A stretch of DNA of 64,000 nt, taken from contig JAFGSB010000059.1 of the NCBI GenBank assembly GCA_016934825.1, forward strand, positions 124,001 to 188,000, read 5' to 3'. The notes under the pieces are model-generated. The model ran no database searches and was not told the origin of the DNA. It was given only the letters and a program-made list of their open reading frames with translations. The stretch comes from Candidatus Zhuqueibacterota bacterium. GTDB lineage: Bacteria; Zhuqueibacterota; Zhuqueibacteria; Residuimicrobiales; Krinioviventaceae. The position numbers were made by a program, and so were the translations under genes. Numbering within the stretch: position 1 is the stretch's first letter; each line of letters opens with the position of its first letter. Positions 1-64,000 of the stretch are shown piece by piece.

Positions 1-355
1 TGAAAATTCGTTTTTTCATTTACGATATGCCTTATGTACGATCATTCAATTGAACCGATATATTTTTCAAAACAAAAGGAGATTAAATGACTTTTTAAGG
101 TTATAACAAACAGACGTGATAAAATTAAACACATTCTCTTTTCAACAGAGAATATAAAAAAAAATACACTATCTTGCAAGAATTGTTTCGGCCGGGCCGG
201 TTCCCCGCTTTTACCCATTGCTGAAATCAGTGTAAAAAATATTACAATAAATACAAGACAGTGATGTAAATGTGGCTTCCGTTCCATTAACTGCGGAAGA
301 ACTTTGATGACGTGAAACTCCGTGTACGTAACTTTTATGTTTACGTACACGGAAT
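1..355. other. Left-edge non-coding stretch with a hairpin
   Basis: No convincing gene is seen here. A minus-strand open frame of about 100 codons exists but lacks a ribosome binding site, family resemblance or normal composition. The only structure is a near-perfect hairpin at 319-353: a 13-bp stem around GTGTACGTAA with a 9-nt loop, lying 3 nt past the stop of the degraded receptor gene on the minus strand. It has no T-run, so it could be a processed or Rho-assisted terminator, or simply a palindrome. Confidence 0.5.
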
Positions 356-710
356 TTACTTGTACCCGAAAAAATTAATCAGTACAAATGGCATGGTTTC
401 CGTTTGATGCTGATACTGTTTAAACTCTCCGCCCATACCGCCCATGTCATCGCCGCCTCCAAGACGGTCACTGCGATCCTGTTCAAGTTGTTGAGGTTCA
501 TTCGAACATTCAGCATAACGATTGGGGATTCACGGGTAAGCCGGCTGTAACTGTAATAATCAAAACCCTGTGAAGTGTATTCATACCGGCCTGACCAAAT
601 ATATCACGTACCTGTAGTGTGGTTGAGAGAAACCGGCCGAAAAAATCTTTTTTCAGCGCAACATCCGTCATAAAAAAGCCCTCGCGTCTTTCTTGCTGAA
701 CAAAAAATTT
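356..710 (-). pseudogene. C-terminal remnant of a TonB-type outer membrane receptor, frameshifted
   Basis: Read on the minus strand, three successive frames give one coherent protein end. The first frame gives peptides such as FFVQQERREGFF and LKKDFFGRFLSTTLQVRDIF. The second gives YTSQGFDYYSYSRLTRESP and then VMLNVRMNLNN. The third gives RSDRLGGGDDMGGMGGEF and ends TMPFVLINFFGYK at a TAA (356-358). This order of conserved aromatic strands, a Gly/Asp/Met-rich tail and a final aromatic strand is what is known for the last barrel strands of outer-membrane TonB-dependent/outer membrane beta-barrel family proteins. Frame changes lie near 588 and 492, and nothing recognisable continues upstream of about 710, so I infer a decayed gene, truncated at its 5' side, next to the incoming restriction-modification pair. 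Sequencing error is less likely because two shifts and a truncation coincide. Confidence 0.7.
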
Positions 711-911
711 CGTGTTTGCTAATAATTGGCAGTTTGATTTTATTCAGAATTGAGGTATTAAGGATCAGAAAATTCCAGTTTGGATGAAAATATAGGGGTA
801 ATTTCTGTTTATTTAAGACGCAATTGGATTCAAATCTTAAAAAATAGTAGTTTGTTCAGTATAAAACTATATTTGATGGTCGTTAAACGAATTACCTTAT
901 GAAGAACGCAC

Positions 912-940
912 TTGATTTTATAAACTAAATTTTTTAATAT
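912..940 (+). promoter_or_regulatory. Predicted promoter of the restriction-modification operon
   Basis: TTGATT (912-917), a 17-nt spacer and TAATAT (935-940) give a good sigma70-like pattern, 32 nt before the methyltransferase ATG. The region is very AT-rich, so chance matches are easier. No start site data are available. Confidence 0.4.
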
Positions 941-972
941 ATAAAAAAAGTATATTTTTGTATTATGGGATT

Positions 973-1833
973 ATGGAAATAAAGAGTAAATTAATATTAG
1001 GCGACTGTGCTAAAGAACTAAAAAATATAGAAGATAATTCTATAGATTTAATAGTGACGTCACCCCCTTATGCGGATGCGCGTAAAAATTCATATGGCGG
1101 TATTCATCCCAATAAATATGTTGAATGGTTTTTACCGATAACTCAAGAGTTATTTCGCGTATTAAAACCGAGCGGCACTTTTATTTTAAATATTAAAGAA
1201 AAAGTAGTCAAAGGTGAAAGACATACTTATGTATTAGAATTAATAATGAAAATGAGGGAACAGGGTTGGTTATGGACTGAAGAGTTTATTTGGCACAAAA
1301 AAAATTCATATCCGGGTAAATGGCCAAACAGATTTCGGGATTCTTGGGAAAGATTACTTCAGTTTAACAAACAAAAAAAATTTAAAATGTATCAAGATGC
1401 TGTAATGGTACCTATGGGAGATTGGGCAAAATCTAGATTAAGAAGATTAAGCGACACGGATAAAACTAGAGATGAATCAAAAGTATTAAGTGGCTTTGGT
1501 AAAAATATATCGAATTGGGTCGGTCGTACTATGGCATACCCAACAAATGTGTTGCATATGGCTACTGAATGCGGTAACAGAAATCATAGCGCAACTTTTC
1601 CGGAATCACTTCCTGAATGGTTTATTAAACTTTTCACTAAGGAAGGAGATTGTGTCATGGATCCATTTATGGGTTCGGGCACAACTATTAAAGTTGCCCA
1701 AAGAATGCATAGAAATTCTATTGGTATTGAAATAGATGAATCATTTTTTAAAATGGTTTATAAATTTACAGAGCCTTCGGTTTATTATTTATTTGAAAGA
1801 GGGAAAACTTATGATACCACTCAACATGGATGA
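973..1833 (+). CDS. Type II DNA methyltransferase (TSPPY class, beta order)
   Basis: Modifies DNA at an unknown recognition sequence to protect the host from the adjacent endonuclease. The catalytic motif TSPPY (residues 29-33) comes first and the SAM-binding motif DPFMGSGTT (230-238) comes near the C-terminus, the order known for beta-class amino-methyltransferases. TSPPY is common in N4-cytosine enzymes, but N6-adenine cannot be excluded. Length of 286 residues is normal. I chose the ATG at 973 over an upstream TTG at 958 because family proteins start at this point (MEIKSKLILGD). The reading frame overlaps the endonuclease gene by 23 bp, a typical coupled R-M arrangement. Composition is far more AT-rich than neighbouring genes, which points to horizontal acquisition. 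Confidence 0.9.
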   Translation: MEIKSKLILGDCAKELKNIEDNSIDLIVTSPPYADARKNSYGGIHPNKYVEWFLPITQELFRVLKPSGTFILNIKEKVVKGERHTYVLELIMKMREQGWLWTEEFIWHKKNSYPGKWPNRFRDSWERLLQFNKQKKFKMYQDAVMVPMGDWAKSRLRRLSDTDKTRDESKVLSGFGKNISNWVGRTMAYPTNVLHMATECGNRNHSATFPESLPEWFIKLFTKEGDCVMDPFMGSGTTIKVAQRMHRNSIGIEIDESFFKMVYKFTEPSVYYLFERGKTYDTTQHG

Positions 1834-2548
1834 AGTTAAAAGTTATGTAGAAAAAAATATTGGTACTTTCCATAAAAAGCGACTTCAAAGTATTGAGAAT
1901 TTGAAACTTTCAAAAATTTTAAAACGAAAAAACCCCTATCTTTTTAAAGCAAAAAATATTTTAACCGCACAAGATTTAATAAAATCAATTGTAGATGCTC
2001 ATTTATCTTCCCAAGAGGAAACGGTATTTGGTGATTTTCTTGAGGGTTTGGCAATTTTTATTAATGGAAAAGTATACTTTGGAACAAAATCTTCTTCTGA
2101 AGGGATAGATTTGGAATTTGATAATGATAATAAAAGATATATTGTGTCGATTAAATCTGGTCCCAATTGGGGCAATAGTAGTCAAATTAATAGAATGAAA
2201 GATAATTTTAATCGTGCGAAGAAAGTATTAAGAACCGGTAATTCTCAATTAAATGTGGTTGCTGTAAATGGTTGTTGTTATGGGCGTGATAATAATCCTG
2301 ATAAAGGTGATTATTTTAAATATTGTGGTCAAATGTTTTGGGAATTTATTTCTGGTAAAAAGGAATTATATACAGAAATAATTAAACCACTTGGTCATGA
2401 AGCAAAAAAGAAGAATGAAGAATTTTACGAGTCGTATGCCCAACTTATTAACAAGTTTACATTTGAATTTAATCTCAAATTTTGTAAAGATGGTATTATT
2501 GATTGGAAAGAACTTGTAAGGTTTAATTCTTCAATTACGACAAATTAA
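1811..2548 (+). CDS. PmeII-like type II restriction endonuclease
   Basis: Expected to cut unmodified DNA as partner of the upstream methyltransferase. The protein (245 residues) closely resembles what I know as the PmeII family: an N-terminal helical part with KRKNPYLFKAKN, the central stretch EGIDLEF followed by YIVSIKSGPNWGNSSQ, then NVVAVNGCCYG and GDYFKYCGQMFWEF. Asp100 and Lys115 fit a PD-(D/E)xK-like metal site, which is inference. The start at 1811 has AGAGGG in front and overlaps the methyltransferase; ATG 1826 is an alternative, while a start further upstream at 1736 would add residues that merely read through methyltransferase codons. AT-rich like its partner. Confidence 0.85.
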   Translation: MIPLNMDEVKSYVEKNIGTFHKKRLQSIENLKLSKILKRKNPYLFKAKNILTAQDLIKSIVDAHLSSQEETVFGDFLEGLAIFINGKVYFGTKSSSEGIDLEFDNDNKRYIVSIKSGPNWGNSSQINRMKDNFNRAKKVLRTGNSQLNVVAVNGCCYGRDNNPDKGDYFKYCGQMFWEFISGKKELYTEIIKPLGHEAKKKNEEFYESYAQLINKFTFEFNLKFCKDGIIDWKELVRFNSSITTN

Positions 2549-2577
2549 TAACTGATATTTATTTCCAAACTTTTAAC

Positions 2578-2606
2578 CTGCTTACCAAGTTTAACTTGGT
2601 AAGCAG
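2578..2606. terminator. Hairpin after the restriction-modification operon
   Basis: A perfect 12-bp inverted repeat (CTGCTTACCAAG and its complement) with a TTTAA loop lies 30 nt after the endonuclease stop. No T-run follows, so termination is inferred from position and stem strength only. Confidence 0.5.
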
Positions 2607-2962
2607 ATTGAGGAGATTGTGAACCAGATAAAAATCTCCAGGGCGAGCGGTTTTTAAATTATTTACCCCTTTTCACTCATCTCCGGGATACGTTTGATCA
2701 TATCGGTCATCTCGCTTATATTTTCGCTTTCAGTTTTTCTAGCGTCTTTCCGTGTGTTCCGTGGTTGGTTTTTTTCAATCAAAAACCGTTTCCCGGATAT
2801 GTATTGTGTATAATCCATCAAAAATGTGATCCGCGTCAAAAAACAGGTACAACCTTACAAACCCGGACGCTTTTTAATCCCGAAAAGGGTAACTTTTTCC
2901 GTTTGTTTATGTATAAAAAGCAAACAGGGAAAAAAAGAAAGTATGTTTACAGGAGTAACCTA
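2607..2962. other. Leader region of the TonB receptor gene
   Basis: No gene is supported. The long open frame of the receptor extends upstream to 2765, but that part has no ribosome binding site and reads as non-coding; AGGAG at 2951-2955 fixes the receptor start at 2963. No clear promoter was picked. Confidence 0.4.
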
Positions 2963-5290
2963 ATGAAATTAAAATTGAGTGACCTGAAATTGACAATTAC
3001 AATTGTAACGTTGTTATCGGGATTGATCCTGTTTTTACCCACATTATCATCCGCGAACGGGCTGAAGGGCAGTATACAGGGCAGGGTCCTGGACGCGGAC
3101 AGTAAAATGCCGCTTGCCGGAACCAACGTAAGTGTAAACGGCACGCAAATGGGCTCGGCAACGGATGTCAACGGACAATTCAGCATAAAAAATGTTCCCG
3201 TGGGAAGTTATATATTGCGTTTTGATTATATCGGCTATGAAACCCACCGAAAAACGGATATCATTGTCCGGTCGAATAGAATTACCTATGTCAATGCGGA
3301 GTTAAAAATGTCGGCGCTGGAGGGAGAGGCCGTCAGCGTCTCGGCCGGGTATTTTACCGAATCCAAAGACCAGCCGACCAGCGTGATTGGATTTTCAGCC
3401 GAGGAGATCCGCCGCGCCCCGGGGTCGGCCGGTGATGTCAGCCGCATCCTGATGAGCCTGCCCAGCGTGGCCAAAGTGAATGACCAGAGTAACAGTCTTA
3501 TCGTCCGCGGCGGCAGTCCTATTGAAAATTCGTTTTATATCGATAACATCGAAATACCCAACATCAATCATTACCCCACCCAGGGCGCGTCCGGCGGGCC
3601 CATCGGCATGGTGAATGTGGATTTTATCCAGGACGTGGATTTTTATACCGGCGGATTTTCTTCGGTTTATGGTGACAAGCTGTCCTCCATTATGGAAATG
3701 ACGTTCCGCGAGGGCAATCGCGAGGAATTCGATGCCCAGCTTGATCTGAACTTTGCCGGATTCGGCGGCGTGGCCGAAGGCCCGCTGTTTAACGGTAAAG
3801 GATCCTGGCTTTTTTCCGCGCGCCGCAGTTTCCTGGACCTGCTGGTCAAGGCATTTTCCGTGGGGACGACGACGGCGCCGCGTTATGGAGATGTCCAGGG
3901 CAAACTGGTATACGATATCAATCCCAATCATAAACTGATCGTGCTTGGTGTCTGGGGCGATGATCATATTTCTTCCGACCTGGACGTTGCGATTGAGAAC
4001 GATATGATCGTTTTCGGCAGTCAGGACATATTTGAAAACACAACCGGGCTCAACTGGCGGGCGCTGTGGAGTAAAAATATTTATTCCAATACCGCGGTTT
4101 CCTATACCTCAACAAAATATAATGAGGATTATTACGAGACCAATACTTCAGTTCACCTGACCCGGAACCGGTCCCTGGAACAGAATTTCAAATTCAGGAA
4201 CATCAATCATTTACGGCTCAATAATAAAAACACACTGGAATTTGGTCTAGACGCGAAACATCTCATATCGGATTATGACAACTTTTTCGCCGAATACACG
4301 GACGCCCTGGGCGACACCACGCCGCCGTTTATTTTCGACAGCAATATATCGGAAAACCGGGTCGCTGTGTTTGTTAATTATATATCCAAACCGGTCAAAA
4401 GGATAACAACCACGCTGGGCGTCCGGGCCGATTATTCTTCCTATAATGAAAAAGGCACCGTTTCACCCCGGTTCGCGGTTTCTGTCCGGCTCTCCAACAG
4501 AACGTCACTCAACGCTTCAACGGGACTTTTTACCCAATCGCTGCCTCTATTATTGCTGGCGCAGAATCCCGACAACAAAAAGCTGTCTGAGCCGCAGGCG
4601 AAACATTATATTCTGGGGATCGACCACCTGCTCTCGGAAAACACCAAGTTGACGGTGGAGGCGTATCAAAAAGATTACAGCCATTTCCCCATAGACCCGT
4701 CCCAGCCGTCGTTGTTCCTCATCGACGAACTGTTTTACCGCTACGGGTTCTTTTTCAACCATGCCGAGATCGTCGACAACGGCAAAGCGTATTCACGGGG
4801 TGTGGAACTGACGCTGCAAAAAAAGCTGGCGCAGGATTTTTACGGTCTGACAAGTTTCTCGTATTTCCGGACCCGCTACCGGGGCGGCGACGGCGTGTGG
4901 CGCAACCGTGCCTTTGACAATCAATATGTGTTCAGCGCCGAAGGCGGGTACAAACCGAACAACAAATGGGAATTCAGTTGCCGCTGGATCATCGCCGGCG
5001 GCGTGCCCTATACGCCTTTTGATCTGGATGCGTCGCGGGCCATCAATCGCGAGGTACAGGACAAAAACCGGATCAATGAGGCGCGCTATCCCGCGTACCA
5101 TTCACTAAATCTCCGTTTCGACCGGCGGTTCCACTTTAGCCGGTCCAATCTGGTGTTTTATTTCAGCGTCTGGAACGCCTATAACCACAAAAACATTGCC
5201 ACCTATTTCTGGAATGAGAACGAGCAAAAACAGGATGTGGTCTACCAGTGGACTTTACTGCCCATTTTCGGGCTTGAATATGAGTTTTAG
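2963..5290 (+). CDS. TonB-dependent receptor with carboxypeptidase-regulatory-like domain
   Basis: Outer membrane receptor expected to import a bulky ligand (metal chelate or oligosaccharide) using TonB energy; the ligand is unknown. The 775-residue product has an N-terminal signal segment (about 1-31), a beta-sandwich carboxypeptidase D regulatory-like domain (about 35-115, with GSIQGRVLDADSKMPLAG and the GSATDVNGQFSIKNVP pattern), a plug domain (about 125-240, with LIVRGGSPIENSFYIDNIE) and a long beta-barrel ending in FGLEYEF, an aromatic C-terminal strand. The start at 2963 is preceded by AGGAG. No SusD-like lipoprotein gene follows, so it is a stand-alone receptor rather than a SusCD pair. 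An unrelated receptor remnant lies at 356-710. Confidence 0.9.
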   Translation: MKLKLSDLKLTITIVTLLSGLILFLPTLSSANGLKGSIQGRVLDADSKMPLAGTNVSVNGTQMGSATDVNGQFSIKNVPVGSYILRFDYIGYETHRKTDIIVRSNRITYVNAELKMSALEGEAVSVSAGYFTESKDQPTSVIGFSAEEIRRAPGSAGDVSRILMSLPSVAKVNDQSNSLIVRGGSPIENSFYIDNIEIPNINHYPTQGASGGPIGMVNVDFIQDVDFYTGGFSSVYGDKLSSIMEMTFREGNREEFDAQLDLNFAGFGGVAEGPLFNGKGSWLFSARRSFLDLLVKAFSVGTTTAPRYGDVQGKLVYDINPNHKLIVLGVWGDDHISSDLDVAIENDMIVFGSQDIFENTTGLNWRALWSKNIYSNTAVSYTSTKYNEDYYETNTSVHLTRNRSLEQNFKFRNINHLRLNNKNTLEFGLDAKHLISDYDNFFAEYTDALGDTTPPFIFDSNISENRVAVFVNYISKPVKRITTTLGVRADYSSYNEKGTVSPRFAVSVRLSNRTSLNASTGLFTQSLPLLLLAQNPDNKKLSEPQAKHYILGIDHLLSENTKLTVEAYQKDYSHFPIDPSQPSLFLIDELFYRYGFFFNHAEIVDNGKAYSRGVELTLQKKLAQDFYGLTSFSYFRTRYRGGDGVWRNRAFDNQYVFSAEGGYKPNNKWEFSCRWIIAGGVPYTPFDLDASRAINREVQDKNRINEARYPAYHSLNLRFDRRFHFSRSNLVFYFSVWNAYNHKNIATYFWNENEQKQDVVYQWTLLPIFGLEYEF

Positions 5291-5304
5291 TATTGTATAA
5301 AAAA

Positions 5305-5330
5305 AAGGCGATATAAATAAATATCGCCTT
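5305..5330 (-). terminator. Intrinsic terminator between convergent genes
   Basis: A perfect 10-bp stem (AAGGCGATAT) with a 6-nt loop. On the minus strand it is followed by a run of T, so it best serves the M23 peptidase gene, though it can also stop the receptor transcript. Confidence 0.75.
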
Positions 5331-5335
5331 ACTCG

Positions 5336-5365
5336 TCGCGCAGAGACTCATGCTTCTGCGCAAAT
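5336..5365. repeat. 30-bp palindromic repeat, copy 1
   Basis: The block containing GCGCAGA ... TCTGCGC reappears at 6694-6723 in the same orientation with 28 of 30 positions identical. The two copies lie on either side of the M23 peptidase gene. The inner palindrome suggests a REP-like element. Confidence 0.7.
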
Positions 5366-5499
5366 TTAAAAGGCCTGTCATTCCCGCGAAACAGGCTGTT
5401 GCACGGGCATGACAGTTTTATATTGACGATTGAAATTTCCGTTCGCCCGCCTCATCCTGAAAGCGGTATATAATACGCACCGGCATCAGGAGGCGTGAT

Positions 5500-6525
5500 C
5501 TACTTTCTTACCGCCAATACATGCCTGTTCAGCCCGGTCCATGAGCCCAGACAAACAAAATTGTTGTTGATTGAATCGTGCGCCAGATATTCCCGGGGTT
5601 TGTTAAAATTGAATCTCGATATGTAATACTGTCTCCCCAGCCATATCCTGTATCCGTCGTTGGAGATCAATAAAGAATTCTCTTCCCCTTCTCCAAGCCC
5701 AAGACTGTCCGCCCATTCTTCAATGTTCGTACTGAATGTCAGGATATCGTTCCAGTCCGCCAACCTATAATTATCGCCGAACTCGTTTTTGATCATCTGG
5801 TCCAAATCTTGCTTTTCGTTATACTTTTCTGAAGTGATTTTGAAATCGCCGGCAAGTAATGTTCGTCCGGTCTTTATATCCTCCCGCTTTTGGATATATC
5901 TGTGCCAGGCCCTCATCGAGTCTGTTTGGCCAATGATTTCCGACGGATGAAACCAACCAAGCAGCTCCGGACGGCAATTTGTGTAACCCGCCATCCATCT
6001 CCTGTTCCCCAAGCGCGGATAGTCCGCCTTTTGACCCATTCGCAGCCCAAAATGAATATGCGAAACCATGGTGTAACACTCCTCCGCTTCACCGATATAG
6101 GCAATCAGGTCCCCTTTCTTAACTTCACCTGAACTCTTTTTCCATCTGCTGGTGCTGAGATGACCGTAAAGCGAATAGACATTTTCGGCCGGATGGTCAA
6201 TGATGATCAACCAGCCATACCCACGCGCTTTCCCGGAATAACTAATTATTCCATCCCCGATGGCATACACGGGTGTTCCCGGTGGTGCAAAACTGTCTTC
6301 TGCGGTATGATGATTCTCTCTCCTTTCTGTTTTAGGTGGATCTGTATCAGTCACCGGTATTTCCGGGAAATATTCATCAAGCGGATACCGGAACGAACTT
6401 GTCTCTTTCAATCGTTCTGCATACTCTTTCATCGCACGGTTGTCAAAGTCGGATTTTCCGCAGCCGTATAATGCCAAAAGACCGGCGGCAGCAAGTCCAA
6501 TGAGTTGTTTTCTATTAAGATGCAT
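5500..6525 (-). CDS. M23-family peptidase lipoprotein (LytM-like)
   Basis: Probable zinc endopeptidase that cuts peptidoglycan cross-links in the periplasm. The 341-residue protein has a lipobox ending at Cys22 (LLALYGC), then the zinc and catalytic residues of M23: His73-xxx-Asp77 (HHTAED), the YGHL strand with His122, and His156-Ile-His158 (HIHF). All expected metal ligands are present, so it is likely active. A C-terminal region of about 170 residues has no recognised domain. Upstream AGGAGG fits this start at modest distance. The gene stands alone, with a terminator at its 3' end and a copy of a 30-bp repeat on each side. Confidence 0.85.
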   Translation of the reverse strand: MHLNRKQLIGLAAAGLLALYGCGKSDFDNRAMKEYAERLKETSSFRYPLDEYFPEIPVTDTDPPKTERRENHHTAEDSFAPPGTPVYAIGDGIISYSGKARGYGWLIIIDHPAENVYSLYGHLSTSRWKKSSGEVKKGDLIAYIGEAEECYTMVSHIHFGLRMGQKADYPRLGNRRWMAGYTNCRPELLGWFHPSEIIGQTDSMRAWHRYIQKREDIKTGRTLLAGDFKITSEKYNEKQDLDQMIKNEFGDNYRLADWNDILTFSTNIEEWADSLGLGEGEENSLLISNDGYRIWLGRQYYISRFNFNKPREYLAHDSINNNFVCLGSWTGLNRHVLAVRK

Positions 6526-6982
6526 AATTGGCTGGCCTCCTGATTATTTTATAAGAGTCGATTATCAAAAGTATACAGATATACGGGGACAAAAAAAAAT
6601 TGTTTCTCTTCAAATTGTTGAAGATCGTCTTTCTCATGTTGTTGAGGGTAACGAGAGAGTTCCCCTGAAAAACCGGTTACACAGAAATTCACATCGCGCA
6701 GAGGTTCATGCTTCTGCGCAAATCAAAGTTGAAGAACCGCCTCGTGTGGAATTCTGTTCCCATGACGGACAAAAAAGCGGGACTTACAGTCCTGTAATAA
6801 TTTAACAAAGAGGGCAAAGCCCTTGTTGTTTCGCGCCAAAACAGGGTTAAACAATTATAAAAATTACAGTTATGCAAACAAAGCAAACATGATTTTTATA
6901 ATCAAAATTTGTAAAATCTGTGATGTTCAGAATGAAGTGTCCGGGTATAACCTGGGAAAGGGGTATTGAATAAAGAGGATAG
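6526..6982. other. Intergenic region with repeat and palindrome
   Basis: About 450 bp without a supported gene. It holds the second copy of the 30-bp palindromic repeat (6694-6723) and an AGGGC-AAA-GCCCT palindrome at 6811-6823 of a kind also found at 35 kb and 38.8 kb. Open frames here overlap these repeats and look random. Confidence 0.5.
6694..6723. repeat. 30-bp palindromic repeat, copy 2
   Basis: Partner of the repeat at 5336-5365, same orientation, two substitutions (AC versus GT in the loop). See copy 1. Confidence 0.7.
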
Positions 6983-7055
6983 TGAGGGTGGCGGGAATCG
7001 AACCCACGACCAACGGCTTAAAAGGCCGCTGCTCTACCGGCTGAGCTACACCCTC
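6983..7055 (-). tRNA. tRNA-Lys (anticodon TTT)
   Basis: The minus strand folds as a full cloverleaf: acceptor stem GAGGGTG/CACCCTC, D arm GCTC-AGCCGGTAGA-GAGC-like, anticodon loop CTTTTAA with TTT at positions 34-36, and a T arm containing GGTTCGAATCC. The 3' CCA is not encoded, so it must be added after transcription. It reads AAA and AAG lysine codons. No second tRNA is next to it. Confidence 0.95.
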
Positions 7056-7173
7056 TGACAGGTTAAGTCTATTAATATAAGCATTATAAATTAAACACGC
7101 AATAAAAAATTTTCTCAAATATAGTTATTGAGAAAATTAACTGTAAAACTTTAAACAACAGGGCGTTTTGATT

Positions 7174-8361
7174 TTAACCGGGTTCTTTATTGGTTATCTC
7201 GTTTTTTATAAAATAATTTGTGAGTTGAATCCCGGCACCGGCGATATTGCCGATCCCCATTATAACGGTTTCCCGGTCGATTTTTTTTTCAAGATATTGA
7301 ATGATCTTGTCCGTTTTATTAAATTCCAAAACGGATTCTTTTTTTACATGTTTTTGGATTTTGCGAATGATTATATATTTTATATCGCCCCCGCAAAAGA
7401 TATATAAATCGGCCCTGATGGTTGAAACAAGTAACCCGGCAATTTGTAAACTCCTGTGGGGACGGTCGTTACGGAGATTAATGACAAGAAGAAACCTTTT
7501 ATTCCCGATACTTTTTTGGAATTGAAAATATATATTCCGAATCGATAACGGATCATTTGCAGCGAAAGCGTTGATAAAAGTCACCGGGAATGTATTGATC
7601 GTTGTTTTAATCTCCCTGAGGACGCCAATATCCGGTGTGACTTTTTTCATGCCCGCAAAGGCCGTTTGTTTGTCCACTCCCACATGTTCGCAAACAGTAA
7701 GCGCCAATTCTATGTTTTGGGGATGTTCTATATATGGCAACTTTTGGTAATCGATTTTCGGGTCCGTTTCTTCCTGCTGTAATAAATGAATATCGCACTT
7801 TTTGGCAGCGGCCTGTTTTTCCAGGATGGAATAGTATTCTTTTTCACCGGTAAATAATTTCCCGCCCTCAGGGATCGTTTGCGAAAAAGACAATGCGATT
7901 TCTTCAAGATCCCTGCCGCTTATATCCAGATGGTCCGGGCCGACATTTGAAATTACCAGAATATGGGGCTTTATAATTCGAAAGGATTCGATCCATTGCA
8001 GAAAAGGACGCAGCGCCATACTTTCGATCACGAGCGCCTGCGTTTTAAGCTTTTCCGCGATCGATACAACCCGGCATTGTTCCAATATGGATGCAGATCC
8101 ATTTCGGTTTAAATTTTGTACCGAGTTGTCCGGCATAATGATCTGGGTTGCGCTGCCCGTTGTTTTGGCAAGGGTTTTGATCCCTCCCGCGTTCAATCCG
8201 GCTGCGATCAGGCGGGTTATTGAGGATTTTCCCCTCGTTCCTGTGACTAATATCCTGGTGGGAATTTTGCGCAGTTTAATATAATGAACGCCATATTCGA
8301 TTAGCCAGAAACATAAAAGGAGAAGCAAACTAAAAAGTACGGGCGCCATGGTATATATCAA
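7174..8361 (-). CDS. CapB/PgsB-like Mur-family amide ligase
   Basis: Resembles the ATP-dependent ligase of poly-gamma-glutamate synthesis. The 395-residue length matches PgsB. An N-terminal membrane segment (about 5-22) precedes the ATP loop GTRGKSS (41-47); SNVGPDHLD further on is the usual Mur-type metal-binding stretch. Known PgsB works with a membrane partner PgsC and an exporter PgsA, but neither lies beside this gene, so its polymer product here is uncertain. A second ATG (8349) is possible, and neither has a clear ribosome binding site. It is followed by the tRNA-Lys gene and flanked upstream by a 30-bp deleted copy of the mobile repeat. Confidence 0.85.
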   Translation of the reverse strand: MIYTMAPVLFSLLLLLCFWLIEYGVHYIKLRKIPTRILVTGTRGKSSITRLIAAGLNAGGIKTLAKTTGSATQIIMPDNSVQNLNRNGSASILEQCRVVSIAEKLKTQALVIESMALRPFLQWIESFRIIKPHILVISNVGPDHLDISGRDLEEIALSFSQTIPEGGKLFTGEKEYYSILEKQAAAKKCDIHLLQQEETDPKIDYQKLPYIEHPQNIELALTVCEHVGVDKQTAFAGMKKVTPDIGVLREIKTTINTFPVTFINAFAANDPLSIRNIYFQFQKSIGNKRFLLVINLRNDRPHRSLQIAGLLVSTIRADLYIFCGGDIKYIIIRKIQKHVKKESVLEFNKTDKIIQYLEKKIDRETVIMGIGNIAGAGIQLTNYFIKNEITNKEPG

Positions 8362-8393
8362 ATTGTTATATCTGAAAATTTATTTATCATATC

Positions 8394-8423
8394 ACCAGTG
8401 CCCGGTTTTTTCCAGACACCAGT
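8394..8423. repeat. Internally deleted copy of the 178-bp mobile element
   Basis: ACCAGTGCCCGG and CCAGACACCAGT, joined by six T, look like the two ends of the element at 25314-25491 with nearly all the middle lost. The 11-nt flanks match at 8 of 11 positions, consistent with an old target duplication. It could instead act as a hairpin after transcription. Confidence 0.5.
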
Positions 8424-8589
8424 GTTATAATATGAAATATATTTGAATTATAAAAGAAAAACCGACAATTCAAGAGGTCTCAAGGTGGCCGCTATGACAG
8501 CAGCAAAAAAGATGGGATAAAAGGCTTCCCGGGCAGGGGGCGCTGAAAAAGTTCGTGTTCCACTGCCCATAGAAAAAACGGTATGATAA

Positions 8590-8616
8590 AAAAAACCCGA
8601 ATGAATCGGGTTTTTT
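8590..8616 (-). terminator. Intrinsic terminator of the 8.6-11.8 kb operon
   Basis: AAAAAACCCGA, a 5-nt loop, then TCGGGTTTTTT: a GC-rich stem with T-runs on both strands, 12 nt after the last gene of the minus-strand operon. Confidence 0.85.
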
Positions 8617-8627
8617 ATTTGTTTATT

Positions 8628-9233
8628 TTATTTATTTGTTATTTCTTTAATACCGACCAGTTGGTCATAAGCCAGTGCGATGGCCGTAATACACAATGGT
8701 ATTGTGATCAACACACCAATTCCACACACTAATATTCCCAGTAACGTGATAATATAAAGTGTAAAAACAAAAACCGTCAGATCGAATAAATGTTTCATGG
8801 CCAGTTTCCTGCTGGCTTCCATTGCCGCCCAAAAGTCCATATTTTGTTCGGCGATAAAAAGAGGGGTAAACATATATAAGGCGGAAACGATAATCCCCGG
8901 AATGATTAGCAGAATAAATCCGAGTGAGATAAAAAAACTGACAATAACGCTTGAAAGAAAAGCGGAAACAAAAAACTGGAATCCTTTGGCCAGGTCATTG
9001 ATTTCACATTTTGCCCCCTTGATCTTTTTATTTATGGCGATAAAGAAGCCGACAGTCAGGGGGCCGATAACCAAAATTTCTCCGATAACTGTGGTGGATA
9101 CAACGGCAATAATCAGCACATAAATGAGGGTCAATAGAACAAAATTACCCAAATCTGAAAAGACGATATCCCAGCTTTTACTAATCCAGCGGCTCATATT
9201 GATATTTTGTTGTTCGGTTGTTTGTTCTGACAT
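8628..9233 (-). CDS. Integral membrane protein of unknown function
   Basis: A 201-residue protein with about five to six hydrophobic segments separated by short loops. A cytoplasmic-type N-terminus (SEQTTEQQNINMSRW) leads into the first membrane span, and the pattern FWAAMEASRKLAMKHLFDL between spans is typical of glycerophosphodiester-phosphodiesterase membrane-domain or DUF975-like proteins; assignment to one of these is uncertain. AGGAG precedes the start. It sits 3 bp after the repeat-protein gene and ends at a strong terminator, so it is the last gene of a three-gene envelope operon. The role is unknown. Confidence 0.75.
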   Translation of the reverse strand: MSEQTTEQQNINMSRWISKSWDIVFSDLGNFVLLTLIYVLIIAVVSTTVIGEILVIGPLTVGFFIAINKKIKGAKCEINDLAKGFQFFVSAFLSSVIVSFFISLGFILLIIPGIIVSALYMFTPLFIAEQNMDFWAAMEASRKLAMKHLFDLTVFVFTLYIITLLGILVCGIGVLITIPLCITAIALAYDQLVGIKEITNK

Positions 9234-9236
9234 ATT

Positions 9237-10964
9237 TTACTCCTGATAAATTTTATTTAATAGTATCATTATACCCCAATATTGAAAATCGTCCGGCCTG
9301 TCGCTGTTCCAGCTATTATAGCTGTGACTGTCATCCGTTTCGTAATGGACGGTATATTCACCGGCATCTAATTCAATAGTTTTATTCAATAATCGGTTTT
9401 TCTGCGCTCCGCCCGCGTGTTCCGTATCCGCATATTCCATCAGCCAGATGATCTTTCCCTGTTTGTTTTCGATCCAGCCGTAATCGTACATTTGACTTTT
9501 GTCCCCTTCTCCTAATGCGTAAATTCTTATTTCGGCCGGTTTTTCGATTTTAAAGGATTTCCTCCTGTGTTCACTGTTTTCAACTTTAATCAGGGAGGCG
9601 AGGATGGTTTGATCCTCCTTTTCGTTATAGGGACGAATATTTTCCAGATCAAAATCTTTATCCGCGGGCCAGATTGTTATCCCCCAGTTTTCGGGGACCG
9701 GAGGGGGATTGCTGTTCCAGTCATCGAAGGCGTGTGAATCATCCGTTATATAAAACACTTTATAAGCGGCCGGTTGTAATTCAATGATTTCATCGGCCAT
9801 TTTGTTTTTTTCACTGCCGCCGGCATGTTTCGTGTTGTTCAGATCCATTGTCCAGATTTTTTCTCTGGTCCTTGCATCGATAATCCAGCCATAATCTACA
9901 AATCTGTCCGTTAATTTCGAATATTCCCCCAGGGCATTTATTTCGATCTTTGATGCTTTCAACAATTCAAAACCTTCGCAAATGTAAACGTCATTTCCGG
10001 TACGGGTAATTTTGATTATGGGCTCTTTTTTTTCCTCAATATATTCCTTTATTATTGTTTCCTGAAAATCATCGTACACCGCAAAAATCGTAATACCCCA
10101 GTTTTGGGGATCATACGGGGGCATCTGATTGAAACGCTCCGCAGAATGCGAATCATCCGTAATATAGTGAACCAAATAATTACCGGGCGGTAAAGTGATT
10201 TCCGTATCAATTAACCTGTTTTTGATCGCGCCGCCGGCCGGGTAACTGAGCCGGGGAATCGCCTCCCAGACCCTTTCCCTCGTATCGGCGTCGGTGATCC
10301 AGCCATAGTCATACATTTGTTTGTTTTTGGTAATACCTTCACCGATCATATAAATGCGAACGGTCAAGTCTTTATTAATGGAAAAACCTGTGGTTTGGTT
10401 TTCATTATGTCCCAAATTAGTCATTTTGACAACAACATTTTTTTCTTCGACAGGTGAATCCTGAAAAAAAAGAAAATCGTCTTCGGGGTAAGGACCAAGC
10501 TCAATTCCCCAATCGCGTGTTTCCCTGTCATAATAATCCATGCCGTGAAACAGATCATTCACAAATCCGCTTATCCCCCGGGATTCAGCCTTTGCGGAAA
10601 GATCAATCCCATAATATACTTCATATTGACCTGCCGGAAGTATGATGTCGCCATTAAATTGACGGGTCCCTTTACTGCTGATTTTTTTCGTATTGTCAAA
10701 AGTCATTTCCCAAACAGGCGAACGTGTGGCGGCATTGATGATCCATGCCTTGGCACGCCAGTTATCGCCTGTTGCCATGCCTTTGGCATTGATTTTTATT
10801 TTTATTTCTTTATCAATCGAAAAAGCCTGCATTTTCCAGGTATCTTTCCCCATATTGTCAATTTTAATCATTTTGTCGGGCCGGTAATTTTCCGTTTCCG
10901 CCGAGGCATAAAAACAAATCAAAAAAATTAACAGAGCAGGAAAGATAAATTTTGCCGAACGCAT
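9237..10964 (-). CDS. Secreted protein with four tandem about 120-residue repeats
   Basis: No function recognised. A signal peptide (about 1-23, ending in ASA) is followed by four repeats at roughly 32-155, 178-292, 316-431 and 458-565. Each has a strand pattern that includes YDYGWI.DA.TRE..W, H-AGG-..KN, L-.AG.Y.V.Y.TDDSHS, and WGI.I; repeats 2-4 carry the strict DDSH motif, repeat 1 has lost it. This looks like a beta-sandwich repeat on the cell surface or in the periplasm. I chose the ATG at 10964 (AGGA 7 nt upstream) over 10982 because it gives a clean signal peptide. It lies between the toast-rack-like gene and a membrane protein gene with almost no spacing. Confidence 0.8.
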   Translation of the reverse strand: MRSAKFIFPALLIFLICFYASAETENYRPDKMIKIDNMGKDTWKMQAFSIDKEIKIKINAKGMATGDNWRAKAWIINAATRSPVWEMTFDNTKKISSKGTRQFNGDIILPAGQYEVYYGIDLSAKAESRGISGFVNDLFHGMDYYDRETRDWGIELGPYPEDDFLFFQDSPVEEKNVVVKMTNLGHNENQTTGFSINKDLTVRIYMIGEGITKNKQMYDYGWITDADTRERVWEAIPRLSYPAGGAIKNRLIDTEITLPPGNYLVHYITDDSHSAERFNQMPPYDPQNWGITIFAVYDDFQETIIKEYIEEKKEPIIKITRTGNDVYICEGFELLKASKIEINALGEYSKLTDRFVDYGWIIDARTREKIWTMDLNNTKHAGGSEKNKMADEIIELQPAAYKVFYITDDSHAFDDWNSNPPPVPENWGITIWPADKDFDLENIRPYNEKEDQTILASLIKVENSEHRRKSFKIEKPAEIRIYALGEGDKSQMYDYGWIENKQGKIIWLMEYADTEHAGGAQKNRLLNKTIELDAGEYTVHYETDDSHSYNSWNSDRPDDFQYWGIMILLNKIYQE

Positions 10965-10982
10965 AAAATGTCCTAAAATCAT

Positions 10983-11840
10983 TTATTTTACTTCAATAGA
11001 TAATTCGCCTATACCTGTTGAAATCATCAGATAAAGAGATTTGTTACTTTCATTATAATTATCGGAGTAATAATATCGGCCGCGTTTTTCAAACCAGTTC
11101 GGATACCTGACTTGTGATAAAAATAAAAATTTTGAAACACGTAATTTGGTACCGATATTTTCAGGAATGATAACACGCGTTTCACCGATATCCAGATCAA
11201 TTTTGGCCATCGCTTTTTCAGGACTTTTACCGCTGAAATCAAGGGTCAATTCGCCGATACCGCTATTGATATCCGCTTCACTGAATCTCGCATTTCCCAG
11301 ATTGAGCACTTTTAAATCACCAACCTTAAAATTGATATCCAGTCTGTTCATTTCCATTTTATTTGGCAGGTCGAAATTGATCGTTGCTTCTCCCGCCCAG
11401 TTATCAAAATCCAGGTTTTCCAAATACAGGCCGCCAAGTTCAAGATTGAATTCCCCGGCTTTCAGGTCGGCCTCTATGTCAAGAACCGGTTCAGAGGGTA
11501 ATTCAATTATTACTTTGGGAGTGGTTGAATCACCGGTGTTATCTTTCCATGATTTCCAATTTTCAAAATCGACGATTACATCCAGTTCATTGTGTTTTTC
11601 ATTAAACCGTATATCCGCATCAACACGTTCGGTGAGATACTTTATATATACATGGCATTCGCCGGGATTATTATTTCTTTTTATCGTGACCTGACCCACA
11701 TCAATATGAGCATTGATTACAAGTTTACCATCAGTAATAACAAATGTTTCATCCAGTACCATTTCATCATAACGCGCGTACAAACTACCACTTAAAATTA
11801 ACATAATTGTTAACAAACCCAAACAGATATTTTTTTTCAT
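10983..11840 (-). CDS. Exported toast-rack/LiaF-like protein
   Basis: A 285-residue exported protein whose body is a series of short beta strands with repeating GELTLDF, VGDLKVLNLGN and IGETRVIIPEN patterns, as known for LiaF C-terminal, DUF2154 toast-rack and DUF4097-like right-handed beta folds. In this fold each turn repeats a short Gly-rich motif; no enzyme residues are expected. The ATG at 11840 is preceded by GGGAGG, which rules out the TTG at 11852. A signal peptide (about 1-22, ending LYA) points to a periplasmic or surface site. First gene of the three-gene operon running to 8628. Confidence 0.7.
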   Translation of the reverse strand: MKKNICLGLLTIMLILSGSLYARYDEMVLDETFVITDGKLVINAHIDVGQVTIKRNNNPGECHVYIKYLTERVDADIRFNEKHNELDVIVDFENWKSWKDNTGDSTTPKVIIELPSEPVLDIEADLKAGEFNLELGGLYLENLDFDNWAGEATINFDLPNKMEMNRLDINFKVGDLKVLNLGNARFSEADINSGIGELTLDFSGKSPEKAMAKIDLDIGETRVIIPENIGTKLRVSKFLFLSQVRYPNWFEKRGRYYYSDNYNESNKSLYLMISTGIGELSIEVK

Positions 11841-11865
11841 ACAGCCTCCCAAATATTAAAAAGAT

Positions 11866-11897
11866 CAGGAAAGAGCGGATTTATCCGCTCTTTCCTG
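11866..11897 (-). terminator. Strong hairpin terminator after the Omp85-fusion gene
   Basis: A perfect 14-bp stem (CAGGAAAGAGCGGA) with a TTTA loop; on the minus strand it is followed by ATCTTTTTAAT. It separates the 11930 gene from the three-gene operon downstream. Confidence 0.8.
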
Positions 11898-11929
11898 AAG
11901 ATAATCAAACCGGTTGTACAATTATAGTA

Positions 11930-13666
11930 TTAAAACGTTCTTTGTATACGAAAAGTTACAATTAAATCCTGACCACTCAAATCCGTACGTTTTGCAAAGT
12001 TTATCCGAAAATCATCGTTATGACTGGCAATAGCAAAACCGATATTTGTTTTCAAGGAATTCCATGTCAAATTTTCAAAAGAGTCTTTTGGATCGGTCCG
12101 GGTCATTTCCTCGTCCTGATTATCGTCTTTTTTCCATTCATTTACCCTGTCGGGGGTTTCTTTATCGGCGAACCAGGCATAACCGGAATCAACAAAAAGT
12201 ATGATATCAAAGTCATCTAAAATAAACCAGTCATTGCTGCTTGTTTTTAAACGGTATTCTATATTGCCCAATACCATTCTGTCTCCGGTAAATTCTTTGA
12301 ATCTATAACCACGTAAAGTGGATATTCCACCTAAATCGAACCAGTACATTGGCGGCATGTCTCCTTTGGCGGTACCGCCGCGAAGCCGGAAATTCAGATT
12401 TTCGTCCCAGCCAAGCGGTTGGTATCTTCTGATATCTATAATATATCGTTCAAAATCCATATCACTTTCCTCGTCAAAACCGACCCGTTCGCCAAAGGCC
12501 TCAACATACCATCCTCTGCCGGGATTTGATATCCGGTCCCGTGTATCGAATGTAATTGTCCCGCCAACACTTCTTAATTCAAGAATTGGGGTCTGGTTAT
12601 TGAGCGGAGAAAAGTCGGTGGATTCCGTCAGGCCCAGGGGCAGCGCATACGGATTGCTTCTGAATTTTTTGTTGTCGCCGCCGAAAATGGACCAGTCGGT
12701 CTTTTTTTCAAGATTGGTAAATTGGTCGTTCCTGTATTCGGCTTTAATTTTCAATGAATGAGTCAGATAATCGCAAACATAAGCGGTAAATCCTTCCCGG
12801 TTATAATAATCCTTAAAATCCTGTTTAAAGAAAAAGGCGGCCAGAGAATTTTCCGTATCATCAATTATCCAGTTATCTTCGCTATCCGTCATGTCATGAT
12901 ATTCCCCTCCAATTGTAAAGCGACGGTCTTCAAGGAGCCATTTTTCCAATCCGAGACTGAATTGTGTCTTTTTGCTTGAGAAAGAGTATCCGCCTTTTCC
13001 CAAAATGGCGAAATTATGATTGTGTCTTTCCCACCATCCGGCCGACGGAAACTGCAGTCCCAAAGTAATTCCGTCAACCCGGTTATAGTTGACATACATC
13101 GGTTCCTGATCGGTTCTGTTTCGGTAATAATCCCGTCTGATCTGTTCTTCTTTTTCTTCTTTGATGATATTCTCTTCCGCCCGGATTCTTTTTTCCTCTG
13201 AATCCTGGTGATATTCCTTATATCTTTTTCTATAAGTATTACCGACTTCTATAATATCGCCTTTGACTTCGGCCCCGTCTTTGGTCCATACCACACCGTC
13301 CACACTTATCACATTTCCATTTACGATACTTGTGGGTTCCAGTTCGATATCGCCAAATAATGCCAGGGCGGTCCCCTCGATTTCACCCCTTATTTCGAGA
13401 GTCCCCTTGACGACGATAATATCACCATGTATGTATTCATCCTTTTCAATTACCGTATCGCCGTTAAATCGGAGTCTTTTATTTTCGCTATTCAGATATT
13501 TTTCTTCCATCGCCCCGGCGATTTCGCGTTCTTTTCCCGTCAGATCGTTATAATTATTACTTTCTCCCGCATAACTTTGTCCCCAGAAAATCAGACAAAA
13601 AATTATCAGTAATGCCGCTATAATCCACATCCAGATTAAAGCTTGTTTGGCATTCGATATTCCCAT
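11930..13666 (-). CDS. Bactofilin-like domain fused to an Omp85-type outer membrane barrel
   Basis: A 578-residue protein with an N-terminal hydrophobic export segment (about 10-35, ending QSYAGE), a short polymer-forming, bactofilin-like beta-helix (about 65-145, with YIHGDIIVVKGTLEIRGEIEG and GNVISVDGVV), a charged coiled-coil-like linker rich in Lys/Glu/Arg (about 160-190), and a C-terminal barrel. The barrel contains TFDTRDRISNPGRGWYVEAF, GGISTLRGYRFKEF and a final aromatic strand (IVTFRIQRTF), which are signature strands of the surface antigen D15/Omp85 family. ATG 13666 has GAGGTG 5 nt upstream. No POTRA domains are seen, which is odd for BamA/TamA. It may organise or insert surface material, which is inference. 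Confidence 0.8.
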   Translation of the reverse strand: MGISNAKQALIWMWIIAALLIIFCLIFWGQSYAGESNNYNDLTGKEREIAGAMEEKYLNSENKRLRFNGDTVIEKDEYIHGDIIVVKGTLEIRGEIEGTALALFGDIELEPTSIVNGNVISVDGVVWTKDGAEVKGDIIEVGNTYRKRYKEYHQDSEEKRIRAEENIIKEEKEEQIRRDYYRNRTDQEPMYVNYNRVDGITLGLQFPSAGWWERHNHNFAILGKGGYSFSSKKTQFSLGLEKWLLEDRRFTIGGEYHDMTDSEDNWIIDDTENSLAAFFFKQDFKDYYNREGFTAYVCDYLTHSLKIKAEYRNDQFTNLEKKTDWSIFGGDNKKFRSNPYALPLGLTESTDFSPLNNQTPILELRSVGGTITFDTRDRISNPGRGWYVEAFGERVGFDEESDMDFERYIIDIRRYQPLGWDENLNFRLRGGTAKGDMPPMYWFDLGGISTLRGYRFKEFTGDRMVLGNIEYRLKTSSNDWFILDDFDIILFVDSGYAWFADKETPDRVNEWKKDDNQDEEMTRTDPKDSFENLTWNSLKTNIGFAIASHNDDFRINFAKRTDLSGQDLIVTFRIQRTF

Positions 13667-13885
13667 TTTACACCTCATGTATTTTAAATCTTTCATAATT
13701 GACTTTACATTATCACTTTAGGCAAGTCCTGTGCCGGAATTTGTGTTAAAAGCCGCACAAACAGAAAAACACATAAACAATTATTATTATTTATTTTAAG
13801 CAGAGGGAAAGAATTGATAATATTTTATAAAATTTAATGTGTGTAGGGAAAATACACATGTGATAAAACAACAGGTGTAGGTTTT

Positions 13886-14857
13886 TTACACACCGCTGTT
13901 TCGAAGCGTTTCCAATAATTCCTGCATGTCCCCGGGGATATCCGAATCAAATCGCATCATTTTATGCAAAGCGGGATGGACAAACCCGATACTTTTCGCA
14001 TGCAGCATTTGCCGGTTAAATTTTTTCAAAAGCCGGGTCACAAATTTTGTTCTTTCGGTATTCATTCCGGCCAGTTGTTTTCCCCGTCCTCCATAAGTTG
14101 AATCCGAAAAAACCGGGTGCCCGAGAGAAGCCATGTGTACGCGAATCTGGTGGGTGCGGCCCGTTTCCAGGTTGAGTTTGACATAACTGGCAAGGGGAAG
14201 TTCCTCCAGAACTTTATAATGTGTAACGGCCTGTTTTCCCTCCGGGTTGATCGTCATTTTGATCCGGTCTTTCGGATGTCGGGCCAGAGCGGCTTCAATA
14301 CGGCCCTCTTTTTCTTTCAGATGCTTCCAGACAACAGCCCGGTACTCCCGTTCAATTTTACGGGCCGATAATTGTTTTGCCAGTTCAACATGAGTGACGT
14401 CATCCTTTGCGATCACAAGCAATCCTGACGTATCTTTATCCAGACGGTGGACAAGGCCGGGTCTGGTCTGACCGCCGACATCTGAAAGCCTGTTGCAATG
14501 CGCCAACAGGGCGTTGACCAGTGTGCCCGTTTTATTCCCGTACGCCGGATGCACAACCATGCCGGGTTGTTTGTTTACAACCAGCAAATAGTCGTCTTCA
14601 TAGATGATATCAAGCGGAATATCTTCAGGTTCAAGAGTTGATTTGGGAGTGTCGGGGAATTTTATTTTAATTATTTCACCCGGCCGGATGATATGCCCGG
14701 CTTTGGTTGGAAGCTCATTTACGGTCACATCGTTGTCGTCGATCAGTTTTTTAATTTTGGCGCGGGTGACGGACGGCAAATGACCGCATAAATATACGTC
14801 CAGACGTTCTTTCCCGTGGTGTCCCGGAACGATTAATTCGATATTATTTTCCTGCAT
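13886..14857 (-). CDS. rluD: RluD-like 23S rRNA pseudouridine synthase
   Basis: Expected to isomerise uridines in helix 69 of 23S rRNA. The 323-residue protein has an N-terminal S4 RNA-binding domain (about 15-75) and the RluA-family catalytic core with HRLDKDTSGLL, in which Asp140 is the catalytic aspartate. GRTHQIRVHMA and the LHA motif near the C-terminus complete the family pattern. Paralogues of RluD share all these motifs, so the exact target uridine is inferred. It starts 4 nt after the stop of the upstream glycosidase-like gene, so the two are likely co-transcribed. Confidence 0.9.
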   Translation of the reverse strand: MQENNIELIVPGHHGKERLDVYLCGHLPSVTRAKIKKLIDDNDVTVNELPTKAGHIIRPGEIIKIKFPDTPKSTLEPEDIPLDIIYEDDYLLVVNKQPGMVVHPAYGNKTGTLVNALLAHCNRLSDVGGQTRPGLVHRLDKDTSGLLVIAKDDVTHVELAKQLSARKIEREYRAVVWKHLKEKEGRIEAALARHPKDRIKMTINPEGKQAVTHYKVLEELPLASYVKLNLETGRTHQIRVHMASLGHPVFSDSTYGGRGKQLAGMNTERTKFVTRLLKKFNRQMLHAKSIGFVHPALHKMMRFDSDIPGDMQELLETLRNSGV

Positions 14858-14861
14858 GCTT

Positions 14862-16262
14862 TTATTTCTTTATTAACGCCAGCCATATCTGTTTTTTGTC
14901 CGGCGTGACGAGAGTGATGTCGTTTGTATTATTTATAATTTTTTCAGACAAGAATTCAGCCGTTTCAGGATTGAACCAGGCGAGTTTGAGATCCTTTTTT
15001 TCATTTTCAATCCTTAACCTGATATTCCCTCCCTGAGGAAAATATAAAGCGTATATCTCGCCGGGTTTGGCAAGACAGTAAGCCTCGTTATTTTCGTTTT
15101 CAGATAACAATTCGGGTTGGGGATTACAGTCGAATATATTAAATGATCGAGTGAACATTCGGGCGGCTTTAATCATTTTTTGGGAGAGTTCATTCAATCC
15201 TGTTCCACCGGTCGGCCTGTGAAAGCGTGTGCTCGCGCATCCGGCAAAGATATTCTGCCACCAGCGGTCAACGCCCGTAGCCGGATCATTGGGCTTGTTA
15301 CCGCTTCTGCGATGATACACCTTGATATTCGTTAAAGGGCGAATTCCGCCATGACTCTTCATTAAATCCCGTACCCAGAGGGCGTTATCATAATGTGTTT
15401 GCCCCTCCTGCCAGTTGTTTTGTGAAATATCAAAAAAGGAGAATAATTCGGGGACATCGTAGGTTCTGGCATGCTCTTCATTATGAAGGTCATGCGCGTC
15501 CCACATTTCCGTCAACATTACTTTTTTATTGGCTATTTCTGCTTTATTTCGGATATATTTCGCCCAATACCACGCCCATTCCGCGGGAGCTCTTGTTTCG
15601 TTATCCATGCAGTACAGGACGTTCCCGTATTTGAAGCTTATTTCAGTTAATTTATCTACGAATTTTTGCTGATATTTTAACAGCTCGGTGTCGTTATTTT
15701 TTTCCGGTATGGAATATACAAAAGGTTGGGGTTTCCGGGCCGGGTGATGCGGCCATTCGGCTTCGAGCCGCGTATTTTCCGTGGTATAATTTACATTATT
15801 CGCCGGATTGAAAGGATTGACTAACCAGAATTCACGATAAAAATCAAACGTTGCCCATATCTCGATCTGAACGATAATTTCCCGTTGTTCGGCTTCTTTC
15901 AGGCAATTTTCAAACCTGTCCCAGTATTCATTATTGAAAACATTCAGATCATATTTACCGTTTGCGAGTTGGGCAAAAGGCCAAACGTTTCCGCTGTCCC
16001 TGCTCGACATAGTGCAGCGGATATAATTTCCGCCGATGGTTTCCATGATTTTAAAATTTTGCCGCATGAGATCAGGGTTATTGAACAGATTGTCTTCATC
16101 TGATCCGCCAAGTAATAATACCGGTTTATCGTTATACTTAAAGTAATACGGATTTTTTTCATATATTTGTACGGGATTTACTGTGATCTTTTTTTCATTA
16201 ATGGTACATTGTAGAGCACATATTAAAATTGGCATCAATAACAGTTTTTTTATAAATTGCAT
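14862..16262 (-). CDS. Secreted glycosidase-like TIM-barrel protein (DUF4038/cellulase-like)
   Basis: A 466-residue exported protein. It has a hydrophobic N-terminus with Cys near residue 19 (CALQC, an imperfect lipobox), then NPYYFKYNDKPVLLLGGSDED, a stretch typical of DUF4038-type or GH5-like folds. Conserved acidic candidates are in YCMDNETRAPAEWAW and LTEMWDAHD, which fit the acid/base and nucleophile strands of a clan A glycosidase; this is inference. The C-terminal about 80 residues form a small beta domain (collagen-binding-like) with LAWFNPETAEFL. ATG 16262 has ACAGGA 4 nt before it; longer upstream extension has no signal peptide. Substrate unknown. Confidence 0.75.
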   Translation of the reverse strand: MQFIKKLLLMPILICALQCTINEKKITVNPVQIYEKNPYYFKYNDKPVLLLGGSDEDNLFNNPDLMRQNFKIMETIGGNYIRCTMSSRDSGNVWPFAQLANGKYDLNVFNNEYWDRFENCLKEAEQREIIVQIEIWATFDFYREFWLVNPFNPANNVNYTTENTRLEAEWPHHPARKPQPFVYSIPEKNNDTELLKYQQKFVDKLTEISFKYGNVLYCMDNETRAPAEWAWYWAKYIRNKAEIANKKVMLTEMWDAHDLHNEEHARTYDVPELFSFFDISQNNWQEGQTHYDNALWVRDLMKSHGGIRPLTNIKVYHRRSGNKPNDPATGVDRWWQNIFAGCASTRFHRPTGGTGLNELSQKMIKAARMFTRSFNIFDCNPQPELLSENENNEAYCLAKPGEIYALYFPQGGNIRLRIENEKKDLKLAWFNPETAEFLSEKIINNTNDITLVTPDKKQIWLALIKK

Positions 16263-16436
16263 TTTCCTGTATCCTTTTTTGTTTTTCAAATATTTACGGA
16301 TCTGCCGGATAAAGGGTTGAGACCCGGTGATTAACTGCATCTTTCTCAATCGTTTGATTAAAAAATTGTCGGACAAACAGCACACTAAAAGATAATAAAT
16401 CCTTTGATATGTTCAAGCCAAATCTTTTATTTTTAC

Positions 16437-16465
16437 TTGACTTTGCTTTGTTAATATCATATTAT
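16437..16465 (+). promoter_or_regulatory. Predicted promoter of the 16.5 kb gene
   Basis: TTGACT (16437-16442), exactly 17 nt, then TATTAT (16460-16465), 35 nt before the ATG at 16501. It lies in the divergent region shared with the glycosidase-like gene on the other strand. Confidence 0.45.
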
Positions 16466-16500
16466 TAATTTAAAATAATTTGGAAGGTCGGGATGCTGCC

Positions 16501-17751
16501 ATGAAATTCTGTTTTCGTGTTTTTATGGTTGTACTTTTTTCCCTCGCAACATTTCTGAACATTCATAGTACAGCCCAAAGGAAGGATAAAGAAGATTTTC
16601 CAATTTTAGCCTGGTACGGTCCGGGTGTGAACAAAACAGAATTATCCGCTTTTCAATATATGAAAGAGGCGGGATTCACAATATGTTATACTCCATTCGG
16701 GGACAAACTTTCGAATCTCAGGCTGCTTCATATCGCCGATTCCCTTGAATTCGATGTCCTGTTGAGCGATGAAAGACTTGATTCTTTAATAACAGCCCGG
16801 GACTCCATCGCCGTTACCATCGATCAGATCGTTGCCGATTATCAGGCTTTTTCATCACTGTGGGGTTATATGTTATATGACAAACCCGGTTTTACCCATT
16901 TTGAAAGATTGGGTTTGATCAATAAATATATCCGGGAAAGGGATCCCGTGCACCCGGTTTTTATCAACCTGCCGTCGATTTATTCGGAGCCGGGACAATT
17001 GGAACAATCAAATTATTTTAATTATGTCTGGGAATTCATTGATAAAACAAATCCCGGCTTTCTCGCTTTTGAGCATTTCCCGGTCACCCACGAAGGATTG
17101 AGCGCCGTTTATTATAAGAATCTGGAAATTATACGCAAGGCATCATTAGATAAAGGCATCCCTTTTTGGGCCCGGATTCTGTCCGTTCCCCATCTTTTGT
17201 ATCCGGAACCGGAACATTCCCACCTGAGGTTTCAAATATACAGCGCACTGGCTTATGGAGCAAAGGGTCTGTCCTATTTTACTTTTGTCACCCCGGATAG
17301 TCAGTTGTGGGATTACGGGTATGCACTACTTGACCGGGAAGGTGTTCCCACAACGACCTATGAATACGCCGCGACAATTAATAAGGAGATACATCAATTG
17401 GCGCCGGCTTTGGTTAAATTGAAATCGACAGGAGTATATCATAGTGAGCCGGCCCCGGCCGGATGTTCTCTACCGACCCCGGATCTTCCGATTATTCGGG
17501 TGGAGAGTGAATCAATTTTAATGGGTTTTTTCGAATACAAAAAAGAAAAATATGTTTTACTGGTTAACAAAAATTATTTGTACGGCGCCAGACCGCGATT
17601 ATATTTTTCAAATAAAGTCAAAAAAATACAGGAAATATCAAAGAATGACTTTAAGCCTCTTGTCGTAAATTTCAAATCGACGGACCCTGAAAAAAGCTGT
17701 AATATTTTGTTTAAAGCCGGGGACGGCAGGCTATTTCGTATTTATGATTAA
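16501..17751 (+). CDS. Secreted TIM-barrel glycosidase-like protein, possibly inactive
   Basis: A 416-residue exported protein (signal peptide about 1-25) not assigned to a family with confidence. It shows a TIM-barrel pattern: ILAWYGPGV, FQYMKEAGFT, LWGYMLYDKPG, PVFINLPSI, GFLAFEHFP, IPFWARILSV, YGAKGLSYFTFV. Known relatives (GH42-like or beta-galactosidase-like barrels) usually carry Asp-Glu-Pro where this protein has Asp-Lys-Pro, so the expected acid/base glutamate is missing. It may therefore bind rather than hydrolyse glycans, which is inference. The ATG at 16501 is chosen because the TTG at 16480 has no signal. Upstream of the AGE/kinase operon by 157 bp. Confidence 0.65.
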   Translation: MKFCFRVFMVVLFSLATFLNIHSTAQRKDKEDFPILAWYGPGVNKTELSAFQYMKEAGFTICYTPFGDKLSNLRLLHIADSLEFDVLLSDERLDSLITARDSIAVTIDQIVADYQAFSSLWGYMLYDKPGFTHFERLGLINKYIRERDPVHPVFINLPSIYSEPGQLEQSNYFNYVWEFIDKTNPGFLAFEHFPVTHEGLSAVYYKNLEIIRKASLDKGIPFWARILSVPHLLYPEPEHSHLRFQIYSALAYGAKGLSYFTFVTPDSQLWDYGYALLDREGVPTTTYEYAATINKEIHQLAPALVKLKSTGVYHSEPAPAGCSLPTPDLPIIRVESESILMGFFEYKKEKYVLLVNKNYLYGARPRLYFSNKVKKIQEISKNDFKPLVVNFKSTDPEKSCNILFKAGDGRLFRIYD

Positions 17752-17908
17752 CATATTTTTATATAAGAAATAATGAAACGACAAAAGATTGTAAAAATTT
17801 TACCACTGAAATGAAAAAGTTTATTGTTATCCGGTATTAGGAGTATGATTATAGTGAAATGGCGGAAAAGTAAGATCGTCAGGATTAAACATAAAGGAGA
17901 TTAGGGTG

Positions 17909-19177
17909 ATGAACAAAGAACAAATTATCACCTACAGACAAGAAGCTGAAAACTATTTGACCGGCGGATTATTGCCTTTTTGGCTGGATCGATGCAAAGA
18001 CGAAAAATACGGGGGGTTTATCACTCATTTTGACAGGGACGGCAACGATACCGGAGAAGACCAGAAATCACTGATCGCCCAGGCGAGAACCGTATTCAGT
18101 ATGTCAACCGCTCATCGCGCGGGATACGGAAATGGGAAATGCGCTGAATTCGCAAACCACGGCGTGGATTTTTTATTGAACAAAATGTGGGACAGGGACT
18201 TTGGAGGTTTTATCTGGACGGTCGACCGCAAAGGGAACGAGCAGATAAATAAAAAGATCATCTATGGACTCAGTTTTGCGATTTATTCGATGAGCGAGTA
18301 TACATTAGCCACAGGCGACTGGCGCGGGCTGGAATACGCAGAAAAAGTGTTTGATCTGTTGCAGATATTCTGTGCCGACACCATGTACGGCGGTTATTTT
18401 GAAATGTTCGAGAAAAACTGGGACCTGTGCGGCCCCGGCAGCGGCGGCGGTGACAGAAAAACCCTTGATGTGCATATGCATCTTATGGAAGCGTTTACGA
18501 CGCTGTACGAGTGTTCGGGTAAAAATATACACCGGCGCAAATTACAGGAAATTATCGAGATACTGATGAAAAGAATTTTACATCCGGTATTTGCCACCGG
18601 AATTCCCCAGTTCCGGCGTGACTGGAAGATTGCCCCGCAGATCAAGTTCGATATTGTCTGGGGCTGGGACCGGTTCGCCGAGGGCGGGGCAAAGTCAAAC
18701 GCCGAAGATAATACGTCCTACGGACACAACGCCGAATTCGCCTGGTTATTGAACAGGGCTTTGACCGTTATGGGTGAGGATAAGACGCCGTATCTGGATA
18801 TCATGAAAAAACAACTAAATCATGCCGTTGAAAACGGAATTGACCGGGAGTATGGCGGCGTATTTGTAGAAGGTTCTCACGCCGGCGAGGTGTACGACCG
18901 GGAAAAGGAATTCTGGCAGCAGGCGGAAGTGATGATCGGCATGCTGGACGGCTGTATACTGTTTGATACGGACAAGTACTGGCCCGCTTATGAGAATGTT
19001 CACCGCTTCGTGTTCGACAAAATGATCAATCACAAGACGGGTGAATGGTGGCCGTTAATGACCCGTGAAGGTCAGCCGATCTGGACACATATGAGCCATT
19101 CCTGGAAAGTTAATTACCATACCATACGCTGTATGGTCGAGTGCATAAAACGACTGGATATTCTTGCGAAAAAGTAG
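17909..19177 (+). CDS. AGE-family sugar 2-epimerase
   Basis: Predicted to epimerise a reducing sugar at C2, like N-acylglucosamine or cellobiose 2-epimerases. The 422-residue protein has the (alpha/alpha)6 barrel pattern: YGGFITHFDRDG, LIAQARTVFSMS, GHNAEFAWLLNRAL, KEFWQQAEVMIG and SHSWKVNYHTIR, in which the histidines and Arg are known active-site residues. Substrate (GlcNAc, cellobiose, mannose or other) is not defined by the motifs. AAAGGAGA precedes two possible starts, GTG 17906 and ATG 17909. It is the first gene of an operon with a kinase-phosphatase fusion, a sugar aminotransferase and an APC permease. Confidence 0.85.
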   Translation: MNKEQIITYRQEAENYLTGGLLPFWLDRCKDEKYGGFITHFDRDGNDTGEDQKSLIAQARTVFSMSTAHRAGYGNGKCAEFANHGVDFLLNKMWDRDFGGFIWTVDRKGNEQINKKIIYGLSFAIYSMSEYTLATGDWRGLEYAEKVFDLLQIFCADTMYGGYFEMFEKNWDLCGPGSGGGDRKTLDVHMHLMEAFTTLYECSGKNIHRRKLQEIIEILMKRILHPVFATGIPQFRRDWKIAPQIKFDIVWGWDRFAEGGAKSNAEDNTSYGHNAEFAWLLNRALTVMGEDKTPYLDIMKKQLNHAVENGIDREYGGVFVEGSHAGEVYDREKEFWQQAEVMIGMLDGCILFDTDKYWPAYENVHRFVFDKMINHKTGEWWPLMTREGQPIWTHMSHSWKVNYHTIRCMVECIKRLDILAKK

Positions 19178-19187
19178 AGATCATATT

Positions 19188-21095
19188 ATGGAAACAGTTA
19201 TGAATTGTGAACGGATTCAGGATATTTTGGTTCGGATCCGGAACGTAAAAATTGCCGTTTACGGCGACTTTTGCCTGGACGCCTACTGGCTGTTGGATCC
19301 GATGGGAGGAGAAATATCTGCGGAAACCGGTCTACATTCACAGGCGGTGAGCAAACAATACTATACTCTCGGCGGGGCGTCCAATATTGTGGCCAACCTG
19401 GCGGCGTTAAAGCCTGCATCCATTCAGGTTATCGGGGCTGTCGGCAAAGATATATTCGGCCGGGAAATGAACCGCCAGTTTGATGAACTGGGAGTGAATA
19501 CCGAATTCCTGGTAACGCAGGAGAATAATTATGAAACCGTTGTTTTCGGTAAACGATATTTGAAAGGACGCGAGGAACCGCGTATCGATTTCGGTTTTTT
19601 TAACAAACGCAGTAAAGAAACCGACAGGCAGATCATACGGAATATAAGAACCGCATTAAAGAGCTGCAACGTTTTGATCTTTAACCAGCAGGTTCCCGGA
19701 AGCATCAATGATTATTTTATTAAACAGGCCAATGATCTGTTTAAAGAATTTACAGATAAAACTGTTTTGCTGGACTCCAGGCATTTTAGCCCCAGGTTCA
19801 GTCATATTTACCGGAAAACAAACGATCTGGAAGCGGCCTGCCTTGCCGGCGCGAAAGTTAACCCGGATACTCCTGTTGCTTTAAACGAGATAAAAAAGTT
19901 CGCGCAGCAGCTTTACCGGCATTCACAAAAACCGGTATTCATAACCCGGGGCGCGCGGGGAATTGTCATTGCCGATGACCAGGGTATTCACGAGGTGCCC
20001 GGAATACAGTTTATGAAAAAGCTGGATACCGTCGGGGCCGGGGATACCGTTATCAGCGCGCTGGGCCTGTGTCTGGCTGCGGGATGCCGGCCGAAAGAGG
20101 CGGCTGAATTCGCCAACCTGGCGGCCGGAGTGACCGTGCAAAAATTATTACAAACCGGGACCGCCTCCGGAGAAGAGATCCTCGAACTCTGCCGGGAGTT
20201 TTATTATATTTATTTGCCCGAACTGGCGGAAGATATCAGATTGGCAAACTTTATTCAGGACAGTGAAATCGAGGTGTGCGGTCATATCAATGATCTGGAA
20301 CTGAAAAAGATAAAACATGTTATATTTGACCATGACGGGACGATCAGCACCTTGCGCGAGGGCTGGAAAGAAGTCATGGAACAGGTGATGGTAAAATGTA
20401 TTCTGGGCGAGGATTATGAAAAGACCGCCCCGGATTTATTCCATAAAGTGACCGGCAGGGTTCGTGAATATATCGATATGACCACCGGATTGCAGACAAT
20501 TGTTCAAATGCAGGCGCTGGTTGAAATGGTCAAAGAGTTTGCCCTGGTACCGCCGGGGAAAATATTGGATAAATTCGGCTATAAGAAAATTTATAATGAG
20601 ACTTTAATGCAGCCCGTAAAATCGCGAATTGTCAAGATTAAAAATGGCGAATTGAATAATACCGATTTTACAATAAACGGGGTTGTCAATTTTTTGAAAA
20701 AATTACGGGATAAAGGTGTAACGCTTTACCTGGCCAGCGGCACGGACAGAGAAGATGTGATAACCGAAGCGGCAACTCTCGGCTATGCAGATCTGTTCAA
20801 CGGCGGTATTTATGGCGGTGTGAATGATATATCCAAATTTTCCAAAAAAATACTGATTGAAAAGATTATCCGGGATAACGGCCTTTTCGGCCCGGAATTA
20901 GCTGTTTTTGGAGATGGTCCGGTTGAGATGCAGGAATGCCGGAAGCATAAAGGCATCGCCGTCGGTGTGGCCAGCGACGAGCTGCGCCGGTTCGGACTCA
21001 ACAAAGGAAAACGAACCCGGCTCATCAAAGCCGGCGCGCAGATGATTATACCGGATTTTTCGCAAACCGATAAACTCTTGAAGATATTATTTTAA
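19188..21095 (+). CDS. HldE-like PfkB sugar kinase fused to HAD phosphatase
   Basis: A 635-residue fusion. Residues about 15-340 form a PfkB/ribokinase domain resembling HldE/RfaE kinase, with GGASNIVANLAAL near the N-terminus and the catalytic DTVGAGD (280-286). Residues about 375-635 form a HAD hydrolase: nucleophile Asp381 and Asp383 in FDHDGTIS, ASGTDRED as motif II, and VFGDGPVE as motif IV. HldE normally carries an adenylyltransferase in the second position, so phosphatase here is unusual. The kinase and phosphatase may act on consecutive phosphorylated intermediates of one sugar pathway, which is inference. ATG 19188 follows the epimerase stop by 10 nt. Confidence 0.85.
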   Translation: METVMNCERIQDILVRIRNVKIAVYGDFCLDAYWLLDPMGGEISAETGLHSQAVSKQYYTLGGASNIVANLAALKPASIQVIGAVGKDIFGREMNRQFDELGVNTEFLVTQENNYETVVFGKRYLKGREEPRIDFGFFNKRSKETDRQIIRNIRTALKSCNVLIFNQQVPGSINDYFIKQANDLFKEFTDKTVLLDSRHFSPRFSHIYRKTNDLEAACLAGAKVNPDTPVALNEIKKFAQQLYRHSQKPVFITRGARGIVIADDQGIHEVPGIQFMKKLDTVGAGDTVISALGLCLAAGCRPKEAAEFANLAAGVTVQKLLQTGTASGEEILELCREFYYIYLPELAEDIRLANFIQDSEIEVCGHINDLELKKIKHVIFDHDGTISTLREGWKEVMEQVMVKCILGEDYEKTAPDLFHKVTGRVREYIDMTTGLQTIVQMQALVEMVKEFALVPPGKILDKFGYKKIYNETLMQPVKSRIVKIKNGELNNTDFTINGVVNFLKKLRDKGVTLYLASGTDREDVITEAATLGYADLFNGGIYGGVNDISKFSKKILIEKIIRDNGLFGPELAVFGDGPVEMQECRKHKGIAVGVASDELRRFGLNKGKRTRLIKAGAQMIIPDFSQTDKLLKILF

Positions 21096-21184
21096 AAATT
21101 TGCAATTTGATTTTTTATATGACTTTTTAGAATCGATTATAATGAAAACCCATAATTATAACACTAATATAAAGGAATATGAAT

Positions 21185-22438
21185 ATGTCACATCTTGCAA
21201 TCAGGGGTGGAGAAAAGACCCGGACTAAAGATTTTTTCCTGTGGCCTTTTTATGATGACCGCGAACTCAAATACGTCGAAGAAACGATCAAAAGCCGTCA
21301 ATGGTTTTCCGGAATGCGGGGTGCGGATCCCGGCTCCAAAACCGCAGAGCTGGAGCAAAAATTTGGCGACTATTTTAACGCAGCACACGCAATTGCCTGT
21401 GCGAACGGCACGGTCGCCCTGGAAATCGCGCTCCGGGCGGCCGGAATAGGCGCCGGCGACGAGGTGATCGTTCCCGCCCTTACATTTATCGCGACTTTGA
21501 GTGCGGTACAACAGGTCAACGCCATTCCGGTTATCGTGGACACCGTTTATGATACCCAGTGCATCGACTCGGACGAAATTGAAAAAGCCGTTACGGATAA
21601 AACCCGGGCCATTATTCCGGTACATTACGGCGGGTTCAGCGCCGACATGGACCGGATCAATCAAATCGCCAAAAAGTACAAACTGGTCGTAATAGAAGAC
21701 GCCGCGCACGCGCACGGGGCGGTTTACAAGGGAAGAAAAATCGGCACTTTGGGAGATATTGCCACATTCAGTTTTCAGGAAAGTAAAACCATGACGGCCG
21801 GCGAAGGCGGAATGATCACCACAAACAATCCCGATCTGGCTGAAAAGTGTATCCAGTACCGGAGCTGCGGCAGGCATGAAGGGGAATCCTGGTATGTGCA
21901 TTATGTTCTGTCCGTTAATTACAGGCTGTCAGAAATTCAGTCCGCCATGCTGCTGGCCCAGTTGGAAAGGCTTGATGAGCAGATCAGGCTCAAGAACCAA
22001 AACACAAAATACCTGGCCGAGAAATTCAAACAGGTTGACGGTATAACACCCGTCCCAGGCGACGGATTTACCGACTTAAACGGTTATTATCTTTATCTGC
22101 TGCAATATGACAAAAATAAATTTTCCGGCGTGTCCCGGAACCGGTTTGTCGAGGCGTTGAGCGCCGAAGGTATACCCTGTCATATTGGTTATCCCTGGCC
22201 CCTGTCTAAGAACCCCATGTTTCAGAAGATCGAGGATGGCGCAAAGGGATGTCCGTTCACCTGTCCGTATTATGGAAAACAGGTTTCTATTAAAGACCTC
22301 AACTTCCCGGTTACGGAAAAAATATGCAACGAAACGGTAGTCATCCCGCACCAGGTTCTGTTGTCCCCCGCGTCCGACCTTGATGATATTATCAAAGCCA
22401 TAAATAAAATACAGGAAAATATTAAGGAACTATTATAA
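21185..22438 (+). CDS. DegT/DnrJ/EryC1/StrS-type sugar aminotransferase
   Basis: PLP-dependent enzyme expected to transfer an amino group to a keto-sugar or keto-cyclitol. The 417-residue protein contains FSFQESKTMTAGEGGMI, where the Lys is the known PLP-binding residue, preceded by VVIEDAAHAHGA, which carries the PLP-pairing Asp. Overall shape is closest to AHBA-synthase and scyllo-inosose-aminotransferase type members, but the exact substrate is unresolved. The ATG at 21185 is 8 nt from AAAGGA, while ATG 21179 is too close. Third gene of the operon; 14 bp before the APC permease gene. Confidence 0.85.
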   Translation: MSHLAIRGGEKTRTKDFFLWPFYDDRELKYVEETIKSRQWFSGMRGADPGSKTAELEQKFGDYFNAAHAIACANGTVALEIALRAAGIGAGDEVIVPALTFIATLSAVQQVNAIPVIVDTVYDTQCIDSDEIEKAVTDKTRAIIPVHYGGFSADMDRINQIAKKYKLVVIEDAAHAHGAVYKGRKIGTLGDIATFSFQESKTMTAGEGGMITTNNPDLAEKCIQYRSCGRHEGESWYVHYVLSVNYRLSEIQSAMLLAQLERLDEQIRLKNQNTKYLAEKFKQVDGITPVPGDGFTDLNGYYLYLLQYDKNKFSGVSRNRFVEALSAEGIPCHIGYPWPLSKNPMFQKIEDGAKGCPFTCPYYGKQVSIKDLNFPVTEKICNETVVIPHQVLLSPASDLDDIIKAINKIQENIKELL

Positions 22439-22452
22439 AGGGAGGACAGACT

Positions 22453-23838
22453 GTGGCGGAGAACAGTTCGGAAATTAAACTGCGCCGGGTGCTTAAATTA
22501 AGCGATCTGGTTATTTACGGCATAATTTTAATTCAACCGGTAGCCGCATTGCCCCTGTTTGGCCATGCGAATAATATTTCCAAAGGACATGCCTCCACAA
22601 CCATTCTGATCGCCATGTTTGCCATGATCTTTACCGCGATCAGTTACGGACGAATGGCGAACAGGTATCCGGCCGCCGGGTCCGCCTATACCTATGTCGG
22701 CAGGGGGCTCAATTCTCATCTCGGGTTTATTGCCGGGTGGTGCATGTTTCTGGATTACCTGCTGATTCCGATCCTGTGTGTAATCTATACCAGCATTACC
22801 GCGCATCACCTTTTGCCGGTTATTCCCTATTTCGCCTGGATTATCTTTTTTGCGTTTGGGTTTACGGTTTTGAATTTGAACGGTATTAAGGTCACGTCCC
22901 GTGCAAACTGGATTTTGTTGGTTGTTATGAGTGTTGTGGTGTTTTATTTTATGATCGCCGCGATCAGGTATGTTTTAATTCAGAACGGCCTGGGCGGTCT
23001 GTTCACAACCCGGCCTTTTTATCACGCGGACACTTTTTCCTGGGACGTGATCGGTTCCGGTACGGCGCTGGCCGCGCTGACTTATATCGGCTTTGACGGT
23101 CTGACCACTTTATCCGAGGAGGTTGAAAACCCGCGCCGCAACATCATGCTGGCAGCGGTATTGACCTGTATTATAACCGGAATATGGAGCGGATTGCAAA
23201 TATATCTTGCCCAGGTCTCCTGGCCGGACTGGGCCTCTTTTACCGACGGTCTGACGACCGAGGCGGCCCGCAACAACGCGCTGGATACGGCCATTATGGC
23301 CGTCGCCAACAGGGTGGGCGGATACAGGCTGGACGCGACGCTGGCGTTTATTCTGCTGGTCGGCAGCGTGGGCTCGGGAGTGACCGGTCAGGTCGGCGCC
23401 GCCCGGTTGCTGTATGGTATGGGACGCGACAAGATCATCCCGAAACGGTTTTTTGCTCACCTTGATAAAAAACATGCCGGACCGACCTATAATATTATGC
23501 TTATCGGGTTGCTGGCTTTGCTGGGCGCCGCGACCCTGAATTATGAAGAAAGCGCGCGGTTGATCAATTTCGGCGCTTTTCTGGCGTTCATGGGCGTTAA
23601 CCTGGCTTCAATACGGGAGTATTATTTTAAAAACAGGGATAAAAGTTTCAAGAGTTTTATGATCAATTTTTTACCCCCGGCGGCCGGGGCGTTTATTTGT
23701 TTATTGATCTGGAAAAGTCTGCCGTTGAAAACTTTTATCATCGGCGGAACGTGGATGCTTATCGGTATAGTTTATCTTGCCGTACGCACCGGCGGATTTC
23801 GCCGGAAAATGAGTATGATTGATTTTTCGGAAGGATAA
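22453..23838 (+). CDS. APC-superfamily amino acid/polyamine permease
   Basis: A 461-residue transporter with about twelve membrane spans. The first span region LSDLVIYGIILIQPVAALPLFG and the conserved EVENPRRNIMLA loop are typical of amino acid/polyamine/organocation carriers, with some resemblance to PuuP-type putrescine importers. GTG at 22453 has GGGAGGAC upstream. As the last gene of an operon with sugar-modifying enzymes, it may import or export an amino-bearing product or supply the amino donor; this is inference. A different APC permease is at 29838-31187. Confidence 0.85.
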   Translation: MAENSSEIKLRRVLKLSDLVIYGIILIQPVAALPLFGHANNISKGHASTTILIAMFAMIFTAISYGRMANRYPAAGSAYTYVGRGLNSHLGFIAGWCMFLDYLLIPILCVIYTSITAHHLLPVIPYFAWIIFFAFGFTVLNLNGIKVTSRANWILLVVMSVVVFYFMIAAIRYVLIQNGLGGLFTTRPFYHADTFSWDVIGSGTALAALTYIGFDGLTTLSEEVENPRRNIMLAAVLTCIITGIWSGLQIYLAQVSWPDWASFTDGLTTEAARNNALDTAIMAVANRVGGYRLDATLAFILLVGSVGSGVTGQVGAARLLYGMGRDKIIPKRFFAHLDKKHAGPTYNIMLIGLLALLGAATLNYEESARLINFGAFLAFMGVNLASIREYYFKNRDKSFKSFMINFLPPAAGAFICLLIWKSLPLKTFIIGGTWMLIGIVYLAVRTGGFRRKMSMIDFSEG

Positions 23839-23879
23839 TAAACACGGCAAATTAAATTTCGGTAATATTTAAAAAAATC

Positions 23880-23908
23880 TTGCACATTTCAGTGATATTT
23901 GTTATATA
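23880..23908 (+). promoter_or_regulatory. Predicted promoter of the HExxH protein gene
   Basis: TTGCAC (23880-23885), 17 nt, TATATA (23903-23908), about 155 nt before the ATG at 24063. The long leader contains no clear structure. Confidence 0.35.
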
Positions 23909-24062
23909 TTAGTTGTTCTAATGGAGCAGAAAAGGTTTAAGCCTGCAGAATATCCGCGCATCTCTTCCTATGATATGATCAGTTTTCAATGCAGTGTTTT
24001 ATTAACAGGGCGGGTAGCCGTGTTTATACGGAAATAAAACTATAAAAAGTGAGGGACTTTTT

Positions 24063-25265
24063 ATGTTAATCACCCGGGTTTTTCTATTTGTATTGTTTAC
24101 GTTAACCATAACACTATATGCGCAGGGAGAGAACCGAACGGAACCCTTCCGTGAATACAGTTTTCTGTTTGGTCCCGCTAACGAAATGGAGACAATTGCC
24201 ACAGCAGGAAATTCCTTCAACAAGATATTTCAGGATATTTATTTCAGGGGACTTCAATCCCACGTACCTAATTCCATCCGGCCGTATACGGAAATTATCT
24301 GGTCGGCTTTTTGGTCCTACTTTTTTACATTGTGGCCGCATGAATATGGTCACCGCGCCAGGGCGAGACAGTCGGGCGGTGATTTTATCATTAATGAAAA
24401 AAGTTTTCCGTTCCCCTCAGCCGAAATGAAGTTGCCTCCTGTTATGGATATCAAAATGCGCACGCTGTCTATAATCGGTGGATTCGAGATCAATCACAGA
24501 ATGATGAACCAAATCCACATGGATTTTTATGAAAATGATTTCGCTTACGCCGACGAGCTGATACATGCCTTTATTCAGGAGGTCTTTTACCCGTTTTACA
24601 CGCTAATCGTCGCACCGGCGGACCCCGAAAAGCCTTCAACATGGACCTCAACAAGGGGAGATCCGGTAGAAACCATCCTGACCGTGTATGAAAAGCGAAC
24701 CGGCAGGCCGGCCATCCGCGCAGACGGAACGGTGGACCCGGAACTGGTGCGGAATTACCGGGAAAGTGTATATGTGAATATTATATGGACCTTACTGGAT
24801 CCCATGCTCTACCAGGGCGCGAAAGCTTTCGGAGCGGACATGAACAGGAATCACGGGCTGATGAGACCGTGGACCCTGGGTAACAGCCGGTTGTCCTGGG
24901 CCTACAGCACACAGTTTCATCCCACCCCTCTGGGCTATGAATTGTATTTTAAAAACTATTTTCGTATCAACGGGAAATTATTTTTACTGTATTTGAAAAC
25001 CGGCAGACCGTACAGGAACCTTGGAGTTGGTGTCCGTATCCCCGGCCTGGTGAAAAAAGCCGGATTTACTCTTGGCGCGGCTTGTGATATCTGGGACCAG
25101 GACATTTACCACCGCGGCGCCGCTTTTTCTGTGGATGTCGGTTATCAGCTTTATAAAGGATTCGGATTATTGATTGATGCAAGCTGGAAAGATGAGGGTT
25201 ATCTTGTCGGCAGGCGCGTCGGCAAAACCAAAATGTTGTACGCGGGATTTTTTTACAGATTTTGA
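24063..25265 (+). CDS. Exported barrel-like protein with an HExxH motif
   Basis: Unrecognised family. The 400-residue product starts with a signal peptide (about 1-20, ending LYAQ). A mid-N-terminal helix holds LWPHEYGHRARARQSG, so His93-Glu94-x-x-His97 forms a zinc-peptidase-like HExxH. A distant third ligand is not obvious. The C-terminal half shows alternating strands (GYELYFKNYFRI, FTLGAACDIWD, GFGLLIDASW) and ends in an aromatic FFYRF, like outer membrane barrels. A predicted outer-membrane metalloprotein is the best inference. ATG 24063 is preceded by GTGAGGGA. Monocistronic, followed by the mobile element at 25314. Confidence 0.7.
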   Translation: MLITRVFLFVLFTLTITLYAQGENRTEPFREYSFLFGPANEMETIATAGNSFNKIFQDIYFRGLQSHVPNSIRPYTEIIWSAFWSYFFTLWPHEYGHRARARQSGGDFIINEKSFPFPSAEMKLPPVMDIKMRTLSIIGGFEINHRMMNQIHMDFYENDFAYADELIHAFIQEVFYPFYTLIVAPADPEKPSTWTSTRGDPVETILTVYEKRTGRPAIRADGTVDPELVRNYRESVYVNIIWTLLDPMLYQGAKAFGADMNRNHGLMRPWTLGNSRLSWAYSTQFHPTPLGYELYFKNYFRINGKLFLLYLKTGRPYRNLGVGVRIPGLVKKAGFTLGAACDIWDQDIYHRGAAFSVDVGYQLYKGFGLLIDASWKDEGYLVGRRVGKTKMLYAGFFYRF

Positions 25266-25313
25266 AGATCCGGAGAGCAGTTAAAAAGTTATCTCCGGTT
25301 CAGTTAGTAAAAT

Positions 25314-25491
25314 ACCAGTGTCCGGTTAAACCCGGACACGACACTCTTAACAAATTAAATTATTAAAGTTATCAGACATAAAATTATAATTTGACTTGTA
25401 TGTAAAAATCGAATGGTCATGATTACATTACTTGATTTTATTGAACTTATAAACCAAATCGTGTATCGGTGTTCGTTAACCGGACACTGGT
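25314..25491. mobile_element. MITE-like 178-bp element, copy A
   Basis: Perfect 16-bp terminal inverted repeats (ACCAGTGTCCGGTTAA at 25314-25329, complement at 25476-25491), AT-rich non-coding middle, and an exact 11-bp direct duplication (GTTAGTAAAAT) at 25303-25313 and 25492-25502. Length and ends match the copy at 35384-35561. It carries no transposase. An 11-bp duplication fits IS4-family type transposition, which is inference. It ends 34 bp before the GyrI-like gene and may provide part of its leader. Confidence 0.85.
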
Positions 25492-25525
25492 GTTAGTAAA
25501 ATTAAAAAATTTTGTAGGAGGCGCT

Positions 25526-26218
25526 ATGAAAAAAGCTGTTTTAATTATTATAGTCATTGCGGCCTTTTGTATGACCGGATTAGCATTTGCGCAGGAGGTG
25601 AAGAAAAGTGATACTGTAAAGCCCTCGGAAGGAGTTGATGAACCGTCCCTGGAAAAATCTGATAAACCCTCCCCGCAAAAAACTGACGAATCGTCTCTGC
25701 AAAAATCCGGCGTCACTACGGCGCAAAACGTTGTTATGTCGGGGGACGTTATCAAGGTTATTGATGTGGAACCGTTCACTTACTGCGCGGTGGAAATGAC
25801 CGGTAGTTATGATCAACACGATACGGCGTTTAACACGCTTTACGAACAAGCCGGAATACAAAGCCTGCCGCAAACCGAAATACCTTTTGGAATTTATAAA
25901 AGTGATCCGGCTCAAACGCCGGAAGAAGAATTGAAATGGGAACTGGGTTTTGCCCTGCCGGATTCGAGTCAGGTCACCGAGCCGTTGAAAATGAAAAAGT
26001 GGGAATTTACACAAATTGTTTCCAGAATGTATGACGGCGTATTCAGTGAAGAGGAGATGGGCCAGGTGTACGGAGAAATATACGAATGGATCGGACAAAA
26101 CAACTATACGCCGGCAGGACCGCTTATGGAGAAATATATGAGCCAGCCGGAACAAAATGCGGATGGAGAATGGACCGGAACGGTTGAAATATGGGTTCCC
26201 GTCCAAAAAGCGCAATAA
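25526..26218 (+). CDS. Exported GyrI-like/effector-binding domain protein
   Basis: A 230-residue protein with a signal peptide (about 1-22, ending AFAQ), a short low-complexity Lys/Ser/Asp/Pro linker (about 25-65, repeated PSxxKxD units), and a C-terminal GyrI-like small-molecule-binding domain (about 75-225, starting VIKVIDVEPFTYCAVEMTG and ending EIWVPVQ). Such domains usually sit behind AraC/MerR DNA-binding domains in the cytoplasm, or stand alone as SOUL/GyrI-like cyclic-ligand binders; here the domain is exported without DNA-binding part. ATG 25526 has TAGGAGG. A hairpin follows it. Confidence 0.75.
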   Translation: MKKAVLIIIVIAAFCMTGLAFAQEVKKSDTVKPSEGVDEPSLEKSDKPSPQKTDESSLQKSGVTTAQNVVMSGDVIKVIDVEPFTYCAVEMTGSYDQHDTAFNTLYEQAGIQSLPQTEIPFGIYKSDPAQTPEEELKWELGFALPDSSQVTEPLKMKKWEFTQIVSRMYDGVFSEEEMGQVYGEIYEWIGQNNYTPAGPLMEKYMSQPEQNADGEWTGTVEIWVPVQKAQ

Positions 26219-26226
26219 GTATACAG

Positions 26227-26257
26227 ACCTCCCGGAGGTGTTTGACCTCCGGGAGGT
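26227..26257. terminator. Bidirectional hairpin between convergent genes
   Basis: Perfect 13-bp stem ACCTCCCGGAGGT with a 5-nt loop, 9 nt after the GyrI-like stop and 12 nt before the end of the VOC gene on the other strand. Each arm is itself nearly palindromic. No T-run. Confidence 0.6.
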
Positions 26258-26268
26258 GCAGTAAATGT

Positions 26269-26808
26269 TTAATAATTTTCCAGCAATTCCACCAGTACGC
26301 CCAGTTGCGGTGTCGTTTCGATATAGTTGTAACAACCGCCTTCATAATCGCCCCTCTGGATCAGGGGCATCCCTTTTTTCTCAAGCTGTGATATTTTATC
26401 CCCTGCGTCTTTGACTTCGAAAGCAATATGGTGAACCCCGTCGCCGTTGGTCGTTAGAAAATCCTGCCAGGTACTCGGTTCCCCGACCGGTTCGATCAGT
26501 TCTATGGTGATATTGTCAAAATTAAAAAATGCGAGTTTGGCCCGAGCTGTAGTCGAATTGCCTTTATAGTTGGTGTTCGCTTTTTCAAGCGGATCGGTGA
26601 TAATGATCTCGGGTTGTTCCATTCCAAAAAATTCCGCATAAGCCCGAGATGATTTTTCAATATCTTTAACAATCAATCCGATCTGTGTCACTTTTTGAGT
26701 TCCGAGTATGTCACGAGATGTTTTGTTTTCAGCCATTTTATCCTCCGCTGTTGAAATTCCGAAAATGATTACAAATAACGCCAATAAACCAATTATAAAT
26801 TTTTGCAT
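26269..26808 (-). CDS. Exported VOC/glyoxalase-superfamily protein
   Basis: A 179-residue protein with a hydrophobic export signal (about 1-20) and a vicinal oxygen chelate domain: TQIGLIVKDIEKSSRAYAEFFG at the first strand-helix, ELIEPVGEPSTWQDFL, GVHHIAFEVKD with a candidate metal-binding His, and a final GVLVELLE. VOC domains bind metals and catalyse many reactions, so substrate is unknown. ATG 26808 is preceded by GGGAGGT. An exported glyoxalase-fold protein is less common than a cytoplasmic one. Convergent with the GyrI-like gene. Confidence 0.8.
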   Translation of the reverse strand: MQKFIIGLLALFVIIFGISTAEDKMAENKTSRDILGTQKVTQIGLIVKDIEKSSRAYAEFFGMEQPEIIITDPLEKANTNYKGNSTTARAKLAFFNFDNITIELIEPVGEPSTWQDFLTTNGDGVHHIAFEVKDAGDKISQLEKKGMPLIQRGDYEGGCYNYIETTPQLGVLVELLENY

Positions 26809-27334
26809 GATGACCTCCCTTAAAGAAATCCGTTGCCCGGATTTTCTGCCAAAAGTAATTATTCGTTTCAAAACCGGAAATAATCCGGGGACATTTCCCG
26901 GTTCAATATCCTGTTGGGATATTTTTCCAAAACCCGCATATTACCGTTATCAAAATAAACTGTTTGCTGCCGCTGAATGGGCATGCCGGTTTTTTCTTTT
27001 ATCATAAGGCTTTCCGGATGTTAGCATGGTTAAATTATGCAAACGGCCCAGACGAGTAACTCCGATCAGCATACACTCTTTCAGAGTCTTTTTATTAAAG
27101 CTCAATGGGGTCAAACGCATATTTTGTCCCGAATTTATATCAATTATACCGTTGCTTTCTGCGATTAGCCCTATACGTTAACCGGACACCGGCAATCTAC
27201 GGTTAGAGTATAATAAATATTTATGAAAATTGAAATAATATTACACTTTAATTGTTATTATGTTTGATGTTTTATAAAAAAAGATTTTTAATACAATTGA
27301 AACAAAAAATTTTGTAAAATAAACGGAGGATTTA
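26809..27334. other. Intergenic region before sodN
   Basis: About 520 bp with no supported gene. It contains a solo right end of the mobile element (27178-27192) and the leader of sodN with a possible promoter TTGAAA (27230-27235), 17 nt, TGTTAT (27253-27258). Short open frames over it resemble shadows. Confidence 0.45.
27178..27192. repeat. Solo end of the 178-bp mobile element
   Basis: TTAACCGGACACCGG matches the right terminal repeat of the elements at 25314-25491 and 35384-35561. No left partner is found within 200 bp, so it is likely a decayed insertion. Confidence 0.45.
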
Positions 27335-27835
27335 ATGAAAAAGCAAGTATTAACAGCGGTCACAATTATTGCCTTATACATGGTTTCCGGGACAACATCG
27401 GTTTATGCCCATTGTGAAATACCATGCGGTATTTATAACGATCAGCTCCGGGTGGATCTTGTCAAAGAACACATTACCACGATTGAAAAATCAATGAACC
27501 AGATTATCGAGCTTTCGAAACAAAGTCCGTTAAATTATAATCAACTCGTGCGCTGGATAGATAATAAAGAAGAACATGCGAACAAGATACAGGACATCGT
27601 TTATCAATATTTTATGACGCAGCGGATCAAAGCGGCCGATCCGGCGGATAAAGCCGCCTATGATGATTATGTCGGCAAACTCTCATATCTGCATCAAATG
27701 CTGGTTGCGGCGATGAAGTGCAAACAGACGACCGATCTTACCAACATTGATACGCTGAGAATGTTAATTGATAAATTTGCTAATGTCTATTTCAGCGAAC
27801 ATGATAAAGAGCATATGAAGGAACATCAAAAATAA
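27335..27835 (+). CDS. sodN: Exported nickel superoxide dismutase
   Basis: Converts superoxide to oxygen and peroxide. The nickel hook HCEIPCGIYND is present, with ligands His26 (also the amino terminus after cleavage), Cys27 and Cys31. A Sec-type signal ends in TSVYA immediately before His26, so signal peptidase cleavage would release the exact mature N-terminus required to bind nickel. Streptomyces enzymes instead use a short propeptide removed by a dedicated protease. The rest of the 166-residue protein is the four-helix bundle expected, ending in a Lys/His-rich tail (EHDKEHMKEHQK). A clear GGAGG ribosome site precedes ATG 27335, and a terminator follows. Confidence 0.9.
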   Translation: MKKQVLTAVTIIALYMVSGTTSVYAHCEIPCGIYNDQLRVDLVKEHITTIEKSMNQIIELSKQSPLNYNQLVRWIDNKEEHANKIQDIVYQYFMTQRIKAADPADKAAYDDYVGKLSYLHQMLVAAMKCKQTTDLTNIDTLRMLIDKFANVYFSEHDKEHMKEHQK

Positions 27836-27856
27836 GTTTTTTCTATCATTTCTGTA

Positions 27857-27898
27857 CCCACGCTGTCAGGTTGTATGCCGGGCAGTGTGGGCTTTTTT
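27857..27898 (+). terminator. Terminator of sodN
   Basis: CCCACGCTG ... CAGTGTGGG hairpin (one mismatch) followed by CTTTTTTAT. It lies 22 nt after the sodN stop. Confidence 0.8.
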
Positions 27899-28000
27899 AT
27901 TTATAGCTTGTTTTACAAGTATATAATTATTATAATTGTACCAAGATGTAAATGCGTGCAGGGGATAATAAATCTTGTTAATTATTCAGGAAACAAAAGC

Positions 28001-29779
28001 ATGAAAAGATTTTTTTGTTTTATAATTGTTGGTCTTTTAACGGTTTTCCTGTTATCGGTTTTTTCCTGCGGGAAATCCAAAAACAACATAAAGAATGGAG
28101 AGCAAATCTCCAAAGAGGAACGTCTTGAGTGGTTCAGGAAGGCAAAATTCGGTTTATTTATCCACTGGGGCCCGTACTCCAATCTCGCCGGCGAGTGGAA
28201 CGGCAAACAGGTGCCGGTCGGCCAGAACGCCGAATGGATCATGCAGAAACTCAAAATACCTGTCGGGGAATACCGGGAACTGGCGGCACAATTTAATCCT
28301 GTTTTGTTTGACGCGGAAGAATGGGTTTCCCTGGCAAAAAATGCCGGTATGAAATACCTGGTGATTACCGCCAAACATCATGACGGTTTTGCCATGTATC
28401 ATTCAACGGTGAGCGATTACAATATAGTCGATGCAACGCCGTTTAAACGCGATCCCATGTCGGAACTGGCAACAGCGGCCCAAAAAGCGGGGATACGGTT
28501 TTGTTTTTATTACTCCCATCGTGAGGACTGGGATCATCCCGACGCCTATGGCAACGACTGGGATTATGATGAATCACAGAAGGATTTCGAGCGTTATCTG
28601 AACGAGAAATCCAAACCGCAGTTGCGTGAACTGCTGACCAATTACGGCCCCCTGGGATTGATCTGGTTTGACCGGGGCATGTATACCCAGGAACAGGGCA
28701 GAGAGTTTGTATCAATTGTGCGGGAACTGCAGCCCCGGTGTCTGGTAAACGGACGTGTGGGGAATTATGATAAGGAATTATTGGGTGATTATCAGGATTT
28801 GAATGATAACGGCATGCCGACCGGCGGTATCGAGGAATACTGGGAAACCCCGCAAACCCTGAATCATACATGGGGATACAGCAGGTTTGATAACAACTGG
28901 AAATCCCCTGAAGAAGTGATCCGTCGGTTGGTGGAAATCGTCAGCAAAGGGGGGAATTATTTGTTGAATATCGGCCCCAAAGGCGATGGAACGATCCCCG
29001 CGGTTTCGGTTGACATTTTGAATAAAGCTGGTGAGTGGATGAGACAGAATGGGGAAAGTATTTACGGAACAACGGCGAGTCCTTTTTATGATTTGCCGTG
29101 GGGACGATGTACCGTTAAAGATGAAAAACTTTACCTGCACGTTTTTAACTGGCCATCAACCGGCCGTCTTACCGTTAAAGGACTGAATAACCGGGTAAAA
29201 CAAGCTTATCTGCTGATTGACGATAATACTCAATTAAAATTCACACAAACCCTGAACACCCTGACTATTGACGTCCCTCCAAAGCCGGTTGATCCTGTGA
29301 ATACCGTCATTGTACTGGATATTGACGGAAAACCGGATGTGCAGCCGCCGGTCGTGAAAGAGGACCCATACAATACAATAAATATGGATTTTGAAACAGC
29401 GGCAACCGGCGGTAAAGCGGTAAAACGATTTAACCGTAAAGGGACATTTCATATTTCCAAATGGACCGGACCGGACGATACGATTACCTGGCATTTTGCC
29501 GTTGCCTCACCCGGGACCTTTAATGTTCTGATCACTTATGCCGCCCGGGATGAATGGCGGGATAAGGAATATATCATCTCCGCAGCCGGGCAAAATTTAA
29601 CGGCGCGAACCGAATCCACCGGTGATTGGTATGATTACAAAATTTTTAATATCGGGAAATTTCAGTTCGACAAACCGGGACAATACACATTAACGGTCAG
29701 ACCGAAAACCGGCATGGATCATTATTTAATGTATTTTAAAGAGATTCGATTGGTTCGGGAATCTGAAAACAGCATATAA
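28001..29779 (+). CDS. GH29 alpha-L-fucosidase lipoprotein
   Basis: Retaining enzyme that removes alpha-linked fucose from glycans. The 592-residue product has a lipobox at Cys23 (SVFSC), so it is anchored to a membrane. The GH29 barrel spans about 45-390, with the substrate-binding region KHHDGFAMYHSTVSDYNIV and the WFD motif with nucleophile candidate Asp224 (LIWFDRGMYT). A beta-rich C-terminal part (about 395-590) contains a domain like carbohydrate-binding modules, with WHFAVASPGTFNVLITYAA. ATG 28001 is chosen for AGGAAA and the lipobox; an earlier in-frame start at 27875 would overlap the sodN terminator. Next to a GH2 gene and permeases. Confidence 0.9.
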   Translation: MKRFFCFIIVGLLTVFLLSVFSCGKSKNNIKNGEQISKEERLEWFRKAKFGLFIHWGPYSNLAGEWNGKQVPVGQNAEWIMQKLKIPVGEYRELAAQFNPVLFDAEEWVSLAKNAGMKYLVITAKHHDGFAMYHSTVSDYNIVDATPFKRDPMSELATAAQKAGIRFCFYYSHREDWDHPDAYGNDWDYDESQKDFERYLNEKSKPQLRELLTNYGPLGLIWFDRGMYTQEQGREFVSIVRELQPRCLVNGRVGNYDKELLGDYQDLNDNGMPTGGIEEYWETPQTLNHTWGYSRFDNNWKSPEEVIRRLVEIVSKGGNYLLNIGPKGDGTIPAVSVDILNKAGEWMRQNGESIYGTTASPFYDLPWGRCTVKDEKLYLHVFNWPSTGRLTVKGLNNRVKQAYLLIDDNTQLKFTQTLNTLTIDVPPKPVDPVNTVIVLDIDGKPDVQPPVVKEDPYNTINMDFETAATGGKAVKRFNRKGTFHISKWTGPDDTITWHFAVASPGTFNVLITYAARDEWRDKEYIISAAGQNLTARTESTGDWYDYKIFNIGKFQFDKPGQYTLTVRPKTGMDHYLMYFKEIRLVRESENSI

Positions 29780-29837
29780 ACGAAAGGAAATTGACGGCCG
29801 GGTCGACAAATATACAGTCTGAAAAAATGACAAAAAT

Positions 29838-31187
29838 TCACCGTTGGTTTTTAAACAGCCAAAAGGCCGGCAATCCGATCAGCACCGTTCCGACCGCAAC
29901 AGATGATTCAACCGGGCGTTCGAAACAGGTAAGAACCAACATAGACACACCAAACAGCAGGTAAATAATGGGTGCCAGGGGGTAACCCGGCATCTTGTAA
30001 AACTTTTTTGATTTCCTCAGTTTGAATACACTTAGCACGGCGAGCAGGGGGAAAATGCCGAGCGAAAAGCCCATATAGGTCAGTATCTGGTCGAATGTGC
30101 CGGAGAGAACCAGTATACCCGAAATAATTCCCTGCAGCACCACCGCTTTTACCGGCACTTTGAATTTGTGATGCACCTGTGCGGCAAATTTAAAAAAATA
30201 ACCGTCACGAGCCATAGCGTAATAGACACGCGGCCCGAGAATGATAAAAGCGCTTAGGGAGGAAAACAGCGCGAACGAGATCAGCACGGAGAACAATTGT
30301 TCGGCCGTATTGCCGAACAGATGACCGGCGGCCAGCCCGCCGATGGAAATGACCCCTTTCATGTCGGCCGGATTAACCGCATATAGGTACAGGATATTCA
30401 GGCCCAGATACAGCAACAAAACAACAGCGGTTCCGAATAAAAGCGAACGGGGCAGGTTTTTAACGGGATCTTTGATTTCCGAGCCGATATAGGTCGACGC
30501 GTTCCAGCCGCTGTATGCGAACATGATCCACATAAGCGAAAGCCCGATGGTTTTCCACCCGCCAAAGTCCAGGGTTAAACCGCCGCTCTGCGTAATATGG
30601 TGGAAATCGCCGTTGCCGTATGAAAAACCAAGCCCCAATAACCCGATGATCAATCCCACTTTTAATATTGTTAAAACATTCTGGACTTTAGCGCCGAATT
30701 CGATCCCCCGGACATGGATCAGGGTAAAAATGGTTATGACCAGAACGGAAAACAGTTTTTTGATCAACACCGGGTCCGATATACCGGATGAATTGCCCCA
30801 TAACAAAAGCCCGGGGAACGCCCTGAAGAAATATTCGCTAAAGCCGATGGATGAAGCGGCAATGGGCGCGGAAAATCCGACGATAAATGAGACCCAGCCG
30901 CTTAAAAAACCGAACAGGGGATGGTATAACTTTGAAAGAAATATATATTCACCCCCAGCCTGCGGGATCGCGGCGCCGAGTTCGCTGTAAGCCAGCGCCC
31001 CGCACAGCGCGATAACTCCGCCGACGAACCACAGGCCCAGCATCAGCAGGGGATTGCCCAGGTCGCGCATCAGCAGTCCCGAGGTGGTAAATATACCGGC
31101 GCCGATCATGTTGGCGATAACAATGTTGGTTACCGGAAACAGTCCTAATTTTCGCTGCAGGGCTGTTGTGTTGGGTTTTTGTTGCAT
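29838..31187 (-). CDS. APC-superfamily amino acid permease (LAT/SteT-like)
   Basis: A 449-residue carrier with about twelve membrane spans. The first span has VIANMIGAGIFTTSGLL, the GAGIFTTSG-type motif known in L-type amino acid and exchanger subfamilies, and YSELGAAIPQAGGEYIFLSKLY in span two to three follows the family pattern. Substrate is not defined. No strong ribosome site is seen at the ATG. The gene runs convergently towards the fucosidase gene and directly follows the exported methyltransferase gene on the same strand, with 37 bp between them. Confidence 0.85.
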   Translation of the reverse strand: MQQKPNTTALQRKLGLFPVTNIVIANMIGAGIFTTSGLLMRDLGNPLLMLGLWFVGGVIALCGALAYSELGAAIPQAGGEYIFLSKLYHPLFGFLSGWVSFIVGFSAPIAASSIGFSEYFFRAFPGLLLWGNSSGISDPVLIKKLFSVLVITIFTLIHVRGIEFGAKVQNVLTILKVGLIIGLLGLGFSYGNGDFHHITQSGGLTLDFGGWKTIGLSLMWIMFAYSGWNASTYIGSEIKDPVKNLPRSLLFGTAVVLLLYLGLNILYLYAVNPADMKGVISIGGLAAGHLFGNTAEQLFSVLISFALFSSLSAFIILGPRVYYAMARDGYFFKFAAQVHHKFKVPVKAVVLQGIISGILVLSGTFDQILTYMGFSLGIFPLLAVLSVFKLRKSKKFYKMPGYPLAPIIYLLFGVSMLVLTCFERPVESSVAVGTVLIGLPAFWLFKNQR

Positions 31188-31224
31188 TTTTTACCGGACT
31201 TGGTGTTTATTGAAAATTGTAGAG

Positions 31225-31874
31225 TTATTTTTTCGCTTTTTTGTAACTGATGGAAATTCCGGCGCGGCTTCGTTTGTCGATTGATGTATCCAGTTCGGGA
31301 TGATCTTTAATATATTCATAAAAGTTGCGTATATCCCGGCTGTAACTCAAATCGTTCACATTGTGGGCTGTAAAACAGCCGCCGACAACAAGTTTGGGTA
31401 ATACGGCTTTCAGGTAATTGATGTACCAGTATTTATCGGCGTCGCTGAACACAAAATCAAACGGGCCTTCAAGTTCGGGAACGATTTTGTGCGCGTCGCC
31501 CAGTCGGGCGTCTATATATTCCGAAAGCCCGGCCTCTTTAAAGTTTTTCAGCGCCTGTTCGTGGCGTTCTTTATCAATGTCAATCGTGATGAGCCTGCCG
31601 CCGGTTTTGCTGAGCGCCCAGGCTATCCATATCCCCGAATGCCCGGTGGACGTGCCAATTTCCAGCGCCCGGGTATAATTGTTTTTAAGAATAAGGTCGT
31701 ACAAAATTTGACCGTCAATCGACGATATATTCATATCATGCCAACGGCCGCTGTGTTCATCGAGGAATGTTTTCACTTTTTCGTCCAGAGCTAGATCTGT
31801 TTTGTCTGCCGCACAGGAATATATGATGTTTATGAATAAAAGAACAGTCAAGATCAGAAAAAAACATTTTTCAT
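31225..31874 (-). CDS. Exported family-3 O-methyltransferase-like protein, frameshifted in its signal peptide
   Basis: A class I SAM methyltransferase domain with GTSTGHSGIW as SAM-binding loop and DFVFSDADKYWYINYL, matching the caffeoyl-CoA/catechol O-methyltransferase fold. The intact frame begins at a TTG (31851) and starts inside a lipoprotein-type signal (INIIYSC). With one more T in a seven-T run on the minus strand (A-run 31858-31864), the ATG at 31874 with GGGAGA upstream gives the perfect continuation MKNVFFLILTVLLF. So either a homopolymer sequencing error or real on/off switching is present. A secreted SAM enzyme is odd, because SAM is made in the cytoplasm. Confidence 0.75.
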
Positions 31875-32154
31875 TTCACTTCTCCCTTGATAAATTCCTT
31901 ATTTAGAGCAGTTTTAATCAAGTATTACAACAATATTAAATCATGAATTATGCCTTTTTTGAATAGGGAATAATTTGTATATTATTCATAACCAAAGGGC
32001 AGTTATTTAGACGTCGACAAATTTTAAAATCTTTGCTATTATTAAATGATAAAACGAAATGGCAGTTTATGAGTTCCTAATTTTAACTTTTTTCAACATT
32101 TTATTATACGAATAAAACAGACCATTAACAGAAAATTTAAAATGAGGGCAAGCC

Positions 32155-34962
32155 ATGAAACACAATAGACCGAAAAAATTTTTATTATCTGTTTTTATCA
32201 TCCTGACAAGCGGTATATTAAGTTTATATGCCGCTCCAGTTGATCAAAAAAACATCCCCCTTCCTGAACATCCGCGGCCGGATTTTATGCGGGCGGACTG
32301 GCTGAACCTGAACGGACTTTGGGAATTTCAATTCGATAATGATAATACCGGATTACAAAAACAATGGCAAACAGGCGAAACAGAGTTTAACCTTACGATT
32401 TTGGTGCCTTTTTCGTGGGGTTCAAAATTATCGGGCGTGAAGGATGATGCGGATATCGGCTGGTATGCGAAAGATATTTCCGTGCCGGAAGGGTGGAAAG
32501 ACAAAGATGTTTTTGTCGTTTTCGGCGCGTGTGACTGGCACACAACCGCCTGGCTGGACGGGCAAAAACTGGGCGAGCATCAGGGCGGCTATACCCCTTT
32601 TGAATTTTTACTGCCGGCAAACCTGATACCCGGTAAAGGCCACCGGTTGGTGCTCAGGGTCGACGATACGCCGCACAAATTCAAACTGGAAGGGAAGCAG
32701 GGGTACGGCCGCGCCGCCGGTATCTGGCAGACGATCTATCTGGAAGCCCGCCCGCGAACGGCCTTCGACATCATTCATTTTACGCCGGATATTGATAATA
32801 ATAAAGTTACAGTCAAAGTCGTACTGAATAATCCGGCCCCGATCAGGAAGGAATTAGAGCTAAATATAACTACCGGGAGCGAACCCGTAACGGAAATAAT
32901 AAAAATCATCGATAAAAACAAACAGGACATTCAGTTTGACGTGCCCATCGAAAATCCCCGGCTCTGGTCGCTTGACGATCCGTATCTTTATGATGTGACC
33001 GCAATATTGAGCGGCCAGGCAGAATCCGATACCGTAAAATCCTATTTCGGCATGCGCAAGATCAGCGTGGGAAAACTGCCCGGCACGGAAATCCCGTATG
33101 TTATGCTGAACAATAAACCGGTTTACCTGCAACTGGCGCTTGACCAGGCTTATCATCCGGACGGGTATTACACATTTCCGAGCGACGACTTCATGCGCGA
33201 TGAAATATTACGCTCCCGCCGGATCGGTTTGAACGGCCAGCGCATTCACGTCAAGATCGGTATTCCCCGCAAACTGTACTGGGCCGACAAGCTGGGTGTG
33301 CTGATTATGGCGGATATACCCAACAGTTGGGGTCAACCGGACGAAAACATGCGCAATGAAACGGAATACGCAATGCGGCAAATGCTCAAACGGGACTATA
33401 ATCATCCCGCTATATTTTCCTGGGTGCTGTTTAACGAGACCTGGGGATTGTTTACGGATGAAAAGTATTTGCCGGAAACCCAAAACTGGGTCGCCGATTT
33501 GTATAGACTGGCCAAAAGCCTGGATCCGTCGCGGCTGATCGAGGACAATTCCGCCTGCAACCATGACCATGTGGTCACCGATTTAAATACCTGGCATGCT
33601 TATCTGCCCGGTTATGCCTGGAAGCAGGAACTGGATCAGATCGTTAAAAACTTTTATCCCGGGTCCCGGTGGAATTTTGCCGAAGGATATCGGCAGGCGG
33701 ACCAGCCCAATATCAACAGCGAATGCGGCAATGTGTGGGGATACGAGGGCAGCACCGGCGACGTGGACTGGTCCTATGATTACCACCGCATGATGAACGA
33801 GTTTCGCCGCCACCCGCAGATAGGCGGCTGGCTGTATACCGAGCACCATGATGTGATCAATGAGTGGAACGGCTATTACCGGTTCGACCGCAGCCAAAAA
33901 TTCACCGGTCTGGATGGTATTGTGCCGGGGATGACGCTCAACGATCTGCACGGCCCGTTTTATATCTCCACCGGACAGGACATTTGTTTATCCGTCAAAC
34001 CGGGAGCAACGGTCAGTGTGCCGCTGTTTGCCTCCTTTATGACGGACCGTTACGCCGGAACCGGTTTGACGCTGAAAGCGGAATTGTCCGGCTGGGACAA
34101 CCTCGGTATTTGGGAAAATTATTCGCGGAAAAAAGTATCGGTTCCCTGTGAAGTTTGGATGAACCGGGATCTGGAGCCGCTTGAGATCGCCATGCCCGCT
34201 AAACCCGCTCTGGCGGTGTTGAGTCTGGTGCTGGAAGACGCGATCGGAACAGTCTTGCACCGTAATTTCACGACATTTGTCGTGGCGGACGGCGCCTCGC
34301 CGGACAGGGAGTCGCTGAACAGAGACGGTCAAAAACTGGAGGTTGTACGGTTCGCCCCAAACAGCTTTGCGGAAACACAATGGTCGGAAAAACAATGGGA
34401 TGTACTGGACGGACTGAAAGTGAACGGCGCGGGCGCGGGTTATTTTGAGTACCGGATTAAATGGCCGCAGGATTTATCTGTCGACAATATCCAAAAAGCG
34501 ACTTTTCGTGCGGAACTGTCCGCCAAACAACTGTTCGGCAAGGACCGGGACGACCGCGGCGAGGTTGACGGCGATTATATGCGCGGCCGGGGCGCGCACG
34601 ATCCCTCGTTGAATCCCAACGCCTATCCCATGACCGACGAAACCAAATATCCCGGCATGGTCGAAGTTTTGGTCAACGGTTTATCGGCCGGGATATTCGA
34701 CCTCGAAGACGATCCGGCCGATCACCGCGGGATATTATCCTGGTTCAGCCAGCCGCGTGACCGTAAGCTGCGCGAGGCCGGCTCGTACGGTTATCTTGTT
34801 TCCGCGTTTATCCCGGAGAGCGCGCTGCGGCGGGCCGCGGAAACGGATCAACTGGTTATCCGCCTGAAGGTGAGCGACGCCCTGTCCGGCGGTCTGGCCG
34901 TTTACGGCGAACGCTTCGGCCGGTATCCCGTGGAACCGATGGTGGTGTTTGAGGTAAAGTAG
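32155..34962 (+). CDS. Secreted GH2 glycoside hydrolase (beta-galactosidase/glucuronidase-like)
   Basis: A 935-residue retaining glycosidase. A signal peptide (about 1-26) precedes the GH2 sugar-binding domain (about 50-190, with WLNLNGLWEFQFD and AWLDGQKLGEHQGGYTPFEF), an immunoglobulin-like domain (about 195-320), and a TIM barrel with acid/base Glu428 (SWVLFNETWG) and nucleophile candidate Glu523 (NSECGN). A long C-terminal beta region (about 620-935) is not assigned. Typical substrates are beta-galactosides, mannosides or glucuronides, and the sequence alone does not tell which. GAGGG precedes the ATG. Terminator-like hairpins follow. Confidence 0.85.
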   Translation: MKHNRPKKFLLSVFIILTSGILSLYAAPVDQKNIPLPEHPRPDFMRADWLNLNGLWEFQFDNDNTGLQKQWQTGETEFNLTILVPFSWGSKLSGVKDDADIGWYAKDISVPEGWKDKDVFVVFGACDWHTTAWLDGQKLGEHQGGYTPFEFLLPANLIPGKGHRLVLRVDDTPHKFKLEGKQGYGRAAGIWQTIYLEARPRTAFDIIHFTPDIDNNKVTVKVVLNNPAPIRKELELNITTGSEPVTEIIKIIDKNKQDIQFDVPIENPRLWSLDDPYLYDVTAILSGQAESDTVKSYFGMRKISVGKLPGTEIPYVMLNNKPVYLQLALDQAYHPDGYYTFPSDDFMRDEILRSRRIGLNGQRIHVKIGIPRKLYWADKLGVLIMADIPNSWGQPDENMRNETEYAMRQMLKRDYNHPAIFSWVLFNETWGLFTDEKYLPETQNWVADLYRLAKSLDPSRLIEDNSACNHDHVVTDLNTWHAYLPGYAWKQELDQIVKNFYPGSRWNFAEGYRQADQPNINSECGNVWGYEGSTGDVDWSYDYHRMMNEFRRHPQIGGWLYTEHHDVINEWNGYYRFDRSQKFTGLDGIVPGMTLNDLHGPFYISTGQDICLSVKPGATVSVPLFASFMTDRYAGTGLTLKAELSGWDNLGIWENYSRKKVSVPCEVWMNRDLEPLEIAMPAKPALAVLSLVLEDAIGTVLHRNFTTFVVADGASPDRESLNRDGQKLEVVRFAPNSFAETQWSEKQWDVLDGLKVNGAGAGYFEYRIKWPQDLSVDNIQKATFRAELSAKQLFGKDRDDRGEVDGDYMRGRGAHDPSLNPNAYPMTDETKYPGMVEVLVNGLSAGIFDLEDDPADHRGILSWFSQPRDRKLREAGSYGYLVSAFIPESALRRAAETDQLVIRLKVSDALSGGLAVYGERFGRYPVEPMVVFEVK

Positions 34963-34978
34963 ACTGATCCGAATAATG

Positions 34979-35005
34979 TGCGACGCACCCAGGAGGTGCG
35001 TCGCA
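34979..35005 (+). terminator. Terminator of the GH2 gene
   Basis: Perfect 11-bp stem TGCGACGCACC with a 5-nt loop, followed by TTTATAAAT, 17 nt after the GH2 stop. Confidence 0.7.
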
Positions 35006-35041
35006 TTTATAAATAGTTCCATGCATTAAAAATGGGGCTGT

Positions 35042-35067
35042 GCCCTTTTATAATAAAGGGCCTTTTT
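35042..35067 (+). terminator. Secondary hairpin with T-run
   Basis: GCCCTTT, 6-nt loop, AAAGGGC, then CTTTTT. It may back up the GH2 terminator or be part of the palindrome family. Confidence 0.5.
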
Positions 35068-35383
35068 CGTTTATCAAAACAATTTAAAATATTTAATACC
35101 ATTTTATTTATAAATTTTACTGAGGGCATAGCCCTCATAATTCATCGCACCGGGGCACAGCCCGGCGCGATCAAGTATAGGATCTGGATAAATACGAACT
35201 ATTTCTATATTTCCAGAATATGCCATCTCGCACTATTGACTGCCAAACCTTAGCATCATTCTTTGAGTCTAATCATTTTGAAATAGATGAAGCAACACAT
35301 GTGTAGTTTATTTATACACATCTAATGGATTGAAGAAATTCCCTTTTATTTAGGAGCGATAATTTTATTTTAAATACAATATC

Positions 35384-35561
35384 ACCAGTGTCCGGTTAAA
35401 TCCGGACGCAACACACGTAACATATTATATTATTAACGTTTTCGGATATGAATTCATTAATTGATTTGTTTGAAGAAATTAAATTTTTAAAATTATATAA
35501 CTTGATTTTTTTGAACTTGTAAACCGGATCAGGCAGCGGTGTCCGTTAACCGGACACCAGT
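35384..35561. mobile_element. MITE-like 178-bp element, copy B
   Basis: Same length as copy A. Left end ACCAGTGTCCGGTTAA (35384-35399) and right end (35546-35561) match as inverted repeats at 14 of 16 positions. Flanks AATACAATATC and GATACAATATA agree at 9 central positions, fitting an 11-bp duplication with one change on each side. A shared internal stretch ending TGAACTT.TAAACC is also conserved. No coding potential. Confidence 0.8.
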
Positions 35562-35655
35562 GATACAATATAAATAATATAATTTATTCTTGCGACTATT
35601 GATATAATTTGGTATTTTATTTTTAGACTTTAAGTTTGGCTCAGATAAAATGTAC

Positions 35656-35699
35656 AGGCATGGAATAGATTTGTAATATTATTATTCCATGCCTTTTTT
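35656..35699 (+). terminator. Intrinsic terminator in the leader of the kinase gene
   Basis: Perfect 12-bp stem AGGCATGGAATA, 15-nt loop, complement, then six T (35694-35699). It stands 26 nt before the kinase ATG with no gene between it and the mobile element, so it either ends a small RNA or attenuates the kinase transcript. Confidence 0.7.
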
Positions 35700-35725
35700 C
35701 TTTTATATTCAACGGGGAGCGAACT

Positions 35726-38692
35726 ATGATTGGTAAATCACTCTCCCATTATAAGATCCTCGAAAAGCTGGGCGAGGGTGGTATGGGAATTGTCTATAAA
35801 GCCAAAGACACCAAACTGGACCGCTCTGTTGCCCTCAAGTTTTTGCCGCCGTATCTAAGTCAGGCAGAAGAAGAGAAGAAACGCTTCATTTGTGAAGCCC
35901 AAGCCGCCTCCAGACTGGATCATAATAACATCTGTACAGTTCATGAGATCGAAGAGACCGAAGATGGTCAGATGTTTATCGCCATGGTATTTTATGAAGG
36001 TGAGACCCTCAAGAAGAAGATCGAAAGAGGTCCACTGCAGATTGATGAAGTTTTGGATATCTCGATTCAGATCGCTGATGGATTGAAGAAAGCGCATGAA
36101 AATAACATTTTACACAGAGACATCAAACCAGCGAATATTTTTATGACAAACGATGGTGTGGCAAAGATTCTTGATTTTGGTCTGGCCAAGTTATCGGGTC
36201 AAACGAAACTGACAAAGACCGGATCTACACTGGGGACCGTGTTTTACATGTCCACGGAACAAACACAGGGAGAGAAGGTCGACCACCGCACGGATATCTG
36301 GTCGTTCGGCGTGTTGCTTTATGAAATGATCACAAGCCAATTGCCTTTTCAGGGAGATTATGAACAGGCGGTTGTTTATTCTATCCTCAATGAAGAGCCC
36401 AAGCCTCTGACCGGTTTGCGGACAGGTGTACCAATGGAGCTGGAACGTATCGTGAACAAAGCCCTTGAGAAGAATCCTGCGGAACGCTACCAGAGTGTCG
36501 GAGATCTGATCGTTGATTTGAAGAAACTGAAGAGAGAGACAGACTCAACGGTTAAACCTCCACCAGTTGAAGTGATAGAAAAGGCAAAAAAAAAGAACCT
36601 GTTAAAAAAGACTCTCATTCCTGTGGCTACCGGTCTGATTTTAATTCTCGCATTTCTGTTGTTAAGGTCATTTATCAAAGAGGACGTGCTGGGCTCAGCG
36701 CCTGTACCCATCGCAGTGCTCAGCTTTGAGAATCATACCGGTGATGACGCTTATGACCGGCTGCAGAAGGTGATCCCCAATCTTTTGATCACAAGCCTTG
36801 AGCAGTCAAAGTATCTTCGCGTGACCACCTGGCAGCGTATGTATGATCTGCTCAAACAGGTCGGCAGGGAAGATATAGAAGTGATTGACGAGGAGCTGGG
36901 ATTCGAGCTCTGCCGTATAGACGGTGTGGATGCCATTGTACTGGGGAGCATTACGAAGCTTGGAGATGTTTTTGTGACTGATATAAAAGTACTGGATGTG
37001 CATACTAAGGAGCTTTTGAAAAGCGTACGTTCTGAGGGTAAGGGTGTATCGAGCATCATCGAGAAACAGATTGATGATCTTGCTCGGGAGGTATCAAGGG
37101 GTGTAGGATTGTCAGACCGCCGGCTGGCCACAGTTGAGCGGCCTGTTGCTGAGATGACGACCACATCACTGGAAGCCTACCACTTATACCTGCGCGGAAG
37201 AGAGGAGCGTGAAAGATTTCATTACAGTGAGTCCATTCTTTTTCATAAGAAGGCTCTGGCATTGGACTCGACTTTCGCCATGGCATACTGTGATCTCGCA
37301 GACGCGTATTATAATACAGGTGCTGATGATTCAGGAATAGAAGCTATAGAGAAAGCAAAACGCTACTCGGAAAAGGCTACGGAAAAAGAGAGACTTTTCA
37401 TCGAAGCGATTTATGCCGGTACTATTGAGCGTGACAGACAAAAAAAAATTCGTATTCTAACCCGGTTGACCCGGCAATATCTTAAATATAAAGACGCTTA
37501 CCAAGAGTTGGGCCTATCTTACAGTCGCATTGATTATTCAAGATCAATCGAAGCGTACAATAAAGTAGTAGAGCTTGATCCCTTTGACCGGTCGGCCTGG
37601 AATGCGTTGGGTTATGTATACGAATGGGTGGGAAATTATGAAAAGGCCATGGAATGTTTCGAACGATACGCGGCCGTTTCTCCGGGCGATGCCAATCCGT
37701 ATGACAGCATGGGAGAGCTCTATTTGACCATGGGAAGGATCGATGAGGCACTTGAAAAATATAAGAAGGCCGTGGAGCTGGAGCCTGGATATTCGGAATA
37801 CCCGGTCAGTTATATCTATGCTATGAAAGAAAACTATCATGAAGCGGAGAAATGGGCGGACAGGCGCATTACCACGGCGCCGTACCTGTATCAACAGGCA
37901 AGAGGCCATTCACTCAAAGCGTTTTATACCTACTGGAAAGGCCAATACGATTCAGCCATGACAATGCTGGACAGAACGAAAGCATTGTCTGCTGAAGCAG
38001 GGGATCAGGATAATGAGGCATATGTTGAATGGCTGAGAGCATGGATTTATTATGAGAGGGACAAGCCAGTTCTTGCACGGAAATGTTTCAAAAGATGGTT
38101 TGCTATGATGCGGACTTGGGTGACATGTTATAACACCGGTGTTGGATTGGTGTGTGTAAAGGAAGGAAAAATCGATTCTGCGAAGATCAACCTGCAAAAT
38201 ATAAAGGAATATTTGCCGAAGATTGGACGCGGCTGGAAGGATTGGGGAGATTTTTATTACGGCTTGCTGTATAGTGAGATACTGCTGGCTGAGAACAAGC
38301 CTGAGGAAGCAATCGCATTCTGCGAAAAGCATTCGCCCTTAGGCAATGGATTCATTGGTTTTAGCACTGGATCGATTTACATCATCATCAATAACCAACT
38401 CACTATTATGAAGGATGTACTTGCCCGCGCCTATTACCAGAGTGGAAATATCGATAAAGCCATCAAAGTCTATGAAAAACTGATCTCTTTTGACCCAAAT
38501 CGAAGAGGACGTGATCTCATCCAGCCCAGATACTATTATCGCCTGGCTAAACTCTACGAAGAAAAGGGAAAGAAAGACAAAGCCATCGAACGTTATGAAA
38601 AGTTCCTCGATATCTGGAAAGGTGCGGATGAGGATCTGCCGGAGTTGATCGATGCAACTGCAAGGCTGGCAAGACTGAAGGGATTAGGTTAA
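35726..38692 (+). CDS. Membrane Ser/Thr protein kinase with TPR sensor region
   Basis: A 988-residue Hanks-type kinase. The N-terminal cytoplasmic kinase domain (about 8-270) has GEGGMG (16-21), Lys38 in VALKF, HRDIKPAN with Asp132, and DFG at 150-152; the APE-like segment reads MSTEQTQGE. A membrane span lies at about 293-313 (LIPVATGLILILAFLLL). After it comes a domain like the FlgO/CsgG or TolB-N fold seen in such proteins (about 325-465, with VPIAVLSFENHTGDD), then some eight to ten TPR-like repeats to the C-terminus. Such kinases are common in several phyla with complex signalling; the signal is unknown. RBS is AACGGGGAG. Preceded by an intrinsic terminator. Confidence 0.9.
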   Translation: MIGKSLSHYKILEKLGEGGMGIVYKAKDTKLDRSVALKFLPPYLSQAEEEKKRFICEAQAASRLDHNNICTVHEIEETEDGQMFIAMVFYEGETLKKKIERGPLQIDEVLDISIQIADGLKKAHENNILHRDIKPANIFMTNDGVAKILDFGLAKLSGQTKLTKTGSTLGTVFYMSTEQTQGEKVDHRTDIWSFGVLLYEMITSQLPFQGDYEQAVVYSILNEEPKPLTGLRTGVPMELERIVNKALEKNPAERYQSVGDLIVDLKKLKRETDSTVKPPPVEVIEKAKKKNLLKKTLIPVATGLILILAFLLLRSFIKEDVLGSAPVPIAVLSFENHTGDDAYDRLQKVIPNLLITSLEQSKYLRVTTWQRMYDLLKQVGREDIEVIDEELGFELCRIDGVDAIVLGSITKLGDVFVTDIKVLDVHTKELLKSVRSEGKGVSSIIEKQIDDLAREVSRGVGLSDRRLATVERPVAEMTTTSLEAYHLYLRGREERERFHYSESILFHKKALALDSTFAMAYCDLADAYYNTGADDSGIEAIEKAKRYSEKATEKERLFIEAIYAGTIERDRQKKIRILTRLTRQYLKYKDAYQELGLSYSRIDYSRSIEAYNKVVELDPFDRSAWNALGYVYEWVGNYEKAMECFERYAAVSPGDANPYDSMGELYLTMGRIDEALEKYKKAVELEPGYSEYPVSYIYAMKENYHEAEKWADRRITTAPYLYQQARGHSLKAFYTYWKGQYDSAMTMLDRTKALSAEAGDQDNEAYVEWLRAWIYYERDKPVLARKCFKRWFAMMRTWVTCYNTGVGLVCVKEGKIDSAKINLQNIKEYLPKIGRGWKDWGDFYYGLLYSEILLAENKPEEAIAFCEKHSPLGNGFIGFSTGSIYIIINNQLTIMKDVLARAYYQSGNIDKAIKVYEKLISFDPNRRGRDLIQPRYYYRLAKLYEEKGKKDKAIERYEKFLDIWKGADEDLPELIDATARLARLKGLG

Positions 38693-39449
38693 TTATGATA
38701 ATCAAAACCATCTCCAACAAAAAATCCTGGTGATACTTTACGATCGGGCCAGGGTTCTGCCCCGATGTGTGAAACCATTAGGGCTTTGCCCTCACCGGAA
38801 AATATTTTTCTCCGAGATAGAATTCCAGCGTCATTTTAAGCTCGGGATTAAGAAATCAGCACAAGGCGAACCTGAAGCCCACTCGATCAGTACTGATCTT
38901 GAACCTGCTTTTTTAAAATAACCTTGCGGGATTCAATAACCTGTGTAGGTTAGATGTAAATCATTAAAAAACAATTTTTTTTAGAAATAAAAAGAAGTAA
39001 AAACGTAACCTTTTATATTTTTCTGTAATTGTTCATTGTTGTTCACGCCGTTATCTGCCATCTACCCGCCACCTAAAAATAACAATAAGCTTTAAATTAT
39101 TTTCAAATTTTATAAGGAAAATGTTGTATCAATAGACCGTTATGTATTGAATTCGATGAAATAAATCAATTTCAAAAAGCCCTGGAAAAATCGTTTACAA
39201 TTGGATTTCGGGCTCAAAAGTTATTTCTCCCATAAATAACATGGTTACATAAATTTTGAGGCAACGATTATTTTACCAAATCATCAAAGTGTCTTTTTTT
39301 TATGAGTCATTGCGTTTAAACTTACAGTAAAAAAACATTTGATATTTAAATATGTCTCTCTTATTTTAAGACTTGACTTCGTTTTCAACAACCCGGTTCA
39401 TAAATAACCGGTGAAAAGGAATACCTCAGATAAGAGGAAAAATTTAACA
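38693..39449. other. Intergenic region with palindromes
   Basis: About 750 bp without a supported gene. It holds the palindrome ATCGGG ... CCCGAT (38743-38766) and AGGGC-TTT-GCCCT (38780-38792), related to those before the kinase gene. A 63-codon open frame across them has no ribosome site or resemblance. The 39200-39440 part is AT-rich leader to the transporter gene; no good promoter was settled on. Confidence 0.45.
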
Positions 39450-41624
39450 ATGGCCGCTGAAACAAAAAAATTTTTTCCTTTCTTTTATAAATTTAAAACA
39501 GGAAAACATGAAGCACAGGTGAAAAAATTTGGCACATTCGGCGGGGTTTTCACTCCGGATGTGCTGACGATTCTTGGCGTTATTATGTACCTGCGCCTGG
39601 GTTGGGTCGTGGGGAATGCCGGTTTTTTAGGGGCTGTCGGTATCATTCTGTTGGCCAAAACAGTGACTGTTTGCACGGGTCTTTCCATGTCTTCAATCAC
39701 GACAAATATAAAAATCGGGGCCGGCGGCGCGTATTCCATCATCTCCAAATCATTAGGATTGGAAGCGGGCGGCAGTATCGGGATTCCGCTTTATATCGCG
39801 CAAACACTTTCGGCGGCATTATATATTATCGGATTTACAGAGGGCTGGCTGCGGATTTTTACAAGCCATAATCCAATCATTGTATCGAGTATTGCGTGGA
39901 TCAGCCTTTTGACCATTTCTTACATCAGCGCGCATTTTGCCATTCGGATACAGTACATTATCATGACCATAATGGGATTATCCTTATTGTCGTTTTTCGT
40001 TACCCCTGAGAAACCTGTCACAGATTTTGTTTTAATTGGTAACTTTGAGGACGCCAATTTCTGGCAGGTGTTTGCCATTTTTTTTCCTGCGGTAACGGGA
40101 ATTATGGCGGGCGCCAATATGTCCGGCGATCTTAAACACCCCAGGCGTTCGATCCCAAAAGGAACTATGAGCTCCATTCTGGTTACGATGGCAATCTATA
40201 TTGGACTCGCCTATTTTTTAAGTAGAATTTGCACAGTTGAAGAACTTCGCACCAATCAAATGATCATAGTAGATAAAGCATTTTGGGGGCCGGCCGTGAT
40301 AGCGGGAATAATGGGCGCCACATTGTCTTCCGCGCTGGGAAGTATGTTGGGTGCCCCGCGGGTACTGCAGGCCCTGGCGGAACAAAAAACGATTCCATTT
40401 TATTCATTTTTAGCGGCTAAAACCAGAAAAAATGAACCAAGAAACGCAGTCATTATTACCGGCATTGTGATTGAAATTGCGCTGATATTTGGAAACCTGA
40501 ATTTTTTAGCTTCGCTCATCACCATGTTTTTTCTCATCACTTATGGAATGATAAACCTGGTGGTGTTTATTGAACAGAGTATGAAGATCATCAGTTTTCG
40601 ACCGACATTTAAAATACCGCGTTTTGTATCTTTCCTGGGCGCTGCGGGATGTATTTTTATCATGTTTCTGATCGATCCTGTTTTCAGTGTGATTGCCATT
40701 ATTATCATCATAACATTATATATATGGCTGGCAAACAGAGAATTACAGGCTGACTGGGGTGATATTCGCGGTGGATTGTTTTTAGTGATCGCCGAAAGGG
40801 CTTCGCGATTATCGGCAAAATTTCCCCGGCACCAAATAACCTGGAAACCCGATCTGTTATTGCCTGTCGAAAATCCTGAAATATGGTCCGGACCTTTGTT
40901 GTTTATTCGAAACATTGTATATCCATCCGGAAGCATATTTGGATTCATTGTAAAGAATAAAGATGTTGAGAAAACACAATCTGCTTTAAAGGGCCTCTTG
41001 GCCCCAATTGAAGATCAGGGCGTCCTCGTCAATTCGGTGGTGATAGAAGATAATGACTTTCTGCATGGCGCGAAATTGGTAATTCAAACATTAAAGGGCA
41101 GTACATTTCGCCCAAATATTTTATTCCTGACTATCGGAGATCATAATCGGAATGATGACATCATAGAACAATTAGTTAATCAGGCAAACAAGTATGAATT
41201 GGGGACTATTATATTACGTCAACACCCGCGTGTAGCATTTGGAATGCAAAAGAATATTAACCTCTGGTTGCGTGATAAAAGTCCGAACTGGCATCTGGCA
41301 ATGCTTATTACGTTACAATTACAAATGAATTGGGAAGGGAAAATAAATCTTATTACCGCATCAGAGAATAAAAATGATGAAAAACGATTATATGATTTTC
41401 TCCTCAATCTAAATGATCAGGTACGGCTACCAGCGATGACTGATTTTTATGTGTTGACAGGTTCCTTTCAGGAGACGATAAAGGATGCGCCAAGAGGGGA
41501 CATTAACATTTTTGGTTTGGCACAGAAAAATATACCGTTTGAATTTATAAGAAAAGTCACCGAGTTGACACGTTCATCCTGTATCTTTGTGAAAGATTCT
41601 GGACAGGAGAACGCTCTTGTTTAA
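39450..41624 (+). CDS. SLC12-like cation-chloride cotransporter
   Basis: A 724-residue APC-superfamily transporter close to the eukaryotic cation-chloride cotransporters. The N-terminal cytoplasmic segment leads to KFGTFGGVFTPDVLTILGVIMYLRLGWVVGNAG, a hallmark of this family, then IGAGGAYSIISKSLG and GIMAGANMSGDLKHPRRSIPKG. About twelve membrane spans end near residue 440, followed by a cytoplasmic C-terminal domain of about 270 residues. Known members move Na+, K+ and Cl- or amino acids; substrate here is unproven. ATG 39450 follows AGAGGAAAA; the earlier start at 39411 has no support. Monocistronic. Confidence 0.85.
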   Translation: MAAETKKFFPFFYKFKTGKHEAQVKKFGTFGGVFTPDVLTILGVIMYLRLGWVVGNAGFLGAVGIILLAKTVTVCTGLSMSSITTNIKIGAGGAYSIISKSLGLEAGGSIGIPLYIAQTLSAALYIIGFTEGWLRIFTSHNPIIVSSIAWISLLTISYISAHFAIRIQYIIMTIMGLSLLSFFVTPEKPVTDFVLIGNFEDANFWQVFAIFFPAVTGIMAGANMSGDLKHPRRSIPKGTMSSILVTMAIYIGLAYFLSRICTVEELRTNQMIIVDKAFWGPAVIAGIMGATLSSALGSMLGAPRVLQALAEQKTIPFYSFLAAKTRKNEPRNAVIITGIVIEIALIFGNLNFLASLITMFFLITYGMINLVVFIEQSMKIISFRPTFKIPRFVSFLGAAGCIFIMFLIDPVFSVIAIIIIITLYIWLANRELQADWGDIRGGLFLVIAERASRLSAKFPRHQITWKPDLLLPVENPEIWSGPLLFIRNIVYPSGSIFGFIVKNKDVEKTQSALKGLLAPIEDQGVLVNSVVIEDNDFLHGAKLVIQTLKGSTFRPNILFLTIGDHNRNDDIIEQLVNQANKYELGTIILRQHPRVAFGMQKNINLWLRDKSPNWHLAMLITLQLQMNWEGKINLITASENKNDEKRLYDFLLNLNDQVRLPAMTDFYVLTGSFQETIKDAPRGDINIFGLAQKNIPFEFIRKVTELTRSSCIFVKDSGQENALV

Positions 41625-41839
41625 ATTTGTTTTTATATCGATTAATATATTGGGAATCATGTTTTGTAAATCACTTCTCATCCATTAATAATGTCCTTAT
41701 TATGCTGCTCCATTTCAATTTAGAGGGAATAATTTTATTATAAATTGACCCTGTTTGATAATTTACTATTCTAATTAGGGAAAAAATACTTGACTCTCAA
41801 CCAGGGACAGGCCTGTTACATGAAACAAAAGAGGGCAAC

Positions 41840-41940
41840 TTGTTTTTAACAATCGGTGAATTGTATAAAATCACCTCGTTGTCCGTCAAGTTATTGCGGC
41901 TGTACCACGAGAAAGGTCTGGTGATCCCCGCCCGACAATT
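41840..41940 (+). pseudogene. MerR-family regulator N-terminal fragment
   Basis: Starting at TTG 41840 (GAGGG upstream) the frame reads FLTIGELYKITSLSVKLLRLY followed by HEKGLVIPAR, the first helix-turn-helix of a MerR-family regulator. After about 33 residues the resemblance ends, and the frame continues only to 42034 with no dimerisation or sensor part. It therefore looks like a deletion remnant. Chance is unlikely for 30 matching residues. The DNA after the break (41990-42025) is GC-rich and palindromic. Confidence 0.6.
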
Positions 41941-42025
41941 ATTTAACGTAGATCAATTTAAGGCTGGACAAATAATAATCCGAGCCTCCGGGTGGTCCAA
42001 GCAGACCTCCCCGGGGTCAAAGGGT

Positions 42026-43591
42026 TTATCTTAGCGCCCGTGGGCTTACTTTTTTATAATCGTACGGCCGGGTCCAGGTGGAGTAGTAACTTTCATCCCT
42101 GAGTAACTCCAGGTTCGTGTCGAAATAGCGGTTGAGGATAACCCTGAAAGTGTTTACCGGCGTTATCGATTTATACAGTAATGAATCCCCGTTAGCCGGC
42201 AGATAATAAGCGTTAAGAATGGAAAACCTCTCTTTGAGGTTGGTCTTTTCCATACTTTTCCAGTCCAGATGCGATCCCGGCCCGTGGTCCGCTTGCAGGA
42301 CAATGACCGGCGGATTATCAGGCGTTAACCGTAAAAGGCTGTCGATGGTCACTTTAATCCTGGTGTTGATGAATTGAAGCTGCTGGATATAATTGTTCAC
42401 ATATTCCCGTTGTGAAGCGTTTTTGAATTTTAAAAAATGCGTACCGTCTTTGAATGAAAATTGCCGGTTCTGTTTTCTCTCCTTACCGCTGGCTTTAAAA
42501 ATGAACGGCGGATGCGGTGAAATAATATGGGCAAACACGAAATACGGTTCATCTTCCCGGGGGATTTTGTATATATTATCAAGCGTATAAAAGATCCTGT
42601 CCCGGTGCCAGCTGAATTCGTTAACACTTTTGATCTCGTTCAATATATGAGGTATGGGTGTGGTATTTAACAATTCCACTAAAAATTCGTCGGTCACGAA
42701 ACGGTCAAACATGTAATTATCCGCATTTTGTAATTCGGTAAAAGAATAGCCGGAAGAAAACGCGGTTATTTTATAGCCGTGTTCTTTGAGGAATTTAAAC
42801 AATTGATTGTACCTGATCACTTCCCGGAGAGGTTCTCTGCTGAAATTATCAACTCCCAGTTTATCGGTTATATCATTCAGATATTTTAAATTTAAACTGG
42901 AGGTCAGGGACAGGGATGTCTGGCAATAGTTGGAATGACTGTTTTCGGCAACATAGAAACCTTTTTGGGTCAAAGCGTCCAGAAATTCAGAGTTGTCATA
43001 CTGATATATTTCTTTGAGAACATCGGCGCCGCCGTAGCCATCCAGAATGATATAAAAAATGTTCGGAAGGTTTTTTATGTCTTTTATATTTGGCGGATTT
43101 TGTAAATTCACATCCGTCACTTCATCAATATTCACTTTTTCCAGATTTTTTAATTTATAAATTGTAATGTTGATAACGGAAAAAGCCACTAACAAAACGG
43201 AAACCATATTCAGGAACTTTGTGAATTTCGCCAAATCTTTTCGATTACGCAGGACAAGGATGGTAATTATAATAAACAACAAACCACCGACCAAAAACAG
43301 ATACCGGGGCTTGCCGATATGGATGGAACCTAACTGCCACCACCACACTTTGTCAAAAATCCGACCATAGGTCATGAACATAAGGATAAAAAGCGAAACA
43401 AGAATTGCCGCTTTATTGGCACTGCGAATGATAAACGAGGATAGCAGGAACAGAACAGCGGTTCCTAATAATAAAACAGAGAAAGGTAAAATAATACTGT
43501 TAAAAGAGACCTGGTAAACGTTGTATGAATATAGAAACAGAACCGGATAAATAGCAAAAAAAAACGGATGTACAGCCCTAACTTTTTTCAT
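42026..43591 (-). CDS. Membrane sulfatase/phosphoglycerol-transferase-like enzyme
   Basis: A 521-residue protein with about five N-terminal membrane spans (1-150) and an extracytoplasmic alkaline-phosphatase-superfamily domain (about 175-510). Metal and nucleophile patterns are visible: IILDGYGG, SNYCQTSLSLTSSLN in which Thr or Ser may be the nucleophile, HIISPHPPF and LQADHGPGS. This layout is known for LtaS-like and MdoB-like phosphoglycerol or phosphoethanolamine transferases. The substrate is unknown. AAGG precedes the start. Its ATG directly follows the stop of the methyltransferase gene, in a three-gene cassette with a YLDPGTGS protein. Confidence 0.85.
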   Translation of the reverse strand: MKKVRAVHPFFFAIYPVLFLYSYNVYQVSFNSIILPFSVLLLGTAVLFLLSSFIIRSANKAAILVSLFILMFMTYGRIFDKVWWWQLGSIHIGKPRYLFLVGGLLFIIITILVLRNRKDLAKFTKFLNMVSVLLVAFSVINITIYKLKNLEKVNIDEVTDVNLQNPPNIKDIKNLPNIFYIILDGYGGADVLKEIYQYDNSEFLDALTQKGFYVAENSHSNYCQTSLSLTSSLNLKYLNDITDKLGVDNFSREPLREVIRYNQLFKFLKEHGYKITAFSSGYSFTELQNADNYMFDRFVTDEFLVELLNTTPIPHILNEIKSVNEFSWHRDRIFYTLDNIYKIPREDEPYFVFAHIISPHPPFIFKASGKERKQNRQFSFKDGTHFLKFKNASQREYVNNYIQQLQFINTRIKVTIDSLLRLTPDNPPVIVLQADHGPGSHLDWKSMEKTNLKERFSILNAYYLPANGDSLLYKSITPVNTFRVILNRYFDTNLELLRDESYYSTWTRPYDYKKVSPRALR

Positions 43592-44974
43592 TTATATTGC
43601 CTTCCGTTGTAATAAATATAAAGTTCTTTCCGATTCATTTATGGAATGGGATTCGAGAATATCGAAATAACCGGAAAAGTTTTTTTCGAAATCCTGTTGT
43701 GTGTAATGCGGGAAAATATCCTCACGGGTTGCGAGCAGTCTTTGCACCTGTGAATCGTTTTTGGGAACAAATTCAATGATCAGGGTTTTACAGGTGTTAT
43801 GAAAAAATTCGGCGATATTGATTAACGGAACATTATTGGAAATAGCCAGGTGATGAATAAGCGCCAGGGCCATCACCATGTCCGCCGGACCGCGTTCAAT
43901 AAAGGACATACGCTCTTTATTTTTCCAGCCGATGCCGGGACTGGGATTGGTCAGGTCCAGTAATAACGGCAGCAATTGTGTTTCTTTTTTTTGCCGGCAT
44001 TCGAGATAATCCAGTTCAACCGCAACCGGATCAATGTCAAACGCGATGGTTGGGATGTCACTGTCCGATGCGATACGACTGAAAAAACCGTTGTTTGCAC
44101 CCAGGTCCCATACGTTTCTGGGTTTATATTTTTCGATACAGGTCTTTATAATTTCCATTTTATGCCGTTGGGCCGATGAAGAATAATTGGTGTCCTGGTA
44201 ATAATCGCCCCATTCTGTTCCGGCTGCTTTCCAGGTTATTTTATTGACCGCCGTTTGTAAATTGTCGACAAGGCCAAGAAGCGCGAATTTTTTAACCTGA
44301 CGGTGAACCGGTTTCACCGCTTTGTCGGCATAATGTTTTTGGCTTTTGGCGTGTATATGAATGTGAGACAGCAGAGAAAAAGAGAACCTTGTGCGAAACG
44401 GTAACAGGGAAGCGGCCAGGTCCAGGGGAACGCCGTCAATATAAATACGAAACAGTTGATTCAGCCGGACATCTTTATATTTCATTAACGCCAGCGGCGC
44501 AAGAAAATGCTGACAAAACTGCCGGTAAGCGACCCAGGGTTCGCCCTCTTTATATTTTTCAAATGAAAGTGTGTCGATAAATACGGGTTTACCGTTGTAA
44601 AATTGTATGTTATAAGCCGAGCAGTCTTTAAGCGACATACCGTAATCCAGGGCTATTTTTTGTATTTTCAGTGTGGTTAATGCCGCGTCCTTTAACTGTG
44701 AAAAACACCACTCGTAAGGATAAGAAATAAAAGGGACCCGGTCCGGTTTTATTACTTTGTACGCCTGCCCTGAAAGCGCATAATCCGGGTCTGCTTCTTC
44801 ATGGGGAATGAGCAGGTTCTCTTTCACTAACTTGTCGTACAAACCGGAGCCGATCAAAAAATCGTAATTTTCTTTATAGTATGTGTTAACCTGGCGATAA
44901 AGGAGCCCATCCCGAAAGAATAAAAACCCGCTGGGATCGCGAAAAGAACCGGATTGTTTGTCATTCAGGGTCAT
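43592..44974 (-). CDS. Two-part SAM methyltransferase of a surface-sugar cassette
   Basis: A 460-residue protein. The N-terminal half (about 10-240) has GSFRDPSGFLFFRDGLLYRQ and DCSAYNIQFYNGKPVFIDT, which resembles the phosphotransferase-like fold (aminoglycoside kinase type). The C-terminal half (about 265-455) is a Rossmann methyltransferase with VWDLGANNGFFSRIA and ALALIHHL. It is probably a surface glycan or lipid modifying enzyme; substrate unknown. I prefer ATG 44974 (GGTGA upstream) to ATG 44992. The start overlaps the small membrane protein gene and the stop abuts the sulfatase gene. Confidence 0.8.
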   Translation of the reverse strand: MTLNDKQSGSFRDPSGFLFFRDGLLYRQVNTYYKENYDFLIGSGLYDKLVKENLLIPHEEADPDYALSGQAYKVIKPDRVPFISYPYEWCFSQLKDAALTTLKIQKIALDYGMSLKDCSAYNIQFYNGKPVFIDTLSFEKYKEGEPWVAYRQFCQHFLAPLALMKYKDVRLNQLFRIYIDGVPLDLAASLLPFRTRFSFSLLSHIHIHAKSQKHYADKAVKPVHRQVKKFALLGLVDNLQTAVNKITWKAAGTEWGDYYQDTNYSSSAQRHKMEIIKTCIEKYKPRNVWDLGANNGFFSRIASDSDIPTIAFDIDPVAVELDYLECRQKKETQLLPLLLDLTNPSPGIGWKNKERMSFIERGPADMVMALALIHHLAISNNVPLINIAEFFHNTCKTLIIEFVPKNDSQVQRLLATREDIFPHYTQQDFEKNFSGYFDILESHSINESERTLYLLQRKAI

Positions 44975-45191
44975 TTGTCTGTTCACCGGCATTTTTTGAA
45001 AAGATTTTCTTCAATGATGTCGTTATTTTCTGCCAGAAAATTTTAACGGCAAACGCGGCTCCAAGTAAGGAAGCAATTAATATTTGCAAAATATAGCTGC
45101 CGGTGCCCGGATCAAGATAGGCATAGGCGTTTTGAGTATTCAATAAAAGCAAAAATATAAATACCGGACTAAATCTGATCACATATTTCAT
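44961..45191 (-). CDS. Small YLDPGTGS membrane protein
   Basis: A 76-residue protein with a signal segment (about 1-24, ending NAYA), the conserved motif AYLDPGTGSYILQ directly after it, one membrane span (about 33-52) and a Lys-rich cytoplasmic-type tail. I know small proteins with YLDPGTGS next to methyltransferase and sulfatase genes in several phyla, but no function is established. GAGAAGG precedes ATG 45191. It overlaps the next gene by 14 bp or more, so the three genes are translated together. Confidence 0.8.
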   Translation of the reverse strand: MKYVIRFSPVFIFLLLLNTQNAYAYLDPGTGSYILQILIASLLGAAFAVKIFWQKITTSLKKIFSKNAGEQTNDPE

Positions 45192-45599
45192 GTTCAGCCT
45201 TCTCTCTGTAAAATGTTAAAAAATGAATTTAATAAAATAATATCAAAAAAAGAAAATTGCAAATATTATTCCACATATAACCTTTATTTCGTGTCCCCGC
45301 CGGGGATAAATGTTGATTACCTTGTAATTAATATAACGATTCAGGATTTTATATCAAATATTTTTATTCGGAAGAGTGCTGTAATTCATTATTATTTTGT
45401 AAGTTAGACAGTTGAGAAATTTTAAGTCCACTTTCATTGAATGGATAAAATTGATTCAGGCGTATCAAAATTAATTTTTTCGGGTTCACAAAATCAGACG
45501 ATTGTAAAAATGTATCATTATTGAACAGGGGTAAGTAATATGTACTCTCAAGACTGATCGTAAAAATCTAAATAATATGGTAATAATCTATGCCTATCT
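45192..45599. other. Intergenic region, no feature seen
   Basis: About 400 bp, AT-rich, between the divergently related small membrane protein and the end of the subtilase gene. A 64-codon frame (45213-45407) has no ribosome site and low-complexity AT-rich codons, so it is not called. Confidence 0.4.
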
Positions 45600-47294
45600 C
45601 TACCTGAATAATGTCAGTTTCGTTGTATGAACATATGAGCCGGTTGTTACTCTACAAAAATAGACTCCGGATGGCAGGATGTTTCCGGAATAAGATCTTC
45701 CGTCCCAGTACAGGCGTTGATTTTTCCCGGTTTGCCTTGTCCCGTTCCACAAGGTTATGACCTTTTGTCCCAGTAAATTGAAAATTTCAATTTTTACATC
45801 CGTTGTCGTGGGGACATCAAAAAGAATTCTGATTACATTGTCTTTTGAAAAATCAAACGGATTCGGATAACAGGACACCAATTGATATGTTTTCGGTTGT
45901 TCGGCGGGTTGACCCCAATATTGAACAGCTTCAACAGCGTCGACCAATCCGTATCCGTAAGTATTATCGGGGGATGAATTGCGACCGGCGGTATTCAGCA
46001 AAGCCTCGCGGACCTGGCCGGGATTCAACAGCGGATGCGCCGTAAGCAGCAGGGCGGCTACACCCGCGACCAGCGGGCATGACGCCGATGTCCCGGAGAC
46101 ATTTACATAATCATCCGAATATATATTCACTCCATAATCGTTTACCCCCATGGCGACTACTTCGGGCTTGATACGTCCGTCGGCTGTTGGTCCCCTGGAA
46201 CTGAACCCGGCTATGACGCCGTCTTTATCAACGGCGCCGACGCTGATAACATGTTTGCCGTCGGCGGGAGCGCCAATTATTCCCCAGTTACTATTACCCT
46301 CGTTACCTGCGGATGTCACGACGATGATACCTTTTTCCACGGCGAGGTCCGCTGCTATTGTTACCGGCGCCGTTGTTCCGTTCATATCTTCATTTGTATA
46401 CCAGTCCGTATAACCCAGACTTGTACTGATAATATCAGCGCCAAGGCTGTCGGCCCATTCCGCGGCCGCGATCCAGTAATCCTCCTCAACGGGTGTTTCG
46501 GATCCGTCAATTTCAGTTTTGGCCAGCAGGTAATCCGCGCCCCAGGCCGCGCCGATGAGGCGGCCCGGCCGGTAACCCGCCAGCAGGGACAATATGATGG
46601 TCCCGTGAAGGTTTTGAAAAGACACGTCCTGGCTTTCTTCATTATCCACATTTCCATCTTTATTGATAAAATCCCAGGCCGCAACGACGTGAATATTGCT
46701 AAAAGCTATATGCTCAAGATGAAATCCGGTGTCCAAAACGGCAATTAAAACGCCCTGTCCCTGGTAACCCATTGAATGTATTTCCGGAATACGGACAAGA
46801 TCGTTTTGAACAAAAGAGGGGCCATAATCCAGGGAAAAATCATGAATCGAACGGGTCTCTTTAAATAATAAAGATTGTTCATCCGGGGGTAAGCGTTTCC
46901 CCCTCCGCACTTTATGTATTTTCAGAATAAAACTCAGGTCGGAACATAGGGAAATCTGTTCAGCAGTAGCATAAGCACTTATTGCGTTAAGCCACTTTGA
47001 CCGGTTAACAGGAGTTATACCGAAATTTTTTATTTCCTGAATATAATTTTGATACACCGGCAGATCCGTAAAATCGACCAGGGCGTCAGCCGGTTTTACT
47101 TTTGCCCGCCGGGCCTGTGCTTTGGGTAAAAGTATGTCCCCGGCGCGATTCAGACTTTTTTTGAGATTTATCGGCCCTTTGTCCGTAAAGAAAAACCAAT
47201 ATTTTTCACTTTCTCCGGGCAAAGCAAATGTCCGGAATGAAAAAATACTGACAAACAGAATAAAGAATAAAAATTTGGATCGTTTTGTATTCAC
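45600..47294 (-). CDS. Secreted subtilase with T9SS-type C-terminal sorting domain
   Basis: A 564-residue serine protease. A signal peptide (about 1-24) and an inhibitory propeptide (about 28-135) precede the S8 domain with Asp188 (AVLDTG), His230 (NLHGT), Asn331 (SAGNEG) and Ser403 (GTSASCP), so the triad is intact. The C-terminal about 90 residues have CYPNPFDFSKDN, LGQKV and SGVYFCRV..T..H.TKLTL, which is the type A sorting domain used by type IX secretion. The start is a GTG at 47294 with weak ribosome site. Its presence suggests a T9SS elsewhere in this genome. Convergent to nothing; monocistronic. Confidence 0.9.
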   Translation of the reverse strand: MNTKRSKFLFFILFVSIFSFRTFALPGESEKYWFFFTDKGPINLKKSLNRAGDILLPKAQARRAKVKPADALVDFTDLPVYQNYIQEIKNFGITPVNRSKWLNAISAYATAEQISLCSDLSFILKIHKVRRGKRLPPDEQSLLFKETRSIHDFSLDYGPSFVQNDLVRIPEIHSMGYQGQGVLIAVLDTGFHLEHIAFSNIHVVAAWDFINKDGNVDNEESQDVSFQNLHGTIILSLLAGYRPGRLIGAAWGADYLLAKTEIDGSETPVEEDYWIAAAEWADSLGADIISTSLGYTDWYTNEDMNGTTAPVTIAADLAVEKGIIVVTSAGNEGNSNWGIIGAPADGKHVISVGAVDKDGVIAGFSSRGPTADGRIKPEVVAMGVNDYGVNIYSDDYVNVSGTSASCPLVAGVAALLLTAHPLLNPGQVREALLNTAGRNSSPDNTYGYGLVDAVEAVQYWGQPAEQPKTYQLVSCYPNPFDFSKDNVIRILFDVPTTTDVKIEIFNLLGQKVITLWNGTRQTGKNQRLYWDGRSYSGNILPSGVYFCRVTTGSYVHTTKLTLFR

Positions 47295-47314
47295 AAAGAT
47301 ATATTATGTTTGCT

Positions 47315-48049
47315 CTATCTTTTAATTATATATGCTTTTTGTATAAATACATCCCTGACGGGTGTCGACGGTTCCATGCCCGGTTGCCGGGCCGTCGTTT
47401 TAATTTTTGCTATATCATTTATAACATCCATTCCGCCGATAACTTTGCCAAAAACTGTATATTTCCCGTCAAGATGTTTTGTTCTCTCCCTGGTCAGGCA
47501 GATAAAAAACTGGCTGCCGGCGCTGTTTATGTCCTGCGAACGCGCCATGGACAGAATACCGGCGCCATGCGGAATATCGTTGAATTCGGCCGGCAAAAAG
47601 TAACCCGGATTCCCCGTGCCGTCGTTATACGGGTCCTCGTCGCGGGTCAAAATATCACCGCCCTGTATCATAAAATCTTTAACAATGCGATGAAATTTTG
47701 TACAGTCAAAATAACCGGCTTTGATGAGCTTTTTAAATGACTCGCAGTGCTTGGGCGCCTTGTCGGGATAAAAGGCGATCACAACGGCCCCGAAATTTGT
47801 TTCCAGTATAGCGACTTCTTTTTTATCTACCGGTTCCGAAGGCATTGTTTTGATTTTTTGTAAAAGATTATTTATTTCAGTAAAAGTCAGAGTTTTACAC
47901 GGCTCCTCGGGTTGTGTTTTCATTGATTTGGCTTTTTGCAATAGTTCCGCCACCGTTTCATTGCTCAGTGGTTCATACGGATCGAATTTTTCACAGGAAA
48001 AAAGAACTGTTAAAATTATTAAAGTAAAAATCGTGATGCCGAAGCGCAT
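47315..48049 (-). CDS. Cyclophilin-type peptidyl-prolyl isomerase lipoprotein
   Basis: A 244-residue protein catalysing proline cis/trans isomerisation in the periplasm. A lipobox ends at Cys19 (TVLFSC). A linker of about 60 residues with two weakly repeated units (ELLQKAKSMKTQPE and NLLQKIKTMPSEPV) precedes the cyclophilin domain (about 80-235): YFDCTKFHRIVKDFMIQGGD, GAGILSMARSQDINSAGSQFFICL and KYTVFGKVIGGMDVI. The catalytic Arg is the one in FHRI. AGAGGAGA precedes the ATG. Divergent to priA. Confidence 0.9.
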   Translation of the reverse strand: MRFGITIFTLIILTVLFSCEKFDPYEPLSNETVAELLQKAKSMKTQPEEPCKTLTFTEINNLLQKIKTMPSEPVDKKEVAILETNFGAVVIAFYPDKAPKHCESFKKLIKAGYFDCTKFHRIVKDFMIQGGDILTRDEDPYNDGTGNPGYFLPAEFNDIPHGAGILSMARSQDINSAGSQFFICLTRERTKHLDGKYTVFGKVIGGMDVINDIAKIKTTARQPGMEPSTPVRDVFIQKAYIIKR

Positions 48050-48225
48050 TTTGTTCTCCTCTAATTGTATGTTCTTCAGGTTTATCTACATTTAAACTTA
48101 AAAAAAATAGCAAATAATAACAAGGCTAATTTATTCCGGCTCCCGGAATACCGGTTAAAAAAAGCGTTTTACCCAGTGAATTTGTTTGTTATTGTATTTG
48201 CCCGGGAATTTAATTATCTTTTAAA

Positions 48226-50724
48226 ATGGGAAAAAGTGAAAATGAAATACTTTTGGCCGATGTCGTTTTTCCTGTCCCGGTACAGCATGCTTATACTTAT
48301 CTTGTACCCGAAAAATTTAATGATGATGTTGTACCGGGGGTGCGTGTCCTTGCCCCTTTCGGCCCCAGAAAGGTGACCGGATTTGTCATCGGCAGGAAAG
48401 ACAAATCCGATTACCCTGATCTAAAAGCCATTGAAGAGGTTCTCGATCCCGTGCCATTATTCACTCCAGAAGTGTTGGAACTTGCCAGATGGATAGCCGA
48501 TTATTATCTGTGCGGTTGGGGAGAAGTTTTAAAAGCCGCCCTGCCTGCCGGCATACATCTCAATTCCGAAAGGGTGTTGAGGCTTGTACATGAGAATCCA
48601 ATTGAACTTGCGGAATCTTTAAAGTCCCGTTCACCCCGCCAGGCCGAGATCATAGGGCGGCTAGCGCTGAATAATCCCATGACATTGAATAAACTGAAAA
48701 ACCAGATGAGCGTCGGTTCATTTTATTCCAGCCTGAAAAAATTACGCCAGGAGGGATATGTGCGGGTTGAGTTGTCGCTGCCCCGGGCCAAAGTCGGCAA
48801 AAAATATGAAACGATTATTAAAATTCCCGAGAAATATACGCACGATGAAATGGAGTCTTTTATTCTTGATTTAGAGGGGAAAGCGCCCAAACAGGCGAAA
48901 TCGCTTGAGATCCTTCTCCGGGCCAATAACCGTGAATTTACCCGTATGGGACTGGCGAAGCAGGCCGGGACAAATTTGAGCTCCGTCAACAGTCTGGTCG
49001 ATAAGGGGTATATAGAACTGGAGACGCGGGAAATTTTTCGTGATTATTATAATCAGGCAAAATATGAACTTCCCAAAAAACTTTTCTTAAATACCGATCA
49101 GCAAAACGCGTTGAACAAAATAAAAGCCGGCCTTGATGTTCATGAAGCGGCCACCTTTTTATTACATGGCGTAACGGGCAGCGGTAAAACCCAGGTTTAT
49201 ATCGAGGCAATTTATCATGTTATATCCAAAGGGCAGACAGCCATTGTGCTGGTGCCGGAAATTGCATTAACCCCGCAAATGGTCAGCCGGTTCCGGGCCC
49301 ACTTTGGCGACCTGGTAGCCGTGTTTCACAGCCGTATGTCGCCGGGCGAACGATATGATTCCTGGCGGCAGACATGGGAAGGGAAGCACAAGATCGTGAT
49401 CGGGCCGCGATCCGCGATCTTTGCGCCGTTAAAAAAAGTCGGGTTGATCGTTATTGATGAGGAACATGAACCCTCTTTTAAACAATCCGACCTGACCCCG
49501 CGTTATAACGCCAGGGATGTTGCTGTGGTCAGAGCGATACTTGAAAAAGCGGTGGTTGTGCTGGGTTCGGCAACGCCTTCGGTCGAGTCATATTTTAATA
49601 CGCAAATTGAAAAATACCGGCTGCTGGAATTACCCAAAAGAATTGACGATGTCCCTATGCCCAAAGTAGAATTGGTGGACATGAAGCGCGAGCCGAAAAT
49701 AATCGGCAGAAAATCTCCGGTTATATTTTCCCGGTTATTAAGACAAAAAATTGATGAAAAATTAAGTCTGGGCGAGCAAATCATTCTTTTCTTAAACCGG
49801 CGGGGTTTTGCAACGCTTTTTAAATGCAAGGATTGCGGTTACACCGCCAAATGCGATCATTGTGATATTACATTAACCTATCATATAAAAGGGCATATTT
49901 TAAAATGTCATTATTGCGGTTATACGAGGAGGGCGCCCGACAGATGCCCGGAATGCGGCGGAACCGATGTTATGTTCAGGGGTGTCGGAACGCAAAGAGT
50001 TGAAGAAGAATTAAATGAACTGTACCCGGGTGTCAAAGCGATACGGATGGATTTGGATACAACAAGAGGCCGTATGGCCCACGACCGTTTGCTTGATAAA
50101 TTCGGCAGCGGCGAGTATCAAGTCCTGCTGGGAACACAAATGGTGGCAAAAGGACTCGATTTTCCGAATGTAACGCTTGTCGGGGTTATATCCGCCGACA
50201 CGGAATTGTTTTTACCGGATTTTCGCGCCGCGGAACGGACGTTTCAATTGATTACCCAGGTTGCCGGAAGGGCAGGCAGAAAAGACAAAACCGGAGAAGT
50301 GATCGTTCAAAGCTATGATCCGGGCCATTACAGTTTAAAATATGCCCGAAATCATAATTTCCAGGATTTTTTCAGATCGGAACTGTTTGACAGACACGGA
50401 CAGGTATATCCGCCGTACAGCCGAATTATAAATATATTATTTCGGGGAAAAGAAGAAGCCGTTGTGCGGAAAGCAGCGGAAAATTTTGCACAAATGGTTA
50501 AAAAGGATCCCTGTTTCGAAATGCTCGGACCGGTTCCTTCTACCCTGTCCAAAATTCAAAATTTTTATCGCTGGCATATCTTATTCAAAAGTGTTAAAAA
50601 ATCCGATTCCGGCAGCAGAATATTAAAGAATTCAATCCGGGAATCGCTTGCGGAATATAAAAAAAAGCATAAATCCAAAAATGTAACATTGACAATTGAT
50701 GTTGATCCGGGTTCGATTTTGTAA
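48226..50724 (+). CDS. priA: Primosomal protein N' (PriA helicase)
   Basis: Restarts stalled replication forks by loading the primosome. The 832-residue protein has the N-terminal DNA-binding domain beginning ENEILLADVVFPVPV, Walker A GVTGSGKT (about 314-321), DEEH Walker B (about 410-413), and eight cysteines in CKDCGYTAKCDHC and CHYCGY...CPECGG for two zinc sites (about 533-580). Helicase motifs V and VI are in GTQMVAKGLDFPNVTLVG and TQVAGRAGR. The start has no strong ribosome site. It ends 3 bp before the stop of the TPR gene on the other strand. Confidence 0.95.
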   Translation: MGKSENEILLADVVFPVPVQHAYTYLVPEKFNDDVVPGVRVLAPFGPRKVTGFVIGRKDKSDYPDLKAIEEVLDPVPLFTPEVLELARWIADYYLCGWGEVLKAALPAGIHLNSERVLRLVHENPIELAESLKSRSPRQAEIIGRLALNNPMTLNKLKNQMSVGSFYSSLKKLRQEGYVRVELSLPRAKVGKKYETIIKIPEKYTHDEMESFILDLEGKAPKQAKSLEILLRANNREFTRMGLAKQAGTNLSSVNSLVDKGYIELETREIFRDYYNQAKYELPKKLFLNTDQQNALNKIKAGLDVHEAATFLLHGVTGSGKTQVYIEAIYHVISKGQTAIVLVPEIALTPQMVSRFRAHFGDLVAVFHSRMSPGERYDSWRQTWEGKHKIVIGPRSAIFAPLKKVGLIVIDEEHEPSFKQSDLTPRYNARDVAVVRAILEKAVVVLGSATPSVESYFNTQIEKYRLLELPKRIDDVPMPKVELVDMKREPKIIGRKSPVIFSRLLRQKIDEKLSLGEQIILFLNRRGFATLFKCKDCGYTAKCDHCDITLTYHIKGHILKCHYCGYTRRAPDRCPECGGTDVMFRGVGTQRVEEELNELYPGVKAIRMDLDTTRGRMAHDRLLDKFGSGEYQVLLGTQMVAKGLDFPNVTLVGVISADTELFLPDFRAAERTFQLITQVAGRAGRKDKTGEVIVQSYDPGHYSLKYARNHNFQDFFRSELFDRHGQVYPPYSRIINILFRGKEEAVVRKAAENFAQMVKKDPCFEMLGPVPSTLSKIQNFYRWHILFKSVKKSDSGSRILKNSIRESLAEYKKKHKSKNVTLTIDVDPGSIL

Positions 50725-50727
50725 TTT

Positions 50728-52101
50728 CTATTGCAGTTGTTTCCTTTTCACTAAAAATAATGCCCGGGATTTACCATATTCGGCATAACCGCGCCAGTTC
50801 TTTTGTTGTTCATTAATCAGGGATAAATTTTGTAATGTTTTGACCTTTTCGCTTAATTTATTTAACAACTGTCTTTCTTTCCGGATTTTGGTCAATAGTA
50901 CAGAACGCTGAGTGATCAATTTATTATTTTCTTCTTTAATAAATAACGGAAGCTCTTGCTTTTGATCCAAAGAGATACCGTTCATAAATTTGCTTTCCAT
51001 AACCAGTATGGACATTTTAATATTTTCAATTTCGTTTAATTGTGTTTCCAGGTAACTGTTTATATTCTCGTTGTAATCGGCTAAAAGTTGTGTTTTAGGT
51101 AATATATCTATTAAATATTCATAACTTTGTAATGCTTTATCGAATAAACCTAATTTTAAATAACATCGTCCCAGTAAAAAAAGTCCTTCCGGTGTGCTTT
51201 CAGTTTCAGGGTAATTGGTAATAAATTCAGTCAAGTAGATAATGGCATCTTTATATTGCTCCAATTTAACAGCGGTCCAGCCCGAGCTCAATAAAACGTT
51301 GTGATAATTTTCATACTCCCTGGATATACAGTTGAATTGCTTTTGGGCATGAAAATAATAACCCAGTTCATAGTACAAATAGCCCAGGGTCAGGTGGGTT
51401 TCATTGATTAAATTTATTCTTTCCTGGTTGTAAACCGGCAGCTTGCAAATATCATTAAATACTTGCACGGCATCTTTCAGCTTTTTCAATTTTAACAGGG
51501 ACAGGGCTTTCAGGTAAAGACTATGATCATAATAAGGGCTGTTATCTTTGATAAATGATAAAGCATAAATCGTTTCCTGAAATTTTCCCAACTGATATAA
51601 CGCAAGACCAGCGTAATAACTTGAATAGTCAATTATTTCCTGTGAAGGATCCCCTTTCATTATGATTTTGTATATTTCAAGAGATTTCCCGAAATTTTGT
51701 TCATCAAATGAGACTCTTTGAAGTCCCGATAATGCATACCCAATGTATGGACTTTTTGTGTATTTTGAAGCAAAATATTTGTAAACTGTCCTGGCGCCGT
51801 TAAGTAATTCCATTTCATACAAACATTCTCCCAACTGGTATGTCACCTCGTCAATTTCCGAATACTTTGGGTAGGCATCCAGCAATAAAATCAGGTTTTG
51901 GGAACAGTCCCAGTAATTTTTTTCTTCCAGCATTTTTTTAGAATCATAAAACAATTTTTTTGATGATTTTTCAAGCACCTGATTAACAACGGCTGATGAT
52001 CTTTCAATGCGTGTGTTTTTTGCGGATTTTGAAAATGACGGGGTTGTTAAATTTAAAGATATTGTAATAATGAGCAAAAAAGTTATATTACTACTTTTCA
52101 T
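50728..52101 (-). CDS. Exported TPR-repeat protein
   Basis: A 457-residue protein with a signal peptide (about 1-24) and around eight to ten TPR-like helices (about 45-345), including LILLLDAYPKYSEIDEVTYQLGECLYEM and GLFLLGRCYLKLGLFDKALQSYEYL. The final third (about 350-455) is predicted coiled coil, rich in Lys/Glu/Leu. Such proteins often act as assembly scaffolds in the periplasm, similar in outline to BamD/YbgF-type modules, but the family is not identified. Convergent with priA; weak ribosome site. Confidence 0.75.
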   Translation of the reverse strand: MKSSNITFLLIITISLNLTTPSFSKSAKNTRIERSSAVVNQVLEKSSKKLFYDSKKMLEEKNYWDCSQNLILLLDAYPKYSEIDEVTYQLGECLYEMELLNGARTVYKYFASKYTKSPYIGYALSGLQRVSFDEQNFGKSLEIYKIIMKGDPSQEIIDYSSYYAGLALYQLGKFQETIYALSFIKDNSPYYDHSLYLKALSLLKLKKLKDAVQVFNDICKLPVYNQERINLINETHLTLGYLYYELGYYFHAQKQFNCISREYENYHNVLLSSGWTAVKLEQYKDAIIYLTEFITNYPETESTPEGLFLLGRCYLKLGLFDKALQSYEYLIDILPKTQLLADYNENINSYLETQLNEIENIKMSILVMESKFMNGISLDQKQELPLFIKEENNKLITQRSVLLTKIRKERQLLNKLSEKVKTLQNLSLINEQQKNWRGYAEYGKSRALFLVKRKQLQ

Positions 52102-52342
52102 TATTCTACCCGGGTATTAAAGTACTTGGTCTAAGTAAAAATGACCCACCATGTAAACAGAAACAGACCCCCTTTATTACGTTTGGCTGTTTACAATCTT
52201 AATAAAATGAATTGTTTATAAAAAATTGTTAAATAAAAACCGCTTTGGTTTTTAAGTGAATTCTGCAATTATTATTCCAGATTACTTTTGTCTCAGTAAA
52301 TCGGTACTGCAGAGAATATAGAATTTAAGAGGTAAAAAAGGA

Positions 52343-52879
52343 TTAACTCTGTTTAAGAATATTTTTCAGTTGGTCTTTATATTTTGCCCTTATTTCCATA
52401 AAGTCTTTTTCATACAGGCCTGTTTTGAAATCAGGAAAGCACCATTCCCCCGGGGTATAATGACCTTTTTCATAACGCAGGGTCGGATCGGCGTAAATAC
52501 CGAAATCGAGATATATTTTATGTCCCTTATATTTTGCCGATGCCAGAACGACTTTATCATAATCCATATAACCCGGATCCAGATTAACCTTTCTTTGATT
52601 GTCATGTGCAAGATCATCTTCGATCCGATTGCATTCAATTTTAATTTGCGCCAAAAGCTTTGGATTAATAAGCCGGGTAAAAGAGTAAAATACCCGGTAA
52701 ATTGGGGAGCCCATTTCGGTCTCATAATAAGAGGTCATGTCGAACGGAAACATTTTACTTTTATAGTCGATGTCTCCGTAACGTTCTTTGAGTAACCATA
52801 CCGCTTTTTGCAGTAACTCATTATCACTGTACAGGATACCGCAAAAGAGCTTGACGGGTGTGGGATCAGTCGGTATCAC
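52343..52879 (-). CDS. DUF4416 family protein
   Basis: A 178-residue protein with the pattern of DUF4416: KLFCGILYSDNELLQKAVWLLKERYGDID near the start, FPFDMTSYYETEMGSPIYRVFYSF, RKVNLDPGYMD, VLASAKYKGHKIYL and IYADPTLRYEKGHY. No activity is known for the family. It begins at GTG 52879 inside the last codons of the acetyltransferase gene (14-bp overlap), so the two are translationally coupled. Soluble; no signal. Confidence 0.85.
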   Translation of the reverse strand: MIPTDPTPVKLFCGILYSDNELLQKAVWLLKERYGDIDYKSKMFPFDMTSYYETEMGSPIYRVFYSFTRLINPKLLAQIKIECNRIEDDLAHDNQRKVNLDPGYMDYDKVVLASAKYKGHKIYLDFGIYADPTLRYEKGHYTPGEWCFPDFKTGLYEKDFMEIRAKYKDQLKNILKQS

Positions 52880-53753
52880 TCAGTATAGTCCTTTCATTTT
52901 TACGAAACAGGCCCAACTGTTTTTGACGCCTGATATTTTCGTGAATTGCAACCAACGCCTGCTCGACAAGTTGCGGGTCAATACCAAAAATGTTGTGAAC
53001 GATAGCATGGTAATTATGTTTTATTTTTTCTTTTTGTTTCCCGTCAAAATTCGTGATCTGTAATAAATCTTTATGCATATAGACCAGCCCGTCATTCCGG
53101 ATTTTCGTCAGGCAGATATCATGCATGGTGCTTTTGTAAAAAGAGTCGTACCAGAAAGACAAAAACAAATCCGGCGGAACGGGATCGTCACGAAAAAAAT
53201 ACCGCCATTTTGATTGATGCCGGTCAAAAGTGCGCAGAAAAAAATGTTCGTTGTTTTTGTTAAAAATCAATTCGACTCCTGAATGCGGTGTTCGGTACAC
53301 ACGCGGGTGGTTTTTATGTAATTCCATCGGTTTTGTGAGTAAATATCCCGGATCAATGAGATATTTCTTTTCGTTCAGGGAAACAATTAGAGCACAATGC
53401 GCGTTGGGTCTGTTTTGCATACTGGCAATAACCGGATAACAATGAAATCCCTGAATAGTCAGCAGGGACTGCAAAAAGAATGTCAGGGAGAAACACGTTC
53501 CTCCAAGATGATAGCGTTCATAATCATCCATGATCTCCTCCGGCAGTCGAATTCGTTCGGGTGAACTAAAATCGTGATGAAGCTTGACTATTTTACTGAT
53601 ATTTTCATACGGCAAGCCCGCATAATGAATTAATAATTCTTCCAAATAGGACAGCTCCGGTGATTTGGATTTTATGTTGTGATATTTTATAAAGTGAGAA
53701 ACCGCCTGTTCATGATCCGCAGGATTGATAATTATTTTTTTCTCTATTTGCAT
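52866..53753 (-). CDS. Arylamine N-acetyltransferase-family protein
   Basis: Transfers an acetyl or other acyl group from CoA to amines, or uses other acyl donors. The Cys-His-Asp triad is visible: Cys87 (GGTCFS), His119 (NAHCALIV) and Asp134 (LIDPGY), with LPYENISK as the family's N-terminal motif. The 295-residue length fits. Beyond residue 230 the C-terminal part differs from typical NATs, so specificity is open. Overlaps the DUF4416 gene. The ribosome site is weak. Confidence 0.85.
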   Translation of the reverse strand: MQIEKKIIINPADHEQAVSHFIKYHNIKSKSPELSYLEELLIHYAGLPYENISKIVKLHHDFSSPERIRLPEEIMDDYERYHLGGTCFSLTFFLQSLLTIQGFHCYPVIASMQNRPNAHCALIVSLNEKKYLIDPGYLLTKPMELHKNHPRVYRTPHSGVELIFNKNNEHFFLRTFDRHQSKWRYFFRDDPVPPDLFLSFWYDSFYKSTMHDICLTKIRNDGLVYMHKDLLQITNFDGKQKEKIKHNYHAIVHNIFGIDPQLVEQALVAIHENIRRQKQLGLFRKNERTILSDTD

Positions 53754-53875
53754 ATTTTTGTTAAATTCATAAAAATTAGATTGACTAATTACAAAAAATT
53801 TTCAAGATTAAGATATAAGAAATTTTATCCATTAATATAATAATCATATTTAAAAAAACCAAAAGGGAGTGCAAT

Positions 53876-54904
53876 ATGAGGAAAATGTTTTTTGTTGTTT
53901 TGTTGTTATTTGTTTTCGTTCAAATTATTCCTGCGCAGGTTACCTTCGAAACGGCAATGACGAGTAACGGATTCTACGGAAACGGGGCATATACCTCCAC
54001 AACAAAAACTTTTATTCAGGGCGATGCCAAACGAACCGAAACGGAGTTTAAATTCACGGGTGCGATTATGAAGCATTTAAGCCCGAAAGGAACAGAGATT
54101 GAGATAACACGACTGGACAAAAATGTATTCTGGAAATTTAATGATAAAAAGAAAGAGTATACGGAAATACCTTTTGCGCAAATGAAGGACATGATCGATT
54201 CGGGTACTTCGGCCATGCAGGGAACACAACAGGGACAGGAAACAGGGAAAGAACAGGAGGCAGTTGAATCCGAATATGAATGGCAGGAACCGAAAGTGGA
54301 AGTCAAAAAAGTTGCAAGTAATTTGAATGTAAACGGATTTAATTGCGACCAGTATCTGGGTACCGTAACGACTGTCGGTAAACATAAACAGACGGGGGTG
54401 CTGGACACGATGCTGTTCAAATCCGATATTTGGAGCAGTAAAAGTCTTTTGAATGACATGCAGACCGCAAACGATTTTGAAAAACGCCTTGCCGAAGCCC
54501 TTGGTTTTAGTGTGGAAGACAGCCGCAGTTTCGCGCAATTGATGAGTCAATACAAGGATCAAACCGAGACCCTGATGAATGAAATGAAAAAGATTGACGG
54601 CTATCCGATTAAAACCGATATGAATTATACCGTTACGAACCATGCCATGAAAAGCAGTCAGGGAGAGGGTGAAACAGAATCCGAAGAAGAGGGCGATCAA
54701 ATTGCCCTGGATGATATCAAAGGATCGCTGGGGGGATTGTTCGGAAAAAAGCTGGCCCAAAAGGCTTCGGAAAAAGTAGCAAAACCCGAGTCAACAGGCG
54801 CAGTGGAAATATTCCAGTTTGTTTCGGAAGTAAAAAATATAAAGTCCGGCAGTATTGATTCGCAAATGTTTGAAGTGCCGGGAAATTACAAATTAAAAAA
54901 GTAA
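53876..54904 (+). CDS. Exported DUF4412-like protein
   Basis: A 342-residue exported protein (signal peptide about 1-20). The N-terminal half has the DUF4412-like pattern: TFIQGDAKRTETEFKFTGAIM, EIEITRLDKNVFWKFNDKKKEYTEIPF, followed by a linker rich in Gln/Glu (about 105-140), NVNGFNCDQYLGTV and IWSSKSLLNDM. A second low-complexity acidic stretch (about 260-285) lies in the C-terminal part. The fold is thought to bind lipid-like or metabolite ligands in the periplasm; this is weak inference. GGGAG precedes the ATG. A 14-bp hairpin follows. Confidence 0.7.
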   Translation: MRKMFFVVLLLFVFVQIIPAQVTFETAMTSNGFYGNGAYTSTTKTFIQGDAKRTETEFKFTGAIMKHLSPKGTEIEITRLDKNVFWKFNDKKKEYTEIPFAQMKDMIDSGTSAMQGTQQGQETGKEQEAVESEYEWQEPKVEVKKVASNLNVNGFNCDQYLGTVTTVGKHKQTGVLDTMLFKSDIWSSKSLLNDMQTANDFEKRLAEALGFSVEDSRSFAQLMSQYKDQTETLMNEMKKIDGYPIKTDMNYTVTNHAMKSSQGEGETESEEEGDQIALDDIKGSLGGLFGKKLAQKASEKVAKPESTGAVEIFQFVSEVKNIKSGSIDSQMFEVPGNYKLKK

Positions 54905-54963
54905 TTGTATTTTTACCGGCTAATAATTGCCGAAAAAGTATCTTAAAACCGGCTTGTATAAAG

Positions 54964-54997
54964 CTCCAGGAAAGGTGCTTGTTCACCTTTCCTGGAG
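54964..54997. terminator. Strong hairpin after the DUF4412-like gene
   Basis: Perfect 14-bp stem CTCCAGGAAAGGTG with a CTTGTT loop, 60 nt after the stop. It is followed by an A-run rather than T-run on the plus strand, so it is a weak intrinsic candidate. Confidence 0.55.
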
Positions 54998-55074
54998 AAA
55001 AAAAACAATATCGAATATCAGGCACATAATTGGACGAGGGATCCACTTTTTATTTTTACAACTTTAAAACAAAT

Positions 55075-56064
55075 ATGCAGCAGCTTTATATCTCTCATCT
55101 CATGTCCGGGGGACTGATAACCAACTATTATTGCAGTTCCCACTGCCGGCACTGCTTGTACAGGTGTAGTCCCAAATGGCCGAAAGATTATATCACGGAC
55201 GAAACAGCCCGGCATAATATCCGGGCCATGAAAAAATTAAATTGTTCTTCCATGCACATCGGCGGAGGCGAGCCGCTGCTTAACCCGGAAGGTGTAATAC
55301 GGGTGTTAAATACGGCAAATGACCTCGGCATGCATGTGGAATATGTTGAAACCAATTCATCCTGGTTCAGGGATCATCTTTCCGCCTGCAAAATTATCCG
55401 AGAACTGAAGCATAACGGATTATCCACTTTGCTCATTTCCATCAGTCCTTTTCATAACGAACATATCCCTTTCTATAAAGTAAAAGGCGTAATGAGAGCC
55501 TGCCGGGAGGAGGGTCTCTCCGTCTTTCCGTGGATTTCAGAGTTTTTCCCTGAAATTGACGCCCTGGCGAACAGGAAAAAACATCCTCTTGAGGAATACC
55601 GGGAGCTCTATGGAAGGAATTATACAAAAAGTATACTGGACCGGTACTGGGTATCCGCGGGAGGTCGGGCTTTGGATCTACTGGCGGAAAATTCACCGCA
55701 AATGCCTCTGGAGGAAATTCTTAACAAAAACCGGGGTGGATGTAAAGAACTGGCCAACACCAGCCATTTTCATTTTGATCTGTTCGGTAATTATATTCCG
55801 GGATTGTGCGCCGGGTTATCCATAAGCAGAGATGATCTGGGAAAACCATTGCCGGAAGAAAAGTATCCGTTACTAACGCTGCTGTTTAATAAAGGAATCG
55901 GCGGTTTGCTGGATTTTGCCAGGAAAACATATCATTACAAAGAGAGCAAAACAACCTACGCCAATAAATGTGAACTGTGCGCCGAGATCCGTTTTTTTAT
56001 GGTCAATCATAAAGCGGTTGAAAGCCGGGAACTGCAGCCGCAACAACATTATGGGGATATATAG
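55075..56064 (+). CDS. Radical SAM protein
   Basis: A 329-residue enzyme that cleaves SAM with a [4Fe-4S] cluster to start radical chemistry. The cluster motif Cys20-x3-Cys24-x2-Cys27 lies in NYYCSSHCRHCLYRC, and MHIGGGEPLLNPEG carries the GGEP SAM motif. Cys pairs near the C-terminus (GGCKELA, CAGL and CELC) may bind extra clusters as in SPASM/twitch proteins, which is inference. ATG 55075 places the motif where family members have it; TTG 55030 is alternative. No neighbouring precursor peptide gene is apparent. Substrate unknown. Confidence 0.8.
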   Translation: MQQLYISHLMSGGLITNYYCSSHCRHCLYRCSPKWPKDYITDETARHNIRAMKKLNCSSMHIGGGEPLLNPEGVIRVLNTANDLGMHVEYVETNSSWFRDHLSACKIIRELKHNGLSTLLISISPFHNEHIPFYKVKGVMRACREEGLSVFPWISEFFPEIDALANRKKHPLEEYRELYGRNYTKSILDRYWVSAGGRALDLLAENSPQMPLEEILNKNRGGCKELANTSHFHFDLFGNYIPGLCAGLSISRDDLGKPLPEEKYPLLTLLFNKGIGGLLDFARKTYHYKESKTTYANKCELCAEIRFFMVNHKAVESRELQPQQHYGDI

Positions 56065-56304
56065 AGTATTTTATTGTTAAAGAATTATTTGTAATAATTT
56101 TTATTTGCATGTTTCAGTGAAAATATTTTATTATTTGTATTATAATGGAAACGATAAAGATATCCGGGAGGAAAAACATTCTAAAGACAAATGATGTATT
56201 ATCACATATTTTTTACTTTGCCATACAGATGAAATATTTTTATATCATCAAGCCGAAAAGAGGAAAATTTCAAGGATTAAAAAATAACAGGCTTTAGTAT
56301 TTAA

Positions 56305-57429
56305 GTGAGCGAAAAAATGAAAGCTAAGGAAATCTTGACGGAACTATTGTCCGGGGCAGGTATTTCCATAAACGGTGAAATGCCCTGGGACATCCGGGTC
56401 CACGACAACCGGTTTTACCGGCGCGTTTTAACCGAAGCCGAAATGGGATTGGGTGAATCATATATGGACGGCTGGTGGGATTGTGAGGCTCTGGACGAAA
56501 TGATCAACAGAATTTTCAAAGCAAAGCTCGATACAAAGGTGGCACGAAACTGGAAAACCTGGTTGTATGTGGTAAACACAAAACTTTTTAATCGACAAAA
56601 AAGTTCACGAGCCTCCCGGGTGGGAGAACAACATTATGATCTGGGGAACGATTTATATCGGGCCATGCTCGACACCCGGTTAAACTATACATGCGCGTAT
56701 TGGAAAAACGCCGCGAATCTTGATGAAGCGCAGGAATCCAAGTTGGACCTGATTTGTAAAAAAATTAATCTTAAACCGGAAATGACCGTTCTGGAATTAG
56801 GCTGCGGCTGGGGCAGTTTTGCAAAATATGCGGCTGAAAAATATGGTGCGAACATTGTGGCGGTTAACATATCCAGGGAACAGGTGAAACTCGCAAGGGA
56901 ATTATGCAGGGGATTACCTGTAGATATACGGCTTCAGGATTACCGTGAAGTGGAAGGGAAATACGATGCCGTAATATCAATCGGAATTCTTGAACATGTG
57001 GGATATAAAAATTACCGAACATATATGAAAGTTGTCGACCGCTGTTTGAAGGATGACGGGATTGCTTTTATACATACCATTGGCAGCAATATAAGCACAA
57101 CTTTTATAAACAGGTGGTCCGATAAATATATCTTTCCTAACGGCATGCTGCCATCAATCAGCCAGATGGCAAAGGCCATGGAGGGATTATTTGTCATCGA
57201 AGATTGGCACAATTTCGGACCGGACTATGATAAAACGCTGATGGCCTGGTATCAAAATTTTGACAGCGCCTGGCCCCAATTGAAAGATAAATACGGCGAC
57301 CGGTTCTACCGGATGTGGCGTTTTTATCTGCTGAGCAGCGCCGGAGGTTTTCGGTCACGGAGTCAGCAATTATGGCAGACCGTCATGACGAAAACCGGCA
57401 GGGAGCAGCCAGATTGTAGATTCAGTTGA
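56305..57429 (+). CDS. cfa: Cyclopropane-fatty-acyl-phospholipid synthase
   Basis: Adds a methylene from SAM across double bonds of membrane phospholipid acyl chains. The 374-residue protein has the Cfa hallmarks GLGESYMDGWWDCEALDEMI, EQHYDLGNDLYRAMLD, TVLELGCGWGSFAKYAAEKYG and the final GGFRSRSQQLWQ. The active-site ILEHVG with Glu is intact. Start is GTG 56305 or ATG 56317; the second has a better AGCGA-like spacing. A geranylgeranyl-reductase-like gene follows at 48 bp, suggesting joint lipid modification. Confidence 0.9.
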   Translation: MSEKMKAKEILTELLSGAGISINGEMPWDIRVHDNRFYRRVLTEAEMGLGESYMDGWWDCEALDEMINRIFKAKLDTKVARNWKTWLYVVNTKLFNRQKSSRASRVGEQHYDLGNDLYRAMLDTRLNYTCAYWKNAANLDEAQESKLDLICKKINLKPEMTVLELGCGWGSFAKYAAEKYGANIVAVNISREQVKLARELCRGLPVDIRLQDYREVEGKYDAVISIGILEHVGYKNYRTYMKVVDRCLKDDGIAFIHTIGSNISTTFINRWSDKYIFPNGMLPSISQMAKAMEGLFVIEDWHNFGPDYDKTLMAWYQNFDSAWPQLKDKYGDRFYRMWRFYLLSSAGGFRSRSQQLWQTVMTKTGREQPDCRFS

Positions 57430-57477
57430 TGCCCCCGAAAATTCTTGTTGTAATGAATTACCCAATTCAGGCGGCGG

Positions 57478-58470
57478 ATGATATACTCGAAAGTCATTAT
57501 TATCGGGGGCGGGCCCGCAGGCTCTACCTGTGGCTGGAAACTAAAACAAAACGGCATTGAATGTTTGATTTTAGACAAACAGGAATTCCCCAGAACAAAG
57601 TTGTGCGCCGGCTGGATAACACCCCGTGTCATCAATGATTTAAAAATCGATATAAATGATTATCCATTTAGTCTTGCGGAATTTAATAAATTTCATGTTC
57701 ATATTTATAATAAGGAATTAATAATAAAAGTCCGTCAATATGCCGTTCGACGATATGAGTTTGACCACTGGCTTTTGCAGCGAAGCGGAGTTAACATTTA
57801 CACGCATGAAGTTAAGCATATAAAAAAAGACGGCGATTATTACGTTATTGACGACTTTTATTACTGCAAATATTTAGTCGGCGCAGGGGGCACTTTTTGT
57901 CCCGTTTATCGAACATTTTTCAGGGATATTCATCCCCGGGCCAAAGATTTATTGGTTGTGACTCTGGAGGAGGAATTTCCCTATGATTATTTTGACGCAA
58001 ACTGCCATCTCTGGTTTTTGCGGAACAAGCTCCCGGGTTATTCCTGGTATGTGCCGAAGAACAACGGATACTTAAATGTCGGTATCGGCGGCTTTGCTGA
58101 AAAATTAAAAGCCAATAACGACAATATTAAAAATCAATGGCAATTTTTTATCAATGAACTGGAACGACTGTCTTTGGTTAAAAACCATCGTTTTAATGCC
58201 GGGGGGTATGTTTATTATATCAGAAACAGAGTTGATGCCGTTCAAAAGGACAGTATATATTTGATCGGGGATGCCTCCGGTCTGGCGACCAGGGATATGG
58301 GAGAGGGTATCGGGCCCGCGGTCAAAAGCGGGATATTGGCCGCCGAGGCAATCTCCTCCGGCAAACCGTTTTCCCTGGGGCCGGTTAGAAAATACAGTTT
58401 CTCCCGATATCGGACTGCCGCTAAACTGTTTGTCGCGTATCTGATTAATAAACGGGCCGGAATTGAGTAA
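57478..58470 (+). CDS. FAD-dependent geranylgeranyl reductase-like oxidoreductase
   Basis: A 330-residue flavoprotein of the geranylgeranyl reductase/FAD-monooxygenase type. FAD binding is shown by VIIIGGGPAGSTCGW (GxGxxG at 10-15), and IYLIGDASGLATRDMGEGIGPAVKSG is the known second FAD motif followed by the family GIGPA region. It could reduce isoprenoid or other double bonds of lipids or a quinone, consistent with its neighbour cfa, but the substrate is not known. Weak ribosome site (GGCGG) at ATG 57478. Composition resembles neighbours. Confidence 0.85.
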   Translation: MIYSKVIIIGGGPAGSTCGWKLKQNGIECLILDKQEFPRTKLCAGWITPRVINDLKIDINDYPFSLAEFNKFHVHIYNKELIIKVRQYAVRRYEFDHWLLQRSGVNIYTHEVKHIKKDGDYYVIDDFYYCKYLVGAGGTFCPVYRTFFRDIHPRAKDLLVVTLEEEFPYDYFDANCHLWFLRNKLPGYSWYVPKNNGYLNVGIGGFAEKLKANNDNIKNQWQFFINELERLSLVKNHRFNAGGYVYYIRNRVDAVQKDSIYLIGDASGLATRDMGEGIGPAVKSGILAAEAISSGKPFSLGPVRKYSFSRYRTAAKLFVAYLINKRAGIE

Positions 58471-58632
58471 CTATTCGGCCTGTCGGGCATGCCGGGCGGG
58501 ATTGAATTATTCCCGGGTTGTAAAAATCAATTTGAGTTTGTTTTTAAGAATAAGAATAATTAATATGGAATAATCAACCAAACGAACAAAAAGTAAAATC
58601 TAAATTTTGCATTGAAAAAGGAAAGAGAAAAA

Positions 58633-59250
58633 GTGACTGATCTCAAAAAGGAAAAGAAATTAAAGATAACAGAAATTAAAAATTTGATCCATGAATTTTG
58701 CGTCAAACGATTAAATAAAGAGTATGAGAAATTTTGTTTCAGGTTGTGTGACGCACTGGGAAGAAAAAGGAACATTAATATCATGCGCAGCAGCAGTGAA
58801 CAATGGGCGGCGTCAATTATTTACGAAATCGCCCGGTTAAACTTTTTATTTGACAAGGAAAATGATCACTATATTACGGCAGATGAGATATGCGACTTTT
58901 ATCATACTAAAAAGTCAACCACCGGCAACAAAGCGACGCAGATTGAAAAATTATGTAACCTGTCGCTGGGTGCCGAAGGTTACTGTACGGAAGAGATCAC
59001 GGACATGTTTACATATTACGAAACGGATACCGGTTTTATCATCCCCAAGTCTATGGTTGCCGAGAAAATTATTGATATACAGATAACTGATGAATTAATC
59101 ATTGAGCATCTGAAAAAATATTCTAATAACAAAAGATCAATAGAGGAGCAAAGAGAGAGGGAGAAAAAGGAGCGGTTGGAAGCGAATAAAAAGAAAGCGG
59201 AAAAACGGAACAAAGACCAGTTGGGATTATTTGATATTGATTCCGTATAA
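58633..59250 (+). CDS. DUF6398-like protein
   Basis: A 205-residue cytoplasmic protein. The central part matches the DUF6398 pattern known to me: RLNKEYEKFCFRLCDALGRKR, SEQWAASIIYEIARLNFLFD, ITADEICDFYHTKKSTTGNKATQIEKL, which looks like a winged or homeodomain-like helix-turn-helix used in a regulator. A Lys/Glu-rich tail follows (about 165-195) and ends in QLGLFDIDSV, a candidate sliding-clamp (PCNA/beta-clamp) type motif QLxLF. That motif is often found in polymerase-associated proteins, and its role here is inference. GTG 58633 is preceded by AGGAAAGAG; an upstream TTG (58612) is less likely. Confidence 0.75.
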   Translation: MTDLKKEKKLKITEIKNLIHEFCVKRLNKEYEKFCFRLCDALGRKRNINIMRSSSEQWAASIIYEIARLNFLFDKENDHYITADEICDFYHTKKSTTGNKATQIEKLCNLSLGAEGYCTEEITDMFTYYETDTGFIIPKSMVAEKIIDIQITDELIIEHLKKYSNNKRSIEEQREREKKERLEANKKKAEKRNKDQLGLFDIDSV

Positions 59251-59342
59251 ATATTCAATCCACCTGAACACGATACCGGAAAGAATTTAACCGGGCGATC
59301 AAATAAAACAATACATTGCCGTTCGATAGAAAGGAAAACACC

Positions 59343-60476
59343 ATGCAGCGAAAAATTTATTTTATCATGTTGCTCTTTTGTTTATGGACAATTTTGCCGA
59401 ATCATGCTTACCCTTCCGGGCTAATTGAGCCAACCGCAGGCACGTTGGATACGAACAGGAATCTTGTGTGGTACAACGCCGAACTTTTGGGCGTAGAGGG
59501 CAAAGGATGGACGGATACCGAATCATATTATGACCGTCTGCCTATAAAGGCCAATGGAGTTGTCCGGGAACCTGTCTGGAATTTAAGTCATGATTGTGCC
59601 GGTATGTATATACGATTTGTGACCGGTTCCGACACACTTTTCGTGCGCTGGGACCTCACCGATACCGAAAGTCTGGCCATGCCGCATATGCCCGCCACAG
59701 GCGTCAGCGGAATAGACCTTTATGCCAGGGACAACACGGGTAAACTCCGCTTTTGTGCGAACGGCCGCCCGAAAACCGGCTCAAACGAAGCCACTTTCGA
59801 ATTGCCGGTAAGCGGGGAATATGTTTTGTATCTTCCTCTTTATAATGGCTTGAAACAGTTACAAATCGGGGTCCCGAAAGACCGGAAACTCTACAAGCTG
59901 CCGCCCGAATCACCGTCACACAGTATCGTGTTCTATGGAACATCCATAACACAGGGCGGCTGCGCGTCACGTCCGGGAATGGCCGCGACATCAATTGCGG
60001 GCAGAGAGCTTGGCGCGCCGGTCATTAACCTCGGGTTCTCCGGCAACGGGCTGATGGAACCTGAAATGGCCGAACTGTTGTCGGAACTCAATCCCGCCGT
60101 TTACGTACTGGATTGCCTGTGGAACATGAGCCTTGAGATGGTCTCTGAACGGGTGGAACCATTTGTCAGCAAACTGCGGGAGATCCGGCCGGACACGCCC
60201 ATTCTTCTGGTGGAAGATTCCAATGTCAAAAACGTTCCCACGCCAAAAGGCGATATCCTGCGTGAGATTTATGCGAAACTTAAAGACCGGGGCTGTAAGA
60301 ATCTTTACCTGCTGCCGAATACGGGAATGCTGGGAGAAGATGCGGACGGGACCGTAGATGGTTGTCATCCCAACGACCTGGGCATGTCACGGCAGGCCGC
60401 CGTGTTCGTCAAGTGTCTCGGCCCCATACTCGAACAACAGCAATCCAACCAGCCGGATGCGGACAGCGGCAAATAG
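59343..60476 (+). CDS. Secreted SGNH/GDSL hydrolase with SGNH_N domain
   Basis: Esterase-type enzyme that may remove acetyl groups from glycans. A signal peptide (about 1-23) precedes a jelly-roll SGNH N-terminal domain (about 25-190, with GMYIRFVTGSDTLFVRWD) and the hydrolase domain. The catalytic set is Ser201 (GTSITQGG, Gly-Thr-Ser replacing Gly-Asp-Ser), the Gly/Asn region GFSGNG, and Asp339/His342 (DGCHPND). The 377-residue length fits. ATG 59343 with AAAGGAA upstream. It lies convergently to a sodium symporter gene. Confidence 0.85.
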   Translation: MQRKIYFIMLLFCLWTILPNHAYPSGLIEPTAGTLDTNRNLVWYNAELLGVEGKGWTDTESYYDRLPIKANGVVREPVWNLSHDCAGMYIRFVTGSDTLFVRWDLTDTESLAMPHMPATGVSGIDLYARDNTGKLRFCANGRPKTGSNEATFELPVSGEYVLYLPLYNGLKQLQIGVPKDRKLYKLPPESPSHSIVFYGTSITQGGCASRPGMAATSIAGRELGAPVINLGFSGNGLMEPEMAELLSELNPAVYVLDCLWNMSLEMVSERVEPFVSKLREIRPDTPILLVEDSNVKNVPTPKGDILREIYAKLKDRGCKNLYLLPNTGMLGEDADGTVDGCHPNDLGMSRQAAVFVKCLGPILEQQQSNQPDADSGK

Positions 60477-60624
60477 CCGCGATTGGGAGCAAGGTTTTTC
60501 AATATTGATTTGTTTTGTTTATTACCGGGGGAGCCTCGGTGGGATTATAATTGTTTTGTATTTTAAGGCTAAAGTCGTTTAGAGTAACCCCGATCTCCAC
60601 ACAAGCTCAGGGCCATAACATTCC

Positions 60625-62190
60625 TCACACAAACAACAAATACAAAGCCGCAACGATCCCCAGCACCAGGAATATACCGATATTCAAAGGCAGGGACGAT
60701 TTGTAATTGATATTTGAATAAACCAGCGCCTCTTTTGTGACCACCCGCTTTTGCAGCACACTGGTCAAAACAATCAAAGCGGACAACACAAGAAATGTAA
60801 TCGAAATTCTGTTCAGAAACGCCAATCCCGGAAATGTAAATTTTAAAATAATCGAAACCGGGATTGTCGATAGTGCCGCGGTGAGCGCGGCAGTGCTCGT
60901 GCACCGCTTCCAGAACAAACCGAATATAAAAATGGCAAAAAAGCCCGGAGTGACAAATCCGGTATATTCCTGTATGAATTTGAATAACCGTCCCTGACTG
61001 ACAACAATTGGAGCAAGGATACCCGCGGTTATCAACCCCACCGCGCTGACAATGCGTCCCACCAGAACCAGCTCTTTTTGCGTGACTTTTTTTTTCAGGA
61101 ATTTGCGGTAAATATCCATGGTAAAAATCGTGGCCGTGCTGTTGGTCATGGAATTCAGCGATGAAATAATGGCCGCGATAATTGCAGCGACTACAAGCCC
61201 GGTCGGTCCGGCCGGCAGCAACTCCCTTATCAGTACCGGAAAGGCCTGATCACGTTTCAGGACCATTTCGGGATACAGATCACTGGCGATCACGCCGGGT
61301 AGAACAATGATGATCGACACGATCAGGAACAAAAACGCCGCGAACAGCAGGCCGTATTGCGCCTGTGATATATTTTTCGCCGCGAGCGCGCGTTGAATGA
61401 TATACTGGTTACAACCCCAGTAAGCCATGGCGGTGATAAACAACCCTCCACAAAACACGCCGGTCCAGGGTAACTCATGATGGTCGGCGTTCAGCACCGT
61501 ATGGAACTTTTCCGGGGCATTGTGCATCAACGTCGTAAATCCGGTGATGATACCCTGTCCGTCTCCGACCCTGTCCAGCCCCAATAGTGTGACGGCAATC
61601 CCGCCGAGAATCAAAACCCCGACCTGGATAAAATCGGTCCAGGCGACGGAGGTCAAACCACCGTAAACGGTATATACCGCGGAGAAACAGGCCAGGCCAA
61701 TCACACCGAAAACAATCGGGATGCCGATGACCTGTTCAAGCGTGACTGCGCCCAGGGCCAGAATGGATGTCAGGTTGACAAAAACATACACCAGTAACCA
61801 AAATATCCCCATGCCGGTGCTGACCCGCTGGTCGAACCGTTTTTCCAGGAATTCCGGCATGCTGTAGATTTTCATTTTCAGGAACGCGGGCAAAAAGAAT
61901 TTGGAAACGATGATAATCGGTATGGCGGCCCCAAGCCATGTATAGGAGATCACGGCAATGCCGCTTTCAAACGCGGTGCCGTTCATGCCGATAATTCCCT
62001 CAGTGGATATACATGACGCGATCATCGACGCTCCGATAATCCACCACGGCAGGGCGCGGCTGGCGAGGAAAAAGTCTTCCGCGGTCCGGTCATGACCTTT
62101 CGGCTTGCGTGTTACCGAAATACCGATACTCAGTACAACAATAAAATAACCTAAAAATACTAAATAGTCCTTCGCTTCAAAAGAGTTCAT
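60625..62190 (-). CDS. Sodium:solute symporter (SSS family)
   Basis: A 521-residue Na+-driven transporter with about 13-14 membrane spans. The sequence starts MNSFEAKDYLVFLGYFIVV, carries RALPWWIIGASMIASCIST (span-1 region) and GGLTSVAWTDFIQVGVLILGG, as in SGLT-type sugar symporters. Substrate unassigned, but it sits 44 bp behind a truncated glycosidase gene, so a sugar is plausible. ATG 62190 is chosen over an in-frame extension at 62283 because the first span starts close to it. Confidence 0.85.
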   Translation of the reverse strand: MNSFEAKDYLVFLGYFIVVLSIGISVTRKPKGHDRTAEDFFLASRALPWWIIGASMIASCISTEGIIGMNGTAFESGIAVISYTWLGAAIPIIIVSKFFLPAFLKMKIYSMPEFLEKRFDQRVSTGMGIFWLLVYVFVNLTSILALGAVTLEQVIGIPIVFGVIGLACFSAVYTVYGGLTSVAWTDFIQVGVLILGGIAVTLLGLDRVGDGQGIITGFTTLMHNAPEKFHTVLNADHHELPWTGVFCGGLFITAMAYWGCNQYIIQRALAAKNISQAQYGLLFAAFLFLIVSIIIVLPGVIASDLYPEMVLKRDQAFPVLIRELLPAGPTGLVVAAIIAAIISSLNSMTNSTATIFTMDIYRKFLKKKVTQKELVLVGRIVSAVGLITAGILAPIVVSQGRLFKFIQEYTGFVTPGFFAIFIFGLFWKRCTSTAALTAALSTIPVSIILKFTFPGLAFLNRISITFLVLSALIVLTSVLQKRVVTKEALVYSNINYKSSLPLNIGIFLVLGIVAALYLLFV

Positions 62191-62233
62191 TGAGAAATAT
62201 CCATTTATTTGTGATCCGGCGCCGTCGGTTCTT

Positions 62234-62710
62234 TTAAAAAGTAAGATATGTATTGGAAAGCGAGCGGCGGAAAATATTGACATTGGGGGACCAGAACGTC
62301 AAACCCTGGTATTGTCCCCGGTTACCGGCTTTAACGCATTCGTTGAATTTGGCACGGGCCTCATCGGATATGGCTGTGGCAGCACGGTACAACAGATCGG
62401 TATCGAACGTGGCGCCCATGGTTATGGCCTGCCGGAAAACCGTTGCCACACCGTTACGTGTGACGCCGTGAAGCGCTTCGCTCCACCAGTTGTATTCAGG
62501 AATGCCAGGCAGGGGAATGGCCGCTGAGGTGTAACTCATTTGCGATACTTTTTCTTCAAGCGTTAAACGTGACACCAGGTCATCAACACGCTTGTCAATG
62601 GGTTGTGTCGGATCCATGAACAGCATATTTTCAGGATTATCCCGACCTGCAGAAATTGAAAAAAACAGAAATATAGATAATAATAAAATTCCGGGGGAAA
62701 CCCTTTTCAT
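62234..62710 (-). pseudogene. GH3 beta-glucosidase/xylosidase, N-terminal fragment
   Basis: A 158-codon frame with a signal peptide (about 1-21) and the unmistakable first part of a GH3 barrel: RVDDLVSRLTLEEKVSQM, NWWSEALHGV and GLTFWSPNVNIFR. After Phe-Arg the intact proteins continue with DPRWGRG, but here the frame reads RSLSNTYLTF and stops. The catalytic Asp and the C-terminal domain are lost, so the gene is truncated by deletion. The symporter gene begins 43 bp further. The start has AAAGGAC. Confidence 0.85.
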
Positions 62711-63016
62711 ATTTGTCCTTTAATTTTATTGGTTATTAAACTAAAATTATATAGAATATTTTCTTAAAAAGCAAACAAGTATATAATATTTCAAAAATAA
62801 ATATATCGGGGATATAACACAATAAAGACCACATTGGATTTTTTATTATGTCTTACGTCTGCAATCTTAAAATGTGTGAATAAAAGTGACCAGTTTTTTA
62901 AAAGCAGTTAATCCCCAAGTTATTTTTTCATTGCATAAATAATAAAAAAGCGCTACTATTTTAAAAACAGAATTAAACAGTTACCCTATAAAATAAATTA
63001 ATTCGAGGACGGCGGG
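62711..63016. other. Intergenic region upstream of the partial gene
   Basis: About 300 bp, AT-rich, with no gene. It contains the leader of the 63.0 kb gene with the predicted promoter at 62931-62959 and the divergent start of the GH3 fragment. Confidence 0.5.
62931..62959 (+). promoter_or_regulatory. Predicted promoter of the 43-residue repeat gene
   Basis: TTGCAT (62931-62936), 17 nt, TACTAT (62954-62959), 58 nt before the ATG at 63017. Confidence 0.45.
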
Positions 63017-64000
63017 ATGAAAAAAATTATGCGTAAATTTACGATATTATTTCTATTATCCTTGTTCCTGATCCCGGCTGGTTCAGGAACTTGTTTTGCC
63101 CAGGACGCTTCTTCCGGGACCGTTTTTGCCTTTTTATTGATACAGAACAACGAATGGCAGCCATCTGTGGCCGCGCCATTTCAAGCCGTTGCGTTTAGCG
63201 GCAATTGTGAACTTGGTCTGGTTGCTTTTGGCGGCGATCAAAACAGAAAAGGCGCTTTTATCCAGGATTTAGTCTCCGGACAATGGAAGACGATTGCCGA
63301 CGCCCCGTTTCCGGTTTCCGGGTGCGGCGGCGGCAATGATTTCGGACCGCTTGTCTATGGCGGCGCCAACAACAGGCAGGTCGCCTATATGCGTAAATAT
63401 TCGGAAAATTTATGGAAAACCCTGGTCGATGCCCCGTTCACCATTAACGACATGGCAGGCAGCAACAATTTCGGACCGGTTATCGCCGGCGGACCGGAGG
63501 GTCAGAATGTCGCGTATATGCGAAAGTTCTCCGAAAACGCCTGGAGTTCTTTGCCGAACGCGCCGTTTCCGGTGCGCGCCATTGCCGGTGATAATGAAAG
63601 AGGTTTTTTCATTGCCGGAGGTATCGATAACCGTCAGGTCGCCATCCTGAGCGCGGAAACGCCGACCCAGTGGAAAGCGCTCGCCGACGCGCCGTTCCCT
63701 GTCGTGGACATCTCAGGCAGTTATGATTACGGTCCAGTTATTATCGGCGGCAATGACGGTCACCAGACGGCCGTCCTCACAAGCTATAAAGACAATAAAT
63801 GGAGTTACGGCGTGCCCATGCCCATTACGGCCAACGCCGTCATCGGCGCCAACAATATCGGGTATATCGTCGCGGTTCTGTCTGGCGTTAGGGGAGGATT
63901 GATCTCCGCGTCGTCACAAAAAGTACGCAAAGATGTTCTCAAAACCGCGGTTGTGGGATTCAGCGAACGGGGCAGTCTCGATATTCAGGACGCCGGCGAG
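63017..64000 (+). CDS. Secreted 43-residue repeat (propeller-like) protein, 5' part only
   Basis: The frame stays open to the window edge (328 codons visible). A signal peptide (about 1-28, ending CFA-Q) is followed by six repeats in which Trp falls at residues 47, 90, 133, 176, 219 and 262, exactly 43 apart. Each repeat reads W-(K/S)-xL-x-(D/N)APF-x-V-x-x-I-x-G, then GPV-I-GG and (R/H)Q-(V/T)A, which fits a blade of a beta-propeller such as kelch-like folds. After the repeats comes KTAVVGFSERGSLDI, similar to the start of CsgG/FlgO-type domains, so a second domain probably continues beyond the window. GAGGACGGCGGG precedes the ATG. Confidence 0.75.
   Translation, partial: MKKIMRKFTILFLLSLFLIPAGSGTCFAQDASSGTVFAFLLIQNNEWQPSVAAPFQAVAFSGNCELGLVAFGGDQNRKGAFIQDLVSGQWKTIADAPFPVSGCGGGNDFGPLVYGGANNRQVAYMRKYSENLWKTLVDAPFTINDMAGSNNFGPVIAGGPEGQNVAYMRKFSENAWSSLPNAPFPVRAIAGDNERGFFIAGGIDNRQVAILSAETPTQWKALADAPFPVVDISGSYDYGPVIIGGNDGHQTAVLTSYKDNKWSYGVPMPITANAVIGANNIGYIVAVLSGVRGGLISASSQKVRKDVLKTAVVGFSERGSLDIQDAGE

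Follow-up and report, generated by a model that had tools for sequence, protein, structure and literature searches.

The window, a stretch of 64,000 nucleotides from a Candidatus Zhuqueibacterota bacterium, carries three adjoining genes which, judging from sequence and structure models, belong to a known module, and which most likely encode a membrane machine for the phosphate-based, possibly methylated, decoration of surface molecules. These are a small membrane protein with a YLDPGTGS motif (SP), a kinase-methyltransferase (MT) and a membrane enzyme of the alkaline phosphatase superfamily (SU). The triad is considered an addition to that module since a NoeA-like kinase-methyltransferase with conserved neighbours was already described by Krysinska et al. 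in 2022 (PMC9758233). In the main text of that study, homologues of Lani_1193 and Lani_1195 accompany 65% and 38%, respectively, of 816 loci of the Lani_1194 type, and the window shares with them the MT family (NoeA homologues) and an alkaline-phosphatase-fold neighbour. For Lani_1193 this main text provides neither a sequence nor a motif or topology, and the phosphonate context goes unmentioned there. What is new relative to it is the motif protein, its near-strict co-occurrence with MT, and a phosphonate/CDP-glycerol context that keeps SU or fuses SP to a cytosolic phosphotransferase. If the proposed reading is true, the module would represent a way of modifying the envelope that is widespread and has so far gone undescribed.

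ORF calls placed all three predicted genes on the minus strand, encoding 76, 466 and 521 amino acids. SP (45191..44961; its sequence begins MKYVIRFSPVFIFLLLLNTQNAYAYLDPGTGSYILQ) is supported by the ORF call and its homologues, MT (44992..43592) by its NoeA match, 53 homologues and a structure model, and SU (43591..42026) by Pfam, a model and fold matches. SP and MT overlap by 32 nt and MT abuts SU with a spacing of 0 nt, in agreement with the first-pass annotation, which had described three same-strand genes overlapping or abutting. Shine-Dalgarno-like sequences were located on the same strand ahead of SP (GAGAAGG, 45198..45204, 6 nt from the ATG) and ahead of SU (GGAAGG, 43600..43605, 8 nt from the ATG). 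The neighbours of the triad in the window are a cation-chloride-type cotransporter and a subtilase, with no adjacent glycan genes.

The recurrence of this arrangement was analyzed in a set of 57 loci (the window and 56 from GTDB genomes) spanning more than 20 phyla. MT is found near SP in 54 of them and SU in 47; SU is missing from about 10 loci, several of which are contig ends. The order SP-MT-SU on one strand is kept in 40 of the 57, and SP overlaps MT in 40 of 51 measurable pairs. The triad is thus a recurrent unit beyond chance, as had been proposed. In less biased genome samples, SP stands beside MT in 34 of 40 places, and several of the other six carry the same SU or another phospho-transfer enzyme instead. 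In these samples SP is therefore not widespread without its partners; had it been, this would have counted against the idea of a system. Two apparent losses of MT were traced to an assembly gap of Ns (L018) and to a contig end (L046). Within its own phylum (82 genomes), SP occurs in four genomes and MT in the same four (Fisher p 6e-7), and on the Bacteroidota side (248 genomes) both occur in the same seven (p 1e-13), where the SP profile itself contains sequences from those seven. Protein distances are also correlated (Mantel r = 0.65 for MT-SU and 0.49 for both MT-SP and SP-SU; 0 of 2000 permutations). Moreover, the same triad was present in isolate genomes and plasmids, while MT was absent from phage records. 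SU was also found alone, outside the triad.

Regarding the surroundings of the triads, the search for one further gene conserved as a fourth member was negative, and the neighbours vary. Recurrent ones are glycosyltransferases, genes for GDP-mannose synthesis, polysaccharide ABC transporters and Wzz-type genes, and in a Novosphingobium plasmid the triad adjoins phosphomannomutase and GDP-mannose genes. The search with the PADLOC anti-phage defence models gave a sole, marginal match (0.0097) to a transmembrane region, which does not place the triad among those defence systems.

By sequence, MT joins a kinase-like domain to a methyltransferase and is a homologue of rhizobial NoeA. It shares 35.5-36% identity over 96-97% of its length with NoeA of Sinorhizobium/Ensifer plasmids, which extends the homology to the NoeA (Lani_1194) kinase-methyltransferase family over the full protein, and 43-67% identity was seen among its 53 homologues. 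The structure model (pLDDT 92.9) lacks membrane segments. The N-terminal kinase-like domain (about residues 15-225; 44318..44950, minus strand) contains R33, D123, N128 and D140, which show no variation across all 53 sequences compared and match PKA K72/D166/N171/D184; the corresponding residues of the homologue Lani_1194 were assigned to these positions in the main text of Krysinska et al., also with Arg for K72 (PMC9758233). The assignment of the kinase half follows from this published homologue and the invariant residues, the usual lysine being replaced by arginine, and conservation along the protein is highest in its N-terminal half (mean 0.70 vs 0.64). The C-terminal class I SAM methyltransferase domain (about residues 260-466; 43592..44215, minus strand) was assigned from its motif residues and Foldseek, and conserves D296-x-G298-x-N300-x-G302 and D319/D321. 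The earlier label of split-fold methyltransferase had to be replaced, as the protein is not split and carries a separate kinase-like domain of about 220 residues ahead of the methyltransferase.

The top Foldseek match of MT was WbdD, followed by other SAM methyltransferases, with mainly the methyltransferase half aligned (about 220 columns). Like MT, WbdD of E. coli O9a combines a kinase and a SAM methyltransferase in one protein; however, it presents the opposite domain order, a coiled-coil C-terminus and a separate kinase lineage, and it has no SP or SU partner. Membership of MT in the WbdD family was rejected given its N-terminal kinase-like part, the lack of the coiled coil and the short alignment, and the main text of Krysinska et al. 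keeps both families apart (PMC9758233).

SU matched the Pfam Sulfatase family PF00884 (7.8e-13), and its model (pLDDT 93.0) shows five long N-terminal helices, with MCR-1 and EptA as top fold matches. Five transmembrane helices are predicted at residues 8-148 (43148..43570, minus strand; model helices 8-23, 30-55, 58-82, 95-115 and 120-148), and the catalytic domain (residues 176-521; 42026..43066, minus strand) contains D184, the putative nucleophile T225, H355, H360, D435 and H436. Among 39 members, D184 is conserved in 38 and H360 and D435 in all; position 225 is Thr in 36 and Ser in three, and position 436 is His in 26 and Glu in 13. An FGly type I sulfatase (S1; C/S-x-P-x-R) was considered and dropped because the nucleophile position is Thr/Ser; the P-x-R is also absent. 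The name sulfatase given at first therefore holds for the superfamily and not in the enzymatic sense, the nucleophile not being Cys and the closest folds being phosphoethanolamine transferases. The fold, the N-terminal transmembrane helices and the Thr nucleophile support the idea that SU may work like an EptA/LtaS-type phosphotransferase. EptA, MCR-1 and LtaS likewise place an external alkaline-phosphatase fold after transmembrane helices and share with SU the Thr nucleophile and the metal ligands, but identity to them is only about 11-16% and SU forms its own family, including the replacement of His436. The SU profile also matched NoeB (6e-21), with the Thr and the Asp-His aligned, and SU adjoins a NoeA homologue as a NoeB-type partner does, so by sequence SU and rhizobial NoeB are remotely homologous. 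The proposal that the methyltransferase acts inside and the phosphatase-fold enzyme outside agrees with both models, one devoid of membrane segments and the other with five predicted helices preceding the catalytic domain.

SP looks like a membrane partner, as had been suggested: it presents a signal-like first segment, one more transmembrane segment and a basic tail, nearly every member has an AxA site, and elsewhere the protein is fused to a cytosolic-type phosphotransferase. The YLDPGTGSY motif (residues 25-33; 45093..45119, minus strand) directly follows the AxA signal-peptidase-like site and is predicted to face outside. In the alignment of homologues Y25, D27, P28, G29, T30, G31, S32, Y33, I34 and Q36 are invariant, and the AxA-type site carries A/T/V/S at -3 in 53 of 56 and A/G/S at -1 in 55 of 56. 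Sequence searches of Pfam, NCBIfam and the PDB with SP gave no match above noise, a literature search with YLDPGTGS/YIDPGTGS returned nothing relevant, and no described function for SP was found there. Weak matches of the SP profile in its own phylum (E 1e-6 to 1e-3, mostly long ORFs) were taken as noise because they lack the motif.

Furthermore, a second context of SP was detected. In one genome (G582), SP and two copies of SU, one 38% identical to the window SU over its length, flank a set of PEP mutase-cytidylyltransferase, decarboxylase, dehydrogenase and CDP-glycerol-type transferase genes, without MT; in a WOR-3 genome, SP is followed by a similar set. In another (G1016), the SP segment forms the N-terminus of a CDP-glycerol-type phosphotransferase and adjoins a YidC-sulfatase fusion protein. 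The SP fusion appears to be rare in this phylum because it was not found in its other sampled genomes. The mutase-cytidylyltransferase, decarboxylase and CDP-glycerol-type transferase recall the pnt (phosphonyl-tailoring) loci of Rice et al. 2019 (PMC6697681), whereas such phosphonate genes are absent from the window. The replacement of MT by CDP-glycerol/phosphonate genes beside SP ties SP to cytosolic phospho-transfer, and the swap and fusion contexts suggest a cytosolic C-terminus.

In S. meliloti, Ensifer and Rhizobium, the operons read nodL-[YLDPGTGS ORF]-noeA-noeB, with the small ORF overlapping noeA. The nod box n5 operon of S. meliloti/Ensifer has the same order of small ORF, NoeA and NoeB as the window, but its first gene is the acetyltransferase nodL, it is under symbiotic regulation and its NoeB is remote, whereas the window triad stands alone. 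In S. meliloti, noeA and noeB have been defined genetically as host-range nodulation genes, and they share the nod box n5 operon with nodL (Ardourel 1995, as cited in the literature); a strain whose noeA is truncated failed with 17 of 27 M. truncatula genotypes (PMC4053727). No chemistry was found in the literature for NoeA/NoeB, host-range genes known since 1995. The first-pass annotation had mentioned similar triads in other phyla without a described function; the wide distribution was borne out, and the second part is incomplete because of these nodulation genes and of the description of the pair as a conserved unit in 2022.

Placing NoeA and NoeB in a three-protein module of more than 20 phyla, which includes a small membrane protein and retains its outer enzyme in a phosphonate variant, leads to the prediction that a phosphoester is placed at the membrane. 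Our leading reading, held with a little less than even confidence, is that the triad represents the general type to which the rhizobial NoeA/NoeB module belongs, and works as a two-sided envelope-modification unit. SP would sit in the membrane with the YLDPGTGS end outside and the basic tail in the cytosol, acting as an adaptor between a cytosolic phospho-transfer enzyme and an external phosphotransferase. Its tail would recruit the NoeA-type MT. The acceptor that MT may phosphorylate would be tethered to the membrane, as either a lipid or the terminus of a lipid-linked glycan, and MT would probably also methylate it in the manner of WbdD. On the outer face SU, with a Thr nucleophile like EptA/MCR/LtaS, would act on this phosphoester and most likely pass the phospho-substituent to the final surface acceptor. 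Starting from the gene unit with its overlaps, the near-strict co-occurrence, the NoeA and remote NoeB homology, the catalytic residues and the model folds, all read from sequence, we infer the membrane topology, complex formation, kinase activity, direction of transfer and all substrates, a surface glycan among them. The glycan-assembly genes recurring near triads were counted in favor of the two-sided unit. Counted against it were the solitary SU, the loci lacking SU, the absence of adjacent glycan genes in the window, and a kinase half assigned through a published homologue and invariant residues with Arg for Lys.

The same glycan neighbourhoods, the Novosphingobium plasmid included, would also suit an unlikely alternative in which MT halts the growth of a polysaccharide by phosphorylating and methylating its growing end, chemistry that is exactly that of WbdD, the top fold match of MT (PMC3482155); SU would separately decorate the exported chain with lipid-derived phosphoethanolamine or phosphoglycerol, and the role of SP would be limited to anchoring MT. 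However, the domain order is reversed with respect to WbdD, the families are separated in the main text of Krysinska et al., many triads, as in the window, lack adjoining glycan genes, and the tight MT/SU junction is that expected of partners in one step. Slightly less probable is a kinase-like domain that only binds, with MT O-methylating a glycan or lipid and SU trimming the same polymer as a phosphodiesterase or hydrolase. The change of the catalytic Lys to Arg, the failure to find an ion-pair Glu in the homologue, as reported in the main text (PMC9758233), and the fact that phosphotransfer by MT is a prediction would fit it, but mere binding would not need the invariance of R33, D123, N128 and D140 nor the higher conservation of the N-terminal half.

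The rhizobial host-range phenotypes and the shared operon with nodL could instead indicate that the triad decorates secreted signals, Nod factor in rhizobia and own diffusible signals elsewhere, and not the cell envelope. This is improbable considering that the carriers of the triad include Planctomycetota, candidate phyla and further groups that are not known to produce such signals, and Krysinska et al. keep an action on the envelope possible in their main text. Although many loci come from metagenome bins, the adjacency of unrelated genes by chance or artefact has a negligible probability: it is refuted by the recurrence across phyla, together with the co-occurrence statistics, the conserved overlap and the isolate genomes and plasmids.

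A broader form of the two-sided unit, entertained tentatively, would make the YLDPGTGS protein a general adaptor that couples either a NoeA-type MT or a CDP-glycerol/phosphonate transferase to one family of external Thr-phosphotransferases. Systems of this kind would form a class of envelope phosphorylation that is modular and has been transferred widely, and the rhizobial host-range operon could be a specialised case of it with an overlooked fourth gene. No mention of the YLDPGTGS ORF of the S. meliloti nodL-noeA-noeB operon was found in the literature; this ORF encodes 71 aa and lies between nodL and noeA, and noeA mutants may have affected it too.

The first-pass annotation had placed a gene for a small YLDPGTGS protein together with a methyltransferase and a membrane sulfatase gene, and this placement is borne out by three ORFs on the minus strand. 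These encode the small membrane protein SP (45191-44961), the kinase-methyltransferase MT (44992-43592) and the membrane alkaline-phosphatase-superfamily enzyme SU (43591-42026). The SP and MT genes share 32 nt, read in different frames, SU directly abuts MT, and good ribosome sites precede SP and SU. Its neighbours being a subtilase gene, whose product has a Por-type tail, and a gene resembling cation-chloride cotransporters, the triad stands alone in the window. The start of a truncated MerR-type regulator (41840-42034, plus strand; PF00376, 4.5e-6, below the cut-off) shares 9 nt with the end of SU and looks like a gene remnant. Also on the plus strand, 35726-38692 encodes a Ser/Thr protein kinase of 988 aa that carries TPR repeats.

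SP matched no family in Pfam or NCBIfam. It presents a signal-like hydrophobic start and an AxA-type site (A/T/V/S at -3 in 53 of 56 homologues, A/G/S at -1 in 55). The motif Y-x-D-P-G-T-G-S-Y-I-x-Q follows, and after it come another hydrophobic segment and a basic tail with a mean charge of about +4. Regarding MT, its identity across phyla is 43-67% over ~460 residues, which is high given the breadth of phyla. Its model (pLDDT 92.9) is kinase-like in its N-terminal part and a SAM methyltransferase in its C-terminal part, with WbdD as the best Foldseek match (E 4e-8, about 220 columns covered). R33, D123, N128 and D140, as well as the SAM-site residues D296, G298 and D319, are invariant in 53/53 sequences. 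The kinase assignment follows Krysinska et al. (2022; PMC9758233), who made it for the homologue Lani_1194; in that protein an Arg stands in for the usual Lys. The SU model (pLDDT 93.0) combines five TM helices with a domain of alkaline-phosphatase fold, whose best fold matches are MCR-1 and EptA, and the FGly sulfatase motif is absent from this protein. Among 39 homologues, D184, H360 and D435 are conserved, and position 225 holds Thr in 36 and Ser in three. At position 436 (window 42284-42286), where the DHG motif has its metal-ligand His, 26 homologues have His and 13 have Glu, and Glu may mark a functional subgroup.

The triad has counterparts in rhizobia. MT matches NoeA (35.5-36% identity over 97%), and the SU profile matches NoeB (6e-21) in an alignment that pairs both the DHG motif and the ILTQVS Thr. 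Ensifer canadensis and Rhizobium sp. T136 both have nodL followed by a gene for a 'hypothetical protein' of about 71 aa and then by noeA and noeB; the small Ensifer protein reads MPIIMSVLGFLILSIVPAHAYLDPGTGSMLVQG... Likewise, pSymA of S. meliloti 1021 carries a 71-aa YLDPGTGS-protein ORF between nodL and noeA (419091-419306; L058:7092-7307), over which the plasmid gene table of the 1021 record has no annotation. Both noeA and noeB are cited as determining host range on particular Medicago, and in a strain whose noeA is truncated nodulation failed on 17 of 27 M. truncatula genotypes, which is a correlation only (PMC4053727). According to Krysinska et al. (PMC9758233), two neighbours accompany the NoeA-like gene, one in 65% and the other in 38% of 816 loci; the latter is the NoeB-like protein, and the former may be SP.

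GTDB genomes were scanned with the 76-aa SP as query, giving 56 loci, or 57 with the window; those with titles in the tree represent at least 24 NCBI groups with names. MT is present in 54/57 (55/58 entries if the window duplicate is counted), including one locus (L018) counted as positive although an assembly gap cuts MT there, and SU in 47/57. As the loci were found through SP, this set is biased towards close relatives. One of the three loci without MT lies at a contig end (L046), another has SP beside SU, with MT elsewhere in the genome next to a second SP (L042), and the third is of a different, phosphonate-type kind (L023). Whole-genome search of 50 locus genomes found SP in all 50, nearly always in single copy, and MT in 48, with one full-length gene each. 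Several loci carry a tandem SU pair behind MT, among them L015:11586-14688, L022:11599-14737 and L056:4248-7965.

Less biased samples were also taken, each including its seed genome. Among 82 genomes of the window's own phylum, SP (E < 1e-18) and full-length MT occur in the same four. In 248 genomes from the phylum of a Bacteroidota locus, MT occurs in seven and SP in those seven and no other; the SP profile used (A6) held sequences from these seven, which eases finding them and does not hinder finding SP alone. In 246 genomes from the phylum to which a Planctomycetota locus belongs there are 22 SP places in 19 genomes, 18 adjoined by MT, and in 250 from that of Pelotomaculum there are seven, five with MT and two fused to another enzyme. 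Pooling these four SP-driven samples, MT adjoins SP at 34 of 40 places. Of 148 genomes sampled from the phylum of a Desulfobacterales locus, three carry MT; one of the two new genomes has SP beside MT and the other MT starts at a contig end. A search of 72,556 plasmids gave 65 records with MT and 62 with SP, in each case almost exclusively from Sinorhizobium/Rhizobium. The triad is real, widespread and partly described before, and belongs to a known kind that is biochemically blank. A Chloroflexota plasmid (CP069395.1, L153:8001-9521) encodes an SU homologue (30% over 97%); neither SP nor MT is annotated alongside.

SP also appears in a second context. In a chromosome-level WOR-3 bin without MT (L023/L150) it heads genes for a PEP mutase-cytidylyltransferase, a phosphonopyruvate decarboxylase, an iron-dependent alcohol dehydrogenase and a CDP-glycerol-type transferase. 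In the Planctomycetota-side genome G582 (L145:3324-11693) the mutase-cytidylyltransferase, decarboxylase, dehydrogenase and transferase, the last without a Pfam match and named by position and likeness to the L150 protein, lie between SP and an SU 38% identical to that of the window over its whole length; a second SU follows SP, so that SP and two SU genes bracket the phosphonate set. In genome G1016 the SP segment forms the N-terminus of a 430-aa protein present in two copies, one matching PF04464 (CDP-glycerol phosphotransferase) and the other 64% identical to it. Each is preceded by a YidC/60KD_IMP-sulfatase-fold fusion gene (L143:5623-9643, L144:6269-10311), and downstream of one lie genes for an aminotransferase, a PEP mutase-cytidylyltransferase and a decarboxylase. 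Judging by what is known of CDP-glycerol-type enzymes, this fusion would place the SP C-terminus, together with the enzyme, in the cytosol. Across these loci SP is retained along with an SU-type enzyme, and it is the cytosolic phospho-enzyme that is exchanged. Phosphonate tailoring of surfaces via CMP-activation is known (PMC6697681); no earlier report of the motif protein or of the phosphonate variant was found.

The best reading, still a tentative one, is that SP would recruit MT to the membrane, MT would phosphorylate and probably also methylate a membrane-tethered acceptor, and SU would handle the resulting phosphoester outside, most likely as a transferase. The genetic unit, conserved residues and model folds are observed, and the activity, topology, complex and substrate proposed here are predictions.

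Concerning its evolution, the MT tree mixes phyla, with 29 changes for 24 groups (minimum 23, shuffled mean 34.3). The phylum signal is therefore weak to moderate and horizontal spread of MT is likely, subject to the possibility of contaminated bins. The distances of the three proteins correlate (r = 0.65 for MT-SU, 0.49 for MT-SP and 0.49 for SP-SU), as for a unit inherited together.
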